Positions 1 to 64,000 of a stretch of DNA of 64,000 bases are shown here, piece after piece; positions within the stretch are counted from its first letter, which is position 1; each line of letters starts with the position of its first letter. Below the pieces are notes generated by a model that ran no database searches, had not been told where the DNA came from, and was given only the letters and a program-made list of their open reading frames with translations. The stretch comes from Nitrospira sp. (lineage in GTDB: Bacteria > Nitrospirota > Nitrospiria > Nitrospirales > Nitrospiraceae), in the NCBI GenBank assembly GCA_022226955.1, contig CP092079.1, positions 2,631,043 to 2,695,042 on the forward strand, in the 5' to 3' direction. The position numbers and the translations under genes are program-made.

Positions 1-673
1 CTGCGGCAAAGGCGCGCAGAATCAGAAACAGCGTCACCCCGTCCAGGCCGTCTTGGGCCGCTGTGAGGGGAGGCGCTACGGGCACCGCTCCTGGCCCGAC
101 CAGGGATTGGATCGTCCCAATGATGACGGTCAGCCCGAGTGCGCCGATGGCAAAATAGGTCGGGACCGCGAAGAACTTTCCGGACTCGCGCACGCCGCGG
201 AGATTCATGAGGATAATGAAAATGATCGCGGTCAGTCCCAGGGCTTCGCGGTGCGGAAACAGAGATGGAACGGCCGAGGTGAGGGCGGCAATACCGGCGG
301 CTGTGCTGACCGCGACCGTTAAAATATAGTCGATCATGAGGGCGCCGGCCGCAATCAGCGCCGGGAGCTCGCCAAGATTCGAGCGAGCGACGATATAGGC
401 GCCTCCTCCCGCAGGATATTCATAGATGATTTGGCGGTAGGAGATGGTCAGGATCAGGGTCAAAATCAGAATGGCGATGCTGACGGGGATCGACCAGGAG
501 ACGGCGGCGGAGCCAGCCAGAATCAGGACGAGAAGGATTTCTTCCGTGGCATAGGCCACCGAAGAGATCGCATTGGAAGAAAAAATGGCTAGCGCCAGCG
601 TTTTGGAGAGCCGTTCATGTGCCGCTTGTGCCGTCTTGAGCGGGTCGCCGACGAGCCAACGTTTCAGAAGCAT
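1..673 (-). CDS. APC-family amino acid/cation permease, N-terminal part (cut by window edge)
   Basis: Reading the minus strand from ATG at 673 gives about 224 codons without a stop up to the left edge, so only the N-terminal part is present. The protein is strongly hydrophobic with at least five membrane segments. It starts with a short basic region (MLLKRWLVGDPLKT), followed by a segment containing SSNAISSVAYATEE and then a YEYPAGGGAYIVA stretch. These are typical of the APC superfamily permeases that resemble amino acid transporters and often carry a C-terminal soluble domain. The substrate cannot be told from this fragment. No clear Shine-Dalgarno sequence precedes the ATG. The family call is from recognised motifs; the transport substrate is unknown. 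Confidence 0.8.
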   Translation of the reverse strand, partial: MLLKRWLVGDPLKTAQAAHERLSKTLALAIFSSNAISSVAYATEEILLVLILAGSAAVSWSIPVSIAILILTLILTISYRQIIYEYPAGGGAYIVARSNLGELPALIAAGALMIDYILTVAVSTAAGIAALTSAVPSLFPHREALGLTAIIFIILMNLRGVRESGKFFAVPTYFAIGALGLTVIIGTIQSLVGPGAVPVAPPLTAAQDGLDGVTLFLILRAFAA

Positions 674-741
674 GGCGCATTATCGCACAACCGTGAGAAG
701 GAAAGGAAAGGTGGGGTCGGCGCTAGATGCGGCGATGGGAA

Positions 742-963
742 CTAGTGCCGCCCGTAGGTGGTCGCCAGGGCGTAGCCGGTCTTGCAGGCAGTGCAATAGG
801 AGGGAGAAAACACGACCTGCTGAGGGTGGAGGCGGTGCCGAGCCACATAACCATGGAGCTGGGTCCAGACGCATGCGCGGCCGGAGTCTGTCCCATGGTC
901 ATAGACTCGCCGGCAGAGTTCGCACATGGGGACAATTCGAACGAGGGAAGAGGGATCAGGCAT
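742..963 (-). CDS. Small cysteine-pair protein, unknown function
   Basis: A 73-residue reading frame starting at the ATG at 963 (MPDPSSLVRIVPMCELC). It contains two CxxC pairs: CELC near residue 14 and CTAC near residue 59, with further His residues between them. This suggests a small metal- or redox-binding protein. The frame can be extended upstream to 1050, but that would run 53 bases into the response regulator gene. The ATG at 963 leaves a 34-base gap, and GGAGGG lies about 16 bases upstream of it. It reads in the same direction as the response regulator before it, so the two may be cotranscribed. I do not recognise the family; a role as a partner of the regulator is only a guess from position. 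Confidence 0.5.
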   Translation of the reverse strand: MPDPSSLVRIVPMCELCRRVYDHGTDSGRACVWTQLHGYVARHRLHPQQVVFSPSYCTACKTGYALATTYGRH

Positions 964-997
964 GGTCGGTGTGCTCGTTCCCTCCATGAAGATGGTG

Positions 998-1414
998 TTA
1001 CCGGCGTGACAGGGTGGGGAGCGTTGTCGGGTGCTGAATTCGCTCGCCACGCAAGATTCGCGTCAGCAGGTTTGTCAGATCAGGGGTCCGTTGTTTGACA
1101 AGAAAGCCGGACGCTCCCGCCTCAAACGCCGCGGCGGCATAGGCGGCATCGTCATGGGTTGAAAAGAAAACAATTTTGGTTGCCGGAAGTTCCTGGAAGA
1201 GCTGTCGGCTCGCGGCGGCGGCGTCTCCGAACGAGGGTGTGAAGTCGAGCAGGGCCAGCGCAGGCCGGTACCGGTGTGCGGCCAGCACAAGCGACTCACC
1301 GTCCATGAGGCTGGCTACGACGTCAAAGGTGCCATGTACCAGGGTTTCCGTGAGAGCCAGCATGGCGCGCGATGAGTCGCCGATGACGATGGTGGGGCGA
1401 GCGGTTGGCATCAT
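998..1414 (-). CDS. Single-domain response regulator (CheY-like receiver)
   Basis: A 138-residue protein that is almost only a receiver domain. The acidic start seen in other receivers is reduced to a single Asp (IVIGDSS). The likely phospho-acceptor Asp sits in ALLDFTPS, the conserved Thr/Ser in FFSTHDD, and the conserved Lys in GFLVKQ. There is no output domain, so it would act by protein contact, or as a phosphate sink as CheY and Spo0F do. The next gene on the same strand is a LuxR-type regulator whose receiver has the same AFxAGASG signature; the two may descend from a duplication. AGAGGG precedes the start by about seven bases. The signal it carries is not evident. Confidence 0.75.
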   Translation of the reverse strand: MMPTARPTIVIGDSSRAMLALTETLVHGTFDVVASLMDGESLVLAAHRYRPALALLDFTPSFGDAAAASRQLFQELPATKIVFFSTHDDAAYAAAAFEAGASGFLVKQRTPDLTNLLTRILRGERIQHPTTLPTLSRR

Positions 1415-1545
1415 GGTCCCGGCCCTCTGAGTTTCAACCTATGAATAGGGAGCGAACTATAGCCAGGAAATAGGGAAGAAGGCACCGGTAAGATTACTGG
1501 ACACCTGAGAAAAATTCTCCTGGGGTATCGGCAGGGGCAACCCGG

Positions 1546-2181
1546 CTACGATAGGCGCGCCAGCCCGTGTGTCAGGGCAAACTTTATCAGCTCAACGGTG
1601 CTATGGAGACCCAGTTGCTGCATGAGCTGGGCTTTATGAAACTCGACCGTTCGATGTGAAATATTCAGTCGCAGAGCGATGTCTTTTGCTGACAGCCCGT
1701 CGACAATGAGCGGCAAGATTTCCTGCTGCCGCACGGTGAGTTCAACGAGAGGCCGTGTGTTGCCGCGTCGCATGCCGTCGACGACATCTTTGGCAATCAG
1801 CGGGGTCACGTAAGTTTGTCCTTGCAGAACGGTCTGGATGGCCTGGGATAACTCGTTGCCCAGCGACTGCTTGAGGATATACCCGGATGCGCCGGCTTGA
1901 AAGGCCGCGCGAATATAGGCGGGGTCTGCGTGCATGGTCACAAACACCAGTTTCATCGAAGGAAACTGGGCTTGCAGAGCATGGGCCGCTTCGATTCCGT
2001 TCATGACCGGCATGGAAATGTCGAGGATAACGATTTCAGGGCGATGCTGTGCGGCGGCCTGAAGGAGAGCCTGTCCGTCTCCGACGGCGGCCAGGAGTTC
2101 GCACTGATTTTCGAGTAGGCAGCGAAACCCTTCAAGCACCAAGGTGTGGTCATCCGCGAGAATGACAGTGGGTTTTTTCAT
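1546..2181 (-). CDS. LuxR/NarL-family response regulator
   Basis: A two-domain transcription regulator of about 211 residues. The receiver starts at MKKPTVILADDH, with the phospho-acceptor Asp in IVILDISMPVMNG and the conserved Lys in GYILKQS. The C-terminal helix-turn-helix is of the LuxR type (LTVRQQEILPLIVDGLSAKD, then LNISHRTVEFHK). I chose the ATG at 2181 because the receiver fold begins there. The frame can be extended 40 codons upstream to 2301, but that part has no domain features; neither start has a strong ribosome binding site. No histidine kinase lies nearby. It is divergent from the multicopper oxidase gene, so it is a candidate regulator of it, but nothing in the sequence proves that. 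Confidence 0.85.
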   Translation of the reverse strand: MKKPTVILADDHTLVLEGFRCLLENQCELLAAVGDGQALLQAAAQHRPEIVILDISMPVMNGIEAAHALQAQFPSMKLVFVTMHADPAYIRAAFQAGASGYILKQSLGNELSQAIQTVLQGQTYVTPLIAKDVVDGMRRGNTRPLVELTVRQQEILPLIVDGLSAKDIALRLNISHRTVEFHKAQLMQQLGLHSTVELIKFALTHGLARLS

Positions 2182-2329
2182 GGAGAAGGAGTGCCTAAAG
2201 GGAGGTGTAGATGGATTTCCATGTTTTGTCTCGGCGGAGACTGTACGTGAGGAGTTCGGTAAAATGCCAGTGTTCGAACCTCCACTGGGAAATTTGGACA
2301 CATGGCAGCGTGCGATGTGTCCAAGGGGG

Positions 2330-2358
2330 TTGACAGAGAATCGTGAGTTCAGTATCGT
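2330..2358 (+). promoter_or_regulatory. Candidate sigma-70 promoter for the multicopper oxidase gene
   Basis: A perfect TTGACA at 2330-2335 is followed after 17 bases by TATCGT at 2353-2358, about 130 bases upstream of the oxidase start. Just upstream, CCAGTG and CACTGG form a short inverted repeat that could be an operator. This is seen by eye and not tested. Confidence 0.5.
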
Positions 2359-2488
2359 GCGAATTCCTTATCGATGGGCAGTTGCTTTTTTTCTGGAGAC
2401 GACGCGCTTATGTAAACGTAGGTATCTGCATTTTGTTTTTCTGGGTCTGTTTGACATAGGTTCATCATCATAACAAGGAGGCCGGTCC

Positions 2489-5400
2489 ATGTTATCTTGC
2501 ACACCACGGGTTTGTGTGCCTACCCGTATGCTCGGCGCGATGGCGGTGGTAGCCCTACTCTGGGCGCCGCTGGCATCCGCTGAGACTTCCAGTTCAGCCG
2601 ATCATGCGACACATCAAGTCGTCATGAATCATCAGCTGCCCGCATGGGCGGAACAACTCAAAGGTCAGACGATTGTCGAAGACGCCATGTCCGGAAAGGG
2701 CGAGCGCTCGGCGATGGTCGAACAGCAGCACCAGCGCATCATGGAGCAGATGAGCCATGATCCGCAGGTTCAGGGCGTCAACACCGGCATGTACAACACC
2801 CAGTCGATGATGCACCAATATGGCGCGGGTGGGCAGGACATGCTGTTGGTGTCCGATCCCCGGGTCGAGCCGGTGGCGCTGGTGGGCGGCGGGAAGTGTC
2901 CGGCGACCGCGCCGGTGAAGCAGTACAACGTGTCCGCGATCAATGTCGAGATCACGCTCAACCAGTGGCTCGATTTCTATCCCGGTTACATGTACGTGCT
3001 GGATGAGAATCTCGACAAAGTCCGCGCGGAAGAAACCAAGAACAGGGAAGCGCGCGACAAGGAAGGCTTCGATCCAGGCGCGGTCATCCCCGGCGTGCAA
3101 GCGCAGTGGATTCAGCCATTGACCATCCGCGCCAATCAGGGCGATTGCGTCAAGATTAAGCTGAGCAACAAGCTCGAAGGCGGCGAAGAAGTCAGCCTCC
3201 ATATCCATGGCTCGGCCATGGTGGTGAGCGCGACGGGCGCCGCGGCGACCACGACCAACTCGGACACGATCGTTGCCAAGGATAAGAGCGGCGATTACGA
3301 GTGGTATATCCACCCGAACACCCAGGAAGGTGTCCGTCAGTTCCACACATTCAGCAACGACCGTGAGCTGACTGTGATGGGGATGTTCGGATCCTTCGTC
3401 GTCGAACCCCGCGGCTCTTCCTATTGGGAAGCGCTGGGCAGCGGCGATGCGACCCCGGCTTCCAGCGGCTGGCAGGTCATGATCAAGAACGGCACGGGCC
3501 CGGATTTCCGCGAGTTCGTGCTCTATTACCACGAAGTCGGCGACGAGGCGTTCCGTCCGTTGAACAAGAAGGGCGACTTCCTTCCGCAGCGCGACCCGCT
3601 GACCGACTCCTACCGCCCGGGCGGCCGCGCGATCAACTATCGCAGCGAGCCATTCGGCATCAACAACATGCATGTGCAGCACGAGTACTTCGGCTTCGAA
3701 GACGAGTCGATGGGCTACAGCTCGTACACATTCGGCGATCCGTCGCCGACGATCCCACGCTCTTACATCGGCGACCCAGCGAAGTTCCGTCTGGTTCACG
3801 GCGGATCGGAAGTGTTCCACAGCCACCATCCGCACGGAGGCACGATTCGATGGCCGCGCAGCCCGCGGGCGATCGATGACATGAATCTCTGGGCGACCAG
3901 CACGAACGGCCCGGTCAAGTATCCGGTCATTCGCGCCAAGACCGACCGTGTCGACGTGGAAGTCATCGGGCCGTCAGAAGCCCTCGATCTGGAAACCGAG
4001 TGCGGTTCCGGTCTGTGCCAGCAGCTGGCCGGCGACTTCCTCTTCCATTGCCATGTGGCGCACCACTATGTCGCGGGCATGTGGGGCTACTGGCGCGTGT
4101 ACAACACGATTCAACAAGGCGACCTGCGGAACGACGTGATGCCGGATCTCCGTGAGTTGCCGGATCGCAAGGGCCGCATCAAGACCCCAATCGCATCCGA
4201 CAAGCTGATCGGTCAGACCGTGGACTGGTTCGGCAAGCAGTTCACGATTACCGACAAGGGCAAGAGCAATTGGAAGGGCAACCCTGCCGTCATCAACATC
4301 AAGGATTGGGTCGCCATGCAGTTGCCCACGATGGGCAAGCCCGGTCATAAAGACGATGAGAAGGGCCAGACCATTTCGTACGATGCCACCGTCTTGGATT
4401 GGACGTGGAACGGCAACGTGGCGATGAGCGAGAAGGAAAGCGAGATCGACAATCCCAAGTACAAGTCGACCCATCCTGGCAAGCGGCATCCGATCATGTT
4501 CGAGCCGATGACCGGGAAGGTGGCCTGGCCGCATCTCACGCCGCACTTCGGCCGGCGGGTGATGTTCTCGCCGAACCACGTCGGCGCGCCCTGGTTGGAG
4601 ATGATCCGCCGGGATGCCAACGGCGAGGAGAGCGTCGATCAAGCGCTTCCTGGTGAAAACGGCGTCTGGAGCCTCTGTCCGGAGAATGCTGGCCGGAAGC
4701 ACTACAATGTGCATTTTGTGAAGATGCCGATCAAGATTGCGAAGGCGCAAGGGAAAGAGCCGGCGGTCATTGATCCGAACGGCTTGATCTATGTGCTCCA
4801 TGAAGAAGAGGCGGCGATCCGCGCCAACGACGATCTGAAGTATCCGTTGGTGGTCCGCGGCAATATCTACGATTGCCTGGACTGGACGCTGACCAGCGAG
4901 TGGGACGACGACGACTACACGAATTTCCAGTCGTCGAAGATCAACACGCACTGGCATTTCTTGCAGTTCGATAACCAGGCCTCTGACGGCGTGATCACCG
5001 GCTTCTCGTACGAGCAGTCGGTCCGCCCGTTCACGATGCTGGAAAAGAAGAACAAGAAGGGCCTTCCGGTTCCGATGAACACCACGCTGACCGCGGCGGC
5101 CAAGAAGGGCGCCAGCAGTCTCGCGGTGAAGAACGCGAAGCAGTACCATGTCGGCACCTTGATTCTCGTCGGGGCCGATAACGTGAAGGGCAACGAAATC
5201 TCCCGCATCAAGGCGATCAACGGCAACACGATCGTCTTGGCGAAGGGACTGAAGAACGACCATCCGGCGAACGACATCGTGACGGTGGAGTTCGTGCGGC
5301 AGCGGTTCTGGGTCGATGCGGACGTCGGGACGGTTTTCTGGCACGACCATGCGTTCGGCGCGACCACCTGGCCGCACGGCGGGTTCGGCACGTTCATCGC

Positions 5401-7348
5401 CGAGCCGGTCGGTTCCACCTATCACGATCCGAAGACCGGCAAGGAAGTGCGGAGCGGCCCCATTGCCGACATCCGGACGGTTGAGCCGGTGGGTCATGGT
5501 GTCAACAACAGCTTCCGCGAATTGATGGTGCAAGTGCACGATACCGTGCCGCACACTGTCAACATCGTGACCGCGGGCAATCCTCCCGGGCAGCCGATCG
5601 AAGTGGCGCTCGAAGCCGGAAAGACCGTGTCGTTCATGATGCCGGAAAAGATCTACATGACGCCGATGCCGTTCTTGAACGGTGGCACGCACACCACCGG
5701 GAGCGGACTCAATTTCAGGGCGGCGCCGATCGCGCAGCGATTGGCGACCAATCCGGATGCGTCGCAGATTTTCAGCAGCAGCATCCACGGCGATCCCTAT
5801 ACGCCGACCTTGCGCGCCTATGTGGGAGACACCATGGTGTTCCGTCTCCTGCATACCCTCATGAACGAGTCGATGGTCTGGACCTTGTCCGGCCACACGT
5901 TCTTGACGGAGCGCTACGCGGGTGACGCCAACCGGAAGAACTCGATTCATATCGGCATTGCCGAGCGCTACGACCTCGTAGTGCCGCAAGCCGGTGGATC
6001 GCGGTTCCAGGCTGGCGACTACATCCACTTCAACGGCCGGTCCTCCAAGTTCTCCGAGGGCGGCTGGGGCATTATCCGTGTCTATGACAAGGAACAAGCG
6101 GACCTGAAGAAGCTCACGTCGGGCTTCTCGACGAAGAATGAAATCCCGAAGGCCTTGCCGGTGTGCCCGGCCGATGCTCCGGTGAAGTCGTTCAACGTGG
6201 TGGCGCTGGATTATCCGTCGATGAAGTTCAACGCGAAGGCCCCTGAGACCATCGAAGTGGACTTCGAGCGGAAGATCCTCATGACCAATCCCGATGCGAA
6301 GATCTATGCCTTGGAGGAGGATACCGCCAAGGTGGCCAGTGGCGCGCAGCCGATGCCGCTGACCCTTCGTGTCAACGTCGGCGATTGTGTCAAGGTGAAT
6401 CTGAAGAACAAGATGAAGGAGAGCAAGGCGTCGTTCTCGGCCATCGGGTTGGCCTTCGACCCGAAGGATTCGCAGGGCGCCAACGTCGGCCATAACCCTG
6501 GCGATCAGACGATCGCTCCGGGCGCAGAGCGGACCTACACGTACTATGCAGATCCGTTCAATGGAGAAACGACGTCGTTGGTCTGGGATTGGGGCAACGC
6601 GATGCTCAATCCGCGCAACGGCCTGTTCGGGGCCATTGTGGTGGGTCCGAAGGGCGCGAAGTATCGCGATCCGAAGACCGGCGCCGATTTGACGAACAAG
6701 AATGCCTGGGCGGCCGACGTGATCCTCGATCACTCGATGCCTGGGATGGAAAATCGGCCGAACTATCGTGACGTGGCGTTGTTCTTCCAAGACGAAGACA
6801 ACATCATCGGCACGAGCTTCATGCCCTATGTGCAGAATGTAGCGGGTTTGACCGGTGTGAATTACCGGTCGGAGCCCTATAAGTTCCGGGAAGAGCAGGG
6901 TTGTTCGCTGGGCAAGGTGTTCCAGCCTTGCAAGGCCGACAAGCCTGAGGATCCGACGACGCCTCTGATCGAGGCGCATGCGGGCGATCCGGTCCGGATT
7001 CACATCCTGGGCGTGAGCAACGAACAGAACGGGATGTTCAGCGTGGAGAAGCATGAGTGGCCGATCGAGCCGTTCATGCGCGGCGCGGATTTGATCAGCG
7101 TCGTGGAGTTCTCCGGGTCTGAGACCATCGATGCCTTCATCCCATCGGCAGGCGGTCCGTACCGCCAGCCGGGCGACTATGTGTACAGCAACCAGCGGTT
7201 GCCGTACTCGCAGTCCGGCCAGTGGGGCTATGTGCGGGTGTTGCCGTCCGGTGACCAGCGGTTGTTGCCGCTGCACGGGGCGGGCGCCGGGATGAAGAGC
7301 GCATCGGTTGAGCAACTGATGCAAGCGATCCCGGTTGCAGCGAAGTAA
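2489..7348 (+). CDS. Giant exported multicopper oxidase, MofA/MnxG-like (possible Mn(II) oxidase)
   Basis: A 1619-residue protein with a signal peptide ending near LASA (residues 1-31) and a strong AAGGAGG ribosome site. Several cupredoxin domains can be seen. Copper motifs occur in the order HxxHxH (His 444, 447, 449), then HCHxxxHxxxxM (520-522, His 526, Met 531; the type 1 site), then HWH (821-823) and HDH (952-954). In ordinary three-domain laccases the HWH/HSH pair comes first, so the order here is permuted. Length, permuted order and phrases such as QASDGVITGFSYEQS recall the very large manganese oxidases MofA and MnxG; I judge this from memory of those families. All four motif groups are intact, so it should form a type 1 centre and a trinuclear cluster. 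It acts in the periplasm or outside the cell. The substrate is not proven: Mn(II), Fe(II) or Cu(I) are all possible. The gene stands alone between its own promoter and terminator. Confidence 0.85.
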   Translation: MLSCTPRVCVPTRMLGAMAVVALLWAPLASAETSSSADHATHQVVMNHQLPAWAEQLKGQTIVEDAMSGKGERSAMVEQQHQRIMEQMSHDPQVQGVNTGMYNTQSMMHQYGAGGQDMLLVSDPRVEPVALVGGGKCPATAPVKQYNVSAINVEITLNQWLDFYPGYMYVLDENLDKVRAEETKNREARDKEGFDPGAVIPGVQAQWIQPLTIRANQGDCVKIKLSNKLEGGEEVSLHIHGSAMVVSATGAAATTTNSDTIVAKDKSGDYEWYIHPNTQEGVRQFHTFSNDRELTVMGMFGSFVVEPRGSSYWEALGSGDATPASSGWQVMIKNGTGPDFREFVLYYHEVGDEAFRPLNKKGDFLPQRDPLTDSYRPGGRAINYRSEPFGINNMHVQHEYFGFEDESMGYSSYTFGDPSPTIPRSYIGDPAKFRLVHGGSEVFHSHHPHGGTIRWPRSPRAIDDMNLWATSTNGPVKYPVIRAKTDRVDVEVIGPSEALDLETECGSGLCQQLAGDFLFHCHVAHHYVAGMWGYWRVYNTIQQGDLRNDVMPDLRELPDRKGRIKTPIASDKLIGQTVDWFGKQFTITDKGKSNWKGNPAVINIKDWVAMQLPTMGKPGHKDDEKGQTISYDATVLDWTWNGNVAMSEKESEIDNPKYKSTHPGKRHPIMFEPMTGKVAWPHLTPHFGRRVMFSPNHVGAPWLEMIRRDANGEESVDQALPGENGVWSLCPENAGRKHYNVHFVKMPIKIAKAQGKEPAVIDPNGLIYVLHEEEAAIRANDDLKYPLVVRGNIYDCLDWTLTSEWDDDDYTNFQSSKINTHWHFLQFDNQASDGVITGFSYEQSVRPFTMLEKKNKKGLPVPMNTTLTAAAKKGASSLAVKNAKQYHVGTLILVGADNVKGNEISRIKAINGNTIVLAKGLKNDHPANDIVTVEFVRQRFWVDADVGTVFWHDHAFGATTWPHGGFGTFIAEPVGSTYHDPKTGKEVRSGPIADIRTVEPVGHGVNNSFRELMVQVHDTVPHTVNIVTAGNPPGQPIEVALEAGKTVSFMMPEKIYMTPMPFLNGGTHTTGSGLNFRAAPIAQRLATNPDASQIFSSSIHGDPYTPTLRAYVGDTMVFRLLHTLMNESMVWTLSGHTFLTERYAGDANRKNSIHIGIAERYDLVVPQAGGSRFQAGDYIHFNGRSSKFSEGGWGIIRVYDKEQADLKKLTSGFSTKNEIPKALPVCPADAPVKSFNVVALDYPSMKFNAKAPETIEVDFERKILMTNPDAKIYALEEDTAKVASGAQPMPLTLRVNVGDCVKVNLKNKMKESKASFSAIGLAFDPKDSQGANVGHNPGDQTIAPGAERTYTYYADPFNGETTSLVWDWGNAMLNPRNGLFGAIVVGPKGAKYRDPKTGADLTNKNAWAADVILDHSMPGMENRPNYRDVALFFQDEDNIIGTSFMPYVQNVAGLTGVNYRSEPYKFREEQGCSLGKVFQPCKADKPEDPTTPLIEAHAGDPVRIHILGVSNEQNGMFSVEKHEWPIEPFMRGADLISVVEFSGSETIDAFIPSAGGPYRQPGDYVYSNQRLPYSQSGQWGYVRVLPSGDQRLLPLHGAGAGMKSASVEQLMQAIPVAAK

Positions 7349-7391
7349 CATCTTTTCTCCTACGTTCGGTAGGAAATAAGAGATGAGATGG

Positions 7392-7427
7392 AAGGGGGAA
7401 GCCATATGGCTTCCCCCTTTTTCTTTC
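7392..7427 (+). terminator. Rho-independent terminator after the multicopper oxidase
   Basis: A perfect 12-base-pair stem (AAGGGGGAAGCC, loop ATAT, GGCTTCCCCCTT) is followed by a run of T residues. It lies 44 bases after the oxidase stop codon. Confidence 0.9.
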
Positions 7428-7488
7428 TAGCGGCCATTTGATACGATAGGCCGATTGAGAAGAGATGCTTCGCATGGAGGTGCCTACT

Positions 7489-8430
7489 GTGAAGAGTCGC
7501 GCAACGCTCAAACGGGCAGGTGGAAGGGTCGTGGTGGCGCTCTGGTTGCTGCTGATTGGAGTGGGGGCTGGATCGGCATTCGCCTATGAAGTAGTGGACG
7601 TGTCGCATGGCGGATCGATTGAAGGTGTGGTGCGTCTGGATGGCGCGGTGCCTGAGCCGAAAGGGTTCAACCTCATCACCTTTCCTGATCCAGTCTACTG
7701 CGGGCGGATCTCTAACGGCCGGGGCTGGCGGCTGTTGCGCGATTTCGTCGTCAGTCCGGATGCCGGGTTAAAAGACGCTATTGTGCTGCTTGAGGGAGTC
7801 GAGGCCGGCAAGCCGTTTGAAACCTCCGTGCCATTGATCGAAGCGCGGGATTGCATCTTTCAGCCGTTCATGACGATTGTCCGAAATGGTCATGCCGTTG
7901 AAGTCATCAATATGGATCCGGTAATGCACGATATTCAGGGTTATGAGACGTCTCCGGAAGCCGGCGCGCGCACGTTGTTCAATACGCCGCTGGTGATGAA
8001 CCATCAACATCACCGGGGCGATATCCATGCGATGCACAATCATGCGCCGGGCGCGTCGCTGGTGGGGCCGGTGTATCTGAATAAGGGTCGCCGGACTTTT
8101 TATATGCAATGTGGGTTTCACGCCTATATGGAAAGCTGGGCGATGGCGGTCAACAATCCCTACTATGCGCTGACCGATAGCACCGGCGCCTTCAAGATCG
8201 ATCACATTCCACCGGGGACCTATCAGTTGGTCGTGTGGCATCCGCAGACCGGCCCTGGCTTGGCGAAGACCGTGACGATTCAGGCAGACGGCAAGATGAC
8301 AGAACAGTTCTCGCTGCAGGCTCCGAAGGGAAACCGTTCCGCGTACAAGGTGATGGACAACCCCCGCTTCGGTCCCGAGTCGTTAGGCTACTCGATCGAC
8401 ATTCAGCCGCTTGTAGAACGCCAGCATTGA
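7489..8430 (+). CDS. Exported cupredoxin-like protein with carboxypeptidase-regulatory-like C-terminal domain
   Basis: About 313 residues. I chose the GTG at 7489 because GGAGG lies eight bases upstream; ATG codons 8 and 5 codons earlier have no such site. A signal peptide ends near SAFA. The middle part has a cupredoxin-like ligand pattern: His 147 (in PVMHDIQ) and C208-x2-H211-x2-M214 (QCGFHAYM). Between them is a His/Met-rich stretch, MNHQHHRGDIHAMHNH, that could bind extra copper. The C-terminal part (GAFKIDHIPPGTYQLVVWHP) is a carboxypeptidase-regulatory-like beta domain. It is a paralogue of the gene at 10686 and follows the multicopper oxidase, so an electron or copper carrier for it is plausible. 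Direct proof of copper binding is lacking. Confidence 0.75.
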   Translation: MKSRATLKRAGGRVVVALWLLLIGVGAGSAFAYEVVDVSHGGSIEGVVRLDGAVPEPKGFNLITFPDPVYCGRISNGRGWRLLRDFVVSPDAGLKDAIVLLEGVEAGKPFETSVPLIEARDCIFQPFMTIVRNGHAVEVINMDPVMHDIQGYETSPEAGARTLFNTPLVMNHQHHRGDIHAMHNHAPGASLVGPVYLNKGRRTFYMQCGFHAYMESWAMAVNNPYYALTDSTGAFKIDHIPPGTYQLVVWHPQTGPGLAKTVTIQADGKMTEQFSLQAPKGNRSAYKVMDNPRFGPESLGYSIDIQPLVERQH

Positions 8431-9071
8431 TGGGATCGTTCATCTCCTCTCGGATAAGGGCCCGAGCCGGGGCAGTCTGTCTCGTGCTCTGTGCTCTGTC
8501 GAGTCTTGTCGCAACGTCTGCCCGGGGCGAAGAACCTGCCACGAAAATCGCGGAGTTTTCCGGAACGCTGCTCAAGCGCGTCGAAGGAAAAAAACATCAG
8601 GCGCAAGTGTTCGCAAAAGGGGATCGAATTCGTTTGGAGTACAAGTACGCGCTGAAAACCGACTACGGATATGCGGCGATTGAGATCGTTCGCTTGGACA
8701 AAGCCGAAACCTGGTATCTTCTCGCGCAGCGGAAAGAGTTGCTAGTGGTACCGGTTGATCCAGACGATGTGTTGCCGGTTCGTCCTGCCTTGCCCGGCGA
8801 GAAAGAGCGGGTCTTGATCGGCGATGCGACGGCTGTGGGGCGGCCCGCGCAGTTGTTTGAAGTCCAGACGGACCGCCATGGACGAGTCGAACGGTTTTTT
8901 GAATGGGTCGATGTGGACGCAGAGATTGTGTTGAAGCTGGTGAGCCGCGATCGAGATTGGTCCGTGGAGTACGAGCGGATTCGATTCTCCGCGCAGCCGG
9001 ATTATTATTTCGATGAACCGCCCGGGTACAAAAAACGGGCAAGCCCAGCGGGGCCCAGGGTGCAAGGGTAA
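8430..9071 (+). CDS. Exported LolA/DUF4412-like protein, unknown function
   Basis: About 213 residues, starting at the ATG at 8430, which overlaps the stop codon of the previous gene by one base (TGATG). This implies translational coupling. A signal peptide ends near TSARG. The rest is rich in beta strands: FSGTLLKRVEGKKHQAQVFAKG and then RIRLEYKY, ending in a tyrosine-rich YYFDEPPGYKKR. The pattern resembles outer membrane lipoprotein-sorting (LolA-like) and DUF4412 proteins that measure or carry hydrophobic ligands, but I cannot assign it surely. The tight coupling to the cupredoxin-like gene suggests that the two products work together in the periplasm. Confidence 0.65.
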   Translation: MGSFISSRIRARAGAVCLVLCALSSLVATSARGEEPATKIAEFSGTLLKRVEGKKHQAQVFAKGDRIRLEYKYALKTDYGYAAIEIVRLDKAETWYLLAQRKELLVVPVDPDDVLPVRPALPGEKERVLIGDATAVGRPAQLFEVQTDRHGRVERFFEWVDVDAEIVLKLVSRDRDWSVEYERIRFSAQPDYYFDEPPGYKKRASPAGPRVQG

Positions 9072-9103
9072 TGGAGCCTGGTCATGAGGCATAAGGAACA
9101 GCG

Positions 9104-10468
9104 ATGACACAACGAATTCGCAGGCAAGGTGGAATGACAGTCGCCGGGCTTTTGTGTTTGCTCGTGTGGCTCAATCCGACGGCTCTTATGGCGGGAGTCT
9201 CCGCTGTTCCCAAAGAAGCCCAGGCAGCCTTTGAGAAGAAGGCCTATCAGCAGGCGCTCGATGAGCTGGCCAAGCTCGACAAAGAAAAAAGTGCGGCTCT
9301 CGATGTCAGACGGCTCAAAATCCGGTCCCTCATCAATATAGGCAAACCGAAAGATGCGCTGGACGAATATGATCTGCTGACGCAATCGCTGAAGCGCGAC
9401 GATGAGCCGGTGTTGCGCGAGGTGGCGCTGGGATTGATTGTGGTGCTGGTGAAGGATATGCGCGAGCAAATGCGTGGCGCGGCCTACACGGCATTGAAGG
9501 AAATCGATGCCGCCGAGGCCATTCCATTTTTCGAAGATGGCTTGAGCGACGGGTCTGGGCCGGTGCGGGTCTTGGCGGTCGAAGGGCTGGGGCGTTCGGA
9601 AGCTGGACGAAAGTCAAAGAAGCTGCGCGGGGCGATTGAGGATCAGGCGGGGCTGGTGAAGGCGCGCGTGGTCAAAGCGCTGGGGCGTTCCGGCGATCCG
9701 TCGGTGCTGCCGCTTATCGAGGCGGCGGCAAAGGATGAGCTCTCGCCGGTGCGGATTGCCTCCTATGCGGCGCTCATCCGGCTGGGGAAGAAAGATGCCT
9801 GGGAGGATTTGCGAAAGGCTGCCGACGTCGCCAATCCTGAGGATCGAACCGATGCCATGCGGGCGATCGCCGATTTGAAAGATCAGCGCGGCGCGGCGCT
9901 CATGACGGAGCTCTTGACCTATAATCAGCCTTCTGTGCGGGGGACGGCGGCCAGAGGTCTTGGGCAGCTTGGGCGGAAAGAGGCCCGAGAGAAGATCGAG
10001 TTGCTCTTAAAGGATCCGATTCCGCCGGTGCGAGAATCCGCCCTGTCGAGCTTGGCCGAGTTGGGTGCGGTCGAATCGGTTCCGGCCATCAAGCCGCTGT
10101 TAGGTGACGGGCAGGTCACGGTGCGGGCCGCAGCGGTGGCCTCCTTGCTTCAACTCGGTCAACCATTTGAGATGGTTGCGGATACGGCGCGATCTTTGGC
10201 CCAGCAAAACGATACCGCGGCCCGCGCGTCGATTGCCTTTGCACTGGGGAAGGCCGTCAAGGCGAATGCCAAGCCCGCCATCGTATTTTTGAGCAGTCTC
10301 ACGGCCGATTCGCTGCCCGGTCCCAAGATCGTTGCGCTTCGTTCCTTGGGCCATATTGGAGATCGTGAGGTAATTCCCTTGATGCTGGAGGGGATGCACG
10401 ATGCCAATGAGGCGGTGCGGGCGACGGCTGCTGGAGGACTGTTGCACCTGCTGCAATCCAAACTATGA
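9104..10468 (+). CDS. Exported HEAT-repeat protein
   Basis: A 454-residue protein with an N-terminal signal peptide (hydrophobic residues about 11-26, ending near LMAG). AAGGAACAG stands before the ATG. From about residue 100 onward it is built of HEAT-like helical repeats, each about 31 residues. The recurring pattern resembles VRxxAxxALGxLG; examples are VRVLAVEGLGRSE, VKARVVKALGRSG, VRGTAARGLGQLG and VRESALSSLAELG. Such repeats form a curved scaffold for protein binding. Residues 30-100 look like TPR-type helices. It follows the cupredoxin-like and LolA-like genes by 32 bases and probably belongs to the same operon. A scaffold role in the periplasm is inferred. Confidence 0.8.
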   Translation: MTQRIRRQGGMTVAGLLCLLVWLNPTALMAGVSAVPKEAQAAFEKKAYQQALDELAKLDKEKSAALDVRRLKIRSLINIGKPKDALDEYDLLTQSLKRDDEPVLREVALGLIVVLVKDMREQMRGAAYTALKEIDAAEAIPFFEDGLSDGSGPVRVLAVEGLGRSEAGRKSKKLRGAIEDQAGLVKARVVKALGRSGDPSVLPLIEAAAKDELSPVRIASYAALIRLGKKDAWEDLRKAADVANPEDRTDAMRAIADLKDQRGAALMTELLTYNQPSVRGTAARGLGQLGRKEAREKIELLLKDPIPPVRESALSSLAELGAVESVPAIKPLLGDGQVTVRAAAVASLLQLGQPFEMVADTARSLAQQNDTAARASIAFALGKAVKANAKPAIVFLSSLTADSLPGPKIVALRSLGHIGDREVIPLMLEGMHDANEAVRATAAGGLLHLLQSKL

Positions 10469-10499
10469 GCAAGGGAGGAGAATCGCCCCTTGTTTCAGA

Positions 10500-10528
10500 T
10501 TGACAGGTACGGTAGACTTTTATATACA
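10500..10528 (+). promoter_or_regulatory. Strong candidate sigma-70 promoter
   Basis: TTGACA at 10500-10505, a 17-base spacer, then TATACA at 10523-10528. It lies about 160 bases before the second cupredoxin-like gene, so that gene has its own promoter and a long leader. The quality of both boxes suggests high expression. Confidence 0.7.
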
Positions 10529-10685
10529 TACTCGGTCCACGATCAGCCTCGCCAGCGTGATAATGATCGAGTACACCAGAGAGGAAGCGCTTCCGTCCAT
10601 TCCTCTCACCTGGCTGGTGGAGGGACGGAAGAGAGTTACGAGTGAGAAATCAGGGTAGTTTAGTTCATCACAAGGAGGCAGTCTC

Positions 10686-11483
10686 ATGAAGAAGGGTGCG
10701 TTATCAGTTGTGTTTGGTGCGGCTGCGGTCGCGTTTGTGGCAGCCCCGTTGCTCGCCAATGCCGGTGGAACCATCGCCGGGAAGGTGACGTATGCCGGGA
10801 AGTCCGAGCAGAAGGAATTTGCCTTCTCCAAGTTCCCGAACCCCAAGTTCTGTCCGAAGAACCCGAACAAGAGCTTGATGGACGGCGATAAGCGGTTCTT
10901 GAAGACCATTGAAGTCGGCAAGGACGGCGGTCTCAAGGGTGCGGTCGTGGCCGTGGTCGATATCGAAGACAAGGCGTTCATGGACGGCTATGCCGGCACG
11001 GATGTCGTCGCGGAATTCTGCGAATTTCTTCCGTTCTCCGGTGTCGTGGTCAACACCAAGAATTTCCGCGCCGTGAACAATGATGCGGATCCCGACGATC
11101 CCAAGTCAACGCTGGGCGTGCTCCATAACCCGCACAGCTTCACCGTGAAGGGCTCCACCTCGGCGACCGGTTTCAACATCGGGTTGGCTAAGAAGGGCGA
11201 CAAGCTCGAGAAGCCGGTGACCTTCCGCGGCGGCGCTGAGAAGGAAGGCTACTATCGGTTGCAGTGCGACCAGCACGAGTTCATGCAGTCCTTCTTCCTC
11301 CCGGTGACGAATGCCCATTATGCCGTGGTGAAGGAAGATGGCACGTTCGAGCTCAAGGATGTGCCGGCTGGCAAGCACAAAGTGGTGGCCTGGCACCCGT
11401 TTGCCGCCAAGGGCAAGAAGATTGAGTTCGAGGTGGATGTTCCTGAGGGCGGCAAGGCCGACCTCAAGGCTGAAATCAAGTAA
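10686..11483 (+). CDS. Exported cupredoxin-like protein, paralogue of the 7489 gene
   Basis: A 265-residue protein with a clear signal peptide (MKKGALSVVFG to LLANA) and an AAGGAGG ribosome site. The fold pattern repeats that of the gene at 7489: His 150 in HNPHSFTVKG, then C194-x2-H197-x2-M200 (QCDQHEFM), then a carboxypeptidase-regulatory-like domain with GTFELKDVPAGKHKVVAWHP. These four ligands fit a type 1 copper site, although the His-to-Met spacing is shorter than in plastocyanin. It is very Lys-rich, unlike its paralogue, and lacks the His/Met-rich insert. A near-perfect promoter upstream and a perfect hairpin downstream make it a single, probably highly expressed gene. Periplasmic copper electron carrier is the best guess. 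Confidence 0.75.
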   Translation: MKKGALSVVFGAAAVAFVAAPLLANAGGTIAGKVTYAGKSEQKEFAFSKFPNPKFCPKNPNKSLMDGDKRFLKTIEVGKDGGLKGAVVAVVDIEDKAFMDGYAGTDVVAEFCEFLPFSGVVVNTKNFRAVNNDADPDDPKSTLGVLHNPHSFTVKGSTSATGFNIGLAKKGDKLEKPVTFRGGAEKEGYYRLQCDQHEFMQSFFLPVTNAHYAVVKEDGTFELKDVPAGKHKVVAWHPFAAKGKKIEFEVDVPEGGKADLKAEIK

Positions 11484-11516
11484 GCCGGTTTCCAGTTTCA
11501 GCGGGGCCTTCCCGCG

Positions 11517-11556
11517 ACAACGGGCAGCGGAGCAATCCGCTGCCCGTTGTGTTTCT
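11517..11556 (+). terminator. Terminator hairpin after the second cupredoxin-like gene
   Basis: A perfect 15-base-pair stem (11517-11531 pairs with 11536-11550) with loop GCAA is followed by GTTTCTG. The T run is short, but the stem is very stable and lies 34 bases after the stop. Confidence 0.8.
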
Positions 11557-11652
11557 GCTCCCTATTTCCGCCCGCGCGCTCGCCTTGCCTTTCACTTTCT
11601 GAACTGGGTAAGATGCCAAAATCCTGAATGAGACAACGTCAAGGGGATCGGT

Positions 11653-12639
11653 GTGTCACGAGAACTCTCGCTCGCGGAAATCTTTCAGCTCGGGTACTAC
11701 TGGGAGACGAAGATTCTTCTCACCGGTGTGCGGCTGGATATTTTTTCGGCCCTCGACGGGAAGCGAAAAACAGCGCAAGAGGTAGCGGCGCGCCTTGGGG
11801 GCCATGAGCCGACGCTGGTCCTTCTCTTAAATGCGCTCGTTGCAATGCGGTTGCTCAATAAAGACGGTGAGACTTATGGCAACTCGGCGGCGGCGGCCAG
11901 CCATCTCGTCAAGCATTCTTCCCAATATATCGGGCACTTGCTGTTGTTGCACGATGCGGAATGGGAGAACTGGGGGAAGCTCGAGCAGACGATTCGAACG
12001 GGGCAGCGGGCGGTTGATCGGCATGTCTTTGAGACGGATCCCGAGCTGGGGACGAATGTCCTGGCCGTGCTCCACCGAATCGGCCAGCAAAGCGGGCCAG
12101 ATTTTGCCAAACGCTTACAGTTGAGCGGACCTATTCGTATGCTGGATTTAGGCGGGGGCGCGGGGACCAATGCCATCGCTTTTTGTCAGACCTATCCTGA
12201 ACTCACCGCCACGGTGTTCGATCTTCCCGCCACCCTGCGTTTGACTGAAAAAACAGTGAAAGAGGCCGGCTTGGAGTCGCGTATCGCGCTGCGCCCCGGC
12301 GATTTCAATGCGGATGGGCTGGGTGGTCCCTACGATGTCGTGCTGATGTCCGACATCCTGCACTATCAGACCTACGAGACAAATGCGGCCTTGGTGAAGA
12401 AGGTGCTGGCGCACCTGGCGCCGGGAGGACGATTGATTATCAAGGATCGGTTTTTAGATGAAGCGGGGACCGGCCCTGCCTGGACGACGGCTTTTGCCGT
12501 TCATATCCTGGTCAATACGCAGCAAGGCGGCTGTTATAAGACCAGCGACGCGATGCAATGGATGACTTCAGCGGGGTTTGCCTCGGCTGCCGAGCTGGAG
12601 AAAACCGCCGTTGTTCAGGGTCTGAAAGGGCAAAGGTAA
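11653..12639 (+). CDS. SAM-dependent methyltransferase, O-methyltransferase family 2
   Basis: A 328-residue protein starting with GTG, with AAGGGG about six bases upstream. The N-terminal 100 residues form the winged-helix dimerisation domain of the hydroxyindole/caffeate O-methyltransferase family. The SAM-binding motif I is MLDLGGGAGTNAIAF (about residue 162), with the acidic residue following in TVFDLP. Later motifs are DVVLMSDILH and LAPGGRLIIKD. Known members methylate small aromatic or carotenoid-like molecules, and some act on bacteriochlorophyll precursors. The substrate here is unknown. Eight bases separate it from the DUF420 gene, so it looks like the first gene of the bd-like oxidase operon, possibly modifying a cofactor or quinone. 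Confidence 0.85.
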   Translation: MSRELSLAEIFQLGYYWETKILLTGVRLDIFSALDGKRKTAQEVAARLGGHEPTLVLLLNALVAMRLLNKDGETYGNSAAAASHLVKHSSQYIGHLLLLHDAEWENWGKLEQTIRTGQRAVDRHVFETDPELGTNVLAVLHRIGQQSGPDFAKRLQLSGPIRMLDLGGGAGTNAIAFCQTYPELTATVFDLPATLRLTEKTVKEAGLESRIALRPGDFNADGLGGPYDVVLMSDILHYQTYETNAALVKKVLAHLAPGGRLIIKDRFLDEAGTGPAWTTAFAVHILVNTQQGGCYKTSDAMQWMTSAGFASAAELEKTAVVQGLKGQR

Positions 12640-12646
12640 GCGCGCG

Positions 12647-13360
12647 ATGGAATGGCTTAAGGATCCCGGTTTTCTCGGGACGCATGCCACGATCGGCGCG
12701 GACTTGAGCCAGTTTATGGCCACGCTCTTCACCGGGTTGTTCATCCTGGGATGGATTCAGGCGAAACAGCGCAAGGCCGACGCCCATCATTGGTTGATGC
12801 TGGGCGGAATGATCTCGATGCTGAGTTTCTTCATCGCCTACTACTTGTTCCGGCAGTTGGGAGTCTTGGCGGTGGAGGGCAAAGAAGGGTTCGGAGGCTC
12901 GCAAGCGCTCTACGATTATGTGTTTATCCCCGTGCTGACGCTCCACATCATTCTCGTCATCATCGGATTGGTCATGGCGGTCTATATGATCGTGTTGGGT
13001 TTTCGCTCGCAGCAGGTGATCGATGGCGTCCGGTCGTTGCGCCAGTCGTTGCTGGTCACGACATGGAAGAAAGTCGGCGTGATTTTCGGCGCGGTGACGG
13101 TCGTCGTGCTCGGGTTATTTCTCTCTCGCGTCGCGACAGCCGGGTTCTCCATGCGCAAGCTGGAAGTCTATCTCGGGCTCCTGTTCTTGGTCGGGATTGT
13201 GCTGGCGGTGGAGATTACGATTCAACGCATCTGGCCGGATGGTGGGCGGCGGCATCGCGCATTGGGCCGGTTTACAATGGTTATCTATTGCATCCTGTTC
13301 GCTACCGGCACGTTTACCTACACGATGCTCTACATTCTGTATCCCGGCAAGATCGGGTAG
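12647..13360 (+). CDS. DUF420 membrane protein (CtaM/YozB-like)
   Basis: A 237-residue integral membrane protein with about six to seven hydrophobic segments. It carries paired or spaced His residues at segment ends (ADAHHW, LTLHIIL, RRHRALGR), as in DUF420 proteins. Members of that family in Bacillus and relatives are needed for making active cytochrome aa3 oxidase. Here it precedes a bd-like oxidase gene in a tight run, so a role in heme insertion or oxidase assembly is a reasonable inference. The family call is from pattern memory and not from a search. The start ATG is eight bases after the methyltransferase stop. Confidence 0.7.
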   Translation: MEWLKDPGFLGTHATIGADLSQFMATLFTGLFILGWIQAKQRKADAHHWLMLGGMISMLSFFIAYYLFRQLGVLAVEGKEGFGGSQALYDYVFIPVLTLHIILVIIGLVMAVYMIVLGFRSQQVIDGVRSLRQSLLVTTWKKVGVIFGAVTVVVLGLFLSRVATAGFSMRKLEVYLGLLFLVGIVLAVEITIQRIWPDGGRRHRALGRFTMVIYCILFATGTFTYTMLYILYPGKIG

Positions 13361-13363
13361 CCC

Positions 13364-13858
13364 ATGCTGACCTGTGGCTGTGGGCGCTGGATGCATACCG
13401 AGGGCATTGAAGAGCGTGTCTATGAAGACGGGGCGCTTCAGTGGTTCATCCGATCGGAATGTCGCGGCTGTGGGCTCAATGTCGGTGTGGATGTTCCAGC
13501 CGGACAGATGAACGGATTGGTCGATCGCTTGATGTGGACGGACGATGCCTTGCATCGGCTTGAAAGACTGCCCCCGTATTTGGCGCCATTGTTTCGAGAC
13601 GAGGTTGAGCAAGATCTGCGGGTTCGCGGCGAACGGGTGGTGACCTACGATGTGCTGCTTCGCCCGCGAACGGGGGAACGGATTGAGTGGGAGCCTGAAG
13701 CGGAGCGCCGGTTGGATAAAGTGCCGGCTCCGGTGCGAGCGATGGCCAAGGTCGAGTTGGAGCGAACGGCAGCCGACCGCGGGCAGGCGCGCATTACCGT
13801 GGCGCTGATGGAAGAAATCAAGGCCAAGTATTTCGGGATGGCCGCGCAGAAATCCTGA
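13364..13858 (+). CDS. Zinc-ribbon plus PCP_red-domain protein
   Basis: A 164-residue soluble protein. The N-terminus has Cys pairs, CGCG at residue 4 and CRGCG near residue 34, that could form a zinc ribbon. The C-terminal 55 residues (IEWEPEAERRLDKVPAPVRA, then ITVALMEEIKAKYFG) match the small helical PCP_red domain, found at the C-terminus of light-independent protochlorophyllide reductase subunit B and in stand-alone proteins of non-phototrophs. There it lacks the catalytic part, so it cannot reduce protochlorophyllide by itself. It starts four bases after the DUF420 stop, in the bd-like oxidase run. Function unknown; tetrapyrrole or metal handling is possible. Confidence 0.7.
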   Translation: MLTCGCGRWMHTEGIEERVYEDGALQWFIRSECRGCGLNVGVDVPAGQMNGLVDRLMWTDDALHRLERLPPYLAPLFRDEVEQDLRVRGERVVTYDVLLRPRTGERIEWEPEAERRLDKVPAPVRAMAKVELERTAADRGQARITVALMEEIKAKYFGMAAQKS

Positions 13859-13921
13859 ACGGCAGGCTGACAAGAGTCGCCGCCAGTTTGTATTTCATGC
13901 CCGGCATGTGACGAGCTGATT

Positions 13922-15001
13922 ATGTTGCATCGAATGGCATTGCGAGTGTTGCCGAGCCTGAGTCTGGCGGTGACAGAAGACGCAGTTCGGAAGCAGAAGC
14001 GCCTGGTCATGTTTGTGCCGGGGCTGGTGGCATTCGGAGTCTATCGTCTGGCGAAGCATCTGGTGCCGTTGACGGAGCCGCTTGTGCTGCTTGCCGTGAG
14101 CAGTCTGGTGGCGATCGTGACGGCGCTCCTGGCCTATCGTGTCGGACGGTCAGCTTCCTGGCCGGTCATCGCGCGAGAGGATGGCGTTCGGCTGCTGAGT
14201 TGGCTAGCCGGATGGATCGGCGCTGTGTATGGCATTCAGCTCTCATTGTTGGTGCTCGCCCTGTTGTGGATGGTGGGCTACAGCTATTTGCAGCATCCGG
14301 ACGGTCCAGCCATGATGGCGATTATTATTTCCAGTACGGCGGTGGCCCGCGATGCGTTTGAAATCGGTCATGTGCGGAAACTCGCGGTGCTGGGGCGCCC
14401 GTTTCTCACCTTTCCGGATGGAGCGGCTCTTCGCGCGTTGGTGCGGAACCGGCTGTCTCAGTTGGGACTGTGGGGAAGCGTCGGCCTAGTCATCGGTGGG
14501 CTGATGGGACTGTTGGGGCATGTGATCGTCGATGAGCAAATGGCCGCTCTGGCGCAGTTGGCTGGCATTACGATTTTTGGGGGTCTCCTCGCGCTCTGTG
14601 CCTATTTCGGAGGCTTGCGGCCATCCGTCTCATGGCTGGAGACGCTGAAGCGGACGGCGCCGGCCGAGTTGCTGAAGTATTGGTGGTGGCCGGGGATGGC
14701 CTTTGCGGCCACGTACTATTTGGTCGTGATGGGTTTCGTGTTGTTCGTCGGCAGGCAGCCGGGAATGGCGACGGGATTGGCCGTTGCGGGAGGAGCGGTC
14801 GTCACGGCGATGATGGCGCTCTATGGATATTATTTGGGGCACCGCCGGCAAGTCGAAGATGAGCAGGCGCCGCAGCTATCGAGCGGGATGCTGCGCTGTC
14901 CGTTTGTAATGGGGATTCTTGGCAAGTCGGCCAATGCGCCAGGCGGCATGAGCGAGCTGGCCGGCGACATGGCCTTAAGCAAGACGGGATCGAAGGGGTA
15001 G
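13922..15001 (+). CDS. Polytopic membrane protein, unknown
   Basis: A 359-residue protein with about eight hydrophobic segments and no motif I recognise. Notable stretches are WPVIAREDGVRLLSW near residue 80, ISSTAVARDAFEIGHVRK in the middle, and YYLGHRRQ near the end of the membrane part. The last 55 residues are soluble and contain a single Cys (MLRCPFVMG). It ends four bases before the start of the bd-like oxidase gene, so the two are almost certainly cotranscribed. It may be a partner subunit, taking the place of a CydB, but there is no sequence proof of that. Confidence 0.6.
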   Translation: MLHRMALRVLPSLSLAVTEDAVRKQKRLVMFVPGLVAFGVYRLAKHLVPLTEPLVLLAVSSLVAIVTALLAYRVGRSASWPVIAREDGVRLLSWLAGWIGAVYGIQLSLLVLALLWMVGYSYLQHPDGPAMMAIIISSTAVARDAFEIGHVRKLAVLGRPFLTFPDGAALRALVRNRLSQLGLWGSVGLVIGGLMGLLGHVIVDEQMAALAQLAGITIFGGLLALCAYFGGLRPSVSWLETLKRTAPAELLKYWWWPGMAFAATYYLVVMGFVLFVGRQPGMATGLAVAGGAVVTAMMALYGYYLGHRRQVEDEQAPQLSSGMLRCPFVMGILGKSANAPGGMSELAGDMALSKTGSKG

Positions 15002-15005
15002 TCGT

Positions 15006-16886
15006 ATGCGTCGTCGCAGTTGGATGACAGGTTCCATGGTCGCAGCCGTGTTGTGCGTCACGATCCTGGCCGCGCTGTTGCCTGTGATGGGGAATGGCCC
15101 AAGTCTGTCGTTTGCCGAGGATGCCACGGATCTGTATTTCGGAACGCCAGGTACGCCGCAAGGGCCGCCGGCTCCTGGCCCTCATGAGACGGTCTATTCG
15201 CGGGTCGGTTCCTTTGATAGTCGCCTGCTGGTGTGGTTTGTGACACAGCAGCATACCTACTTCGGTGGATTTGTCCTCGCGTTGCCGCTGTTTTGCGCTT
15301 TGCTGGAGTTTGCTGGGCTCATCACGAAAAAACCGGCCTTGTCGTTGCGCTATGACGGCTTGGCAAGAGACTTGGCGAAGGTCGCGTTGCTGGCGCTTTC
15401 GGTGACCGCCGTGGTCGGAAGCCTTATGCTGTTTATGTTCATCTATTTTTATCCGTCGTTCATGAAGTACATGGGCGGGACGTTCAAGTCGTTTATGCCG
15501 GCCTATGCCATCGTTTTTTTCGGAGAAGCGCTGCTGCTGATCGTCTATTACTATAGTTGGAACCGGATGGCAGAGCGCGGGTTGAAGTGGATCCATGCCG
15601 CGCTCGGCATCCTGACGAATATTTTCGGGACGGCGTTGCTATTGCTGGCGAATTCCTGGTCGGCGTTTATGATGGCGCCGGCTGGCGTCGATGCGCAGGG
15701 CCGGTTCCTCGGGAATGTTTGGCATTTGCTGCACTCGGCTCTCTGGAATCCCCTCAACGTTCATCGCTTTCTGGCAGACATTATGTCCGGCGGCGCGGTG
15801 GTGCTGGCCTATGCCTGTTATCGGTTTTTCACCAGCAAGACCGCCGAAGAGCGGGCCTATTACGATTGGGTGGGCTACATCTTTCTGTTCGTCACGGTTT
15901 GTGCGTTGCTGCCGATGCCGATTGCCGGCTATTGGCTGATGCGTTCGGTGTATGTCTTCAGCCAGAGCATGGGCGTGACGATGATGGGCGGGTTGTTGAC
16001 CTGGCTTTTTGTGGTGCAGGCGCTCTTGATCGGGGCGTTGCTCCTGGGGATCAACTACTACATCTGGCAAAGCATGGCGCGAATCAAGGGCGGCGAGCGG
16101 TACCAGTCGTACTATCAATTCCTGCTGGGTGTGCTGACGCTGGCGCTGTTCATCTGGCTGACGCCGCATACGGTCTTGATGTCGGGGGCGGAAGTGAAGG
16201 CGATGGGCGGAGCGCAGCATCCGGTGGTCGGGAATTATGGGGTGATGTCGGCGAAAAACGGCGCGGTGAATGTGATGATTCTCATCACGGCGCTGAGCTT
16301 TCTCTACTATCGGCGAGCCAATCGAACGATGACGGTGTCCTGGGTGAAGACGGGGAATCTTCTGATCGGGACGTTGTATGCGGTGGGGATTGCAAATGTG
16401 GTCTGGCTGTCGATCTACGGATTCTATTTGCCCGCGAAAATTCGCGTCGGCTTGTCTTCGCCGCAAGCCTTTACGACGTTGGCGGTAATTGTGGCGGGTG
16501 TCGTAATCAACCGCCTCATGTTGAGAGGCTCGATTGTGCATGGCCCGATTCAATGGGGAAAGATTTCGGTGCGCGGCATGGTGGGCCTGTTCGGGCTGGC
16601 GGCGGCGTTTACCTGGGTGATGGGGTTGATGGGGTATATTCGCTCGTCCGGCCGCTTGTCCTGGCATGTCAGCGATCTGATGGCGGATGTGTCCCCTTGG
16701 GCCTTTACGCCGGATCTGGAGTTTGCGTCGAAGATGGTGACGTTGAATATGGTCGTGTTTTGGGCGGCAGTGTTCGCGCTTTTTTGGATGTGCCAGCGTG
16801 GGCAGCAGCCGGTGATGGGAGAAGAGTTTTTCGAGGAGCAGGCGCCGACGCTGGCTCCCTCTTCTTCGCACGAAGCCTCATCTTGA
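15006..16886 (+). CDS. Cytochrome bd-like oxidase, CydA-type subunit (copy 1)
   Basis: A 626-residue membrane protein with an N-terminal hydrophobic export-like segment, then about a dozen membrane helices. It belongs to the CydA superfamily: QQHTYFGGFVLALPLFC has the early heme-ligand His region, and WHLLHSALWNPLNVHR near residue 240 gives a cluster of three His. Further signatures are GYWLMRSVYVFSQSMG and LTPHTVLM, then AMGGAQHPVVGNYGVM. True CydA proteins are about 450-520 residues, so this is longer. Nitrospira genomes are known to hold several such bd-like proteins, one of which has been proposed as the terminal oxidase. No CydB follows. The gene at 20425 is a close paralogue. Whether it reduces oxygen or acts in quinone electron transfer is open. 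Confidence 0.8.
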   Translation: MRRRSWMTGSMVAAVLCVTILAALLPVMGNGPSLSFAEDATDLYFGTPGTPQGPPAPGPHETVYSRVGSFDSRLLVWFVTQQHTYFGGFVLALPLFCALLEFAGLITKKPALSLRYDGLARDLAKVALLALSVTAVVGSLMLFMFIYFYPSFMKYMGGTFKSFMPAYAIVFFGEALLLIVYYYSWNRMAERGLKWIHAALGILTNIFGTALLLLANSWSAFMMAPAGVDAQGRFLGNVWHLLHSALWNPLNVHRFLADIMSGGAVVLAYACYRFFTSKTAEERAYYDWVGYIFLFVTVCALLPMPIAGYWLMRSVYVFSQSMGVTMMGGLLTWLFVVQALLIGALLLGINYYIWQSMARIKGGERYQSYYQFLLGVLTLALFIWLTPHTVLMSGAEVKAMGGAQHPVVGNYGVMSAKNGAVNVMILITALSFLYYRRANRTMTVSWVKTGNLLIGTLYAVGIANVVWLSIYGFYLPAKIRVGLSSPQAFTTLAVIVAGVVINRLMLRGSIVHGPIQWGKISVRGMVGLFGLAAAFTWVMGLMGYIRSSGRLSWHVSDLMADVSPWAFTPDLEFASKMVTLNMVVFWAAVFALFWMCQRGQQPVMGEEFFEEQAPTLAPSSSHEASS

Positions 16887-16905
16887 AGAAAGGGTCGATA
16901 GGTCT

Positions 16906-17562
16906 ATGAACGGTCGCATGTTGTGGAGTGTCGTGGCTCTGGCGAGTATGGCCTTGTATGGTGGGGCTGTTCCCGCTGAGTCCGTTTATGCAGAAGGCCA
17001 AGTGTTGGTGCTGGAGGATTTTCAAGGAAAAGAGGCCGATGGGTTTCCTTCGTCCTGGGACCATGAAAACCAGCGCAGCCAGTCTAAAGGACGCGAAGCC
17101 TATAAGGTGCAGACGGAAAACGGTGTGAACTATTTATCGGCCAAAGATGCCGGACAGCGGATCAAGAAAAAGAAGATCGACTGGGATCCGAAGGCGTACC
17201 CTGTGCTCACTTGGCGCTGGCGTTTACTCAAGGCTCCGGCAGGCATCGATCAGATCGCGGCGATTTATGCCTCGCTCGATACCGATCTCCTGTTTATTCC
17301 GGTATTCACGAAATATGTCTGGAGTGGAACAAAACCGGAAGGGACGCTGACGGAAGGCGGGATGTTCAGCGGGTCTGAGATCGTGGCGCAGAGCGGGACC
17401 AAAGAGGTTGGCCAGTGGTTTGAAGAGCGTGTGAATGTCTACGAGGACTTCAAGCGTCTTCATCAGCATGAGCCGGCGCCGAAGGCCTGGGGTATTTCGA
17501 TCATTGCCGCGCCCGGCGTTGAGATTGATTTCGGCTCGCTGGTGGCGAGCCCTGCAAAGTAG
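16906..17562 (+). CDS. Exported DUF3047 protein
   Basis: A 218-residue protein with an N-terminal signal peptide (hydrophobic to about residue 27, ending near VYAEG). The mature part has the look of DUF3047: [19 protein letters not shown] at the start, [14 protein letters not shown] in the middle, and [20 protein letters not shown] at the end. The family is probably a beta-sandwich of periplasmic proteins with no known activity. It begins 19 bases after the bd-like oxidase stop and is likely in the same operon. AAAGGGTCG precedes the ATG. No catalytic residues can be named. Confidence 0.65.
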
Positions 17563-17606
17563 CGAAAAGAGTCGCCGTTGTGATGACTGAGGCTGGAGAG
17601 CGGGGA

Positions 17607-17981
17607 ATGCCCACCAGAAAGCTCGTGGACATTGTATTCGGTGTCGTGGTGATGGGGACCGTCGGCACATTGATCGGTCTCATCATGGGCATGGAGTTTA
17701 TGCCGCTGGCGGTAGGCATTGGGCTAGTCATGGGCGGCGTTGTGGGGTTTCTCGGAGGGCGGCGGTTTTTGATCAGCATTTTGGTGGGAACGGTTTTGGG
17801 CGGCGCCTTGGCCTGGTTGTTGGCCGGGCCAGATCGGATTTCGTATGGGGCGGGTGCCGGAGCGGCCATGGGTGGATTCCTTGGCGTTCAGGTCTCGATG
17901 TTGCTGGACATGCGCGCGGCCCGCAAGGTCGAAGCGGCGAGTGCTTTTGTCGAAGGAGAGGCCCAAAACGCTCGTCAGTAA
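17607..17981 (+). CDS. Small glycine-rich membrane protein, unknown
   Basis: About 124 residues from the ATG at 17607, chosen because GGAG lies about nine bases upstream; starts at 17580 or 17583 are possible but have weaker sites. It has four hydrophobic segments very rich in Gly ([35 protein letters not shown]) and a charged C-terminal tail. The close helix packing implied by Gly is typical of small pore- or scaffold-like membrane proteins. It lies between the DUF3047 gene and the SUMF1-domain gene at 18020. I do not recognise the family. Confidence 0.6.
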
Positions 17982-18019
17982 GAGATGGTTGTCGATTTTT
18001 TCGGAGTGCACGGAGACAT

Positions 18020-18937
18020 ATGGAAAACAGGGGTGTGCTGATCGGGTCAATCGTTTTTGTCTTCGGGTCGTTTATTCTCCTGATCGCAGGGCTGGTCTAT
18101 GAGTCGTATAAGGCCAAGCAGATGCGGGAGTTGGCCATGAGTATCCCGACGGAGTCGCGTCCGGTAGCGGCGGCGCCGGTTGCGCAGGACTTCTCCATGT
18201 ACAAGACGCGGATTGGCGATGAAGGGCGCGAGATGGTGCAGGTGCCGGCAGGGCCGTTTACGATGGGGAGCAGCGATGGGGATCCAGATGAAGCGCCCGA
18301 GCGGCAGGTGTTCTTGAAAGGGTTCTTTATCGATCGCAACGAAGTGACGCAGGATGAGTATCTGCGTTTCGCCAAAATGACCAAGCGCGCGTTTCCGCGG
18401 ATCGAGGTATTCGAAGACGATCAGTCGAAAGTGTTAAAGCCTGAATTGGCGGCGATGAGCGTCTCATGGAACGATGCGGTTGCCTATTGCAAGTGGGCCG
18501 GCAAGCGATTGCCGACTGAAGCGGAATGGGAAAAAGCGGGACGTGGCGAAGGGAAGCGAAAGTATCCTTGGGGCGATAAATTCATGAATGGTGTGGCTAA
18601 TGTGGATGGGCCGGAGGATGGATATAAGTATCTTGCGCCTCCCGGTTCGTTTGAGGCGGGCCGCAGTCCATACGGATTGCACGATATGACGGGCAATGTG
18701 GCCGAGTGGGTCGCGGATACGTACGATGAGCATTACTATAAAAAAGGCGGGTATCGCGATCCCAAAGGGCCGGATGACGGCGATTTGAAAGTGGTGCGTG
18801 GTGGATCCTGGAGAGAGACCGAGCAAAACGCCCGGCTCTCCAAGCGATTTGCCGCGAAGCATTGGCGGAATGACATCACGATCGGAATTCGTTGCGCGAG
18901 CGATTTGGAGCCGAGCGGCGACGTGGCCGGTCAGTAG
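18020..18937 (+). CDS. Membrane-anchored SUMF1/formylglycine-enzyme-like protein without catalytic Cys
   Basis: A 305-residue protein with an N-terminal membrane anchor (residues 10-30) and a SUMF1 domain from about residue 70. Family marks: VPAGPFTMGSSDGDPDEAP, FFIDRNEVTQDEYLRF, VSWNDAVAYCKWAGKRLPTE, AEWEKAGRG, and the ending TIGIRCASD. Active formylglycine-generating enzymes have a reactive Cys a little before the final GxRCA motif. Here that position reads ETEQNARLSKR without Cys, so oxidation of a sulfatase Cys is unlikely. Such inactive SUMF1 proteins are found as structural or ligand-binding parts, for example next to nitrite reductases. A paralogue follows six bases downstream. Confidence 0.8.
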   Translation: MENRGVLIGSIVFVFGSFILLIAGLVYESYKAKQMRELAMSIPTESRPVAAAPVAQDFSMYKTRIGDEGREMVQVPAGPFTMGSSDGDPDEAPERQVFLKGFFIDRNEVTQDEYLRFAKMTKRAFPRIEVFEDDQSKVLKPELAAMSVSWNDAVAYCKWAGKRLPTEAEWEKAGRGEGKRKYPWGDKFMNGVANVDGPEDGYKYLAPPGSFEAGRSPYGLHDMTGNVAEWVADTYDEHYYKKGGYRDPKGPDDGDLKVVRGGSWRETEQNARLSKRFAAKHWRNDITIGIRCASDLEPSGDVAGQ

Positions 18938-18942
18938 CCGTC

Positions 18943-19887
18943 ATGGAAACCCGATTCAAGGTTGTGTTCCTGATCGTAGTCCTGCTGTTTGCGGCCATGC
19001 CGATTATTGCAATCCTTCGTGGCACAACCACCACCCCCTTTGAAGAGAATGATCCCAGTTCCCACGCGTCGGCAAAGTCAGAAGACCTGCCTGAAGCAGT
19101 TGAGCCGCCGTTAAATGAGGAGATGGTCTTGATTCCTGCCGGAGTTTTTTTGCGCGGGACAGATGTGGGAGGGCTTGACGAAGGGCCACCCAGAGAAATC
19201 TTTCTCGATGCGTTTCAAATCGACCGCTACGAAGTGACAAATTCACAGTATGGACAGTTTGCTTCGGCCACTGGCCATCGGAAGGCGGGGCCTCCGTCGC
19301 GTTATGCCAAGAATGTGTCTAAGATGCGTGGCCCCAATCAGCCGGCTATCTATGTGTCATGGGACGATGCCGTGGCCTATTGTCAGTGGAAGGGGAGGCG
19401 GCTTCCCACAGAGGCGGAGTGGGAAAAGGCTATGCGAGGCCAAGATGGCCGTCTATGGCCTTGGGGGAATACGGAGCAGGCCGACGGGGCTAATTGGGCG
19501 CGCGTCAATGACGGATTCGAAGCGAGCGCCCCTGCAGGATCGTTTAAGGCCGATATGAGTCCGTATGGTGTGATGGATGGGGCTGGGAATGTCATGGAAT
19601 GGGTGCAGGATTGGTATGCCGAAGGGTACTTCAAGGAAGCGCCTGACAGAAATCCGCCAAGTCCTGAGTATGGTGTCTATCGCACGATGCGGGGAGGCGC
19701 GTATACAACGACTGGGGGCGATCTTCGCCTCACCAGTCGGAGTAAAATGGTCCCTGATTTTCGTGATGAAACGATCGGATTTCGGTGCGCGATGTCAGGC
19801 GAAAATAGTGAGGGTGAGACGGCGAATCGAAACGAGAAAGCTACAGAAAATCAAAGTAGTAGAGAATCAGAAACACGGCCAAAATGA
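18943..19887 (+). CDS. Second SUMF1/formylglycine-enzyme-like protein without catalytic Cys
   Basis: A 314-residue protein starting at the ATG at 18943. A membrane anchor (VVFLIVVLLFAAMPIIAIL) is followed by a linker and a SUMF1 domain: IPAGVFLRGTDVGGLDEGPP, YEVTNSQYGQFA, VSWDDAVAYCQWKGRRLPTE, AEWEKAMRG and TIGFRCAMSG. The segment before the last motif, GGDLRLTSRSK, has no Cys, so the active site is again absent. It is a tandem duplicate of the previous gene and shares the order anchor, linker, SUMF1. Its last 47 bases overlap the end of a short reading frame on the other strand. The C-terminal tail is polar and Asn/Glu-rich. Confidence 0.8.
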   Translation: METRFKVVFLIVVLLFAAMPIIAILRGTTTTPFEENDPSSHASAKSEDLPEAVEPPLNEEMVLIPAGVFLRGTDVGGLDEGPPREIFLDAFQIDRYEVTNSQYGQFASATGHRKAGPPSRYAKNVSKMRGPNQPAIYVSWDDAVAYCQWKGRRLPTEAEWEKAMRGQDGRLWPWGNTEQADGANWARVNDGFEASAPAGSFKADMSPYGVMDGAGNVMEWVQDWYAEGYFKEAPDRNPPSPEYGVYRTMRGGAYTTTGGDLRLTSRSKMVPDFRDETIGFRCAMSGENSEGETANRNEKATENQSSRESETRPK

Positions 19888-19945
19888 TATTGACAACCAT
19901 ACCGGCCAAAACTATAATGTCGAAAATTTTTGAGTTTTTTGTCAT
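19841..19945 (-). CDS. Tiny single-span membrane protein (34 residues), antisense to the SUMF1 gene end
   Basis: The minus strand reads MTKNSKIFDIIVLAG, then about 18 hydrophobic residues, ending YYFDFL and a stop: a positively charged start followed by one membrane helix of about 22 residues. AGGGAAAA lies about four bases upstream of the ATG at 19945. It overlaps the 3' end of the SUMF1 gene by 47 bases. Its form resembles small oxidase subunits such as CydX or CcoQ-like peptides, but that is inference from size and place. It is divergent from the small membrane protein at 20063, with an inverted repeat between them. No homologue recognised. Confidence 0.4.
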   Translation of the reverse strand: MTKNSKIFDIIVLAGMVVNIILAVFLILYYFDFL

Positions 19946-19952
19946 GGTTTTC

Positions 19953-20000
19953 CCTGTGTTATTGCGGCCGCCAGCTAAGGAATTTTGAATAACACACAGG
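19953..20000. repeat. Inverted repeat between divergent small genes (possible operator)
   Basis: CCTGTGTTATT at 19953-19963 is matched in inverted form by AATAACACACAGG at 19988-20000, which has two extra bases. It lies between the minus-strand small gene starting at 19945 and the plus-strand gene at 20063. It could be an operator or an mRNA hairpin. Confidence 0.4.
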
Positions 20001-20062
20001 TTTTTTGGTGTCAAGGATTCACAGACTTCACTTACTATCTCGAGCATGGAAGGGGAGGCACG

Positions 20063-20185
20063 ATGGCGACGGGAACAGCGGACAGCGATGTGATGGTTAA
20101 GGTTGGCAAGATGATTTTTTACATCACTTGCGCGGTGGGTCTGTGGTTTTTTTATTGGTTTGCCGGTATTCAGTGCCCCTGCTAG
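20063..20185 (+). CDS. Tiny membrane protein (40 residues) ending in Cys-Pro-Cys
   Basis: Starts at ATG 20063 with AAGGGGAGG about four bases upstream, one of the best ribosome sites in the window. The protein has an acidic and basic start (MATGTADSDVMVKVGKM), one membrane helix of about 21 residues rich in Phe, Tyr and Trp, and a terminal FAGIQCPC. The Cys-x-Cys end could bind heme or metal. It is the first of two tiny genes before the second bd-like oxidase. By analogy with CydX it may be a small oxidase subunit, but it has no recognisable sequence similarity to CydX. Confidence 0.65.
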   Translation: MATGTADSDVMVKVGKMIFYITCAVGLWFFYWFAGIQCPC

Positions 20186-20237
20186 TCCAGGGCCGCTGAA
20201 GGTGTGAGTTTTTGATCGATCTGATGAGGAGGAGACG

Positions 20238-20360
20238 ATGGGGCAGAATATTCTGTATGGGATTATCTCTGTGGTGATTTGTGTGGGGTTCTTCCTGATG
20301 GTTGACCACTTTCTGATGGATATGCAGGGGCTGGACTTCTGGTACATGTTCCGTAAGTAG
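20238..20360 (+). CDS. Tiny single-span membrane protein (40 residues)
   Basis: Starts at ATG 20238 after AGGAGGAGACG, a strong ribosome site. It encodes MGQNILYGIISVVICVGFFL, followed by MVDHFLMDMQGLDFWYMFRK and a stop: one helix of about 20 residues and a tail with His, Asp, aromatic and basic residues. It lies 52 bases after the previous tiny gene and 64 bases before the bd-like oxidase gene. Two tiny membrane genes in a row with strong ribosome sites before an oxidase make a small-subunit role likely. No homologue recognised. Confidence 0.65.
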   Translation: MGQNILYGIISVVICVGFFLMVDHFLMDMQGLDFWYMFRK

Positions 20361-20424
20361 GCTTCTGCGGGTGAGCTTAGGGCTTGTGATGAATCTTTTT
20401 CGTAATGCATTAAGGAGGTATCCC

Positions 20425-22338
20425 ATGGGTCTTGTAACCCGGAAGAAAGTGTTCTCAATCATGGCGCTCTGCGCGATGGTTGGCCTCCTTCTGTTTCCTG
20501 TGGTGGTGTCGCTTCCGTCACTGGCAATCGGTGCGGATGCGGCTGACGCGGAAAAGAAGGACGAGGCGAAGGTTGAGAAGGGGCGCGACGTCTATTATAA
20601 GACGGAGGGTATCGTGGTTGGCGCGCCTGCCCCGAAGACAGTCGATGGCCCGAAGGATTACCCTCGGTATAACTTCGAGAGCCGCGTGCTGCTCTGGTTC
20701 GCGAACCAGCAGCATCTCTACTATGGCAGCTTCGTGCTTGCCGTGCCTATTTTCTGTATGGTCGTCGAGTTCATGGGGGTCGTGACAAAAGATAAGGCAT
20801 TGGCGAAACGGTACGATCAGCTGGCCTATGACTTTATTAAGATCAGTCTTACGGCCTACTCATTGACGGCAGTGCTCGGCGGTATCTTGATTTTCACCTT
20901 CCTGACGCTCTATCCCGCGTTTTTCGGTTACTTGTCCAGTATCTTCCGTCCGGTCATGCACATCTATGCGTTGATGTTCGTGGCTGAGAGCGGCACCCTC
21001 TACATCTACTACTATGGCTGGGACAAGATGAGAGAGGGATTCTTGAAGTGGATCCATCTGAGCATGTCGGTGATTTTGAATGTTATCGGAACGTTGCTCA
21101 TGTTTCTGGCGAACTCGTGGATCGGATTCATGATGTCGCCGGCCGGTGTTGACGAGCAGGGGCGGTTTCTTGGAAATATCTGGCACGTGCTTCATACGGC
21201 ACTGTGGAACCCCCTCAATCTCCATCGCATCCTTGGCAACATGGCGTTCGGTGGCGGCGTCGTTGCTGCCTATGCCGCGTACAAGTTCCTGGCGTCGAAG
21301 ACCGACGAGGATCGCGCTCACTACGATTGGATGGGCTACATTGCGATGGCGCTTGGTGTTGCCTTCTTGATCCCACTGCCGTTCGCTGGCTACTGGCTCA
21401 TGCGCGAGGTGTATGCCTATCGCCAGCAGATGGGCATTACGCTCATGGGTGGATTGTTAGCCTGGCTCTTCATTATTCAGGCCACCATGATCGGCATCTT
21501 GTTCCTGAGCACAAATTATTATTTGTGGCAGGCGATGGGTCGGATGCGCGGAGCGGAGAAATATCAACGCTACATTAAGTATCTGGTATTTCTCCTTGCC
21601 TGCGGCTACTTGGTCTTTATTACCCCGCATACGATGGTCATGACTCCGGCGGAGTTGAAGGCCATGGGTGGGCAGCAGCACCCTGTATTGGGTAACTACG
21701 GCGTTATGTCTGCAAAGAACGGCGGCATCAACGTCATCATTACCACTACGGTGTTGAGCTTTGTGTGGTATATGCGAGGCAATAAAGTGTCGACGGTTTC
21801 GTGGTCGAAGTTTGGGAACATCTTCATGGGATGTTTCTTTTTCTTTGCCTACGTCAATATCATCGGGCTTGCGATTTACGGATACTATATCCCTGCAAAC
21901 GTTCGGGTCGGATTGTCTGTCCCTCAGGTGGCGACAACGCTCTCCTGTCTCTTCTTCATGTTCGCGTTGAATAGCGTCATGATGAAGGGTGCTAAGCAGA
22001 TGGGGCCGATCGAGTGGGGGAAAATTTCTGCCCGCTCGCAGTACGCGCTGATCATGTTGGCGACCGCGTTTACCTGGATGATGGGGTTGATGGGTTACAT
22101 TCGCTCATCGGTCCGTCTTTTCTGGCACGTGAATGAGATCATGCGAGACAATTCGCCGTGGGCCTATACGCACACGGTCGGTTTTGCTGCAAACATGATT
22201 TCCTTTAATGTGCTGTTCTTCTGGATCAGCATTCTCTTTGTATTCTGGCTCGGTAGTTTAGCGGCAAAGAAGGCGCCAGCTGGTGCGAAGGCTGATGTTC
22301 CTGGCAGTGCGGCGCCTCAGCCGGCAGGTAGCCACTAA
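20425..22338 (+). CDS. Cytochrome bd-like oxidase, CydA-type subunit (copy 2)
   Basis: A 637-residue membrane protein. I place the start at ATG 20425 because TAAGGAGGT lies six bases upstream; a frame from 20371 has no such site. An N-terminal export-like helix is followed by a charged linker (ADAEKKDEAKVEKGRD) and about a dozen helices. It shares with the copy at 15006 the marks NQQHLYYGSFVLAVPIFC, WHVLHTALWNPLNLHR, GYWLMREVYAYRQQMG and GGQQHPVLGNYGVM. Conserved His in these regions suit b-type hemes. The genes after it encode c-type cytochromes, so it probably passes electrons between membrane and periplasmic carriers. No CydB gene follows. Terminal oxidase activity is proposed for such Nitrospira proteins but not shown here. 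Confidence 0.8.
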   Translation: MGLVTRKKVFSIMALCAMVGLLLFPVVVSLPSLAIGADAADAEKKDEAKVEKGRDVYYKTEGIVVGAPAPKTVDGPKDYPRYNFESRVLLWFANQQHLYYGSFVLAVPIFCMVVEFMGVVTKDKALAKRYDQLAYDFIKISLTAYSLTAVLGGILIFTFLTLYPAFFGYLSSIFRPVMHIYALMFVAESGTLYIYYYGWDKMREGFLKWIHLSMSVILNVIGTLLMFLANSWIGFMMSPAGVDEQGRFLGNIWHVLHTALWNPLNLHRILGNMAFGGGVVAAYAAYKFLASKTDEDRAHYDWMGYIAMALGVAFLIPLPFAGYWLMREVYAYRQQMGITLMGGLLAWLFIIQATMIGILFLSTNYYLWQAMGRMRGAEKYQRYIKYLVFLLACGYLVFITPHTMVMTPAELKAMGGQQHPVLGNYGVMSAKNGGINVIITTTVLSFVWYMRGNKVSTVSWSKFGNIFMGCFFFFAYVNIIGLAIYGYYIPANVRVGLSVPQVATTLSCLFFMFALNSVMMKGAKQMGPIEWGKISARSQYALIMLATAFTWMMGLMGYIRSSVRLFWHVNEIMRDNSPWAYTHTVGFAANMISFNVLFFWISILFVFWLGSLAAKKAPAGAKADVPGSAAPQPAGSH

Positions 22339-22360
22339 CCATCTTATTGAGCAACTGGCT

Positions 22361-22393
22361 CCGAGGGAAGGCGCTGACAAGGCCTTCCCTCGG
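22361..22393 (+). other. Stable hairpin inside the oxidase-cytochrome operon
   Basis: A perfect 12-base-pair stem (CCGAGGGAAGGC, nine-base loop, GCCTTCCCTCGG) sits between the bd-like oxidase stop and the next cytochrome. There is no T run after it, so it is more likely an mRNA-stabilising or partial-attenuation element than a full terminator. Confidence 0.6.
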
Positions 22394-22416
22394 TGTAGCC
22401 GCAGGAGGTTAAAACC

Positions 22417-23727
22417 GTGGGCGATTTGATTAATCAAGCGCTAGAGATGGGGTGGCCAGCGTTCGCGTTGCTAGCCGGCCTCTTAGTGTATTTCCAGTTT
22501 TCCATCAGTGATCCAGCCGCGAAGAAGCAGGCAACGCTTAAGACGATCATTGGAATCGCGGCGACGTTTCTTTTGTTTGTTGCGATCGCGAACTACACCA
22601 ACAGTTTCTACGGCGAAAATCGGCTCATGCCGGTGTCGCTCGTCATGATTACCGCTGCCTCTTTCATGGTAGCGATTTATTTCCCTAACTTTGGGGCGTT
22701 GCTGAAAATCGGCGGCCTGATGTTTTTCGTGGCCGCCTTTCTTTCAGGCTATGGGAACTGGCTGCCACAGGTCGAAGGCGGTTTTCCCCCGAAGGAAGAG
22801 AAGCTTGAGTATAGCGGTATGACGGCGCAGCAGTTAGCCGACGAGGGCGAAAAGATTATTTTCGGCGGGGTCGGAAAAAATAAAGAGCAGGGCGCCATCG
22901 GCAAGGGGCAATGCCCGCTTTGTCATGCGTTCCACGCCGGGATGTTGGGTGAACGTGCGCCGAATTTGATCGGTTTGCCAGAGCGCGCAGGTAAAGAGCG
23001 TCTCGAAGATCCGAAATATGCGAAGGGCCATCCCGAGAAGCGCGATTATGCTCAAAAGGAAGCGTTCCCTGGATCCGGTACAGCAGAAAATGGTCAGGAG
23101 TATATCGCTGAATCACATGCCTGCCCAAATTGCTACGTGGTGGCAGGTTTCGGTGTGAAGGGAACGAACGACAAGGAAAGCCCGATGCCGGTAATTCACA
23201 AGCCACCGATATCGCTCAGCATTGACGAACTTGCCGCAGTGGACACATGGTTGTATCTCCGTGAAGGGCGAGACGCTCCGTCCTTCGATGAAATCGTGAA
23301 GTCGTACGAAAAATTTATTCCTGAAGCGGATCGGCCCAAGAAGCAGGAAGAGAAGGCTGGTCCACCCAGTGCGCTCATGGCTGACGGCACCGAGCCTGTC
23401 GATCAGATTCTTGCCAAGGCCCAGTGCGTTTCTTGTCATACGATCCCTGGTATTCCTGGTGCGAACGGCACGATCGGTCCCAAACTGGTTGAGGGGACGA
23501 ATGCGCCGAGTCGTATGAAGGATAAGGATTATAAGGGAACGGCTAAGTCGACTTCCGATTACATCATGGAGTCGATTGTTTCGCCGAGTGCCTATGTTGT
23601 GAAGCCATTCCCTGACAATACGATGCCGAAAGTGTTTGGTCAGAAACTCAGTGCGGGAGCGCTCAAGAAAATTGTGGATTACCTCTCGCAAGTGTATGAG
23701 GGGAAAGAGCCTCCAAAGATTTCGTAA
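22417..23727 (+). CDS. Membrane-bound diheme cytochrome c with an extra CPNCY site
   Basis: A 436-residue protein with a GTG start and AGGAGGT upstream. The first 125 residues contain about four membrane helices. Two cytochrome c domains follow: CPLCH at 166-170 and CVSCH at 337-341. In the first domain, SPMPVI near the end likely gives the Met ligand; in the second, NTMPKVFG. Between them, at 236-240, stands CPNCY, a CxxC without the heme-binding His, inside a large insertion of the first domain. It may have been a third heme site or may bind another metal. It would carry electrons at the outer face of the inner membrane for the bd-like oxidase. Confidence 0.85.
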   Translation: MGDLINQALEMGWPAFALLAGLLVYFQFSISDPAAKKQATLKTIIGIAATFLLFVAIANYTNSFYGENRLMPVSLVMITAASFMVAIYFPNFGALLKIGGLMFFVAAFLSGYGNWLPQVEGGFPPKEEKLEYSGMTAQQLADEGEKIIFGGVGKNKEQGAIGKGQCPLCHAFHAGMLGERAPNLIGLPERAGKERLEDPKYAKGHPEKRDYAQKEAFPGSGTAENGQEYIAESHACPNCYVVAGFGVKGTNDKESPMPVIHKPPISLSIDELAAVDTWLYLREGRDAPSFDEIVKSYEKFIPEADRPKKQEEKAGPPSALMADGTEPVDQILAKAQCVSCHTIPGIPGANGTIGPKLVEGTNAPSRMKDKDYKGTAKSTSDYIMESIVSPSAYVVKPFPDNTMPKVFGQKLSAGALKKIVDYLSQVYEGKEPPKIS

Positions 23728-23766
23728 CTGAGCTATGAATCTTTTTAGACCAAAGGGAGTGAACTC

Positions 23767-24804
23767 ATGAAAGCATTGATGTCAGTCGGCGCGCTGGTAG
23801 GGGCAATTGCGCTCCTCCTGCTAGTCGGGATGATCCTCGACGTCGTCCCGTCGAATACGGTTCGTTTAGTCGAAGGCTACATGCCTATCCAAATGTTGTT
23901 GGAGGTGGCCTGTTTCGTTGTCGGGTTTGCCGGATTGAGCTATATGCTCAGCGCCATGGGCATGGCGGTTCCCAGATTTTGGCAGGGAATCGGCTTTTGG
24001 GCGTTTGTGCTGCTCTATTTGAAGTTCCGTGTGTATCCGCCCATTCCGTTCAGCGTTCGCGCGATGTATGGGACCGTGTCGCTTGTCGCGGTCTTCATGT
24101 GGGTGTCAGCGAACGAGGACGATTGGAAGAAGTTTAAGCAGCCGATCATGAACGTTCTCGATGCCCAGAGTGGAGCAAATAAAATGCTCCGCTATGTGTA
24201 TCTCGTTCTGATTCCGATTCTTGTCGGTTTCGCATCATTCGATGCCATGAAGCCAAAGTCGGAAGAGCCGGTTGAGTTGCGCACGGTGCATCCGGCGCCT
24301 CCGGCCAGCACGAAGGTGGCGGGCAAGACGTATACGCTTCAAACGTCGCAGAATCCCTATCGTGTCAATCCCGAAGGAAAGTTCGATCAAGAATATAGCA
24401 ATAAGCTGATCGTCGAGCAAGGCATGGGGCGCTTGATGGCGCCGAATGCCAACCCTTGGGATGAAAAGAATCAAGGCTATTTGAAGTATGTGCGGGAAGG
24501 TGGAGAAATCTTCTTCCAGAACTGTCACTTCTGCCACGGAGACAACCTGAACGGCCGTGGTCTTCATGCCTTTGCGTTTAACCCGATTCCCGCAAACTTT
24601 ACCGATCCAGGTACAATTGCCCAGCTTCAGGAAACGTTTATTTTCTGGCGCGTCGCCAAGGGTGGTATCGGATTGCCGAACGAAGGGTTCCCCTGGGCTT
24701 CGGTTATGCCGCCATGGGAACAGCATTTGACCGTCGATGAAATCTGGAAGGTCATTTTGTTTGAATACTGGCACACGGGTTACTATCCCAGGACCTGGGA
24801 CTAA
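23767..24804 (+). CDS. Membrane-bound monoheme cytochrome c
   Basis: A 345-residue protein with AAAGGGAGTG before the ATG. Residues 1-160 hold about five membrane helices, the last one ending in VLIPILVGFASFDAMK. The periplasmic part contains one heme site, CHFCH at 253-257, with a probable Met ligand in SVMPPWEQH. The site lies in a compact class I-like domain (GDNLNGRG after the heme). It is 39 bases after the diheme cytochrome gene and 39 before the next, so the three cytochromes and the oxidase form one operon. It may anchor the electron chain to the oxidase. Confidence 0.85.
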   Translation: MKALMSVGALVGAIALLLLVGMILDVVPSNTVRLVEGYMPIQMLLEVACFVVGFAGLSYMLSAMGMAVPRFWQGIGFWAFVLLYLKFRVYPPIPFSVRAMYGTVSLVAVFMWVSANEDDWKKFKQPIMNVLDAQSGANKMLRYVYLVLIPILVGFASFDAMKPKSEEPVELRTVHPAPPASTKVAGKTYTLQTSQNPYRVNPEGKFDQEYSNKLIVEQGMGRLMAPNANPWDEKNQGYLKYVREGGEIFFQNCHFCHGDNLNGRGLHAFAFNPIPANFTDPGTIAQLQETFIFWRVAKGGIGLPNEGFPWASVMPPWEQHLTVDEIWKVILFEYWHTGYYPRTWD

Positions 24805-24843
24805 GTAGTCCTCGCGGCATCACGGATAACCCTGGATTACGAC

Positions 24844-26634
24844 ATGAGGAAAAAAATGATGAATACGTCGATGGGCAAAAAAGCAAGGATCCTCCTTGCC
24901 TCGGCCTTTGGACTGGCGCTGCTCTCTGCCGGCCCGTTGGTCTTCACGGCTTCTGCTGAAGATATTCCTGAAGGGTTTAAGAAGGGTGAGTTGGCACCTG
25001 AGCCGCCTGCCGATATGATCGAGGCTGGAAAGCGTGTGTATTTCACCAAGTGCGTCTGGTGCCATGGCGTCGATGGAGCTGGCGATGGACCTGGCGCCGA
25101 CCGACTCTGGCCGCGTCCCCGTAACTTCAACCAGGGGACATTTAAGATTCGGCATACGGCCAGCGGTGAATTGCCGTTGTTCGATGCCAAAAAGATCCTT
25201 CCTGGACAGAACGATCTGTACGAGACCGTTACCCATGGGTTGCCAGGTTCTGCGATGCCTTCCTGGGAAGGTATCTTGACTGAAGAACAGCGGTTGCAGG
25301 TTTTGGCGTTCGTCACCACTCAGTTGGTGAAGGATCGGAAGTTTACGGATAAGCAGTCCGAAACTCAGACGGTGCTTCAGGTCGCTGATTTGAAGCCTAA
25401 AGAGGCTACAGAGGAAAGTAAGAAGCGAGGTGGCGAGCTGATCGTTGAAAAGAAGTGCATTGAGTGCCACGGCATGGAAGGCCGTGGAGACGGCAACGCC
25501 TTCAATCTGAAAGATGACTGGGGTTTCTCGATTCAGCCGGCCAACTGGCATAAGTGCTGGAACTTCCGTGGAAGCCGTCAGGATCCGTACAATGTGAAGA
25601 ATATTTTCCGCACCTTCTCGACGGGTGTGAATGGAACCCCGATGCCGTCGTTTGCGGATAACACGAGCGTCGACGAGCGGTGGGATATTGCCAACTTCGT
25701 GAATTCGCTGTGCGAGCGAGACGCGGAAGGGAATCCCCTTCAAATCGACCCGCAGACGGATAAGCCGAAAGTCAACTTCGTGATTCCATCGAATCCGGTG
25801 GAAGGCGAGATCCCAACGGATCTTGAGAATGAAGCCTGGAAGAACACCCAGAAACGGATTATCGCGATGGGTGGCCAGATTACGCATAAGCCGCGAAATT
25901 TCGTGAATCGGATCGACGATCTGTGGGTTCGTTCGCTCTATAACGAGAAGTCCGTTGTATTTTTGATCGAGTGGGATGATCGTACCAAGAGCGTGGCTGA
26001 AGGTAAGTTGCCATGGGCACCGACTGAGGTGAATATCGATGTGAAGGAGCAGGATCCGAAGACCGGTGAGGAGGGATCCATTGCGGCGCATCAAAATAAT
26101 TACACGGTCTACAACGACGCGGTTGCGATTGAAACGGCGGTTAAGTGGCAAGATCTTCCTGCTCCGATTAAGCCACGGTATCTCTTTGGAAGCAATGAGC
26201 AATATCCTGTGGATATTGTGAAATGGGAAGCCGATGGATCTATTCGGGCCTTCCTGGGAACCGGTTGGGATCAGGATTTCCAAGAGCGCGACAACTATCA
26301 AGAAACCCTGAAAGTTCTCAAGTCTGAGTGGAAGAACGGTCGTTGGTACGTCATGATCGAGCGTCCAATTGGAAATAAGAAGGACCAGGATTATGACGAG
26401 GACACGCTCTTTGAAATGGGTAAGTACATCCCGACGGTGTTCTTTGCCTGGGATGGTCATAACGGCGATGCAGGACGCAAGATGGCCGTCTCGGCCTTCT
26501 ACTACACGTTCTTGCAACCTCCGACACCCCAGGAAGTGTATATCTATCCGTTCGTGATTGCCGGCGGGATCGTGCTGTTGGAAGCATGGGTTCTGACTCG
26601 TCGCGCAAATAAGCGGAAGGGGAAGACGCTCTAA
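24844..26634 (+). CDS. Diheme cytochrome c fused to an ethylbenzene-dehydrogenase-type heme-b domain
   Basis: A 596-residue exported protein with a signal peptide ending near TASA; ATG 24859 is an alternative start. Two cytochrome c domains come first, with CVWCH at 70-74 and CIECH at 205-209. The part after about residue 310 resembles the heme-b subunit of ethylbenzene dehydrogenase and related gamma subunits (VVFLIEWDDRTKS, FFAWDGHNGDAG). One C-terminal membrane helix (YPFVIAGGIVLLEAWVL) anchors it. Nitrospira nitrite oxidoreductase gamma candidates have similar domain mixes. The expected Lys ligand region reads GRKMAVS, with Lys and Met in swapped order relative to the gene at 42623. It ends the operon before a strong terminator. 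Confidence 0.8.
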   Translation: MRKKMMNTSMGKKARILLASAFGLALLSAGPLVFTASAEDIPEGFKKGELAPEPPADMIEAGKRVYFTKCVWCHGVDGAGDGPGADRLWPRPRNFNQGTFKIRHTASGELPLFDAKKILPGQNDLYETVTHGLPGSAMPSWEGILTEEQRLQVLAFVTTQLVKDRKFTDKQSETQTVLQVADLKPKEATEESKKRGGELIVEKKCIECHGMEGRGDGNAFNLKDDWGFSIQPANWHKCWNFRGSRQDPYNVKNIFRTFSTGVNGTPMPSFADNTSVDERWDIANFVNSLCERDAEGNPLQIDPQTDKPKVNFVIPSNPVEGEIPTDLENEAWKNTQKRIIAMGGQITHKPRNFVNRIDDLWVRSLYNEKSVVFLIEWDDRTKSVAEGKLPWAPTEVNIDVKEQDPKTGEEGSIAAHQNNYTVYNDAVAIETAVKWQDLPAPIKPRYLFGSNEQYPVDIVKWEADGSIRAFLGTGWDQDFQERDNYQETLKVLKSEWKNGRWYVMIERPIGNKKDQDYDEDTLFEMGKYIPTVFFAWDGHNGDAGRKMAVSAFYYTFLQPPTPQEVYIYPFVIAGGIVLLEAWVLTRRANKRKGKTL

Positions 26635-26666
26635 TTCTGCTCCTATCGGAGTGAATCGGCAGCGAT

Positions 26667-26702
26667 GAAGGGGGTGGGGAAACCCACCCCCTTCGTGTTT
26701 TT
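26667..26702 (+). terminator. Strong Rho-independent terminator closing the oxidase-cytochrome operon
   Basis: A perfect 12-base-pair stem (GAAGGGGGTGGG and CCCACCCCCTTC) with a GAAA tetraloop is followed by GTGTTTTT. It lies 32 bases after the last cytochrome stop. Confidence 0.93.
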
Positions 26703-26724
26703 AGGCGCAGGTGCGGTGATTTGT

Positions 26725-27336
26725 ATGGATGTTACGGGCGTCATCTTGGCCGGGGGCAAGAGCCGGCGGATGGGAGAAGACAAGCGCTTTCTCATGGTGG
26801 GGGAGACAACTCTACTGGCTCGGACCGTCTCGGTTATGACCAAGAAGTTTTCCGAAGTCCTAATCGTCATTGCGCAAGATAGTGCGCCGCTTGTGGTTTC
26901 CGGATGCACGGTTCACCGGGATTTGATTGCCGAGCGCGGGAGTCTTGGCGGTCTCTACACAGGACTGACAAAGGCCGCCAATGAACGAATTTTTATTGTG
27001 GCCTGCGATATGCCGTTTCTCAAGCCAGAGATGATTCAGAGGTTTGTCGACCGCGATCCCGCCGCCGATATCGTGATGGCTCAATTATCGGATGGCTTGC
27101 AGCCGTTGCATGCCTTGTATAGTAAGCGGACCTTGCCCATTCTAGAGCGGATGGCTGTTGCGCATGAATTGAAGATCAAAAACATTGCACGGGAACCGTC
27201 GCTCCGCACGACAATCGTTTTGCCAGCCGAGTGGAGCGAAGAGGATCCTCTCTCGCAATCGTTTCAGAATGTGAACACGCCGGCCGATCTCGAAGCGGCG
27301 AGGCACGCACTTCGCCGCCGCTCCTTGCCTCAGTAA
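26725..27336 (+). CDS. mobA: Molybdenum cofactor guanylyltransferase
   Basis: A 203-residue cytoplasmic enzyme that joins GMP to molybdopterin to form the MGD cofactor of molybdoenzymes. The signature is near the start: VILAGGKSRRMGEDKRFLMV, the nucleotide-binding loop of the family, and ACDMPFLKPEM follows. I chose ATG 26725 and not 26665, because the earlier one falls inside the terminator hairpin and adds 20 residues with no family match. The product fits a bis-MGD enzyme such as nitrite oxidoreductase or nitrate reductase elsewhere in the genome. It stands alone, ahead of argS. Confidence 0.9.
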   Translation: MDVTGVILAGGKSRRMGEDKRFLMVGETTLLARTVSVMTKKFSEVLIVIAQDSAPLVVSGCTVHRDLIAERGSLGGLYTGLTKAANERIFIVACDMPFLKPEMIQRFVDRDPAADIVMAQLSDGLQPLHALYSKRTLPILERMAVAHELKIKNIAREPSLRTTIVLPAEWSEEDPLSQSFQNVNTPADLEAARHALRRRSLPQ

Positions 27337-27483
27337 GACTGCCGTCAACGCACTGATTCATCTTATGGATTTTCGCTGCCATCGAGCGACAAATTCCTAG
27401 CGGCTCACCTTGTCACTCTTTGAGCCGTATGCTAGAGTGCCAAATTGTTTTTCTCTTTCTTCTCTAAGGACTTAGGAGATTTT

Positions 27484-29208
27484 GTGGCGCAGGGGCTTGT
27501 GCAAGGACAGGTGGCGAATGCGGTTCAGGGAGCGCTCTCCGATGCCAAGGCCAAGGGGCAATTGAAAATGGAGTCTTGGCCCGCCGTCACCTTGGATGCT
27601 CCGAAGCGCCCAGAGTGGGGTGACCTTGCCACAACTATTGCGATGGCTTTGGCCGCCTCGGAGAAGCGCGCCCCTCACGACATTGCCCAAATCATTGCCG
27701 ACAACTTATTAACTCGCGATCAACTCTTTGAGCGCGTAGAGATCGTCCGTCCCGGTTTTCTCAACCTGACGGTGAAGGCTGCCGTTTGGGTGGAGGTTCT
27801 CCGAGATATCGAACAGAAAGGCGCGGCCTACGGCACCTCCAACGTTGGATTCGGAAAGCGTGTGCTGGTCGAATATGTCAGCGCCAATCCCACCGGGCCG
27901 TTGCATGTTGGGCATGGCCGTGGCGCTGCTGTCGGACAGGCCTTGGCCAGACTATTGCGGGCGGCTGGATACGATGTCGTGAGCGAATATTATATTAACG
28001 ATGCCGGCCGGCAGATGAAGCTTCTCGGCGCGTCTGTGTATGCGCGATTGCAGGAGCTTGCTGGAAAGCCTGTGACGTTTCCGGAGGAGGGCTATCACGG
28101 CGAGTATATCCGCCTTGCGGCCGAGCAGATTCAGGCGTCGGACGGCGCGCAATTGGCGCTGCTGTCACCGGCTGAGGCGGAGCAGCGCAGCCGCGACTTG
28201 GCCTATCGGACCCTGCTTCAGCACATTCGCGAAGACCTATCGGCGTTAGGCATCGAGTTCGAGTCCTGGTTCAGTGAAGCCTCGCTCATCGAGTCTGGTG
28301 CCGTCGAACGGGCGTTCACTGAGTTGAAGCAGCAGGATCTCATGTTTGAAGAAGACGGAGCCTGGTGGTTTCGCTCGTCCCGGTTTGGAGACGAAAAGGA
28401 TCGCGTGGTTCGCAAGAAGGACGGCGAGTGCACCTATCTGGCGTCCGACATTGCGTATCATCGCGACAAGCTTCAGCGGGGCTACGATCTGCTGATTGAC
28501 GTCTGGGGCGCCGATCATCATGGCTATATTCCGCGCATGCAGGCGGTGATGCAGGCCTATGGGCATCCGAAGGAGCAGTTGCAGGTTGTGCTGGTCCAAT
28601 TGGTGAAGCTGTTGCGGGGCGGCACCGAAGTGAAGATGTCGAAGCGCTCGGGCGAATTCATTACGATGCGCGAGGTCATCGATGAGGTCGGCGTCGATGC
28701 GGCCAAGTTCTTCTTTCTGATGCGGGACTCCAACACGCATTTGGATTTCGATTTAGAGCTGGCCAAGCAACGGTCTTCGGATAATCCCGTCTACTATGTG
28801 CAATATGCCCACGCAAGGATCGCCAGTCTCTGGCGGGTTGCCGCGGCGCGCGGGATTGTCTGTCCGTCGGCAGTGGATGCCGATTTGACCGTGCTGACCG
28901 ATCCCGATGAACTCGCCTTGATCCGGAAACTTTCGATGTTTCCGGAAGTGGTGGAGTCCAGCGCGCTGGCCTTTGAACCCCATCGTGTGACGTATTATCT
29001 TCAGCAACTGGCGGCGTTGCTGCACACCTTCTACAACAAGCATCGGATTCTTCCGCCAGCGGCAGATCTAGAGATCGGCGAAGCCCCGGTGGCGGAGGAG
29101 ATTGCTCCTAAGACGACGGCGGCTCGGTTGGTCTTGATGCGATCGGTGCAGCAGGTGGTGAAAAACGGATTGACACTCTTGGGGATCTCCGCTCCCGAGC
29201 AGATGTAA
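27484..29208 (+). CDS. argS: Arginyl-tRNA synthetase
   Basis: A 574-residue class I synthetase. The GTG at 27484 has TTAGGAG five bases upstream; an ATG at 27445 is less likely. The N-terminal domain with GDLATTIAMALAASEKR is the Arg-specific Add-1 domain. The HIGH signature is present as HVGHGRGAA in SANPTGPLHVGH, and the KMSKS-type signature as VKMSKRSGEF. The C-terminal helical bundle contains the DALR anticodon-binding fold (YYLQQLAALLHTFYNKHRIL). It charges tRNA-Arg in the cytoplasm. Only 20 bases separate it from tgt. Confidence 0.97.
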   Translation: MAQGLVQGQVANAVQGALSDAKAKGQLKMESWPAVTLDAPKRPEWGDLATTIAMALAASEKRAPHDIAQIIADNLLTRDQLFERVEIVRPGFLNLTVKAAVWVEVLRDIEQKGAAYGTSNVGFGKRVLVEYVSANPTGPLHVGHGRGAAVGQALARLLRAAGYDVVSEYYINDAGRQMKLLGASVYARLQELAGKPVTFPEEGYHGEYIRLAAEQIQASDGAQLALLSPAEAEQRSRDLAYRTLLQHIREDLSALGIEFESWFSEASLIESGAVERAFTELKQQDLMFEEDGAWWFRSSRFGDEKDRVVRKKDGECTYLASDIAYHRDKLQRGYDLLIDVWGADHHGYIPRMQAVMQAYGHPKEQLQVVLVQLVKLLRGGTEVKMSKRSGEFITMREVIDEVGVDAAKFFFLMRDSNTHLDFDLELAKQRSSDNPVYYVQYAHARIASLWRVAAARGIVCPSAVDADLTVLTDPDELALIRKLSMFPEVVESSALAFEPHRVTYYLQQLAALLHTFYNKHRILPPAADLEIGEAPVAEEIAPKTTAARLVLMRSVQQVVKNGLTLLGISAPEQM

Positions 29209-29228
29209 TTGAAGATGATCGCACGATA

Positions 29229-30392
29229 ATGCAGTTCACCGTTAAACAGCAGGATCGGCAGACGAAGGCGAGGCTTGGACAGCTCCGCACCGCCCGCGCC
29301 GTCATCGACACACCCACCTTTATGCCGGTGGGATCGCTGGGGCCGGTGAAGGGGCTGGAGCCGGAGGATCTGCACAGCCTGGGGTTCAGGCTGATGCTGA
29401 ACAATGCCTATCACCTCTATCTGCGCCCCGGACATAAAGTTGTAGCGGAGCTAGGCGGATTGCATGCGTTCACCGGATGGCCGGGGGCTATTCTGACTGA
29501 CAGCGGCGGGTTTCAGATTTTCAGCCTGGCCAAGCTGTGCAAGATTACCGACGAGGGAGTGACCTTTCAGTCGCATATCGACGGCTCCACGCATTTCATC
29601 ACGCCCGAAACGGCGATAGAGATCGAAGAGGCGCTTGGGGCCGATATCGTCATGGCGTTCGATCAATGCGTGGCATTGCCGGCCTCGCGTGAAGCGATTC
29701 TGGAGGGAGTGCGGCGGACCACAGCGTGGGCGAAGCGCTGCCAGGCGAGCCGGCGGCGAAGCGATCAGGCGTTGTTCGGCATCGTGCAGGGCGGGCTGGA
29801 AGCGGATCTCAGGAGACTGTCGGCTCAGGAATTGGTCGCGCTCGATTTCGAAGGGTACGCCATCGGCGGGCTCTCCGTCGGAGAGAGCAAGGCCGACATG
29901 TACGCCATGCTGGATGTGACGGCTCCCGAATTGCCGGAGGCCAAGCCGCGTTATCTGATGGGCGTAGGCCTTCCGGAAGACCTGATCGAAGGCGTGGCCC
30001 GGGGCGTCGACTTGTTCGATTGCGTGGTGCCGTCCCGCCATGGACGGACTGGATGGCTGTTCACCGGCTTTGGCCGTGTCTCCATCAAGCAGGCGCAATT
30101 CAAGCAGGACGAGCGGCCGATCGATCCCGACTGTGGGTGCCCGGTGTGCAAGCGGTACACCCGGGCCTATCTGCACCATCTCTTCAATGTCAAAGAGATG
30201 CTCGGGTTGCGACTGAATACGATTCACAATCTTTGGTACTTTTCTGATTTGATGCAACGGGTGCGCTCATCTATCGAGCGGGGGACATTTCTCACAATGC
30301 GCGAGGAGTTTTATCGCGTGCGGGCAGAGGCCGAGCGGGTCGGTGGCGAGACGGCAGTCGCCGCGTCGGAACCGCGGGTCGGCCTCGACTAG
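29229..30392 (+). CDS. tgt: Queuine/preQ1 tRNA-ribosyltransferase
   Basis: A 387-residue enzyme that exchanges guanine for preQ1 at position 34 of tRNAs with GUN anticodons. The catalytic region has ILTDSGGFQIFSL (active-site Asp) and FDCVVPSRHGRTG (nucleophile Asp). The zinc site is CGCPVCKRYTRAYLHHLF, with CxCxxC and a later His. The C-terminus has a long tail beyond the usual end. It is followed 20 bases downstream by yajC, an order often seen in bacteria (tgt, yajC, secD, secF). The ATG at 29229 has only a weak ribosome site. Confidence 0.97.
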   Translation: MQFTVKQQDRQTKARLGQLRTARAVIDTPTFMPVGSLGPVKGLEPEDLHSLGFRLMLNNAYHLYLRPGHKVVAELGGLHAFTGWPGAILTDSGGFQIFSLAKLCKITDEGVTFQSHIDGSTHFITPETAIEIEEALGADIVMAFDQCVALPASREAILEGVRRTTAWAKRCQASRRRSDQALFGIVQGGLEADLRRLSAQELVALDFEGYAIGGLSVGESKADMYAMLDVTAPELPEAKPRYLMGVGLPEDLIEGVARGVDLFDCVVPSRHGRTGWLFTGFGRVSIKQAQFKQDERPIDPDCGCPVCKRYTRAYLHHLFNVKEMLGLRLNTIHNLWYFSDLMQRVRSSIERGTFLTMREEFYRVRAEAERVGGETAVAASEPRVGLD

Positions 30393-30412
30393 CGTAAGAG
30401 GAGCCAAGGTCT

Positions 30413-30751
30413 ATGATGATGGTTGCGATGGCGTCGGTAGCGTGGGCGGAAGGTCCGGGGGGCGGCGGAAGCGCATCGAGTTCACTGCTGTCACTGGTGC
30501 CGTTTGTCCTGATTTTTGCGATCTTTTATTTCTTGCTGATCTTGCCGCAACAGAAGCGGCAAAAGCAGCAAAAGGCGATGCTCGACGATCTGAAGAAGGG
30601 TGACAAGGTCATTACGGCGTCGGGCTTCTGGGGGACTATCACGAATCTCGGCAAAGAGACGGTGACCCTGCAGATCGCCGACAACACCAAGGTCAAAATT
30701 CAGAAAGAGCATATCGCGAAAATACGGGCGGACGACGACGAGAAAGAGTAG
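30413..30751 (+). CDS. yajC: Preprotein translocase accessory subunit YajC
   Basis: A 112-residue protein with one membrane helix (LVPFVLIFAIFYFLLILPQQ) and the family stretch QQKRQKQQKAMLDDLKKGDK, then KVITASGFWGTI. YajC joins SecD and SecF in the auxiliary complex of the Sec translocon. A Gly/Ser-rich stretch lies before the helix. GAGGAG precedes the first of three ATG codons (MMM). The usual tgt-yajC-secD-secF order supports the call. About 160 bases without a gene follow before secD. Confidence 0.95.
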   Translation: MMMVAMASVAWAEGPGGGGSASSSLLSLVPFVLIFAIFYFLLILPQQKRQKQQKAMLDDLKKGDKVITASGFWGTITNLGKETVTLQIADNTKVKIQKEHIAKIRADDDEKE

Positions 30752-30913
30752 CTGGGCGGCGTTAATCACACGAGACTGCTCACACAGGCTGCCAGGCAAG
30801 GCCGCAGCAAGCACAGAGACGGGGCGTACGGGGCGGTACGGTGAGTCTCTGGTTGCGGTGAAAACGGCGTCAGCGGGCTGTTTCAGCATTCTGCAAGAGA
30901 GGGTGGCGGAGAC

Positions 30914-32557
30914 ATGAAAAAAGTTGGTGGACGGTTCGCATTGCTGGGGCTGGTGGTGGTGCTGTCGGTGGTGTTCTTCCTCCCGTCGTACAAGCCGTTG
31001 TATCAGGCCTTGCCCGAATGGGCGCGGAAGGTGCTGCCGGATAAGGGCATTACGCTGGGGCTGGATCTTCAGGGCGGCATTCATATGGTGATGGAGGTCG
31101 ATGAAGACCGGGCGGTCGAGATCGCCGTCGAACGATCGGTCGGCTCGCTGCAGGATGTCTTGGTCGAGAAAAAGCTGCCGGCGGAATCGGTGAAGCGGAC
31201 AGCGCCGAATCAGATCACCATTCAGTTCGCCAATGCCGAATTGAAAGCGCAGATCCAGAAGCTCGTGGACGAGTATCCCAGCTTCTTCGAAGTGGATGCC
31301 GCCGGATCGGCGAACAGCCTAGTCTGGGAATTGCGCGACACGGAGATCAAGCGGATCAAGGATTCGGCGATCAATCAAGCGCTTGAAACCATCCGAAACC
31401 GGATCGATCAGTTCGGCGTCTCCGAGCCGTTGGTCCAGCGCCAGGGCTTGAAGCAGATTGTCGTGCAGTTGCCGGGTGTCAAAGAGCCGAAGCGGGCGAA
31501 GGACCTCATCAAGGAAACCGCTCTGCTCGAATTCAAGATGCTCGATGAAGAAAATCATATGAAGATGGATTTCCCAGCCCGAGTGCCCAAGGAAAAAGAA
31601 GCCGAGGTGCTGGCGCAATTCCAGGCCAAGGTGCCGGAGGGCGATCAGATTCTGTTCGAGCATCAGGTCGATAAAGACACCGGGCGCGAATTTCGCACGC
31701 CGTATCTCGTGAGGAAGCGCGTGATGCTGACCGGCGACGTCTTGAGCGACGCGCGGGTTTCCATCGGAGAGTTCAACGATCCGTATGTGTCCATCACCTT
31801 CGATGGCAAAGGCGGGCGGGAGTTCGAGCGGATCACCGGCGAGAACATCAAGAAGCGTATGGCGGTCGTGCTCGACAATACGATCTATTCCGCGCCGGTG
31901 ATCCAGGACCGGATTTCCGGCGGACGGGCGCAGATCACGGGGACGTTCAGCACGCAGGAGGCCAACGATTTGGCCATTGTGTTGCGGGCCGGCGCGCTGC
32001 CGGCGCCCTTGAAAATTATCCAAGACCTCACTGTCGGGCCGTCGCTCGGCCAGGACTCCATCGATCAGGGCGTGAAATCGACCCTCATCGCGGGGATTAT
32101 GGTGGTCGTATTCATGATTGTGTACTACCGGCTGTCCGGCGTGATTGCCGACTTCGCGCTGGTGCTCAATCTCATTTGCCTGCTTGGGGCGCTGTCGGCG
32201 CTCAACGCGACGCTGACCCTGCCGGGCATCGCCGGGATCGTGCTGACCATCGGCATGGGCGTAGACTCCAACGTGCTGATCTTCGAGCGCATCCGTGAGG
32301 AACTGCGCGCCGGGAAGGCCGTGCGATTGGCGGTGGACGGCGGCTATGACAAGGCGCTGCTCACAATCGTCGATGCGCACGTGACGACGTTGATTACCGG
32401 TGTGGCGCTGTTTCTGTTCGGCACCGGCCCGATCAAGGGATTTGCCGTGACGCTGTGCCTGGGGATTGCGATCAATCTGTTCACGGCATTTGTCGGAACC
32501 AAGGTGATCTTCGATCTGATGAATCAAGGAAAGAAAGTGGAGACGCTCAGCATCTAG
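30914..32557 (+). CDS. secD: Protein-export membrane protein SecD
   Basis: A 547-residue RND-family protein with one N-terminal helix, a large periplasmic part (residues about 35-370) and five C-terminal helices. Marks: GITLGLDLQGGIHMVMEV after the first helix, and GIVLTIGMGVDSNVLIFERI, which has the conserved Asp used in proton-driven pulling. With SecF it uses the proton gradient to help release proteins on the periplasmic side. GGGTGGCGGAGAC precedes the ATG. The 162-base gap before it has GC-rich repeats such as CGGGGCGTACGGGGCGGTACG that could form structure; no gene is seen there. Confidence 0.97.
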   Translation: MKKVGGRFALLGLVVVLSVVFFLPSYKPLYQALPEWARKVLPDKGITLGLDLQGGIHMVMEVDEDRAVEIAVERSVGSLQDVLVEKKLPAESVKRTAPNQITIQFANAELKAQIQKLVDEYPSFFEVDAAGSANSLVWELRDTEIKRIKDSAINQALETIRNRIDQFGVSEPLVQRQGLKQIVVQLPGVKEPKRAKDLIKETALLEFKMLDEENHMKMDFPARVPKEKEAEVLAQFQAKVPEGDQILFEHQVDKDTGREFRTPYLVRKRVMLTGDVLSDARVSIGEFNDPYVSITFDGKGGREFERITGENIKKRMAVVLDNTIYSAPVIQDRISGGRAQITGTFSTQEANDLAIVLRAGALPAPLKIIQDLTVGPSLGQDSIDQGVKSTLIAGIMVVVFMIVYYRLSGVIADFALVLNLICLLGALSALNATLTLPGIAGIVLTIGMGVDSNVLIFERIREELRAGKAVRLAVDGGYDKALLTIVDAHVTTLITGVALFLFGTGPIKGFAVTLCLGIAINLFTAFVGTKVIFDLMNQGKKVETLSI

Positions 32558-32612
32558 CCGCGCGGCCGATAGCGGAAGACTGAATGTTGAACGCGATGAA
32601 AAGGGAGCGAGC

Positions 32613-33530
32613 ATGTTAGAGATTCTCGGGAAAACGAATATCGATTTCATGAGCAAGCGCAAAGCCGCCTTCATCTTCTCTGGGATCCTGGTGCTTTTGG
32701 GGCTGATCGCGCTGATGCAGATCGCGCGCGGAGCGGCCAATCTCGGGATCGACTTCGCCGGCGGGACCGCGGTGCAATTCAAGTTCGACCAGGCCATTCA
32801 CATCGACGAGGTGCGGAAAGCTCTGGAGTCCAATGGGTTGAGCAATGCCGAATTGCAGGAGTTTGGGCAGGACAATAAGCTGCTGGTGCGCATTAAAGCG
32901 TCCACGACCATTGAGGAAAAGACCGCCGACCGGGTCATGGCCGTATTCTCGAAAGAGTTCCCGAATAATACGTTCGTCGTCGAGGCGACGACGGAAATCG
33001 GCCCGACCATTGGAAAGAAGCTGCAGGAAGATGCATTGATCGCGGTCGTGATCTCCTTCATCGGAATCATTCTCTACGTCGCCGCCCGGTTTGAACTGCG
33101 GTTCGGCGTGGCGGCCGCCGTGGCGACATTCCACGACGTGCTGGCCGTGCTGGGCGCGTTTTATTTGCTGGATAAAGAAGTCACGTTGCTTGTTGTCACG
33201 GCGCTCTTAACGCTGACGGGGTATTCGCTGACGGATACGGTCGTGGTGTTCGACCGGATTCGAGAAACCCTGCGGCTTCGTCGGCGCGATTCGGAAGAAA
33301 ATATGATCAACATTGCCGTGAATCAGGTTCTCAGCCGGACGATTGTCACCAGTTTGACGGTGGTGTTGGTGCTGATTCCCCTGACGCTGTGGGGAGGCGA
33401 AGTGCTGCACGACTTTGCGTTGGTGCTGCTCAGCGGGGTGATCTTCGGAACCTATTCCTCGATATTTGTGGCCAGTCCGTTGCTGCTCCTTTGGCCCGGC
33501 TCCGGCGGGCGGGCGGTCAAGCGGGCCTAA
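32613..33530 (+). CDS. secF: Protein-export membrane protein SecF
   Basis: A 305-residue partner of SecD with six membrane helices. The first is followed by LGIDFAGGTAVQFKF, the SecF-type start of the periplasmic domain. The helix bundle contains SLTDTVVVFDRIRETLRL, with the conserved Asp of the proton path. It lies 55 bases after secD, with AAGGGAGCG before the ATG. It acts in the cytoplasmic membrane with SecD and YajC. No unusual features are seen. Confidence 0.97.
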   Translation: MLEILGKTNIDFMSKRKAAFIFSGILVLLGLIALMQIARGAANLGIDFAGGTAVQFKFDQAIHIDEVRKALESNGLSNAELQEFGQDNKLLVRIKASTTIEEKTADRVMAVFSKEFPNNTFVVEATTEIGPTIGKKLQEDALIAVVISFIGIILYVAARFELRFGVAAAVATFHDVLAVLGAFYLLDKEVTLLVVTALLTLTGYSLTDTVVVFDRIRETLRLRRRDSEENMINIAVNQVLSRTIVTSLTVVLVLIPLTLWGGEVLHDFALVLLSGVIFGTYSSIFVASPLLLLWPGSGGRAVKRA

Positions 33531-33652
33531 CGGAGATGGGCCGCGCAGTGGTCATTCGTGGCTGTGTTTCGGCTGGCACCGGTTCCAGAGCCTGATGCGC
33601 CTGGGCGCCGGTTGCCGCTGGGTTCTCTCCGCATGCGGCGTGAGGCATCAGC

Positions 33653-36600
33653 ATGATATTCTGGAGTCGGTCTCACAGTCTCCAGCATAAAATCATCGCG
33701 GCCATCGTGATGGTGGGTCTGCTGCCGCTCAGCCTCTCCCTCCTGCTCAGTTACGTGGAAGAACGGCGGGCGCTCCGCGAGGCGATCGGCGCCAACTTCA
33801 AGGAAGTGGCGGTCGAGGCGTCGCGGCGGACCGAGATGCATGTGACGCGCGGCATCAACGAAGCGCAGCAGCTCGCAACGACGCCATTCCTGCGCACGGC
33901 CGTGTCCGAGTCCAATCGCACGTACGAAGGCAAGGACGAGCGCGCTGTCGATGCCATGATCAAGGACTGGCAGCAGCGCTGGCGCCAGCGCGACACCCGC
34001 AGCGAGTTTCCCCTGTTCATCAACCGCATCGTCACGAACTATCTCATTCGCTGGCACGATATCCGGAAGTCCGACTATGTCGGGATCCTGGTCACGGACG
34101 CCCGTGGCGCCCTCGTCGTCAGCTCAATTCCGCAAGTCGAGTATTTTTACGGCAAGACGCCCTGGTGGACGGCGGTGGTGAAATCGCAAGTGTCTCGTCC
34201 CTATGTCAGCGACATTGCCTTCGATCCGGCGTTCGGGACGCACGTCGTGGTGGTGGCGGTCCCAATCGTTGAAGACGGCGGCCAGGGCATCATTGGCGCG
34301 GTGACCATTTTGCTCCGGCGCGACACGCTGTTCCATTCGATCGGGGAAGTCTCGATCGGCTCATCGGGCCATGCGATGCTCTTCGCCTCCGACGGTACCT
34401 CGTTGATTTGCCCGGTGTTGTCGCCGGAAGAGCATACCGTCACGCCGGAATTCATCCGGACGATCGTGCAAGAGAAGGCCGGCTGGGCCATTGCGCCGGA
34501 CGATTCCCATGGCAGCCACGATGCCTTGATCGGGTTTGCTCCGGTGCGGCTCAGCGAACCCTTGGCGCCCGGCAGTATGGGAGGGAAGCAATGGGTGACG
34601 GTCATCCGCCAAGACCCCGCAGAGACCTATGCGCCACTGGGCCGCCTTGTCGTCCGGGTCTTGTTGTATGGGGCCGTGGTGTTCGCGGTGCTGCTGGGCA
34701 CAGGCTTGCTTGTGGCCCGGCGGATCGCCCGGCCGATCAAAATCTTGCACGACGGTGTGTTGGAGATCGCCAGTGGCCGGCTCGATCAGACCTTACAGAT
34801 TCGGACCGGCGATGAAATCGAGCATCTCGCCGAGGCCTTCAACCGGATGGCCGCCAATCTGAAATTGTCGTTTGAGCAAATCGAACAGCGGATGCTCGAG
34901 GTGCGGCGGCTGGAGGAAAAGTATCGAGACTTGATCGAGCACTCTCCGGAAATGATTTATCAGCTGGATCGCGCCGGACGCTTCGTCCATGTAAATCAGA
35001 CGGGGTTGGAAAAACTCGGATATAGCTCCGAGGAAATGTCGGCGATGAGGCTCTGGGACGTGGTGCCGGAGGACCAGGCGGGGCAGGTCTTGAGCTATCT
35101 TGAGCGGCTCATGGTGGAAGGCCGCAATGCGATTGAAACGATCTTCCTTGCGAAGGATGGCCGCCGGATCGATGTGGAGATTCATGCCACGGCGCTGTTC
35201 GACCAGGAGGGTGGCGGCATCGTTCACACCCGCGCGTTCGTTCGAGATGTGACGAAACGGCACCAGTTGGAGCGCCAGCTTCAGCAATATACGAGCAAGC
35301 TGGAAACCGCCGTTTCCGAGCGGACGCAGCAGTTGGTGGCGTCGCAAGCGCGCTATAAGGCGTTGTTCGATCTGGTGGCCGACTCGGTCTTCATGGTGGA
35401 TCGCAATGGGACGATCGTCGCGGTCAATCATCGGGAAGAACAGGAGCTCGGCTACTCGGAGGCATCGGTGGTTGGCCGCAGCATCTTTGACATTACCTTG
35501 CCGGCATTCCGCGAGGGGGGCCGCGCCCTGTTGTTGGACCTGGCCGGAGGGCAGCGGCAGGTTCCTACCCATGAGATCACCGTGCGCACGGCGACCGGCG
35601 TCGAGATGCCGGTGGAAATGGACTTGATTCGCACCGGCGACGCCGAGGCTCCTTTGATCATGGTGCAGCTGCGCGATATTACCGAACGGAAACGGATGGA
35701 GCAGCAGCTGCAATCCTATCGCGATGAGTTGGAAGTGAAGGTGCGGGAGCGCACGAAGGAAATCGAAGAGACGAAGCAGTATTTGGAGAATTTGCTCGAA
35801 AACGCGAACGATGTCATCTATACGCTGGACACCGAGCAGCGTTTCACCTACGTCAACAGCAAAATCGAAGCCTGGGGCTACCGGAAAGACGACCTCATCG
35901 GACGGCCCTATCTGGCGCTCTTGTCGAAGCGGCATCGTGGCCGCCGGCTCAAGAGCACGCTCGATATCGGCGCCAAGCAGGTGTATGAAGTCGAGGTGGT
36001 GACGCGCATGGGCGAGGCCCGGTCTGTTATGGTGAGTGTCTCGCCGTTGCGCAGGGTGGACGGAGAGATTCTCGGTGTGCTCGGGATCGCCCGGGATATG
36101 ACCGATACCAAGAAGCTGGAGCAGCAGATCCAGAACTCTGAAAAACTGGCCTCCGTCGGCAAGCTGGCTGCCGGTGTGGCGCACGAGATCAACAATCCGC
36201 TGGGCGGCATCCTGAACTGTCTTTACAATCTTGGGAAAGGAACAATCTCGCCGGCCCGGCGCGAGGAGTATCTGGCCTCGATGGAAGACGGGCTGCACCG
36301 CGTGCAGAAAATCGTCCGGCAGCTGCTGGATTTTTCGCAGCAGCATCAGCCTGAATTCGCGCCGGCCGACATCAATACGGTGATCGAACGGGTGCTGGTC
36401 TTGACGAATCACTTGTTCGCGCCGAACCGGATCGCGCTTGAATCCGCATTAGGCGCCGAGCTGCCGGCGGTCATGATCGACCGGCATATGATCGAGCAAG
36501 TGTTGATGAATCTGATCTTGAACGCGGTGCAGGCCATGAAAGAAGGCGGCGCGCTTTCGATTCGGACCTGGGTGGAAGAGGGGGTGTGTCTGGTGGAGAT

Positions 36601-36832
36601 CAGAGATACGGGGTCCGGCATTCCGGCGGCGGTGCTGCCAAAGATTTTCGATCCGTTTTTTACGACGAAGCGCGAGGGCGAAGGGACTGGGTTGGGCTTG
36701 TCGGTGAGTCTTGGAATTGTTGAGCGGCACGGAGGCAAGATTCTTGTGGATAGTGAAATCGGCAAAGGCACGGTCTTTACACTCTGGCTGCCTGTGTCCC
36801 GCGAGCGGCAGCCGGTGGGGCGGGTGTCGTAA
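33653..36832 (+). CDS. Membrane sensor histidine kinase: Cache-like sensor, HAMP, three PAS, HisKA, HATPase
   Basis: A 1059-residue kinase. A membrane helix near residues 16-34 and a second near 335-355 enclose a periplasmic sensor of about 300 residues that looks like a double Cache domain (YVSDIAFDPAFGTHVVVVAV). A HAMP linker follows (ARPIKILHDGVLEIASGRLD), then three PAS domains starting near residues 420, 560 and 710, separated by coiled coils. The phospho-acceptor is His 844 in AAGVAHEINNPLGG. The ATPase part has NLILNAVQAM and GTGLGLSVSLGIVERHGGKI. The stop overlaps the start of the next gene by one base, so it is coupled to its sigma-54 partner. The ligand is unknown. Confidence 0.9.
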   Translation: MIFWSRSHSLQHKIIAAIVMVGLLPLSLSLLLSYVEERRALREAIGANFKEVAVEASRRTEMHVTRGINEAQQLATTPFLRTAVSESNRTYEGKDERAVDAMIKDWQQRWRQRDTRSEFPLFINRIVTNYLIRWHDIRKSDYVGILVTDARGALVVSSIPQVEYFYGKTPWWTAVVKSQVSRPYVSDIAFDPAFGTHVVVVAVPIVEDGGQGIIGAVTILLRRDTLFHSIGEVSIGSSGHAMLFASDGTSLICPVLSPEEHTVTPEFIRTIVQEKAGWAIAPDDSHGSHDALIGFAPVRLSEPLAPGSMGGKQWVTVIRQDPAETYAPLGRLVVRVLLYGAVVFAVLLGTGLLVARRIARPIKILHDGVLEIASGRLDQTLQIRTGDEIEHLAEAFNRMAANLKLSFEQIEQRMLEVRRLEEKYRDLIEHSPEMIYQLDRAGRFVHVNQTGLEKLGYSSEEMSAMRLWDVVPEDQAGQVLSYLERLMVEGRNAIETIFLAKDGRRIDVEIHATALFDQEGGGIVHTRAFVRDVTKRHQLERQLQQYTSKLETAVSERTQQLVASQARYKALFDLVADSVFMVDRNGTIVAVNHREEQELGYSEASVVGRSIFDITLPAFREGGRALLLDLAGGQRQVPTHEITVRTATGVEMPVEMDLIRTGDAEAPLIMVQLRDITERKRMEQQLQSYRDELEVKVRERTKEIEETKQYLENLLENANDVIYTLDTEQRFTYVNSKIEAWGYRKDDLIGRPYLALLSKRHRGRRLKSTLDIGAKQVYEVEVVTRMGEARSVMVSVSPLRRVDGEILGVLGIARDMTDTKKLEQQIQNSEKLASVGKLAAGVAHEINNPLGGILNCLYNLGKGTISPARREEYLASMEDGLHRVQKIVRQLLDFSQQHQPEFAPADINTVIERVLVLTNHLFAPNRIALESALGAELPAVMIDRHMIEQVLMNLILNAVQAMKEGGALSIRTWVEEGVCLVEIRDTGSGIPAAVLPKIFDPFFTTKREGEGTGLGLSVSLGIVERHGGKILVDSEIGKGTVFTLWLPVSRERQPVGRVS

Positions 36833-38277
36833 TGCCGCTGACGATTTTGATTGTCGACGATGAGCCGTTGATGCGGTTGTCCATTGTCGATGCGCTGGAA
36901 GCCGTCGGCCACGACGTCCGTGCCGCCGCCACTGGAACGGAAGGCATCGAAGAGGCGCGCCGGCGGGAGCACGACCTGGTCATCACCGACTTGCGGCTGC
37001 CCGGCGCCGACGGGCTTGCGGTGTTAAAGGCGGCGAAGGAGGCGCGGGCGCATACCGAAATCGTGGTAATCACGGCGCACGGTTCCGTCGAAACTGCTGT
37101 GGGGGCCATGAAGCTCGGCGCGTTCGATTACATCACCAAGCCGTTCAAGATGGATGAGTTGTTGCTGATCGTCGAACGCGCGGGAACCGTGATTGCGCTG
37201 CGCAAAGAGAATCAGGACCTCAAAGAGATTTTGGAGGATAAGTTCAGTTTTGGCGGCATTCTTGGATCCAATACGAAAATGCGCGCGGTGCTGGATAAGA
37301 TCAAGACGGTGGCGGCGACGGATTCCACGGTGTTGATCCTCGGCGAAAGCGGCACTGGAAAAGAGCTGGCGGCCAATGCCGTGCATCAGAACAGTCCGCG
37401 GCGCGATTATCCTCTGATCAAAGTCAGTTGCGCGGCCTTGCCGGAGTCGTTGCTGGAGACAGAGTTATTTGGCCATGAGAAAGGCGCCTTCACCGGCGCG
37501 CTGCGTCAGCGGCGCGGCCGGTTCGAGATGGCCAATCGAGGCACACTCTTTCTCGATGAAATCGGAGAAATTTCACCGGTCGTCCAGGTAAAGCTGCTGC
37601 GTGTGTTGCAAGAGCGGAAATTCGAGCGGGTTGGAAGCAATCAGACGATCGATGTGGATGTGCGGCTGGTGTGCGCGACACAAAAAGATTTGCGGAAAGA
37701 AGTGGCGGCGGGCCGGTTCCGCGAGGATCTCTTCTACCGCTTGAACGTCGTCCAGGTGGTGATTCCACCGTTGCGTGAGCGGCAAGAGGATATTGCCGTG
37801 ATCGCGGATCATGTGCTGGAGTCCTGTTCGTCCAAGTTGAATAAGAAGCTTCGGGGGTTTTCCCAGCCGGCGCGCGAATTGTTGCTGCGGTATTCGTACC
37901 CCGGCAACGTCCGCGAGTTGGAGAATATGGTCGAGCGTGCCGTGGCATTGGGGCGTGAGCGGGAGGCGATTCAACCGTCCGATCTCTGTGGATTTCAGAC
38001 CTGTCCGTACCAGGGGGGGGACCTTCAAGAATCCTGTGGGTTTTGCCAGGAAGGGTTGACCGGCGGTGGAGCGAAGAAGAAGGAGGTGCCGTTGACGGCG
38101 CTCTCGACGGCGCGCGAAGAGTTCGAGAAGGACTATATCGTCTCCGTGCTTGAACGAGTGGAGGGCAGCCGGACGACCGCCGCAAAGATTCTCGGCCTCT
38201 CTCGCAAGGCTCTTTGGGAGAAGTGCAAGCGCTACGGCATCCCGCCCGCACGAGAGGGGAGCGAGAGCGACGAGTAG
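36832..38277 (+). CDS. NtrC-family sigma-54-dependent response regulator with a Cys-rich linker
   Basis: A 481-residue activator, coupled to the kinase gene by a one-base overlap. Receiver: LIVDDEPLMR, phospho-acceptor Asp 53 in VITDLRLPGADG, and Lys in YITKPFK. AAA+ domain: Walker A GESGTGKELAANAV, the GAFTGA loop in HEKGAFTGAL that contacts sigma-54, Walker B TLFLDEIGE, and RYSYPGNVRELEN. The Fis-type helix-turn-helix is at the end (RTTAAKILGLSRKALW). Between AAA+ and HTH is an unusual linker with Cys 386, 391, 402 and 405 that could bind zinc or an iron-sulfur cluster. A run of eight G at 38013-38020 codes for part of this linker. Target genes are not evident. Confidence 0.92.
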   Translation: MPLTILIVDDEPLMRLSIVDALEAVGHDVRAAATGTEGIEEARRREHDLVITDLRLPGADGLAVLKAAKEARAHTEIVVITAHGSVETAVGAMKLGAFDYITKPFKMDELLLIVERAGTVIALRKENQDLKEILEDKFSFGGILGSNTKMRAVLDKIKTVAATDSTVLILGESGTGKELAANAVHQNSPRRDYPLIKVSCAALPESLLETELFGHEKGAFTGALRQRRGRFEMANRGTLFLDEIGEISPVVQVKLLRVLQERKFERVGSNQTIDVDVRLVCATQKDLRKEVAAGRFREDLFYRLNVVQVVIPPLRERQEDIAVIADHVLESCSSKLNKKLRGFSQPARELLLRYSYPGNVRELENMVERAVALGREREAIQPSDLCGFQTCPYQGGDLQESCGFCQEGLTGGGAKKKEVPLTALSTAREEFEKDYIVSVLERVEGSRTTAAKILGLSRKALWEKCKRYGIPPAREGSESDE

Positions 38278-38305
38278 CTGTCTTCGAAGCCGGAAGAAAC
38301 GATGT

Positions 38306-38328
38306 CGCCAGCCGGTAGCCGGCTGGCG
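38306..38328. terminator. Hairpin between convergent genes
   Basis: CGCCAGCCGG, a TAG loop and CCGGCTGGCG form a perfect 10-base-pair stem between the ends of two convergent genes. There is no T run on either side, so termination efficiency is uncertain. Confidence 0.5.
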
Positions 38329-38341
38329 AGCGAAGGTGGGA

Positions 38342-39433
38342 CTACTCGGCCGGTTCGGCTCCGCCTTCCCAGAGCTTGATCGTGCGATCCCATGAGGCGC
38401 TAGCAAGCCGGCGTCCGTCTGGCGAAAATGTAATTTGACGGACTCCGGCGGTATGGCCCTTCACCGTTTTGAAGTGGCGGCCGGCAGCGATATCCCAGAA
38501 CTTGATGGTATTGTCATCCCCGGCGCTAGCGAGCACTTTCCCGTCCGGCGATACGGCCAGAGATCTGACCCAGGCCGTGTGTCCGCTCAGGCTCTTCTTC
38601 TCAATCAGCTTCGGCATCTCGAAAAACTTGATGGTTTTGTCGCGGCTGCCGGTGATGAGGGTCTTGCCGTCTGGCGTGAAGATCATGGCGCCGATCCAGT
38701 AGTCCATCGGCTTTTGGAAGCCGCCGTCGTCCTCGATAAAGTAGCCGCGGGTTTCCGTGGAATCGTCGGCATCGCGCTGCCAGTGCCCGTCGTGCAAAAC
38801 TTTCTCCTCGCCGCTCGGGAGCACTTCCCATAGCTTGATTTTTCCGATATCGGTGCCGCTGGCTAGATGGATACCGTCCGGGCAGAAGGCGACACAGACG
38901 GACCAGTGGTGGTCGTATTGATCTTTGCCCAGAAGGGTCATCAGCTCGGTACCGGTGGTGACTTCCCAGATCTTGATGTCTTTATTGTGGCTCCCGCGCG
39001 CGAGCATGAGGCCGTCCGGTGAAAGCGAGAGGCTGCATACATTGTGGTCGTACCGGGTGAACAGCAGCTTGGTCGGTTCGCCGGTCTTCGGATTCCAGAG
39101 GCGGATGGTGCGGTCTTCGCTCGCGGTCGCGAGGGTCTGCCCGTCTGGCGTAAAGACGATGGCGCGAATGTCGTTGGTATGGCCGCGGAGCGAGCGCAGG
39201 AGCCGGCCGGTCTCGATATCCCACATGCGCACGAGACGTTCAGCGCCGCCGCTGGCGAGCGTGAGTCCGTCCGGGGAGAAGGCGACGGTCCAGACGCCGT
39301 GCGAGTGTCCGCGAAAGGTCTTGATCTCCCGGCAATCGGTTTTCCAGTACTCTAGGAAGTCGATGGGCGGCGGCGGGGTGGCCGCTTCCGGAGTGGCGCT
39401 GGGAAGAGAGGGGGGCATTGTGTGTTCAGGCAT
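38342..39433 (-). CDS. WD40-repeat protein
   Basis: About 363 residues from the ATG at 39433, with TGGAG six bases upstream. After a Pro-rich start it consists of seven WD40 repeats of about 42 residues, such as LASGGAERLVRMWDIETG and LASASWDRTIKLWEGG. Each has the SPDGxxLASGSxDxTIxxWD pattern, and together they should form a seven-bladed propeller. No signal peptide is visible, so it should be cytoplasmic. WD40 propellers serve as protein-binding platforms. One blade (around residues 180-230) has an insertion with HWQRDADDSTETRGYF. It is convergent with the regulator gene and has no obvious operon partner. Confidence 0.9.
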   Translation of the reverse strand: MPEHTMPPSLPSATPEAATPPPPIDFLEYWKTDCREIKTFRGHSHGVWTVAFSPDGLTLASGGAERLVRMWDIETGRLLRSLRGHTNDIRAIVFTPDGQTLATASEDRTIRLWNPKTGEPTKLLFTRYDHNVCSLSLSPDGLMLARGSHNKDIKIWEVTTGTELMTLLGKDQYDHHWSVCVAFCPDGIHLASGTDIGKIKLWEVLPSGEEKVLHDGHWQRDADDSTETRGYFIEDDGGFQKPMDYWIGAMIFTPDGKTLITGSRDKTIKFFEMPKLIEKKSLSGHTAWVRSLAVSPDGKVLASAGDDNTIKFWDIAAGRHFKTVKGHTAGVRQITFSPDGRRLASASWDRTIKLWEGGAEPAE

Positions 39434-39643
39434 TGGATACTCCACTCACCGGGAGGTTCGGGATCTCCCTTGATTGCAAATCGGCTTTTGAGGCCAGTAT
39501 ACTTCCTCGGGAACGAAGGGAGATCGTAAGAGATGCCCGGCGTTTAAGTCAAGGTGGCGCGGGGTGCCAGTTCTCCCCGCTAAGCGGTTTGACGGTATTG
39601 ACGTTCTGAGCGGTCGTCACATCCAATTCTTTCGAGGCTTCCA

Positions 39644-40642
39644 ATGGAAATCAGATTTCAGCCCGCATTGCTGCAAGAGGTGATCGACTCCTTTGTGGAA
39701 AAGACGGAGCGCGAAGGCGATCCGACGTACTACAAGGAATTCCACGAGCATGCCGACCCGATCTATGAAAAGTTCATTCTCGAGGACCGGGAAGGGGAGT
39801 TTAAGAAGCTGTATCAGTATTTGTTTGGAACCTGGGGATTTTCCGACATCATCAGGGATTCGTTCAACGAATACCCGCTCCTAAAGGATAAGGTTGGGAT
39901 TGTGCTGGTGAAGGGCGTCTTGAAGGAAGATCAGGAAGGCGTCGACATTCTTCGCAAGTGGGGATCGGTCGAGCAGGATTTGGCCAAGGAGTTTGAGGCC
40001 AAGGGTATGAAGGGCGTGGGCATTAAGCTGATCCCGCGACGGTTTTACGATCCTGCCTTGACCCGTTATTGCCGGCATGAACTGATGCACATCTCGGATA
40101 TGCTCGATCCGGCGTTCGGATACGACCCCGATACGAAGGTCGGTCAGAACTCCGGAGAAGAAACGCTGATTCTGCAGCGCTATCGCGTGTTGTGGAGCTT
40201 GAGCGTCGATAGCCGGTTGAGTGCGGCTGGCCGGGAGCCGATGCTGAGCAAAGAGGATCGGTTCAAAGAGTTTCGGTCATGGTATCGGAAAATTGCGCCG
40301 CCTCAATTGAAATCGGTATTCGAGGGACTGTGGCAGATTTCGTATTTCACCCATTCCGAGTTGATCGAAATGTCGACCGATACCTTGCGCGTGATGGATC
40401 GCGCGGTCGATGTGGAGGGGGGCGAGGTTCCGGAGACGGAAAACAAGGTCATGCTGATGCCGGGCTTTCCTTGCCCGCTCTGCCGCTTCCCGACCTATTC
40501 GTGGGTGGAAGATATGGGCACCAAGCTGGAGCCTTATGTGTTGGACTTCATCCGCGAGAATCACCCCGGCTGGGATATTGAGTACGGTGGCTGCGACCGG
40601 TGCGTGGAGGTTTATAAGCTAAGAGCCGACGGCGTAATGTAG
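39644..40642 (+). CDS. Unknown protein with HELMH motif and C-terminal zinc ribbon
   Basis: A 332-residue soluble protein with GAGG before the ATG. Residues 145-149 are HELMH, matching the HExxH zinc-peptidase pattern, in CRHELMHISDMLDPAFGY; a distal Glu or His ligand may lie in the following helices. The C-terminus has two Cys pairs, C277/C280 (CPLC) and C317/C320 (CDRC), forming a likely zinc ribbon. I do not recognise the family. The motif could belong to a metallopeptidase, or be a metal-binding site without peptidase activity. It opens the respiratory and assembly region, just before the Tat ferredoxin gene, and might take part in maturation. GGATGGATGG-type repeats are absent, and base use is like that of its neighbours. 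Confidence 0.6.
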   Translation: MEIRFQPALLQEVIDSFVEKTEREGDPTYYKEFHEHADPIYEKFILEDREGEFKKLYQYLFGTWGFSDIIRDSFNEYPLLKDKVGIVLVKGVLKEDQEGVDILRKWGSVEQDLAKEFEAKGMKGVGIKLIPRRFYDPALTRYCRHELMHISDMLDPAFGYDPDTKVGQNSGEETLILQRYRVLWSLSVDSRLSAAGREPMLSKEDRFKEFRSWYRKIAPPQLKSVFEGLWQISYFTHSELIEMSTDTLRVMDRAVDVEGGEVPETENKVMLMPGFPCPLCRFPTYSWVEDMGTKLEPYVLDFIRENHPGWDIEYGGCDRCVEVYKLRADGVM

Positions 40643-40708
40643 GTGTAGACTGTACAACGCCTGCCGAGCGCTCACGTGTGCTGTGGCCTGTCGGTAGGCG
40701 TTGTGATC

Positions 40709-41329
40709 ATGAGGCTGGATCGACGAACCACTATGGCATCCAATCCATCGTATGGCCGGCGGGATTTTCTGAAAGACTCCGTAATATCCGTCGCTAAGGC
40801 GGCGCAGGAGTTTTCCAAGCAGGCCGATGCCGTCCCTGAGGCGCCTGCTCCGGTGTTTAGGGCCGATTGGCTTCGGCCACCTGGAGCTGTCGATGAAGCG
40901 TTATTTTTGGATCACTGCACGAAATGCGGCGACTGCATCAAGGCCTGCGATCCCGGTGCGATTGTCTGTCATGCCGGCGACGGAACACCGGTGATTTTCG
41001 CCGACCAGTCGCCCTGCCTCTTATGCGACGATCTTCCTTGTATTGCAGCTTGTGCAGAGGATGCGTTGCGGCCGGTTGACCGGATGCAGGATGTTCGTCT
41101 TGGGGTGGCGCGGATGTCTCAGCGCCTCTGTACGGCCGGGCAAGGGTGTCATGCCTGTGTTTCAAAGTGTCCTGCGGATGCCTTATCAATGGATTTTTCG
41201 ACCATGCGGCTTGAGGTATCCGCAGAGGAGTGTGTGGGGTGCGGCATATGCGAGCATATCTGTCATACCGTCAACGATCATGTCGCGATCCGTGTGACGC
41301 CTGTGCGGCAGCTGGTGGAATTTCGATAG
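40709..41329 (+). CDS. Tat-exported four-cluster ferredoxin, NapG/NapF-like
   Basis: About 206 residues from ATG 40709 (a GTG at 40676 and an ATG at 40733 are alternatives). Near the N-terminus is a twin-arginine stretch, GRRDFLKDSVISV, so it may be exported folded by the Tat system; a tatA gene lies 6 kb downstream. Four Cys groups follow: CTKCGDCIKAC, CLLCDDLPCIAAC, CTAGQGCHACVSKC and CVGCGICEHIC. They should hold four [4Fe-4S] clusters. The set matches NapG/NapF-type polyferredoxins, which pass electrons to periplasmic nitrate reductase. No napA is near. A link to a molybdoenzyme is inferred from the neighbours. Confidence 0.85.
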   Translation: MRLDRRTTMASNPSYGRRDFLKDSVISVAKAAQEFSKQADAVPEAPAPVFRADWLRPPGAVDEALFLDHCTKCGDCIKACDPGAIVCHAGDGTPVIFADQSPCLLCDDLPCIAACAEDALRPVDRMQDVRLGVARMSQRLCTAGQGCHACVSKCPADALSMDFSTMRLEVSAEECVGCGICEHICHTVNDHVAIRVTPVRQLVEFR

Positions 41330-41437
41330 CGAGACTAATTTAAATTCGCTGCGCTGGAGCGGAAATTTGAAAAGTCTAGAGGGAATAATTAAAAAATAAA
41401 TTCGCGGGAGCCTATGGATTTAAGTCCGAGTTCCTGC

Positions 41438-41466
41438 TTGACATCTATTTGACCTTTACCTATCAT
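41438..41466 (+). promoter_or_regulatory. Strong candidate sigma-70 promoter for the chaperone gene
   Basis: TTGACA at 41438-41443, a 17-base spacer, then TATCAT at 41461-41466, about 94 bases before the chaperone ATG. Upstream, 41330-41437 is AT-richer than its surroundings and holds an imperfect inverted repeat, AAATTC and GCGCTGGAGCGG. Confidence 0.75.
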
Positions 41467-41559
41467 ACGCAGGCCTGTGATAGGTCAGAGTAGTGTTTGT
41501 TTGGAAGTTATGTGAGTTGTGAGGCCTGGGTTGATTCCCACATCCAGGAGACAATTGTC

Positions 41560-42528
41560 ATGACGAGTAAACAATCGGTGCAGACTGCAACATCTACCGC
41601 TGCCGCCGTTATTCCTAATGCCCCGACGATCAAGGACTCTCCGGCGGTCGAGAGGGCTCTCAACCGCAGCAAGTTGTATCTCCTTGTTTCCTGGAGTCTT
41701 TTGTATCCAGAAGACGAAGAGTTCCTCGATTACTTGCAGTGCGGGGAGTTTGTGGAAGACGGTCGAGCGGCGCTGGACGCCCTTCAGGCCGCTCTGGATG
41801 CCAACCAAGGCGGAGATCGCGCGAAGCTGAAGCTGGCTTCCCTGAAAAAGCAGTTGGATAATGTTGAAAAGTTGGTTGCCTCAGAATGTGTGAACTGGCA
41901 GTTGAGCGATCTGCAGTCTGAGCATCGGCGTGTATTCAGCAATGTGATTACGCTGGATTGCCCTCCGTACGAAACTCTCTTCGGTAACGATCACGTGTTT
42001 GCGCAATCCCATACCATGGGCGACATTGCCGGCTTCTACAAGGCGTTCGGCGTCGAGTTGTCGAAGGATATTCATGAGCGTCTCGACCATCTCAGTGTCG
42101 AGTTCGAATTCATGCATTTCCTGGCCTACAAAGAATCGTATTCCCGATGCCATGACGGTGCCGACAAGACGCAGATCGTCGTGGATGCGCAGAAGAAATT
42201 CGTTAAGAATCATATTGGGCGCTGGGTGCCGCTGTTTTGCCGGATGCTGACCAAGAAGTCGGATTCCGGTCTATTCAAGATCGTCTCGGATATGACCTCC
42301 GATTGGATTGAATTCGAAACGGCGTTTCTAGGAGTCACCCCGCAGCCGTACACGGAAACAGATTATCGTCCGGCGACCTTTAATTCGCCCGAAGGTCAGA
42401 CGTACGAGTGCGGTGCGCAGGACCAGGGAAATGAGCTGAGCGTATTGCTGAACGAAGTCGGCGCACAGTCCTTCCTGGATGTGAAGGACAAGGACAAGGA
42501 GGAGGGCGGACCGGTCGGAACCGCGTAG
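41560..42528 (+). CDS. TorD/NarJ-like molybdoenzyme chaperone
   Basis: About 322 residues starting at ATG 41560, with AGGAGA about nine bases upstream. The central region is all-helical with the TorD/DmsD/NarJ pattern: LLVSWSLLYPEDEEF, LDCPPYETLFGNDHVF and GDIAGFYKAFGVEL, then LDHLSVEFEFMHFLAYKE. Such chaperones bind the Tat signal or the apoenzyme and guard cofactor insertion. In Nitrospira they are linked to nitrite oxidoreductase. The N-terminal 50 residues and the C-terminal tail extend beyond the usual 200-residue core. It has its own promoter. The next gene, 94 bases downstream, is a gamma-like heme-b subunit, which supports a role in assembly of that complex. Confidence 0.85.
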   Translation: MTSKQSVQTATSTAAAVIPNAPTIKDSPAVERALNRSKLYLLVSWSLLYPEDEEFLDYLQCGEFVEDGRAALDALQAALDANQGGDRAKLKLASLKKQLDNVEKLVASECVNWQLSDLQSEHRRVFSNVITLDCPPYETLFGNDHVFAQSHTMGDIAGFYKAFGVELSKDIHERLDHLSVEFEFMHFLAYKESYSRCHDGADKTQIVVDAQKKFVKNHIGRWVPLFCRMLTKKSDSGLFKIVSDMTSDWIEFETAFLGVTPQPYTETDYRPATFNSPEGQTYECGAQDQGNELSVLLNEVGAQSFLDVKDKDKEEGGPVGTA

Positions 42529-42622
42529 GTTTCGAGCAATTATTTCTAGTTTTCTCAACGGCAGTCATCGTTATTTGGGCGATGTCATTTAATCATTAAT
42601 TTTGAGAGGAGGGATTAGCTGT

Positions 42623-43576
42623 ATGAGAGTTGTGCAGACGACCAACAAGAAATTGGTGTTTAGCATTCTGCTCTCTGCCCTCGTCGTTGGCGTCATGCTG
42701 ACGATCGGGCAAGTGCCCCTGGCTGTGAGCCAGCCGGTGACGATTCCGGCGAAGGCAGTCAAGGGACCGATTCCCATGGATGGCGCGAATCCCGTGTGGG
42801 AGAGCGTCCCTGGTGTGATCGTTCCGTTGAGCGGTCAGTTGATTACCACCCCGATGCATCCGAACATCTCGGTGAAGTCGGTGTTCGTGAAGGCCATGAG
42901 CAACGGCAAAGAGCTCGGCTTGCGCGTGGAGTGGAACGATCAGACGAAGAATGACACAGCCATCGGTCCGCAGGATTTCCGCGACCAGGTTGCGATCATG
43001 TTCCCGGTCACCACGTCGGGTGCGCCGCCGTTCCAGTGTATGGGACAGTCTGGCGGAACCACCAACATCTGGCGATGGAACGCGGAATGGCAGAAGGATC
43101 TTGGCAAAGACAGCGCGGGTATGTGGGACGTGGACGACCAGTACCCGGGCATTTTCTGGGATTACTATTTTGAAGAACCGGCCGGCGGCGTGACCTATCC
43201 TGATCGGATCGGTCGGAGCCTTGGGCCGTTCAACTCAGGTATCTGGTCCGGTAACATCATGTCCGATCCGACGCTCCGCGTGAGCTCGGTGGAAGACCTG
43301 AATGCCAACGGATTCAGCACCCTCACCACCCAGACGCATCAGGATGTGTTGGGGAACGGTGTGTGGGAGCCGTCAGGCTCAGTCAAGGGTGGCGGTTACA
43401 CTGGCCCGACCTGGCGCGTGGTCATCAAGCGCAGCTTGGAGACCAGCGATGCGAACGACACGCAGTTCAAGGCGGGAATGTCTGTGCCCATCGCGTTTGC
43501 GGTGTGGGATGGGAACAACATTGAGCGCAACGGTATGAAGGCGCTCTCCACCTGGTTCACGCTCAAGCTTCCGTGA
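42623..43576 (+). CDS. Exported heme-b subunit, ethylbenzene dehydrogenase/NXR gamma-like
   Basis: About 317 residues from ATG 42623, with GAGGAGGG ten bases upstream. The signal peptide ends near LAVSQP. The family belongs to the gamma subunits (EbdC, SerC, ClrC type) that bind one heme b by Met and Lys. Here Met 140 in QCMGQSG and Lys 306 in NGMKALSTWF stand at the expected places. Other marks are RVEWNDQTKND and FRDQVAIMFP, and VWDGNNIERNGMK near the end. It should pass electrons between an alpha-beta molybdoenzyme and a cytochrome c in the periplasm. It follows the chaperone gene and is closed by a terminator. The paralogue at 49360 shares the ligands. Confidence 0.85.
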   Translation: MRVVQTTNKKLVFSILLSALVVGVMLTIGQVPLAVSQPVTIPAKAVKGPIPMDGANPVWESVPGVIVPLSGQLITTPMHPNISVKSVFVKAMSNGKELGLRVEWNDQTKNDTAIGPQDFRDQVAIMFPVTTSGAPPFQCMGQSGGTTNIWRWNAEWQKDLGKDSAGMWDVDDQYPGIFWDYYFEEPAGGVTYPDRIGRSLGPFNSGIWSGNIMSDPTLRVSSVEDLNANGFSTLTTQTHQDVLGNGVWEPSGSVKGGGYTGPTWRVVIKRSLETSDANDTQFKAGMSVPIAFAVWDGNNIERNGMKALSTWFTLKLP

Positions 43577-43639
43577 GCGAACCGGTCTCGCGAGAGACCG
43601 ACGCTCATCGCGAATGCGGTGAGGTGAAGTGAGAAAATG

Positions 43640-43688
43640 GCCCCGGGTCTGCGCTATGTGAATAGCAAGATGACTCGGGGCTTTTTCT
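43640..43688 (+). terminator. Terminator after the gamma-like subunit gene
   Basis: GCCCCGGGTC at 43640-43649 pairs (one G-T) with GACTCGGGGC at 43672-43681, followed by TTTTTCTTTT. The loop is 22 bases. Confidence 0.75.
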
Positions 43689-43843
43689 TTTTTGTACTGG
43701 TGTTGCCTCACTTGGAAAACGCGCCAAACATTTTCTAAGCGCGTTGTTGCAGGGTTGCAAATGAAAGAGAAGGGAGTGTATAAAAGATCAGTGAAATCAT
43801 TCGAAACTATCTGATTTTCCGAAGATATTAGAAAGTGGTTTCC

Positions 43844-45628
43844 ATGAAAGTCTCGTTGTTGTTTCCGCCTACCTGGCATCCTTCTCAACCGTACCTCAGC
43901 CTTCCTTCTCTCACTGGATTCCTGCATCAGGGGGGTGTGAAAAATGTCTCCCAGCGGGATCTTGGGATCGAGTTGCTCGACCAACTCCTGACCCGCTCAT
44001 TCGGGGCGGAGGTGCATGAGCAATTACTCGCCAAGCAGCGGGAATTGGAACGAAGTACGACCGGAGAGAGTGGCCCTGGGAGCCGCGAGCATGCCGCTAA
44101 GATTGCGGAGTCGCTTGATCGGTTTCCCTATTTAATCGATCGCGTGGAGCTGGCAAAAGAGACGTTGCGCAGCGAGGCATTTTACGATCTCGATGCCTAT
44201 CGCGGCAGTCTCTTCATGATCGATAAATGGCTTGAACTTGTGTCATCGGTATATTTCCCGACTCGTTTGACGGTTGTTGACAACCAATTCAGCAATTATT
44301 CCATCTATTCATCGAAAGACCTTATGAAGGTCATTCGAGATGAGGCGCAGAATCCGTACATCAGTTTGTTCCGCGATAAATTTATTCCGTCCATTGTGAA
44401 CGATCGTCCGGATTTGATCGGCGTGTCGATCACGGCAACCTCGCAAATTATTCCTGGGTTGACGCTGTGCCGATTGATCAAGGAAGCGGCTCCCGATCTG
44501 CATATCACGATTGGGGGAAGCATCTTTACTCGCCTGGTCGATAATATTCGCCGCTGCCCGAGCCTGTTCGACATCACCGACGACATTGTGGTGTTTGAGG
44601 GAGAGACGGCGTTGCTGGAACTGGTCAATCAGATGGCCGGGAAGAAAGATTTCAGCAAGGTGCCAAACCTGATCTATCGGCAGAACGGGAAAATCACAGT
44701 CAATCAGCCGTTCTACTCTGAAAATGTGAACCAGCTGCCGGCGCCGAACTACGATGGGTTTCCGCTCGATAAGTATCTGTCGCCGGAACCGGTGTTGCCC
44801 GTTCAGTTTTCTCGCGGGTGTTACTACAAAGACTGCGCCTTCTGCGCGCTCACCCTCGATCACCAGAACTTCAGGCAGAAGGACCCGAGCCGGACAATCG
44901 AAGAATTGGAATGGCTCAAGCAGCGGTACGGAGCGCAATATTTCTTCTTTACCGATGAGTGTTTTGCGCTGGCCCCCACCAAGCGGCTGTGCCAGCAAAT
45001 GACGGAGCGCAAGCTGGACATCAAGTGGACCTGCGAAATGCGGTTCGAAAAGAATCTCTCGCGCGAACTGCTGACGTCTATGCGGGACGCCGGCTGCCTC
45101 AAGATCGTGTTCGGATTGGAATCCTTCAATCAGCGCATCATGGATTTCATGAAGAAGGGCATCAAGCAGGAGTGGGTCCGGCGGATTGCCGACGACTGTG
45201 TGGACCTGGGGATCGCCGTGCATTGCTACATCATTGTCGGATTCCCAACGGAGAAGGAAGAAGAAGCGTTAGAAACGATGAATTTCATCGTGGAAAATAA
45301 GAAGCTCCATGAGTCGTTCGGGTTCTCCTGTCAGCCCTGTCTGTTCGATCTTGAAAAAGAAGCTCCGATCATGAGCGATCCTGGCGGGTATGGCATCAGG
45401 CGCATCATGCGACCCTCCGCAGAGGACCTCAGTCTGGGGTTCTTTTACGAAGTGCAGGAGGGGATGACACCGGACGAGTCGGAAAAGCTGTATCAGCACG
45501 TGTATGAACGGGTCAGTGAAGTGGTTTGCGAGTTGCCGTTCAATTATTCAATGGCGGACGGCTTGCTCTATATCGCCTATGAGAAGGCGCAAGCCTCTCA
45601 GGTGCCGCAGCCGATCAGCGCATCCTAG
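43844..45628 (+). CDS. B12-binding radical SAM protein
   Basis: About 594 residues from ATG 43844. A long N-terminal region resembles a cobalamin-binding domain, with DLIGVSITATSQIIPGLTL and ITIGGSIFTRL. The radical SAM cluster motif is C326-x4-C331-x2-C334 (RGCYYKDCAFC). The extra residue in the first gap is seen in several B12-binding radical SAM families. Later parts carry ECFALAPTK and IVFGLESFNQRIMDFMKKG, typical of such enzymes. It probably performs a methylation or rearrangement on a large substrate. Placed in the respiratory region between a gamma-like subunit and a membrane protein; the substrate is unknown. Confidence 0.85.
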   Translation: MKVSLLFPPTWHPSQPYLSLPSLTGFLHQGGVKNVSQRDLGIELLDQLLTRSFGAEVHEQLLAKQRELERSTTGESGPGSREHAAKIAESLDRFPYLIDRVELAKETLRSEAFYDLDAYRGSLFMIDKWLELVSSVYFPTRLTVVDNQFSNYSIYSSKDLMKVIRDEAQNPYISLFRDKFIPSIVNDRPDLIGVSITATSQIIPGLTLCRLIKEAAPDLHITIGGSIFTRLVDNIRRCPSLFDITDDIVVFEGETALLELVNQMAGKKDFSKVPNLIYRQNGKITVNQPFYSENVNQLPAPNYDGFPLDKYLSPEPVLPVQFSRGCYYKDCAFCALTLDHQNFRQKDPSRTIEELEWLKQRYGAQYFFFTDECFALAPTKRLCQQMTERKLDIKWTCEMRFEKNLSRELLTSMRDAGCLKIVFGLESFNQRIMDFMKKGIKQEWVRRIADDCVDLGIAVHCYIIVGFPTEKEEEALETMNFIVENKKLHESFGFSCQPCLFDLEKEAPIMSDPGGYGIRRIMRPSAEDLSLGFFYEVQEGMTPDESEKLYQHVYERVSEVVCELPFNYSMADGLLYIAYEKAQASQVPQPISAS

Positions 45629-45725
45629 TTTCCCTCTAACGGGAGCCGCTGCCTGGTTCGGCATTGACCCTGTTTTTTTGCGACGGCTATAATCATCCGC
45701 TGGCTGACTGGAGTGTACGAGGGGC

Positions 45726-46844
45726 ATGAAGAGCATAACGATGAGCGATCGAATTTCAGGCCGGATCAGCGATTACGGCCCGCTGTTCGAGTATACGATC
45801 AAGCTCGTGTTGCTCACGTCTTTTCTCGAACTGGTGCTCTATCGCCTGGTTTCGAGATTGGGAATGCATCTGAGTAAGATGGCGGTGGCGCATCCGTGGA
45901 TTACCCCGACGTTTACTACGCTGACAGAGATTGGAACGTGGCTGCTCAACATCGTGGCGATCCTTCTGTTCCTCGCGCTGGGTGTGACGATGGTCCATCG
46001 AAGCGCCGGCCAGGAAGTGAGCTGGGCAACCAAAGTCGCGATGAGCTGCGTGGTGTTGTTGCTGATCCTCACCGCGGCGTTTTTGGTGGTGCCGTCCGGG
46101 ATGGTCGGGTCATTGGCCTATAACGTCGTGGCTTTTCTGGCGTTGACGTTGTTCATGTTCGAGTATGTCTCGACGCAGCAGCAGCGGTCCCATCGGATTC
46201 TTGGGGTGACGTTCTACTTCGGCATCTCCGGGTGGCTCTATTACCAGATCATTTCGACGGCCTATAGCGTGATCAATACCGTGGCGGCGCCGCCGTTCGT
46301 GTATGAGGCTCATCGAATCGGCGAGGCCTTGATGGTCTTGGCAAGCTATCTGACGTTTGTGGCGTATGGGCAGGGTCTTTCACTCAAGACCAAGAATCGC
46401 GTGCAGCGCAACCGGGCCATCTGGTTTTGGGCGACGACGGGGACGATCTTTACCACGCTCATCTTTACTGATTATCTGCTCGGTTTGTACGATCCGGCGT
46501 TGGCGTCCGGCGTTCGGCAGGCCTCCCAGGGGATCGGGTGGATTTTCCAGTTCGGCATGGGCTATACCTTTTATCTGCCCTTTGCGATTTACATGGGAGG
46601 GCTGCTTTGCTGGTCTTACACCGTCATTAAGCTGCTCAACATGGGGCGGCTGGCTGGGTATGGCATCGGCTTAATGTTTATCGCAGGGTATGCGTTGCTT
46701 TTTTCCAATCTCACGCTGATGGTGATTTTGGGAGTCATGTTGCTCACGATGGATCGGGTCAGGCCGGCGTTGTCGGAATCTCCGTCGACTGCTCCCAATA
46801 CGCTCATGGGCTCTTCGGATGCCCTGGTCACTGAACAGGCATAA
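45726..46844 (+). CDS. Polytopic membrane protein, unknown
   Basis: A 372-residue integral membrane protein with about ten hydrophobic helices and short loops. There are few charged residues inside helices. Loops carry HRSAGQEVSWATK, EYVSTQQQRSHRILG and FVYEAHRIGEAL. I do not recognise a family and see no CxxCH, heme-ligand pattern or transporter motif that decides the function. ATG 45741 is an alternative start. It lies between the radical SAM and TPR genes, and the TPR gene starts 28 bases after its stop, so they are probably cotranscribed. Confidence 0.6.
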   Translation: MKSITMSDRISGRISDYGPLFEYTIKLVLLTSFLELVLYRLVSRLGMHLSKMAVAHPWITPTFTTLTEIGTWLLNIVAILLFLALGVTMVHRSAGQEVSWATKVAMSCVVLLLILTAAFLVVPSGMVGSLAYNVVAFLALTLFMFEYVSTQQQRSHRILGVTFYFGISGWLYYQIISTAYSVINTVAAPPFVYEAHRIGEALMVLASYLTFVAYGQGLSLKTKNRVQRNRAIWFWATTGTIFTTLIFTDYLLGLYDPALASGVRQASQGIGWIFQFGMGYTFYLPFAIYMGGLLCWSYTVIKLLNMGRLAGYGIGLMFIAGYALLFSNLTLMVILGVMLLTMDRVRPALSESPSTAPNTLMGSSDALVTEQA

Positions 46845-46872
46845 TCACCGTAACTGAACACAGAGGCATGTA

Positions 46873-47685
46873 ATGGACACAACCAACCCAAGCAATGAAC
46901 CGACGCAAGCGGCGACCGCGCTCGATCCCGGAGATCAGCCGCTTTCGCCCGACGAAGAAATTCTTGAGATCGAGAAGCTGCTGGCGGCCGAGCCCGACGA
47001 TTTCCAGGCCCGCTGCCGGTTGGGCGAATTGTATTTCAGCAAGGGACGCATGGACGATGCGCTGGCTGAGGTGAAGAAGTCCATCGAGATGGCCGAGGGC
47101 TTGCGCGCCGAGATGAATCGCTCGCTGGCTATGTATTACTCGAATCTCGGGACCATCTACGCGACTAAGAACATGGCGGATGAAGCCGAGGCCGAATTCA
47201 AGCACGCGCTCGAAGTGTTCCCGCACGATATTCTGGCGCTGTTTAATCTGGGCCGGGTCTATGCGGACAAGAAGAAGTTCATGGAGGCCAAGGATTATTA
47301 TGAGCGCCTCGTGGAAATGACGCCGGAAGATCCCATCGCTTGGTACAATCTGGCCAACGTGTATGTGGAACTGGATAATCCCCTGGTGTCCGACTACAAC
47401 ACGATCGATATGGGTATCCAGTGTTATATGCGCACCCTCGAACTTGAGCCCACGCATCTGGAAGCCAGTTTTAAATTGATGGAGATCGCGCTGAATCACA
47501 AGAAGTCCGATCTGGCGATCAAGGTGATGGAGAGCGCCGTGGAGAACAATCCCGACGAGCCCTTGGCGTATTACAACCTCATCAGCGTCTACGACAAGTG
47601 CAAGATGTTCGAACAGGCGGAGGAAGCGCGGAAACGGTTGAAAGAGCGGTTTGCGAAAAAGGCCAAAGAAAGTTCCGCGTCCTGA
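46873..47685 (+). CDS. TPR-repeat protein
   Basis: A 270-residue protein without a signal peptide. After a polar start of about 35 residues it has five to six TPR motifs of about 34 residues. Examples are [20 protein letters not shown], then [40 protein letters not shown] and [16 protein letters not shown] arrays bind other proteins and often aid assembly of complexes. It lies between an unknown membrane protein and tatA, so a role in assembly or export of the respiratory complex is possible. AGGCATGTA precedes the ATG. Confidence 0.85.
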
Positions 47686-47716
47686 TTTACCCTTTAGGCA
47701 TAGGAAGGAGTTCATC

Positions 47717-48004
47717 ATGTTTGGGAGTCTTGGATTCACAGAGCTGATTCTGATCCTCGTGATCGTGCTGATCATTTTCGGCGCCGGTAAATTGCCGCAG
47801 CTAGGCGAGGGATTGGGCAAAGCCATCAAGGGCTTCAAGAAGTCCGTGCATGAAGCCGACGCCATTGAGGCCGAGGCTCAGGCGCTCGCGGCGCAGCAGC
47901 AGCAACAAGCGGCAGCGCCGGCGCAAGCCATTACCGCTGCTCCGGCTCAGGCCATGACGGTCGATCAGCCAGCCGTGGTCGCGCAACCGGCTTCGCGCGC
48001 ATAA
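47717..48004 (+). CDS. tatA: Sec-independent protein translocase subunit TatA
   Basis: A 95-residue protein from ATG 47717, with AAGGAGT six bases upstream. One N-terminal membrane helix ([20 protein letters not shown]) is followed by the typical [19 protein letters not shown] amphipathic helix. The tail is Gln/Ala/Pro-rich. TatA forms the pore of twin-arginine export. It could move the Tat-like ferredoxin at 40709 or a molybdoenzyme. No tatB or tatC lies beside it, so it is probably an extra copy or partner of distant tatBC. Follows the TPR gene by 31 bases. Confidence 0.95.
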
Positions 48005-48043
48005 ATATCATTCTAGTGTGAAGTAGGAGACGCACAGACGTCT

Positions 48044-49297
48044 ATGGATACAGAACTACAGTTAGCCGGCGGGTACATCGAGACCTTTGCGGGAAACGGG
48101 AAAGCCCGGAGTACGGGTGACGGGAAACGGGCGGTGAAGGCGGGCATTCCGCTTCCGCATCATGTCGCGCTCGACAACGAAGAGCAGTGGCTCTACTTTG
48201 CCGAGTCCGGCTCCGACCGCATCCGGCGCATCAACATCCTCGAAGGCACGCTCCACAATTTCGCCGGGATCGGGGAAACCTGTTACAGCGGCGATGAAGG
48301 GCCCTGCGGCGAAGCCGGCCTGTATTTGCCGCTCGATGTGACGTTCGACTCGCACAATAATCTCTTTATCTGCGATTCCGGCAGCAACCGCATTCGCCGG
48401 GTCGATCGGGAGACCGGAGTCATCACGACGGTCGTTGGAACCGGCCAGCATGGATTCAACGGCGATGGTCCGGCGCTTGACGTGAATCTGACCTGGCCCG
48501 CCGCCATTGCGTTCGATCAAGACGATGTCATGTACATCGCCGATACGCAGGCGCATAAGGTGCGCCGGTTCGACGCGCGGACCGGCATGGTCACTACGGT
48601 GGCCGGTGCCTGGACGGCGGAAGACGAATCGCGCGAGCAACCGTTGGTCGCGCGCAGTCTCGTGGTGCTCTCCGGCGATGCCATCGGTATCGACTTCAGC
48701 GACGATCAGGGCTGGCTGATGCCGGTGTGTTCGGACGGGCTGGATCTGTCGATGTATCTGGATGACGGGAAGCCCGCGATGGAGGCGCGCCTGTATGACC
48801 TCGTCGGGATCGCCGTGGATAGCAAGGGCAACGTCGTCGTGGTGGATAAGGGCAGCAACCGCGTGCGAAAGATCGATATGCGGACAGGGATCATTTCCAC
48901 GGTGGCGGGGATCTGCCGGTATGGCTACGACGGAGACGACAAACCTGCTGTGAAGGCTATGCTGCATGCGCCGGAAGGCGTCGTCTTTGACGCCGAAGAC
49001 AATCTCTACGTCGCCGATACGATGAATCATCGGGTGCGCCGGATCGATGCGGCGACCGGTTTCATTACGACGGTGGCGGGCAACGGCGACAGCGGGTACG
49101 AAGACAAAAATATGGGTGGCTGCGGCGCGGCGCGGTTTGTTGCGAAAGAATCGGCCGGCACCGTCAAGCATGGCGACGGCTTGTTGGGCATTGAAGCCGT
49201 GGTGAATTCGCCGGTCGGGTTGACGCTCGACTCGCAGGGGCATCTCTATATTTGCGAGCGCGGCGAAAATAAAATTCGCCGGGTGAAACTGTCATAG
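48044..49297 (+). CDS. NHL-repeat beta-propeller protein
   Basis: A 417-residue protein with no visible signal peptide. It is made of about six NHL-type repeats (LYFAESGSDRIRRINILEG, LFICDSGSNRIRRVDRETG, MYIADTQAHKVRRFDARTG, LYVADTMNHRVRRIDAATG and LYICERGENKIRRVKLS), each followed by GNG- or GDG-type loops. This makes a six-bladed propeller. Cys residues are found in several loops (ETCYSGDEGPCG). NHL propellers serve for binding proteins or small molecules. It lies between tatA and a gamma-like subunit gene, in the same direction. Confidence 0.85.
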   Translation: MDTELQLAGGYIETFAGNGKARSTGDGKRAVKAGIPLPHHVALDNEEQWLYFAESGSDRIRRINILEGTLHNFAGIGETCYSGDEGPCGEAGLYLPLDVTFDSHNNLFICDSGSNRIRRVDRETGVITTVVGTGQHGFNGDGPALDVNLTWPAAIAFDQDDVMYIADTQAHKVRRFDARTGMVTTVAGAWTAEDESREQPLVARSLVVLSGDAIGIDFSDDQGWLMPVCSDGLDLSMYLDDGKPAMEARLYDLVGIAVDSKGNVVVVDKGSNRVRKIDMRTGIISTVAGICRYGYDGDDKPAVKAMLHAPEGVVFDAEDNLYVADTMNHRVRRIDAATGFITTVAGNGDSGYEDKNMGGCGAARFVAKESAGTVKHGDGLLGIEAVVNSPVGLTLDSQGHLYICERGENKIRRVKLS

Positions 49298-49359
49298 GTC
49301 TCCGCTCCGGGTCCTCGGCATCTCTCTCGGCGGCGATCGTCGAATTTCGATTCACCTGT

Positions 49360-50193
49360 ATGGTGCGAATGACGAACCTCAGCCAGTCCCGTCCTCTTCT
49401 GCTGGTGTTTTTTGCCAGTCTATTCGTGGCCGCGAGCGTTCTAGCCGGATGGGGAATCCCACTGGTCAGCTCAGAGGGCATGACCATTCGGTCTCATTTC
49501 ATCGATGGCGAATTGCCGTCCGCTCCAGAGGATGCCGCTTGGGCCAAAGTTCCACCCTTGACGGTGCCGCTCAGTGGGCAAGTCATTACGAGACCCGTCT
49601 GGCCTGAGCCGACGGCGCGGGCACTGACCGTCCGCTCTCTCCATAACGGCACCGAGATCGCCTTTCTGCTGGAATGGCAGGACAACACGAAAAACGACCG
49701 CCTGACCCCAGGCACCTTTCGAGACGGTGTTGCCATCGGATTGCCGCTCGGCGATGCGCCGGCATTTTTCTGCATGGGCCAGCTCGATCACTACATCAAC
49801 ATTTGGCATTGGAAAGCGGATTGGCAGAGCGATATCGACCGCCGCGCCGCGCGCCAAACCGAAAAGAAAGAAGGCGGTGTGCGTACGTTCGAGGTCATTC
49901 CGCGGCGTGTGTCGTCTGTGGAAGATCTGATCGGCGGAGGATTCAGCACGCTGACCACGAAGGAAAAGCAGGGGCGCATTCAAGGGAAAGCGCAATGGAA
50001 GGACGGCGTGTGGCGCGTGGTGATGCGCCGCCCCCTGTCGAGCGAAGAACAAGAGAACGAGGCCAAGCTGATCCCGGGCCGTGTGCAAACCGTCTCGTTC
50101 GCAGTCTGGAACGGTGAGAACAAAGAGCGCAACGGGCAGAAATCCGTCGCCCCCTGGTTCCAACTGGCCATCGATCCGGTTGCCAAGCTCTAG
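49360..50193 (+). CDS. Second exported heme-b subunit, ethylbenzene dehydrogenase/NXR gamma-like
   Basis: A 277-residue protein with an N-terminal hydrophobic signal (LLLVFFASLFVAASVLAGWG). It is a clear paralogue of the gene at 42623: VPLSGQVITRP, LEWQDNTKND, FRDGVAIGLPLG and CMGQLDHYINIWHWKADW. The likely heme ligands are Met 139 in FCMGQ and Lys 261 in NGQKSVAPWF, matching the first copy. It lacks the insert of about 40 residues that the first copy has around DYYFEEPAGGVTYPD. It would bind one heme b and pass electrons in a periplasmic complex. The genes after it encode a PDZ-like protein and two pentaheme cytochromes, which could be its electron partners. Confidence 0.85.
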   Translation: MVRMTNLSQSRPLLLVFFASLFVAASVLAGWGIPLVSSEGMTIRSHFIDGELPSAPEDAAWAKVPPLTVPLSGQVITRPVWPEPTARALTVRSLHNGTEIAFLLEWQDNTKNDRLTPGTFRDGVAIGLPLGDAPAFFCMGQLDHYINIWHWKADWQSDIDRRAARQTEKKEGGVRTFEVIPRRVSSVEDLIGGGFSTLTTKEKQGRIQGKAQWKDGVWRVVMRRPLSSEEQENEAKLIPGRVQTVSFAVWNGENKERNGQKSVAPWFQLAIDPVAKL

Positions 50194-50274
50194 GTTTCCT
50201 GGTGTGATGTATCGACGTAGAGATGAGGGATGTTGTTATCCCCTGAAAGGATCGCCATTCAAAGCCAGCGATTC

Positions 50275-50721
50275 ATGACTCTTTCCACTTGGCTTGGCCA
50301 GAGCCTTCTCTTGGCCCTCTGTGTGCTGGGCTTCACCCTGGCTGGGGGAGGCTCTGCGATGTCAGCCGATGCCGAGGCCATGACGGAGGACGAGGCTGTC
50401 AGTCTGGGCGAGGAATTCGGCGTGGCGGTCGGTTCGGTCGATGAAGAGATTCGGAAAGAGTTGAAGCTCCAACAGGCAAAGGGCGTTGCCGTGTTTGAAG
50501 TGATCGGGAATTCCCGTGCCGACTATGCCGGCATCAAAGTGCGGTCGGTGATCAAGGAAATCGATAAGGCGGAAATCAGGAACCTGATCGATTTCGGCAA
50601 CGCCATTAAAAAGGCGATGAAGGAATGCAACTTCACCGTCGGAACGTATGAGCCTGCCGATCCAGGCGATCCGGTCGGGTGGGGTGTGAATTTTCATTTT
50701 GTCGGCTGCAAGCGGGATTAA
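50275..50721 (+). CDS. Exported PDZ-like domain protein
   Basis: About 148 residues from ATG 50275, chosen because a normal signal peptide then starts at once (LSTWLGQSLLLALCVLGFTL); the ATG at 50230 would add an odd leader, though it has GAGG nearby. The mature part looks like a PDZ fold: GVAVFEVIGNSRADYAGIK, VRSVIKEIDKAEIRNLIDFG, matching the substrate-binding loop of trypsin-like protease PDZ domains. There is no protease domain. Two Cys near the end (KECNFTV, VGCKRD) may pair. It lies 82 bases after the gamma-like gene and ten bases before a pentaheme cytochrome, so a binding or assembly role there is likely. Confidence 0.7.
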   Translation: MTLSTWLGQSLLLALCVLGFTLAGGGSAMSADAEAMTEDEAVSLGEEFGVAVGSVDEEIRKELKLQQAKGVAVFEVIGNSRADYAGIKVRSVIKEIDKAEIRNLIDFGNAIKKAMKECNFTVGTYEPADPGDPVGWGVNFHFVGCKRD

Positions 50722-50730
50722 GAACAAGAG

Positions 50731-52044
50731 ATGCCGAAGCTTCCACGAGTTCATGTAATGCGACGCCTGGCCATCGGAGGGTTCCTGCTCCTGGCCATCG
50801 GGTTGAATGCGCTCTCGCACGAGCGAGCAATCGCGCAAAAGCCGGACGGGGTCGCGCCGCCCGACTGGGTGGCTGAGATCGAGAATGTCTTTATCCGCTC
50901 CGAAGATTGCAAGCAGTGCCATGACCGCCACTATGAAGAGTGGAAGGGAATGCGGGAGCAGACGCCGGATTTGAAAACGTTCGGCCGGGTCGATGCCGCA
51001 TTGCTGCATGGCACATCGCTGGAGTCGCCGGTCTTTCGGACGGTGCTGGGTGTGTGGATGCAGACGAATCCAACCGTCGAGGAACGGCAGCGGTGCCTCT
51101 CTTGCCATGTGCCGTCCACAACGGTGTTTCCCCAGCATGCGGAAAAGATTGTCAGCCAGGTCCTGGCCGGGAACCCGCAAGTGGAAGGGATCGGCTGCGC
51201 CACCTGTCACATGATCGGTTCCGTTGAGACGGTGCCTGCTCCGCCGCCCACGTTCAAATTATCGCCGGGGAAGACGCTCTATGGCCCTTTCGCGAATCCG
51301 GAAGAAAACCTCGTGCATGTCGGGGCGCAGTCGGATTTGTTCAGAGGGGCGAATTACTGCACGTCGTGTCATTTCGACAAAGTAAAGGATGTGACGAAGC
51401 GAGAGTTGCCTGGAGAAATTCTCCAGGGCACGGTTTGCCAGGATTGCCACATGGAGCCTTCGACCGGCAGTTCGACGTCGAAGCGCGGATCGATGACGCG
51501 CGCGATTGGCCGGCACTGGTTTCGAGGCGTTGTCATTCCTGGCACATTGTTGAAAAACCGGAATCTCCAGGCCGAATGGATGCCGCGTGTCGATATCGAG
51601 GCGGCGAAGTCGAATGGCGCAGTTGAGGGCACCGCTCTTGTGAAGGTGGGCAGTCTTCCGCACAGTTTTCCAGACGGAGATCCAGTGCTGAAGCAAGTGC
51701 TCTTGACCATTACGGTCAAGGATGCGGCTGGTAAGGTTTTGGCGGAAGAAACCAAGCGATTTGGCTTGCCCTACGACAAGATTCTCCGCGGGCCGATTCC
51801 CGATCCCTTCATCAAGGGCGGCAATACGAGAAGAGTGCCGTTTGCCTATTCGCTGCCTGCCGGATCGACCCCGGCTTCGGTTGAGGCGGTCTTGAACTAT
51901 GCGTTGATCCCCACGCCGGAACCGGCCCTGCGGGACAAGTATTTGGCGACATTGAAAAGTGACAAGGAGCGAGACGAGGCCAAGCATGTGCTCGACGAAT
52001 ATCAGCAGCCGCGCCTCCTGACCTATCGAGTCAAGACATTGTAG
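50731..52044 (+). CDS. Pentaheme cytochrome c (copy 1)
   Basis: A 437-residue exported protein with a signal peptide (hydrophobic residues about 13-28). It has five CxxCH heme sites: CKQCH, CLSCH, CATCH, CTSCH and CQDCH, all in the first 250 residues. The spacing and HYEEW after the first site resemble the cytochrome c554 family of multiheme proteins. The second half is heme-free and beta-rich (LPHSFPDGDPVLKQVLLTI), perhaps a binding domain. ATG 50758 is an alternative start. It is followed 27 bases later by a paralogue. It likely shuttles electrons in the periplasm or serves an oxidoreductase role; no known catalytic heme signature is evident. Confidence 0.88.
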   Translation: MPKLPRVHVMRRLAIGGFLLLAIGLNALSHERAIAQKPDGVAPPDWVAEIENVFIRSEDCKQCHDRHYEEWKGMREQTPDLKTFGRVDAALLHGTSLESPVFRTVLGVWMQTNPTVEERQRCLSCHVPSTTVFPQHAEKIVSQVLAGNPQVEGIGCATCHMIGSVETVPAPPPTFKLSPGKTLYGPFANPEENLVHVGAQSDLFRGANYCTSCHFDKVKDVTKRELPGEILQGTVCQDCHMEPSTGSSTSKRGSMTRAIGRHWFRGVVIPGTLLKNRNLQAEWMPRVDIEAAKSNGAVEGTALVKVGSLPHSFPDGDPVLKQVLLTITVKDAAGKVLAEETKRFGLPYDKILRGPIPDPFIKGGNTRRVPFAYSLPAGSTPASVEAVLNYALIPTPEPALRDKYLATLKSDKERDEAKHVLDEYQQPRLLTYRVKTL

Positions 52045-52071
52045 GCAAGGCCCTTGAGGAAGGATCGCGAC

Positions 52072-53313
52072 GTGAGGCTTTCCACATACATGCGACAGGT
52101 CGCCATCGGAAGCGCGATGCTCATTGCAGCCCTGGCGGTCTGGGGGGCGGGCGAGTCTGGTCCCTATGCGCAGGATGCCAAATCTCAAGCCGTGATCGAA
52201 AAGGCCTTTCCCAACTCAAGCAAATGCAAGCGTTGTCATGAGCGTGTCTTTGAAGAGTGGGAAACCTCTCCGCTCTCCAAGTCGATTCACTCCCCGGCGT
52301 TCCGTGCATCGCTGGATGCATATCTGAACTCATCCGCTGGCAAAGACAAGGCGACATGTTTCCGCTGCCATGCGCCTCATGTGCGTGAGTTTCCCGACCA
52401 GGCGCAGCTCTTTGTCGATCAGGCCAAGTCCGGCGATCCGACATTGGACGGCGTTGCCTGCGCGCAATGCCATTTGATCAAACAAGTTGATCGGGCCAAG
52501 CATCCGCCGGAACCCAAGTATGAGCTCGGCAGCAAGACGTTGTATGGGCCGTATAAAGATTTCGTTCAGAATCTCGCGCACCAATCGATGGAGCTGGGCC
52601 TGTTCCAGAAGTCCGACCTCTGTTTGAATTGCCACCAGTCCGTGCCGTCGGCCGTGAATCTTGGAAAGGCCAATGACCTCCTGGGCAGCTATGAGCAGAG
52701 CCAGGCGGTGAAGTCCGGCAAAGAGTGCCAGAGCTGTCACATGCCTGAGCAGGTCGGGGAGTCGGCCAACGGCGAGAAGAAGCGCAAGGTCGCCAACCAT
52801 ACCTTCCCTGGACGCATCGGCAAGTTACGACAGGAAGCGGCGAAGCTGGACGTACAAACCAAGATCGACGGGGACAAGACGACGGTAACCGTGAAAGTGC
52901 AAAGCCTCGTGCCGCATAACCTGCCGACGACGCACCCGGCTTGGGCCACAGTAGTGCTGGATCTCGACATCAAGGGAAAGAATCTTAAGACCGTATTTGC
53001 CGACAAGCGGGTCTATGGTCGGACCTATGCCGATGCCAAGGGCCAGAAGACCATTTTCGATTTTGAGGCGGCCAAGGTCTTGGAAGATACAGTCTTGAAG
53101 CCAGAGGAAACCCGAGTCGAAACGTTCACCTTTCCCACACCGAAAGACACGAAGACCTTTGACGTCGACGTGACACTCAACTACGCGCCGATCTCCGGCC
53201 CTGCGCCATTCCTCCAGCGTGTCGAAGCCGAAGCCTCCAAGGGATCGCAAGACCCGGTCTTCCAGGCAATCGACATCGTCAAACGCACCGAAAACATTCC
53301 CGTCAACAAATAG
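52072..53313 (+). CDS. Pentaheme cytochrome c (copy 2)
   Basis: About 413 residues from a GTG at 52072, with GAGGAAGG eight bases upstream. An N-terminal signal (GSAMLIAALAVWGAG) is followed by five CxxCH sites: CKRCH, CFRCH, CAQCH, CLNCH and CQSCH. The architecture repeats copy 1: hemes in the first half, then a beta-rich half with LVPHNLPTTHPAWATVVLDL. Shared marks are VFEEWETSP near the first heme and a KTLYGPYKD stretch that is KTLYGPFAN in copy 1. The pair is a tandem duplication that has diverged widely. Both may be parts of one electron-transfer complex with the gamma-like subunit at 49360. Confidence 0.88.
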   Translation: MRLSTYMRQVAIGSAMLIAALAVWGAGESGPYAQDAKSQAVIEKAFPNSSKCKRCHERVFEEWETSPLSKSIHSPAFRASLDAYLNSSAGKDKATCFRCHAPHVREFPDQAQLFVDQAKSGDPTLDGVACAQCHLIKQVDRAKHPPEPKYELGSKTLYGPYKDFVQNLAHQSMELGLFQKSDLCLNCHQSVPSAVNLGKANDLLGSYEQSQAVKSGKECQSCHMPEQVGESANGEKKRKVANHTFPGRIGKLRQEAAKLDVQTKIDGDKTTVTVKVQSLVPHNLPTTHPAWATVVLDLDIKGKNLKTVFADKRVYGRTYADAKGQKTIFDFEAAKVLEDTVLKPEETRVETFTFPTPKDTKTFDVDVTLNYAPISGPAPFLQRVEAEASKGSQDPVFQAIDIVKRTENIPVNK

Positions 53314-53391
53314 CGGGACTCGTTGTCCGCGATGGGTGTTGGATCTAAGGACGGAAGACGTTTGTCTGGCAAGTAACGGACGACGAGTGTT

Positions 53392-53670
53392 TTATGCTGA
53401 GCAGGCCCTGCGTCGTGTTGTTTTGCGGTAGTTCGTGCAGCTTCTAACAGAGGTAGCGAGCCCTTTGCGGATGGATTGTTTCATGCCGGGGATCGAAAGT
53501 AGATAGATTGTCTCTTGCATTGCCCGCCAGTTACTTTCAGGGATGAGTACCGCATTAGAATATTTCCCGACAATTCTGATGGGTTTCTGAGAGTAAGCCA
53601 TCTCATCGATAAGGCGGCACAGTCTTGATTGTGTCGCACTGACTGTTAGGGTAGGCAGTCGGTGCATCAT
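53392..53670 (-). pseudogene. Phd/YefM-like antitoxin, probably with an altered C-terminus
   Basis: A 92-residue frame. The first 70 residues match the Phd/YefM antitoxin pattern: TLTVSATQSRLCRLIDEM, then PIRIVGKYSNAVLIPESNW and RAMQETIYLLSIPGMKQSI, which recalls YefM. The last 21 residues (RSCTNYRKTTRRRACSA) are basic and unlike the usual acidic tail. A shift of one base at about 53450 would give EAARTTAKQHDAG, and the shifted frame runs on, so a frameshift is possible. No toxin (RelE/Doc type) is seen beside it. I mark it as a probably decayed antitoxin; it might instead be an intact divergent one. Confidence 0.5.
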
Positions 53671-53705
53671 TTCTCGATCCGCATTGTAGGCATGCGGCCA
53701 GCTGA

Positions 53706-53960
53706 TTACTCGAAGATAATCTGAGAGCTCGGCGATTTCATCTTGAAGATCTGCAAGGAGTTGTAAATGCCTTTGGCGGGGTGATTCAGGACTAGGCGTG
53801 AATTTGTCACATGGGTGTCGAGCAGTTCATATTGCCCGCCGCTGTAGTAGAGATCGCAATCATCAATATTACAATTCTTATACACATGGTTATCCAGCGC
53901 CAGCTTGGTCTTGCTGAACGTCTGCCCGTCAATCACGATATAGTTCGGCTCAAATCCCAT
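53706..53960 (-). CDS. Small protein of unknown function, pentapeptide-like
   Basis: 84 residues from ATG 53960, with GGAGGG four bases upstream, a strong ribosome site. The protein (FEPNYIVIDGQTFSKTKLAL, then VYKNCNIDDCDLYYSGGQYE) has alternating polar and hydrophobic residues. N, D and C occur at regular steps (CNIDDCDLYY), which hints at a short right-handed beta-helix of pentapeptide type. I do not recognise it for certain. It lies between the antitoxin-like gene and a 280-base stretch without a gene. Confidence 0.5.
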   Translation of the reverse strand: MGFEPNYIVIDGQTFSKTKLALDNHVYKNCNIDDCDLYYSGGQYELLDTHVTNSRLVLNHPAKGIYNSLQIFKMKSPSSQIIFE

Positions 53961-54241
53961 ACAGCCCTCCACCAGCGCGAACTATAACAAGTCTCTTTTT
54001 GAACCGCAAACTGCGAAAAAGAAGAAGGGGTGAGTGAGGTCTTGTCTTCTCGTCTACCCATCTTTCACCTTGATCCATTTCAGCCATCTGTATAGACTAA
54101 CCAAGTTTTTCGGCTAGTTAGCACCATAAGCGGCACCTGCACCACCCTGCGGACTTCTTCTTGAAGTGTCCTTCGGTTGGGTTGAAGCCACGGGGAATTG
54201 AGCGACATTCAATGGTCGTTTAACCACTAGGAGGGTAACTC
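53961..54241. other. Intergenic stretch, no gene seen
   Basis: This 281-base stretch before the pyrophosphatase gene has no convincing reading frame. It probably holds the start signals of both flanking genes. A ribosome site (AGGAGGGTAACTC) stands directly before the GTG at 54242. I saw no clear terminator or riboswitch. Confidence 0.5.
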
Positions 54242-56296
54242 GTGAGCGACTCAGCCATTATCTCCTTTGCATTGATCGCAGCCGTCACAGGCATTGCCTA
54301 TGGCCTCTATCTGGCGATGTGGGTGTTCAAGCTCGACGCCGGCAACGCCAAGATGCAGGAAATCGCGAAAGCGATTCAGGAAGGCGCGAGCGCCTACATG
54401 AATCGTCAGTACAAGACGGTGGGCATCGTCGCGGCGGTGCTGTTTGTGATGCTCTGGGGCGCAGGCGCGGTATCGGATAAATTCGGGATGCTGACGGCGA
54501 TCGGGTTTCTGATCGGCGCGGGCGCGTCTTCCCTCGCCGGTTACGTGGGCATGATCATCGCGGTGCGGGCGAATGTGCGGACGGCGCAGGCAGCGCACAA
54601 GGGGATGAATGCGGCGCTGACGGTGGCCTTTCGCGGCGGCGCGGTAACAGGGCTTCTGCTGATCGGGCTGGGTCTGCTGGCCATTACGAGTTTCTACACG
54701 ATCGCTTCTCAGCTTGCCGGCCAGGAGAAGGCCATCCATGCGCTCTTGAGCCTCGGTTTCGGCGGCAGTTTGATTTCGGTGTTTGCGCGGGTCGGCGGCG
54801 GCATCTATACGAAAGCGGCGGATGTGGGCGCGGACTTGGTCGGGAAAGTGGAGGCTGGCATTCCGGAAGACGATCCGCGCAATCCGGCGGTGATCGCGGA
54901 CAATGTGGGCGACAACGTCGGCGATTGCGCCGGGATGGCGGCGGACCTCTTCGAGACCTACGCGGTGACGACGGTGGCGGCGATGGTGCTGGCCTTTACG
55001 ATGTTTAAGGGGGTGAGCGCGCCGATTCTCTATCCGCTCGCGTTGGGCGGGGTGACGATCTTCGCGACGATCATCGGCATTCTTTTTGTGAAGGTGAGCC
55101 CCGGCGGCGAGATCATGCCGGCCCTGTACAAAGGACTGTTCGTGGCCGGCGGCATTGCCGCGGTTGCCTTCTTTCCCATCACCAACATGATTATGGCGGG
55201 CGTGGGCGGCGTCAGCGGGATGAGTTACTACCTCGCGGCGTTGATCGGGCTGGTTGTGACGCTGGCGCTGGTCTTCATTACCGACTACTACACGTCCAAG
55301 AGTTATGCGCCGGTGAAGGATATCGCCAAGGCCAGTGAAACGGGCCATGCGACGAATATCATTGCCGGTCTGGCGGTGGGCATGCAGTCGACGTCGGCGC
55401 CGGTGGTGGTGATCGGCGCGGCGATTCTTGGCAGCTACGCGATCTGCGGCGGCGCAGAGTCGGGCGGCTTGTATGGAGTGGCCGTGGCGGCGGTGTCGAT
55501 GCTGTCGATGGCGGGAATCGTGGTCGCGATCGATGCGTTTGGCCCCATCACGGATAATGCCGGCGGCATCGCCGAAATGTCGCATCTCGGGAAGGAAGTG
55601 CGGGACATCACGGATCCGCTCGACGCAGTCGGCAATACGACCAAGGCGGTGACGAAGGGCTATGCCATCGGTTCGGCCGGGTTGGCTGCAGTGGTGTTGT
55701 TCGCCGAATTCGCACGCGAAGTGTCGAGGGGGACGCAAGCCAGCACGTTCGATCTGTCCAATCCTTCGGTGCTGGTCGGGCTCTTTCTCGGCGGTATGCT
55801 GCCGTTTATTTTCGGCGCACTCTGCATGAAGGCGGTCGGGCAGGCGGCCGGGCTTGTGGTGGAGGAAGTGCGGCGTCAGTTCCGGACGATCAAGGGCATT
55901 ATGGAAGGCACCGGCAAGCCGGAATATGGCACCTGCGTGGATATCGTGACGCAAGCGGCGATTCAGAAGATGATGATTCCCGGTCTGATTCCGGTGATCG
56001 CGCCGATTGTGGTTGGCGTGCTGCTAGGCCCGCAGGCGCTCGGTGGCGTGCTGGTCGGCAGTATTGTGACGGGTTTGTTCGTTGCGATTTCCATGACGAA
56101 CGGTGGCGGCGCTTGGGATAACGCCAAGAAATATATCGAAGAGCAGGGCTTGAAAGGGACCGATACGCACAAGGCGGCGGTCACGGGCGATACGGTCGGC
56201 GATCCCTATAAGGACACGGCCGGTCCGGCGGTGAATCCGATGATCAAGGTCATCAATATTGTTGCGTTGCTGATCGTGTCGTTGATTGTGAAATAG
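54242..56296 (+). CDS. hppA: K+-independent proton-pumping membrane pyrophosphatase
   Basis: A 684-residue, roughly 16-helix membrane protein starting with GTG after AGGAGG. It hydrolyses pyrophosphate and pumps protons. The substrate site is intact: [20 protein letters not shown] and [19 protein letters not shown], then [19 protein letters not shown]. The K+ signature is [12 protein letters not shown] with Lys 468 and Thr 471, which is the K+-independent form (Ala/Ala marks the K+-dependent form). No Na+ pump marks were checked in detail. Recovering energy from pyrophosphate made in biosynthesis suits a slow-growing chemolithotroph. Confidence 0.95.
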
Positions 56297-56356
56297 GATG
56301 CTCAGTCGGTTAGGAAGAGAATCTCTGGACGCGGTGTTGTGGATTTGGGGCTTGGC

Positions 56357-56386
56357 TTGACGGCTAAAAGAACCCTAAGGTAAGGT
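56357..56386 (+). promoter_or_regulatory. Weak candidate promoter for pup
   Basis: TTGACG at 56357-56362 and TAAGGT at 56381-56386 with an 18-base spacer, 65 bases before the pup ATG. Both boxes are imperfect. Confidence 0.35.
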
Positions 56387-56451
56387 GAATGCAAGGGATC
56401 GCGCGCCGCGCTGGTCCACGAGAGTTTCCCCGAACGACGGGAGGTGCTCGA

Positions 56452-56649
56452 ATGGAAAAACAGGAGCGCAAGCAGGAGCCGAAACGCGAGCCTCAGTCGA
56501 AGGACGAGGTCAAGGCGAATCCGAAGGTCGTCGAGACCGGGAAGAAGCTCAAAGAAGATATCGACAAGCTCGTCGACGAGATCGACGAGGTCCTCGAAAA
56601 AAATGCTGAAGAGTTCGTGAAGAACTACGTGCAAAAAGGAGGGGAATAG
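56452..56649 (+). CDS. pup: Prokaryotic ubiquitin-like protein Pup
   Basis: A 65-residue protein from ATG 56452, with GGGAGG about seven bases upstream. It is highly charged, with Lys and Glu making up much of it, and probably disordered. The C-terminal part, LDEIDEVLEKNAEEFVKNYV-type, ends in QKGGE. In Mycobacterium the protein ends in GGQ and needs deamidation by Dop; the GGE end here would be ready for ligation by PafA without that step. Pup tags proteins for the proteasome. Pup-proteasome genes occur in Nitrospira, as known from genome surveys. No pafA, dop, mpa or prcAB is in this window, so the gene stands apart from its partners. A hairpin follows the stop. Confidence 0.9.
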   Translation: MEKQERKQEPKREPQSKDEVKANPKVVETGKKLKEDIDKLVDEIDEVLEKNAEEFVKNYVQKGGE

Positions 56650-56682
56650 CGAACGTTTCGTTCGCGGTTCCCTTTCTTCATT
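56649..56682 (+). terminator. Hairpin after pup
   Basis: GCGAACG and CGTTCGC form a seven-base-pair stem with a TTT loop right at the stop codon, followed by GGTTCCCTTTCTTCATTTT. The T run is interrupted, so this is a moderate candidate. Confidence 0.55.
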
Positions 56683-56860
56683 TTCCTCGCTCCTCCGGCT
56701 TCCACGCTCGCTCCGTCTCGTTCGTCACCGGCCTGTGGATCTCTCTGCCTCGACCGTTTTGCATGGTTTGACAAAGGGATGGTGAGCATTTACCATCCGC
56801 GAGATCCGAACGCGGCGATTCTATTCGACTTTGGCCCGCGCCGAGGCAAGCGAGGCAAGG

Positions 56861-58561
56861 ATGACGTCTAAGCTCTGGGTGTTTCGCGATATTGATCCTG
56901 ACCGGCGGGCGGTGCTGGCCAGGGCCTTGTCGATTTCGCCGACCACGGCCTCGCTGCTCTTGGCGCGCGGTGTGACGACGCCCGATGAGGCGACAGCCTG
57001 GATGACGCCGCTCCGTGCGCACGACCCATTTTTAATTCCCGACATCGAGGCAGCCATCGACCGCTTGCGCTATGCCGTGCAGCATGGCGAGCGCGTGTGT
57101 TTTTACGGCGACTATGACGTCGACGGGATGTCGGCGACGAGCATTTATTGTTCGTTTTTTCGCGGGCTCGGAGCCAGTGTGCAGGCCTATGTGCCGCACC
57201 GTGTTCGTGAAGGCTATGGCTTGAATGAAGGCGCGGTACGGACACTGGCGGCAGAAGGTGTGAAGTTGCTGGTCACCTCGGATTGCGGCACCACCTCGCA
57301 TCATGAGGTTGCCGTGGCCAATCGACTGGGCATGGATGTGATTGTGACCGACCATCATCAGACCGATGAGCAGATGCCTGCGGCGCTGGCAGTGATGAAT
57401 CCGCACCGACGCGAGGCGCGCTATCCCTTTCGCGGACTCTGCTCGGGCGGGCTGGCCTACAAGGTGGTCGATGCCTACCGGCAGCGCTATGGCCAGGGAA
57501 CGGTGGCGCTCGACTCGTTGTTGGATCTGGTGGCTCTGTCGACGATTGCCGATGTCGTGCCGCTGCAGGATGAGAATCGTGGATTTGTGCAAGAAGGGTT
57601 GCGGCAACTGTCGCGCGGGACGCGCTGCGGGATTCGGGCTCTGAAACAAGTGGCTGGGGTGACGCGCGATTGTACGGCGGAAACCGTAGGATTCAAGCTC
57701 GGCCCAAGATTGAATGCCGCCGGACGTTTGGACCATGCGATCAAAGGCGTGCAGCTGCTGACGACCGAGTCCGAACCTGAGGCGATGCAACTGGCGCTCG
57801 AATTAGAACAACTCAATCGCCGCCGGCAGGATCTTGAAGCTGAGATCATGCGAGAAGCCGTCGCGATGCTTGGAACTGGCGACGAGGTGCCTCCGGCAAT
57901 CGTGCTGGCGTCGCGCGGCTGGCATCTCGGCGTCGTGGGCATTGTGGCCGCGCGGTTGATGGAGCGCTATCACCGTCCGGCGATCGTGCTGGCTGTCAAC
58001 GAGCAGGGCATCGGCAAAGGTTCGGCGAGGACGATCCCCGGATTCGATCTCTATCAAGGCTTGGCTTCGTGCAAGGATTTGCTGGTGGCGTTCGGCGGGC
58101 ATCCCAGTGCGGCGGGGTTGACGATTCAAGAATCTCGCTTGCCGGAGTTCCAGGCGCGGTTCGCGGCGGTGGCGGGTGCTTGGTCCTCTACGGGAAAGGC
58201 GATTCCTACCCTGCATCTCGATTCTGAAGTCTCGCTGACGGATGTGAATATGCGCCTCATTCAGGAAATTGGATCGCTGCATCCGTTCGGAGCCGGCAAT
58301 CCTGAGCCGATGTTTGCGGTCAAGGGATTGGCGATCATGGAGGCGCGCGTCGTCGGCGAGAAGCATCTGAAGATGACGGTCCGGCAGGGGCGGTCGCTGC
58401 CGTTCGACAGTATCGGATTCGGCATGAAGTCGCTGTCTGAGCAGGGCCTGCGGCAGAATCAGCCAGTCGATTTGGCCTTTACGCCCGAGATCAATCACTG
58501 GAACGGGCACGACCGCATTCAATTGCGCATCCGGGATATGCGCGCGACAGCTTCGGAGTAA
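56861..58561 (+). CDS. recJ: Single-stranded-DNA exonuclease RecJ
   Basis: A 566-residue DHH-family nuclease that degrades single-stranded DNA 5' to 3' in repair and recombination. Metal-binding motifs: DYDVDGMSA, TSDCGTTSHHE and VTDHHQ (DHH), with the DHHA1 part LVAFGGHPSAAGLTI. The C-terminal region is an OB-fold (RLIQEIGSLHPFGAGNPEP). ATG 56861 is preferred over a TTG at 56831, which has no ribosome site. It ends eight bases before the Rel/SpoT gene. All key residues appear intact. Confidence 0.95.
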   Translation: MTSKLWVFRDIDPDRRAVLARALSISPTTASLLLARGVTTPDEATAWMTPLRAHDPFLIPDIEAAIDRLRYAVQHGERVCFYGDYDVDGMSATSIYCSFFRGLGASVQAYVPHRVREGYGLNEGAVRTLAAEGVKLLVTSDCGTTSHHEVAVANRLGMDVIVTDHHQTDEQMPAALAVMNPHRREARYPFRGLCSGGLAYKVVDAYRQRYGQGTVALDSLLDLVALSTIADVVPLQDENRGFVQEGLRQLSRGTRCGIRALKQVAGVTRDCTAETVGFKLGPRLNAAGRLDHAIKGVQLLTTESEPEAMQLALELEQLNRRRQDLEAEIMREAVAMLGTGDEVPPAIVLASRGWHLGVVGIVAARLMERYHRPAIVLAVNEQGIGKGSARTIPGFDLYQGLASCKDLLVAFGGHPSAAGLTIQESRLPEFQARFAAVAGAWSSTGKAIPTLHLDSEVSLTDVNMRLIQEIGSLHPFGAGNPEPMFAVKGLAIMEARVVGEKHLKMTVRQGRSLPFDSIGFGMKSLSEQGLRQNQPVDLAFTPEINHWNGHDRIQLRIRDMRATASE

Positions 58562-58568
58562 CAGGCCG

Positions 58569-60746
58569 ATGGTCTACGAAACCGTCACCGATATCGATCA
58601 ACTGCTCGACCGTGTGCGGAGCTATCAGCCTGAGGCCGATCTCAGTCTGGTGCGCAAGGCCTACGATTTTTCCGCGAAAGCGCATGAGGGGCAAACGCGC
58701 CGTTCTGGCGAACCATATGTGCAGCATCCGGTTGCGGTGGCCGGAGTGCTGACCTTGCTCAGAACGGATGTGGCGGCGGTGGTGGCGGGGTTGCTCCACG
58801 ATACGCTGGAAGATACGGTGGCCACGCCGGCCGAGCTGGAGCGCGAGTTCGGGAAAGAGGTGGTCCATCTGGTCGACGGAGTGACCAAGATCGGCAAGAT
58901 TACGTTCCGGAGCTATGAAGAGAAACAGGCCGAGAATTTCCGCAAGATGCTCCTGTCGATGGCGGACGACATCCGCGTCGTCATCATCAAGCTGGCTGAC
59001 CGCCTCCATAACATGCGGACGCTGGAGCATTTGAGCGAGGCCAAGCGCCATGAAATTGCTCAAGAGACGCTGGAAATCTACGCGCCGCTGGCAAATAGGA
59101 TCGGAATTGGGTGGGTGAAGAACGAGCTGGAGGATCTGTGCCTCAAGCATCTCAAGCCCGATGTCTACGAGTTATTGCGGGTGCGTGTCGCGAAGCGTGA
59201 TGAAGATCGGGAGCAGTATATTCAGGAAGTGCGCGATCTCGTGGAGAAGGCGCTGGCCGATGTTGGCTTGCAGGGGATGGTGTACGGACGTCCGAAGCAC
59301 CTGTACGGCATTTATCAGAAGATGAACAAGCAGGATATTTCCTTCGAGGAGGTCTACGACCTCACAGCCTTGCGCATCATCACCGATACCAAGATGAACT
59401 GCTATGCCTTGCTTGGGGTGATCCATTCGCTCTGGCGCCCGCTTCCTGGACGGGTCAAGGACTATATCGCGATTCCCAAATCCAATTTGTATCAATCGCT
59501 GCATACGACGGTGGTTGGGCCGAAGGGCGAACACGTCGAATTTCAAATTCGCACCGAGGAAATGCATCGCGTGGCCGAATATGGGATTGCGGCGCATTGG
59601 AAATATAAAGAGCAGGGCACTGTCGGAGAGAAGGACAGCAAGACGTTCGGCTGGCTGCGCCAGTTCGTCGAGTGGCACACCGATCTGCCGGACAATCGCC
59701 AGTTCATGGACTCCGTCAAGCTTGAGCTCTTTCATGACGTGGTCTATGTGTTCACCCCCAAGGGAATTGTGCTGGAGTTGCCGAAGGGATCCACGCCGGT
59801 CGATTTTGCCTATGCCATTCACACCGAGGTCGGCGATCATTGCGTGGGGGCGAAGGTCAATGGCAAGATTGTCCCGTTGAAGCATCAAATGGCGAGCGGA
59901 GACACCGTTGAGATTTTGACGTCGCCGAATCAGACCCCGCATAAGGATTGGCTCAAGTTCGTCCGGACCTCGCGCGCCAAAACGAAAATCAAACATTGGG
60001 TCAAGGCCGAAGAGCAAACGCGCAGCATCGATATTGGGCGGCGTCTGCTGGAATCGGAGTTGCGGCGCCATGCCTTCGCGCCGGCGCAGATGCTGCGGTC
60101 GGAACAATTGCGCGAAGTCGCCCGTCAACTTGGGCACGACACGCTCGACGAACTGATGGCGGCGGTGGGATTCGGCCATCTCGCAACGGCAGAGGTGATC
60201 GCGAAGCTGGTCACGCCGTCGCCGGAAGCCGTTGCGCCGGTCGTGGAGCCGGTTCCGGCGCCGAAGCCCTCAGTCGGTAAATCAGACGACAAAGGCGTGC
60301 GCGTCAAGGGCGCGCGGGATCTTCTGATGCAGCTGTCTCGATGTTGCAATCCGGTGCCGGGGGATCGGATTCTTGGCTACATCACGCGCGGGCGTGGATT
60401 AACGATCCATTCGGTGGATTGTCCCAATCTGGAGGCGCTGGATTACGACCGTGAACGGCTTGTCGAGGTCGAATGGGATACGGAAGCGCCGGGGCTGCAT
60501 CCGGTGAAGGTCTCGGTCATTACCGTCGATAAGACCGGTGTGTTGGCGAATGTGTCGTCCGCGATCGCGGAATGCCAGGCGAATATCAGCCGGGCGGAAA
60601 TCTCCACGCGGGAAGACCGGAAAGCGGCGCTGGATTTCGTGGTCGAAGTCAACGACACCAAGCATATCAATCAGGTGTTGAAGGCGATTGAGCGGGTCGA
60701 CGGCGTCATCTCGGCGCGGCGCGTTCGAGCCTGGCAGGAAAGGTAA
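58569..60746 (+). CDS. Bifunctional (p)ppGpp synthetase/hydrolase, Rel/SpoT
   Basis: A 725-residue RSH enzyme that controls the stringent response. The N-terminal HD domain has HPVAVAGVLTLLR and LLHDTLEDT (His-Asp pair present), so hydrolase activity is likely. The synthetase part has GRPKHLYGIYQKM, YDLTALRIIT and EFQIRTEEMHRVAEYG. A TGS domain (GIVLELPKGSTPVDFAYAIH) and a C-terminal zinc-finger-like segment (RCCNPVPGD) are followed by an ACT domain (VSVITVDKTGVLANVSSAIA). All parts of the family are present, so it probably makes and removes (p)ppGpp. It is in the same run as recJ. Confidence 0.93.
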   Translation: MVYETVTDIDQLLDRVRSYQPEADLSLVRKAYDFSAKAHEGQTRRSGEPYVQHPVAVAGVLTLLRTDVAAVVAGLLHDTLEDTVATPAELEREFGKEVVHLVDGVTKIGKITFRSYEEKQAENFRKMLLSMADDIRVVIIKLADRLHNMRTLEHLSEAKRHEIAQETLEIYAPLANRIGIGWVKNELEDLCLKHLKPDVYELLRVRVAKRDEDREQYIQEVRDLVEKALADVGLQGMVYGRPKHLYGIYQKMNKQDISFEEVYDLTALRIITDTKMNCYALLGVIHSLWRPLPGRVKDYIAIPKSNLYQSLHTTVVGPKGEHVEFQIRTEEMHRVAEYGIAAHWKYKEQGTVGEKDSKTFGWLRQFVEWHTDLPDNRQFMDSVKLELFHDVVYVFTPKGIVLELPKGSTPVDFAYAIHTEVGDHCVGAKVNGKIVPLKHQMASGDTVEILTSPNQTPHKDWLKFVRTSRAKTKIKHWVKAEEQTRSIDIGRRLLESELRRHAFAPAQMLRSEQLREVARQLGHDTLDELMAAVGFGHLATAEVIAKLVTPSPEAVAPVVEPVPAPKPSVGKSDDKGVRVKGARDLLMQLSRCCNPVPGDRILGYITRGRGLTIHSVDCPNLEALDYDRERLVEVEWDTEAPGLHPVKVSVITVDKTGVLANVSSAIAECQANISRAEISTREDRKAALDFVVEVNDTKHINQVLKAIERVDGVISARRVRAWQER

Positions 60747-60767
60747 CGGCTGGCGTGAGCGCCGCTC

Positions 60768-61241
60768 TTAGGGATTCGCAAACTGCAGTTTCGTGCCCTT
60801 CTCGATTTTCAAGCCATCCACCGTTCCGGCGGCCAGTTCCAACACGTACATCGCTCCGTCATTCGGCCGGTATTGCGGGCAGGAGTCGTCCGTTCTGGTG
60901 CAGATTGGCACATTCCGTTCGATATGAATAACCCGTTTTTTTTCGTCCATCCAAATCAGGTCGAGCGCGATCAGTGTGTTCTTCATCCAGAAGGTCCATT
61001 CTTGGGCCTGGTCGAAAAAAAACATCATGCCATGGTCTTTCTTGAGATGGTCGCGATACATCAGGCCGGCGGCGCGCTTCTGCGGGGTGTCGGCGATTTC
61101 CGCTTGAACGACGGTCCCGGACGGAGTCTTTATAGGAATCAGTTTGGCGGCCGGGTTGCCGGGAGGAGTCGTAGTGTCTCCGCTGGATGGAGCGGCCACG
61201 CTGAGCACAATGAACGCAAAGAGGATCGCGCGAATGAACAT
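60768..61241 (-). CDS. Exported DUF192 protein
   Basis: A 157-residue protein with an N-terminal hydrophobic signal (FIRAILFAFIVLSVAAP). The rest has the DUF192 pattern: VQAEIADTPQKRAAGLMYRD, then GMMFFFDQAQEWTFWMKNTL and ALDLIWMDEKKRVIHIERN, with the conserved Pro-Cys in NVPICTRTDDSC. The family is widespread with no known activity and is probably a small ligand-binding fold. Convergent with the Rel gene, 21 bases apart. No operon partner is evident. Confidence 0.85.
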   Translation of the reverse strand: MFIRAILFAFIVLSVAAPSSGDTTTPPGNPAAKLIPIKTPSGTVVQAEIADTPQKRAAGLMYRDHLKKDHGMMFFFDQAQEWTFWMKNTLIALDLIWMDEKKRVIHIERNVPICTRTDDSCPQYRPNDGAMYVLELAAGTVDGLKIEKGTKLQFANP

Positions 61242-61387
61242 GGAGGCATGGTACTGGCCGGCATTGTGGCAGTCAAGATATGGCCATGGCGCGTGGGCAG
61301 AGCGATACCGGTCCGTGGCCGAGGCTGATCGTCTTGCAATCCTGAAGAGACCTGTGCGATCCTCGCCGCATCAGCTAGGAGGCTTGT

Positions 61388-61573
61388 ATGAAGGAAGTTC
61401 GCAAGGTTCATTATGTCAAGGGCGTGTTTGTCTGTCCAAGCTGCCGTCAATCGTATGTCCAGGAGAAGTGGATTGAGGCCTGGCGTGTGCGCTGCCATCG
61501 TTGCGAGTATCGTGGCGCCCTGACGGATGTCTCTGTCGAAGAGCGGATGGAAGAGGAAACGTTTCGCCGGTGA
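61388..61573 (+). CDS. Small zinc-ribbon protein
   Basis: A 61-residue protein with CTAGGAGG before the ATG. It has two CxxC pairs, CPSC at about residues 17-20 and CHRC at about 36-39, with the bases of a typical zinc ribbon (GVFVCPSCRQSYV, VRCHRCEYRGAL). It could bind nucleic acid or a partner protein. Its stop overlaps the GTG of the next gene (GTGA), so the two may be coupled. No specific family recognised. Confidence 0.75.
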   Translation: MKEVRKVHYVKGVFVCPSCRQSYVQEKWIEAWRVRCHRCEYRGALTDVSVEERMEEETFRR

Positions 61574-62256
61574 TTTGGTCTCCGTTCTCTACTCGCGAGA
61601 GAGAGTGCGGCGATTCTGTCGTGCCGGCCTCTCGCGTGACTCCACTGCGTTGTTTATCCGGCCTTCTCATCCTCTGTGTTCTCACCGTTTCGTCGGTCGC
61701 TGGGGCGCTTTCGGCTTCTGCGGATGAGCCTGCCTCCGCTCCTATCACAATCCTGGTGGCCTACCATTCGCTCTCAGGCAATACGGAACGCCTGGCCGAG
61801 GCAGTGGTCGAAGGCGCGAAGAGCGTGGCTGGGACCAGGGTCGTCCTAAAACGTGTTGGGCAGGTTACCGCGGACGATTTGTTTTCATCCGATGCCGTCA
61901 TCGTCGGCTCACCGGTCTATTGGTCTAATATGTCCGGTGAGGTGAAGACGTTTTTCGATAATTGGCAGTTCAAGTTCGGTGTGTTTCCCGAGTGGAAGAT
62001 GAAGAACAAGGTTGGCGCGGCGTTTGCCACGGGCGGACAGATCTCCAGCGGCAAAGAAGTGACGATGCTGACTATTTTGGCGGCGATGCTTGGAAATCAA
62101 ATGATTGTCGTGAGCGGAGGCGGGGCGTTCGGCGCTTCTGCGACGACGGAAGGCGACAGTCCGGGAATCGACAATAAAGAAGTCGCTGACGCCAGCGCCT
62201 TGGGTCAACGAGTCGCCGAAGTCACCAGACTTCTTCACTCCGCTTCTTCTCGCTAA
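61570..62256 (+). CDS. Exported flavodoxin-family protein (WrbA-like)
   Basis: About 228 residues from the GTG at 61570, chosen because it overlaps the stop of the zinc-ribbon gene; later GTG codons at 61621 and 61639 are also possible. A hydrophobic signal (CLSGLLILCVLTVSSVAGAL) precedes the flavodoxin fold: ITILVAYHSLSGNTERLAEA for FMN phosphate, VIVGSPVYWSNMSGEVKTFF and AAFATGGQISSGKEV. These match NAD(P)H:quinone oxidoreductases of the WrbA type. Export of a flavodoxin is unusual; it may be a lipoprotein or periplasmic, but it also could be membrane-anchored. Confidence 0.75.
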   Translation: MIWSPFSTRERECGDSVVPASRVTPLRCLSGLLILCVLTVSSVAGALSASADEPASAPITILVAYHSLSGNTERLAEAVVEGAKSVAGTRVVLKRVGQVTADDLFSSDAVIVGSPVYWSNMSGEVKTFFDNWQFKFGVFPEWKMKNKVGAAFATGGQISSGKEVTMLTILAAMLGNQMIVVSGGGAFGASATTEGDSPGIDNKEVADASALGQRVAEVTRLLHSASSR

Positions 62257-62370
62257 TTCTTTTTCAATCGACTGAAGTTTTCTGGATGGCCGATGGAAGG
62301 CTGCGCTAGGGTCTTATCGCAAGTTATATGGAATGATGGTGTGCAGGAACCGATGCGTGTAAAGAGGGCG

Positions 62371-62577
62371 CTATCGGTCGGATGCGCGGGGGCAGGAGAT
62401 CGTTGCTCCTAGGGTGGCAATCTCGACAAGCTCGTGAACATTCTTGGCGCAACGTCCGCAGCAGCCGTTCCCCTTGAGGTTGAACTTGGCTTTGAGTGCG
62501 CATGGCGTCACATGACCGGCCCGTCCGGCTTCTCGCACATCCGACTCAGTAATCCCGTTGCAGAGGCACACGTACAT
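62371..62577 (-). CDS. bfd: Bacterioferritin-associated ferredoxin
   Basis: A 68-residue [2Fe-2S] protein from ATG 62577, with GGAGGG four bases upstream. Cluster ligands: CLCNG near the start and CCGRC after GNG. Bfd reduces iron in bacterioferritin so it can be released, in the cytoplasm. A near-consensus Fur box lies 17 bases upstream of the start, so it should be induced when iron is scarce. Convergent with the flavodoxin gene. Confidence 0.9.
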   Translation of the reverse strand: MYVCLCNGITESDVREAGRAGHVTPCALKAKFNLKGNGCCGRCAKNVHELVEIATLGATISCPRASDR

Positions 62578-62593
62578 GGCACCCTCCATGAAC

Positions 62594-62612
62594 GATTATG
62601 ATAACCATTATC
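62594..62612. promoter_or_regulatory. Fur box upstream of bfd
   Basis: GATTATGATAACCATTATC matches the 19-base Fur consensus GATAATGATAATCATTATC at 17 positions. It overlaps the expected promoter region of bfd and supports iron-dependent repression. Confidence 0.85.
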
Positions 62613-62656
62613 AGTATGTCAGCATGTGGGAGTTCTGTCAAGCCCCTTCTATTCAG

Positions 62657-62696
62657 CCACAGGCAAGGCTTTTATGCGTGCAGGCCCTGCCTGTGG
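62657..62696 (-). terminator. Imperfect hairpin after the oligoendopeptidase gene
   Basis: CCACAGGCAAGGC at 62657-62669 pairs, with one mismatch, with GCCCTGCCTGTGG at 62684-62696. It lies just after the stop codon of the peptidase gene on the minus strand. There is no T run. Confidence 0.4.
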
Positions 62697-62711
62697 TGAA
62701 TCAGGATAGGG

Positions 62712-64000
62712 CTACGAGAGAGTGCTTTCCAATTGAACGACCATCTCTCTGATGGTGTCGAACCCCGATTGCCAGAACACTTCGGCGGTCATATCGACGC
62801 CGACTTTGGCAAGAATATCTTTGGGCGCTTCAGAGCCGCCGGTCTCCAGGAGTTCAAGGTATTGGGGGACAAAGGCGGCGCCTTGTTCTTTGTACATACG
62901 GTACAGGGCCAGCACGAGTAGATTGCCGAAGCTGTAGGCATAGCAATAGAACGGGCTGGCGAAAATATGGGGTATGCTTAGCCATTCCCATTGAAATTCG
63001 TCCGGGACTTTGACGGCCTTGCCGAACTGCTGGCGAAGTTCGTTGAGGTAGGATTTCGCGAGTTGATCTCCCGTCGCGCCTTCCCCAACCATCTGGTGCG
63101 CGAGTTTTTCAAAGCGGACGAAGTAGGCCTGGCGCAAGACGGTTGCGTAGATATCGTCGAGTTGCCCGATCAGCAGTCCCTGGCGAACGGCTTTGCTCCG
63201 TTCCTGAGACATGAGCGCATCGGAGAGAATCCGTTCGCCGAACACCGACGCGGTTTCCGCCAGCGGCAGTGTCGAGTGAAAGGTAAACACGGAGTGGTCT
63301 TTGGCCATCATCCCGTGGACCGCATGGCCGAGTTCATGCGCCATCGTGGCGATGTCGCGGGCTTCACCGGTGTAGTTCAACATCACATAGGGCGTCATGC
63401 CAGGCACGACGCTGTAGCAGTAGGCGCCGCCGAGCTTCCCTGATCGGGTCGGGCCGTCGATGTGCCGGTCTGTGAAAACTTGTTCCGCCAGATCGGCCAG
63501 GCGGGGGGAGAAGCCGCGATAGGCGTCCAGTACCATCTTGGCTGCATCCGCATATCTGTATTTTGGGGCCTCGGTGCGGTGGGGGGCGTAGAGGTGATAG
63601 CGGTTCATCGGCGCGATCTTGCAGATCTTGGCTTTGAGTTTGAAATAGGTTTGAAAAATGTCGGCATTTTTCGCGCAGGTTGAGAGCAAGACGTCGATGG
63701 CCTGGTCGGGCACATCGTTCTCAAGGTTGCGCGTGGCGATGGGAGAGCCGAAGTGGCGGAGCCCGAGATTCTCCGATTTCCAGTCGTTCACGAGTGTCTT
63801 GTAAATTTCTCCCAGCAGGTCTCGCTGGCCGGAAAACACTCGATAGAGTTCTTGATAGGCGGCCTGCCGCACGGACGCCTTCTGGCTGCGCACATAGACC
63901 ATGAGCCCTTCGCGAGTCATGGTCTTTTTCTTCCCGCCGACCGTCAGGGTAAATGTAAATCCATTGGTGACGATGTCGTACAGTGTGTGGACCGCGCTGC
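62712..64000 (-). CDS. M3-family oligoendopeptidase, C-terminal part (cut by window edge)
   Basis: The frame stays open beyond the ATG at 63920 to the right edge (upstream codons read SAVHTLYDIVTNGFTF), so the true start lies outside. About 430 residues are present. The zinc site is HELGHAVHGM with a further Glu in ETASVFGERIL, as in M3 metallopeptidases of the PepF type. The N-terminal part present, HTLYDIVTNG and KKTMTREGLMVYVRS, also fits PepF. It cleaves short peptides in the cytoplasm. The gene ends just after an inverted repeat. Confidence 0.9.
   Translation of the reverse strand, partial: SAVHTLYDIVTNGFTFTLTVGGKKKTMTREGLMVYVRSQKASVRQAAYQELYRVFSGQRDLLGEIYKTLVNDWKSENLGLRHFGSPIATRNLENDVPDQAIDVLLSTCAKNADIFQTYFKLKAKICKIAPMNRYHLYAPHRTEAPKYRYADAAKMVLDAYRGFSPRLADLAEQVFTDRHIDGPTRSGKLGGAYCYSVVPGMTPYVMLNYTGEARDIATMAHELGHAVHGMMAKDHSVFTFHSTLPLAETASVFGERILSDALMSQERSKAVRQGLLIGQLDDIYATVLRQAYFVRFEKLAHQMVGEGATGDQLAKSYLNELRQQFGKAVKVPDEFQWEWLSIPHIFASPFYCYAYSFGNLLVLALYRMYKEQGAAFVPQYLELLETGGSEAPKDILAKVGVDMTAEVFWQSGFDTIREMVVQLESTLS

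Follow-up and report, generated by a model that had tools for sequence, protein, structure and literature searches.

The oxidase locus and its neighbours

The stretch of DNA analysed here (the window, 64,000 nucleotides, G000:C1:2631043-2695042) was taken from a single-contig, 3.6-Mb genome. According to the ORF list of the window, a multicopper oxidase (MCO) of 1619 aa is encoded at 2489-7348 (+). A ribosome-binding site AGGAGG was read at 2476..2481 (+), 7 nt upstream of the ATG, and residues 1-32 (2489..2584, +; '...VALLWAPLASA/ET', by eye from the translation) were predicted as a Sec signal peptide. Antisense to the gene lies an open frame of 1143 codons (3974-7405, -), which is most likely no gene but a consequence of codon usage.

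Directly downstream, an exported cupredoxin-like protein of 321 aa, hereafter the partner, is encoded at 7465..8430 (+; alignment, Pfam), with a transthyretin/CarboxypepD_reg-like domain at its C-terminus (Pfam). Its stop codon is overlapped by the likely ATG, at 8430, of a small exported protein with no assigned function (8430..9071, +; ORF), which is conserved beside the oxidase unit in relatives. There follow a HEAT-repeat/TPR protein (9104..10468, +; Pfam, synteny), a second cupredoxin-like protein of the partner family with 265 aa (10686..11483, +; alignment, synteny), and two cytochrome bd-like oxidase subunits I (15006..16886, + and 20371..22338, +; both Pfam PF01654). A TorD/NarJ-like chaperone (41497..42528, +; Pfam PF02613) and an NxrC-like haem protein of the EB_dh family (42602..43576, +; Pfam PF09459) were located further downstream, and the window also contains DUF420 and cytochromes c on this side. 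In another genus (G055/L167) the region between the oxidase and the bd-like gene is preserved.

A putative MCO resembling the Mn oxidase of Bacillus SG-1 was described in 2013 (PMC3578206) in Nitrospina gracilis and 'Ca. Nitrospira defluvii', beside NXR, bd-like oxidases, cytochromes, two cupredoxin-like proteins, TorD and NxrC, with the suggestion of Mn(III)-mediated protection from superoxide. As far as that cluster is set out in the passages drawn on here, the neighbour content of the window matches it, minus NXR, which is located elsewhere in the genome. Going by the description in these passages rather than by the sequences of the 2013 proteins, the window oxidase is very probably of the same kind and would be their orthologue. 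The earlier note had called a metal-oxidising route of this sort not usually linked to nitrifiers, a view contradicted by the same passages and by the listing of a six-domain oxidase from Nitrosomonas europaea in PMC3600357. The PMC3578206 passages make no mention of three paralogues, recurrent partner adjacency, class-wide presence or clade separation. To the known oxidase and cluster of Nitrospina and Nitrospira the present analysis adds the distribution across the class, the placement in a clade of its own marked by distinct second-shell signatures, and the type-1 cupredoxin-like partner that recurs beside the oxidase.

The nitrifier status of the genome was assessed from its nxrA, of which the first 46 aa (93% identical) are readable before a run of 100 N (L188, G000:C1 around 2215575). 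In the single-contig assembly the nitrite oxidoreductase locus is thus interrupted by a scaffold gap. Since nxrA is cut by this gap and is carried whole by relatives, a genome without NXR, and hence no nitrifier, was ruled out, and we infer from these sequences that the organism is a nitrite oxidiser. A search of the genome for AMO gave no match, nor did its control, so this result does not count against comammox; PF14711, used as NXR beta marker, gave no match and was uninformative as a marker.

Copper ligands, domain architecture and nearest structures

Four copper motifs were located in the translation. The HxxHxH motif HSHHPH (residues 444-449; 3818..3835, +) and the HCHxxxHxxxxM motif HCHVAHHYVAGM (residues 520-531; 4046..4081, +; motif reading, alignment) are situated in domain 2, the HWH motif (residues 821-823; 4949..4957, +) and the HDH motif (residues 952-954; 5342..5350, +) in domain 3. 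HSHHPH is predicted to supply both type-1 and trinuclear ligands; within the second motif Cys521, His526 and Met531 are the predicted type-1 ligands and His520 and His522 the predicted trinuclear ones, and HWH and HDH are likewise assigned to the trinuclear site. In an alignment of 68 relatives every ligand position was identical in all 28 Nitrospiria homologues, and likewise in the 38-39 non-Nitrospiria rows covering them, with the exception of the axial Met, which is Phe in 2 rows. Because the ligand positions are kept throughout the Nitrospiria and the outgroup rows, the motifs are not a chance reading of the sequence, and the description of a 1619-residue protein with four intact motifs given in the earlier note is borne out. 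An extra HxH (HIHGS at 238-240) was absent from both paralogues of the oxidase.

Pfam assigned scattered Cu-oxidase_3 and Cu-oxidase_2 stretches to the oxidase and nothing else. Self-comparison with hhalign resolved three tandem cupredoxin pairs (~140-560, 725-1212 and 1222-1596; 25-27% identity, probability 99.9-100%), which is the architecture of the bacterial six-domain MCOs (MnxG-like superfamily). In the same mapping Asn1182 and Asn1568 take the place of Cys521, and in the third repeat Ser1317/Trp1366 that of His821/His952. At sequence level the full ligand set is therefore present solely at the interface of domains 2 and 3, the other interfaces being substituted, and a single trinuclear site at this interface with a type-1 site in domain 2 is predicted.

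The type-1 group precedes the HxH/HDH group, as the earlier note had stated in calling the order permuted and reminiscent of Mn oxidases. This order is a family trait, since MnxG, the Leptothrix homologues and other relatives have it as well, and PMC3600357 reports that every bacterial six-domain oxidase in its analysis, including MnxG, has its trinuclear site between domains 2 and 3, the corresponding domains in ceruloplasmin being 1 and 6. The resemblance to Mn oxidases thus stands, the exceptional placement does not, and a true motif permutation was ruled out by the alignment and by PMC3600357.

A sequence search of the PDB returned MnxG (9bxa) as the best match (E=2.6e-81, 277 bits), followed by a small laccase at 22 bits (~2e-4); with a profile of the three paralogues, MnxG was matched at E=3.2e-112. 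The entry 9bxa is titled Mnx H340A, and the Ala of its HCHLYPA motif aligns with His526 of the oxidase, as expected if His526 is the type-1 histidine. AlphaFold runs on residues 140-1212 and 335-1010 gave poor models (mean pLDDT 51 and 49, respectively), because the usable homologues are distant only (~26% identity). In fold searches, the 140-1212 model retrieved MnxG first (E=1.3e-41 over 1118 columns), ceruloplasmin second and then factors V/VIII, and the 335-1010 model retrieved MnxG as its sole match at E below 0.001. The first of these searches supports the fold class and nothing finer; as both models are poor, the meeting of the four motifs in one copper site is predicted by homology. 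A laccase/CueO/CotA type was ruled out by the six domains and by the gap between ~22 and 277 bits, and with it membership among the two- or three-domain laccases.

Clade, distribution and the recurrent partner

The profile search and tree proposed in the earlier note qualified its statement that the protein recalls MnxG and MofA more than laccases: MnxG is the nearest relative with a solved structure, but the oxidase scored 135 bits against the curated cut-off of 3100 in the NCBIfam MnxG equivalog model NF041487 and so falls outside that equivalog. With the same model the Leptothrix proteins scored ~720-740 bits and a Halomonas protein 1911. In a quick tree (68 rows, 1312 columns, LG+G4, no bootstrap, midpoint root) the Nitrospiria proteins formed a single clade (SH-aLRT 100) whose sister is a Streptomyces plasmid protein (L038), and a long branch separates these from Priestia MnxG, the Leptothrix/Sphaerotilus MofA-type proteins, a Nitrosomonas mobilis protein and all remaining rows. 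By this midpoint-rooted placement the oxidase stands outside the MnxG/MofA clade, in a separate, fully supported one.

The residues adjoining the copper ligands differ systematically between the two sides of the tree: HSHHPHGG..RW, HCHVAHHY, QFD and FWHDHAFG..W on the Nitrospiria side correspond to HVFHLHAHQW, HCHxYPHF, KFD and FTHDHFGP..Q on the other. The MnxG/MofA signatures HxxHxHxHQW, HCHxYPHF and HxHLVKFD are accordingly replaced in the oxidase by HSHHPHGG..RW, HCHVAHHY and H.HF.QFD. Clade and second-shell signatures that separate the groups in this way call for caution in naming every metagenomic giant oxidase MnxG or MofA. Two proteins of ~2200 aa from Nitrospirota MAGs (L078, L079) were placed in the MnxG-like clade beside Halomonas, outside the Nitrospiria clade, and the six-domain oxidase of the ammonia oxidiser Nitrosomonas mobilis (L114), in contrast to that of Nitrospira, belongs to the MnxG/MofA clade proper.

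Within 396 sampled genomes of the phylum, oxidase matches were obtained in 163 of the 164 genomes of the same class, taken as Nitrospiria (a name inferred from kinship ranks), and in 1 of the 232 others, where the match was weak. The oxidase is a core gene of the class, and such retention, with up to several copies and usually together with the partner, implies that it must matter to these organisms. A scan of named genomes yielded 79 oxidase loci from many phyla.

The genome examined has three oxidase copies, the two paralogues being 68% and 52% identical to the window copy, and downstream of every copy lies a gene whose product is an exported cupredoxin-like protein. Among 52 assessable Nitrospiria loci the partner is directly downstream of the oxidase in 46, and at least one of the six remaining loci has it one gene further (G189). 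Outside the class a partner relative adjoins the oxidase in one outgroup locus only (L056, Planctomycetota, 4308-5075), where it is divergently oriented; the wider partner family was found, with lower scores, in 42 of the 232 genomes of the phylum's other classes. An alignment of 20 members, including the protein at 10686-11483, showed invariant His155, Cys216, His219 and Met222, which make up a type-1 copper set, and the only other invariant His, Cys or Met residues of this alignment are Cys79, Cys130 and one C-terminal His. The partner may accordingly be read as a putative copper protein; the solved blue-copper domain 5fc9 matches it only weakly (E=0.29).

The surroundings of the three copies vary. 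Paralogue 3 adjoins a CusA/CzcA efflux system and an ArsR/SmtB-type regulator gene; on the opposite strand after this paralogue and its partner lie the CusA/CzcA-family heavy-metal efflux pump and adaptor (L006 15101-19397). Paralogues 2 and 3, like several relatives, have sigma-54-dependent activators upstream (L005 13121-14515; L006 1554-6350), accompanied at copy 3 by a sensor kinase, and the window copy has divergent NarL/LuxR-type regulators in their place. In a genome of the same genus (G145, single contig; L160, L161) three oxidase copies lie inside ~30 kb. Sulfatase-modifying-factor/FGE-like genes were noted near all three copies (window 18020-18937 and 18892-19887; L005 4548-5537; L006 7044-7934) and several times in relatives. 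FGEs are copper enzymes, so their link to the oxidases may not be random. Among the ORFs around the three copies no match was found to MnxE/MnxF-like genes, the adjacent subunit genes of the Bacillus Mnx complex; together with score and clade this rules out identity with the MnxG equivalog or the Mnx complex.

Proposed function and comparison with known systems

The oxidase is most likely a periplasmic, O2-reducing metallo-oxidase, that is, a secreted six-domain MCO of the bacterial MnxG-like superfamily, in which the three cupredoxin pairs would form a ceruloplasmin-like ring; the fold class is as found above, and the ring geometry is a prediction. The invariant ligands at the interface of domains 2 and 3 would hold one type-1 copper (His444, Cys521, His526, Met531) and one trinuclear cluster (8 His). 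By analogy with the family, electrons from one-electron donors would enter at the type-1 copper and pass over the Cys-His bridge to the cluster, where O2 would be reduced to water. The donor would most likely be a low-valent transition metal, with Mn(II) as first candidate and Cu(I) or Fe(II) next, and the product would serve protection, either against superoxide by way of Mn(III), the 2013 proposal, or through metal detoxification, rather than energy. The partner most likely exchanges copper or electrons with the oxidase, judging by its adjacency and type-1 ligand set. We somewhat favour the view that the donor is a low-valent metal (Mn(II), Cu(I) and Fe(II) taken jointly) and the benefit protection. 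The metallo-oxidase reading is supported by the invariant ligands, MnxG as closest structure with ceruloplasmin next by fold, the three repeats with copper residues lost at the other interfaces, the class-wide presence, the partner, the 2013 cluster and the efflux system at paralogue 3; the long branch from known Mn oxidases, the differing ligand-side residues, the lack of MnxE/F neighbours and the poor quality of both models speak against it. No measured activity of a Nitrospiria oxidase was found in the literature searched. An energy route, as raised in the earlier note, is not indicated by anything found, and an energy-conserving role has no support; PMC9040806 remarks that where an MCO hands electrons straight to O2, it is not clear how energy would be conserved.

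Two narrower readings partly overlap with the metallo-oxidase explanation. Mn(II) is a plausible donor, and the oxidase might be a genuine MnxG/MofA-type Mn(II) oxidase whose main job is the formation of Mn(III/IV) oxides: MnxG is by far its best solved-structure match and has all copper ligands in common with it. Against this stand the fully supported placement outside the MnxG/MofA clade, the score far below the MnxG cut-off, the differing second shell, the three loci without MnxE/F-like neighbours, and the universality of the gene in a class in which Mn-oxide formation is not known as a general trait, so that we regard this reading as unlikely. The oxidase might also act on Cu(I) or Fe(II) in metal homeostasis, in the manner of ceruloplasmin or CueO, with the partner as copper carrier. 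Ceruloplasmin as second-best fold, the efflux system and ArsR/SmtB-type regulator gene beside paralogue 3, and Streptomyces and Rubrobacter homologues near CopC or CopC/CopD genes would fit this, but the window copy lies in a respiratory and not a metal-efflux neighbourhood, and we consider it an improbable account as well.

That respiratory neighbourhood suggests a different role, in which the type-1 site would be fed by a cupredoxin or by cytochromes of the NXR/bd-like cluster and the oxidase would act as an O2-reducing outlet or electron relay. Clustering with bd-like oxidases, cytochromes c, two cupredoxins and NxrC/TorD-like genes, the preservation of the stretch up to the bd-like genes in G055, and the class-wide co-occurrence of oxidase and partner point this way; as no bd-like genes lie close to paralogues 2 and 3 within the stretches read, and direct electron transfer to O2 lacks the clear energy-conservation path referred to above (PMC9040806), such a respiratory accessory appears very unlikely. 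Quite unlikely, too, is a more specific proposal in which oxidase and partner form a class-specific two-protein system whose changed second shell would reflect a different donor from the one used by MnxG/MofA (such as the partner, or a metal complex carried by it) and which would link metal/copper redox to the nitrite-oxidising chain. For the metallo-oxidase reading preferred here, the identity of the donor decides the consequence: if Mn(II) is oxidised, manganese oxidation would be a further trait of a widespread nitrifier group, and if Cu(I) is oxidised or the cupredoxin donates electrons, the oxidase would bear on copper and oxygen handling by copper-dependent nitrifiers.

Compared with known systems, the oxidase is like MnxG of Bacillus (9bxa, Bacillus sp. 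PL-12; Priestia homologue L041) in its six cupredoxin domains, the motif order, and one type-1 and one trinuclear site at domains 2/3, whereas MnxG is shorter (~1220 vs 1619 aa), is found with MnxE/F-like small proteins, has other second-shell residues and belongs to a separate clade. The MofA-type oxidases of Leptothrix/Sphaerotilus (L088, L095, L089, L127) are closer in size (~1600 aa) and are also six-domain proteins with the same motif order, but sit in the other clade; for L. discophora two loci were obtained, with mofA itself assigned to neither, and in the mof operon as published (PMC8218464) mofB and mofC are found in place of the cupredoxin partner. The homologue on the plasmid of Streptomyces sp. 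NBC_00335 (L038), although in the sister position and with the GG..RW and QFD signatures in common, has 1772 aa, is followed by a CopC gene in place of a Nitrospiria-type partner, and is uncharacterised. Human ceruloplasmin (1kcw) has the six-domain ring fold in common with the oxidase. Each member of the Manganitrophaceae has two 'novel MCOs' (PMC9040806), and these may belong to the Nitrospiria oxidase clade.
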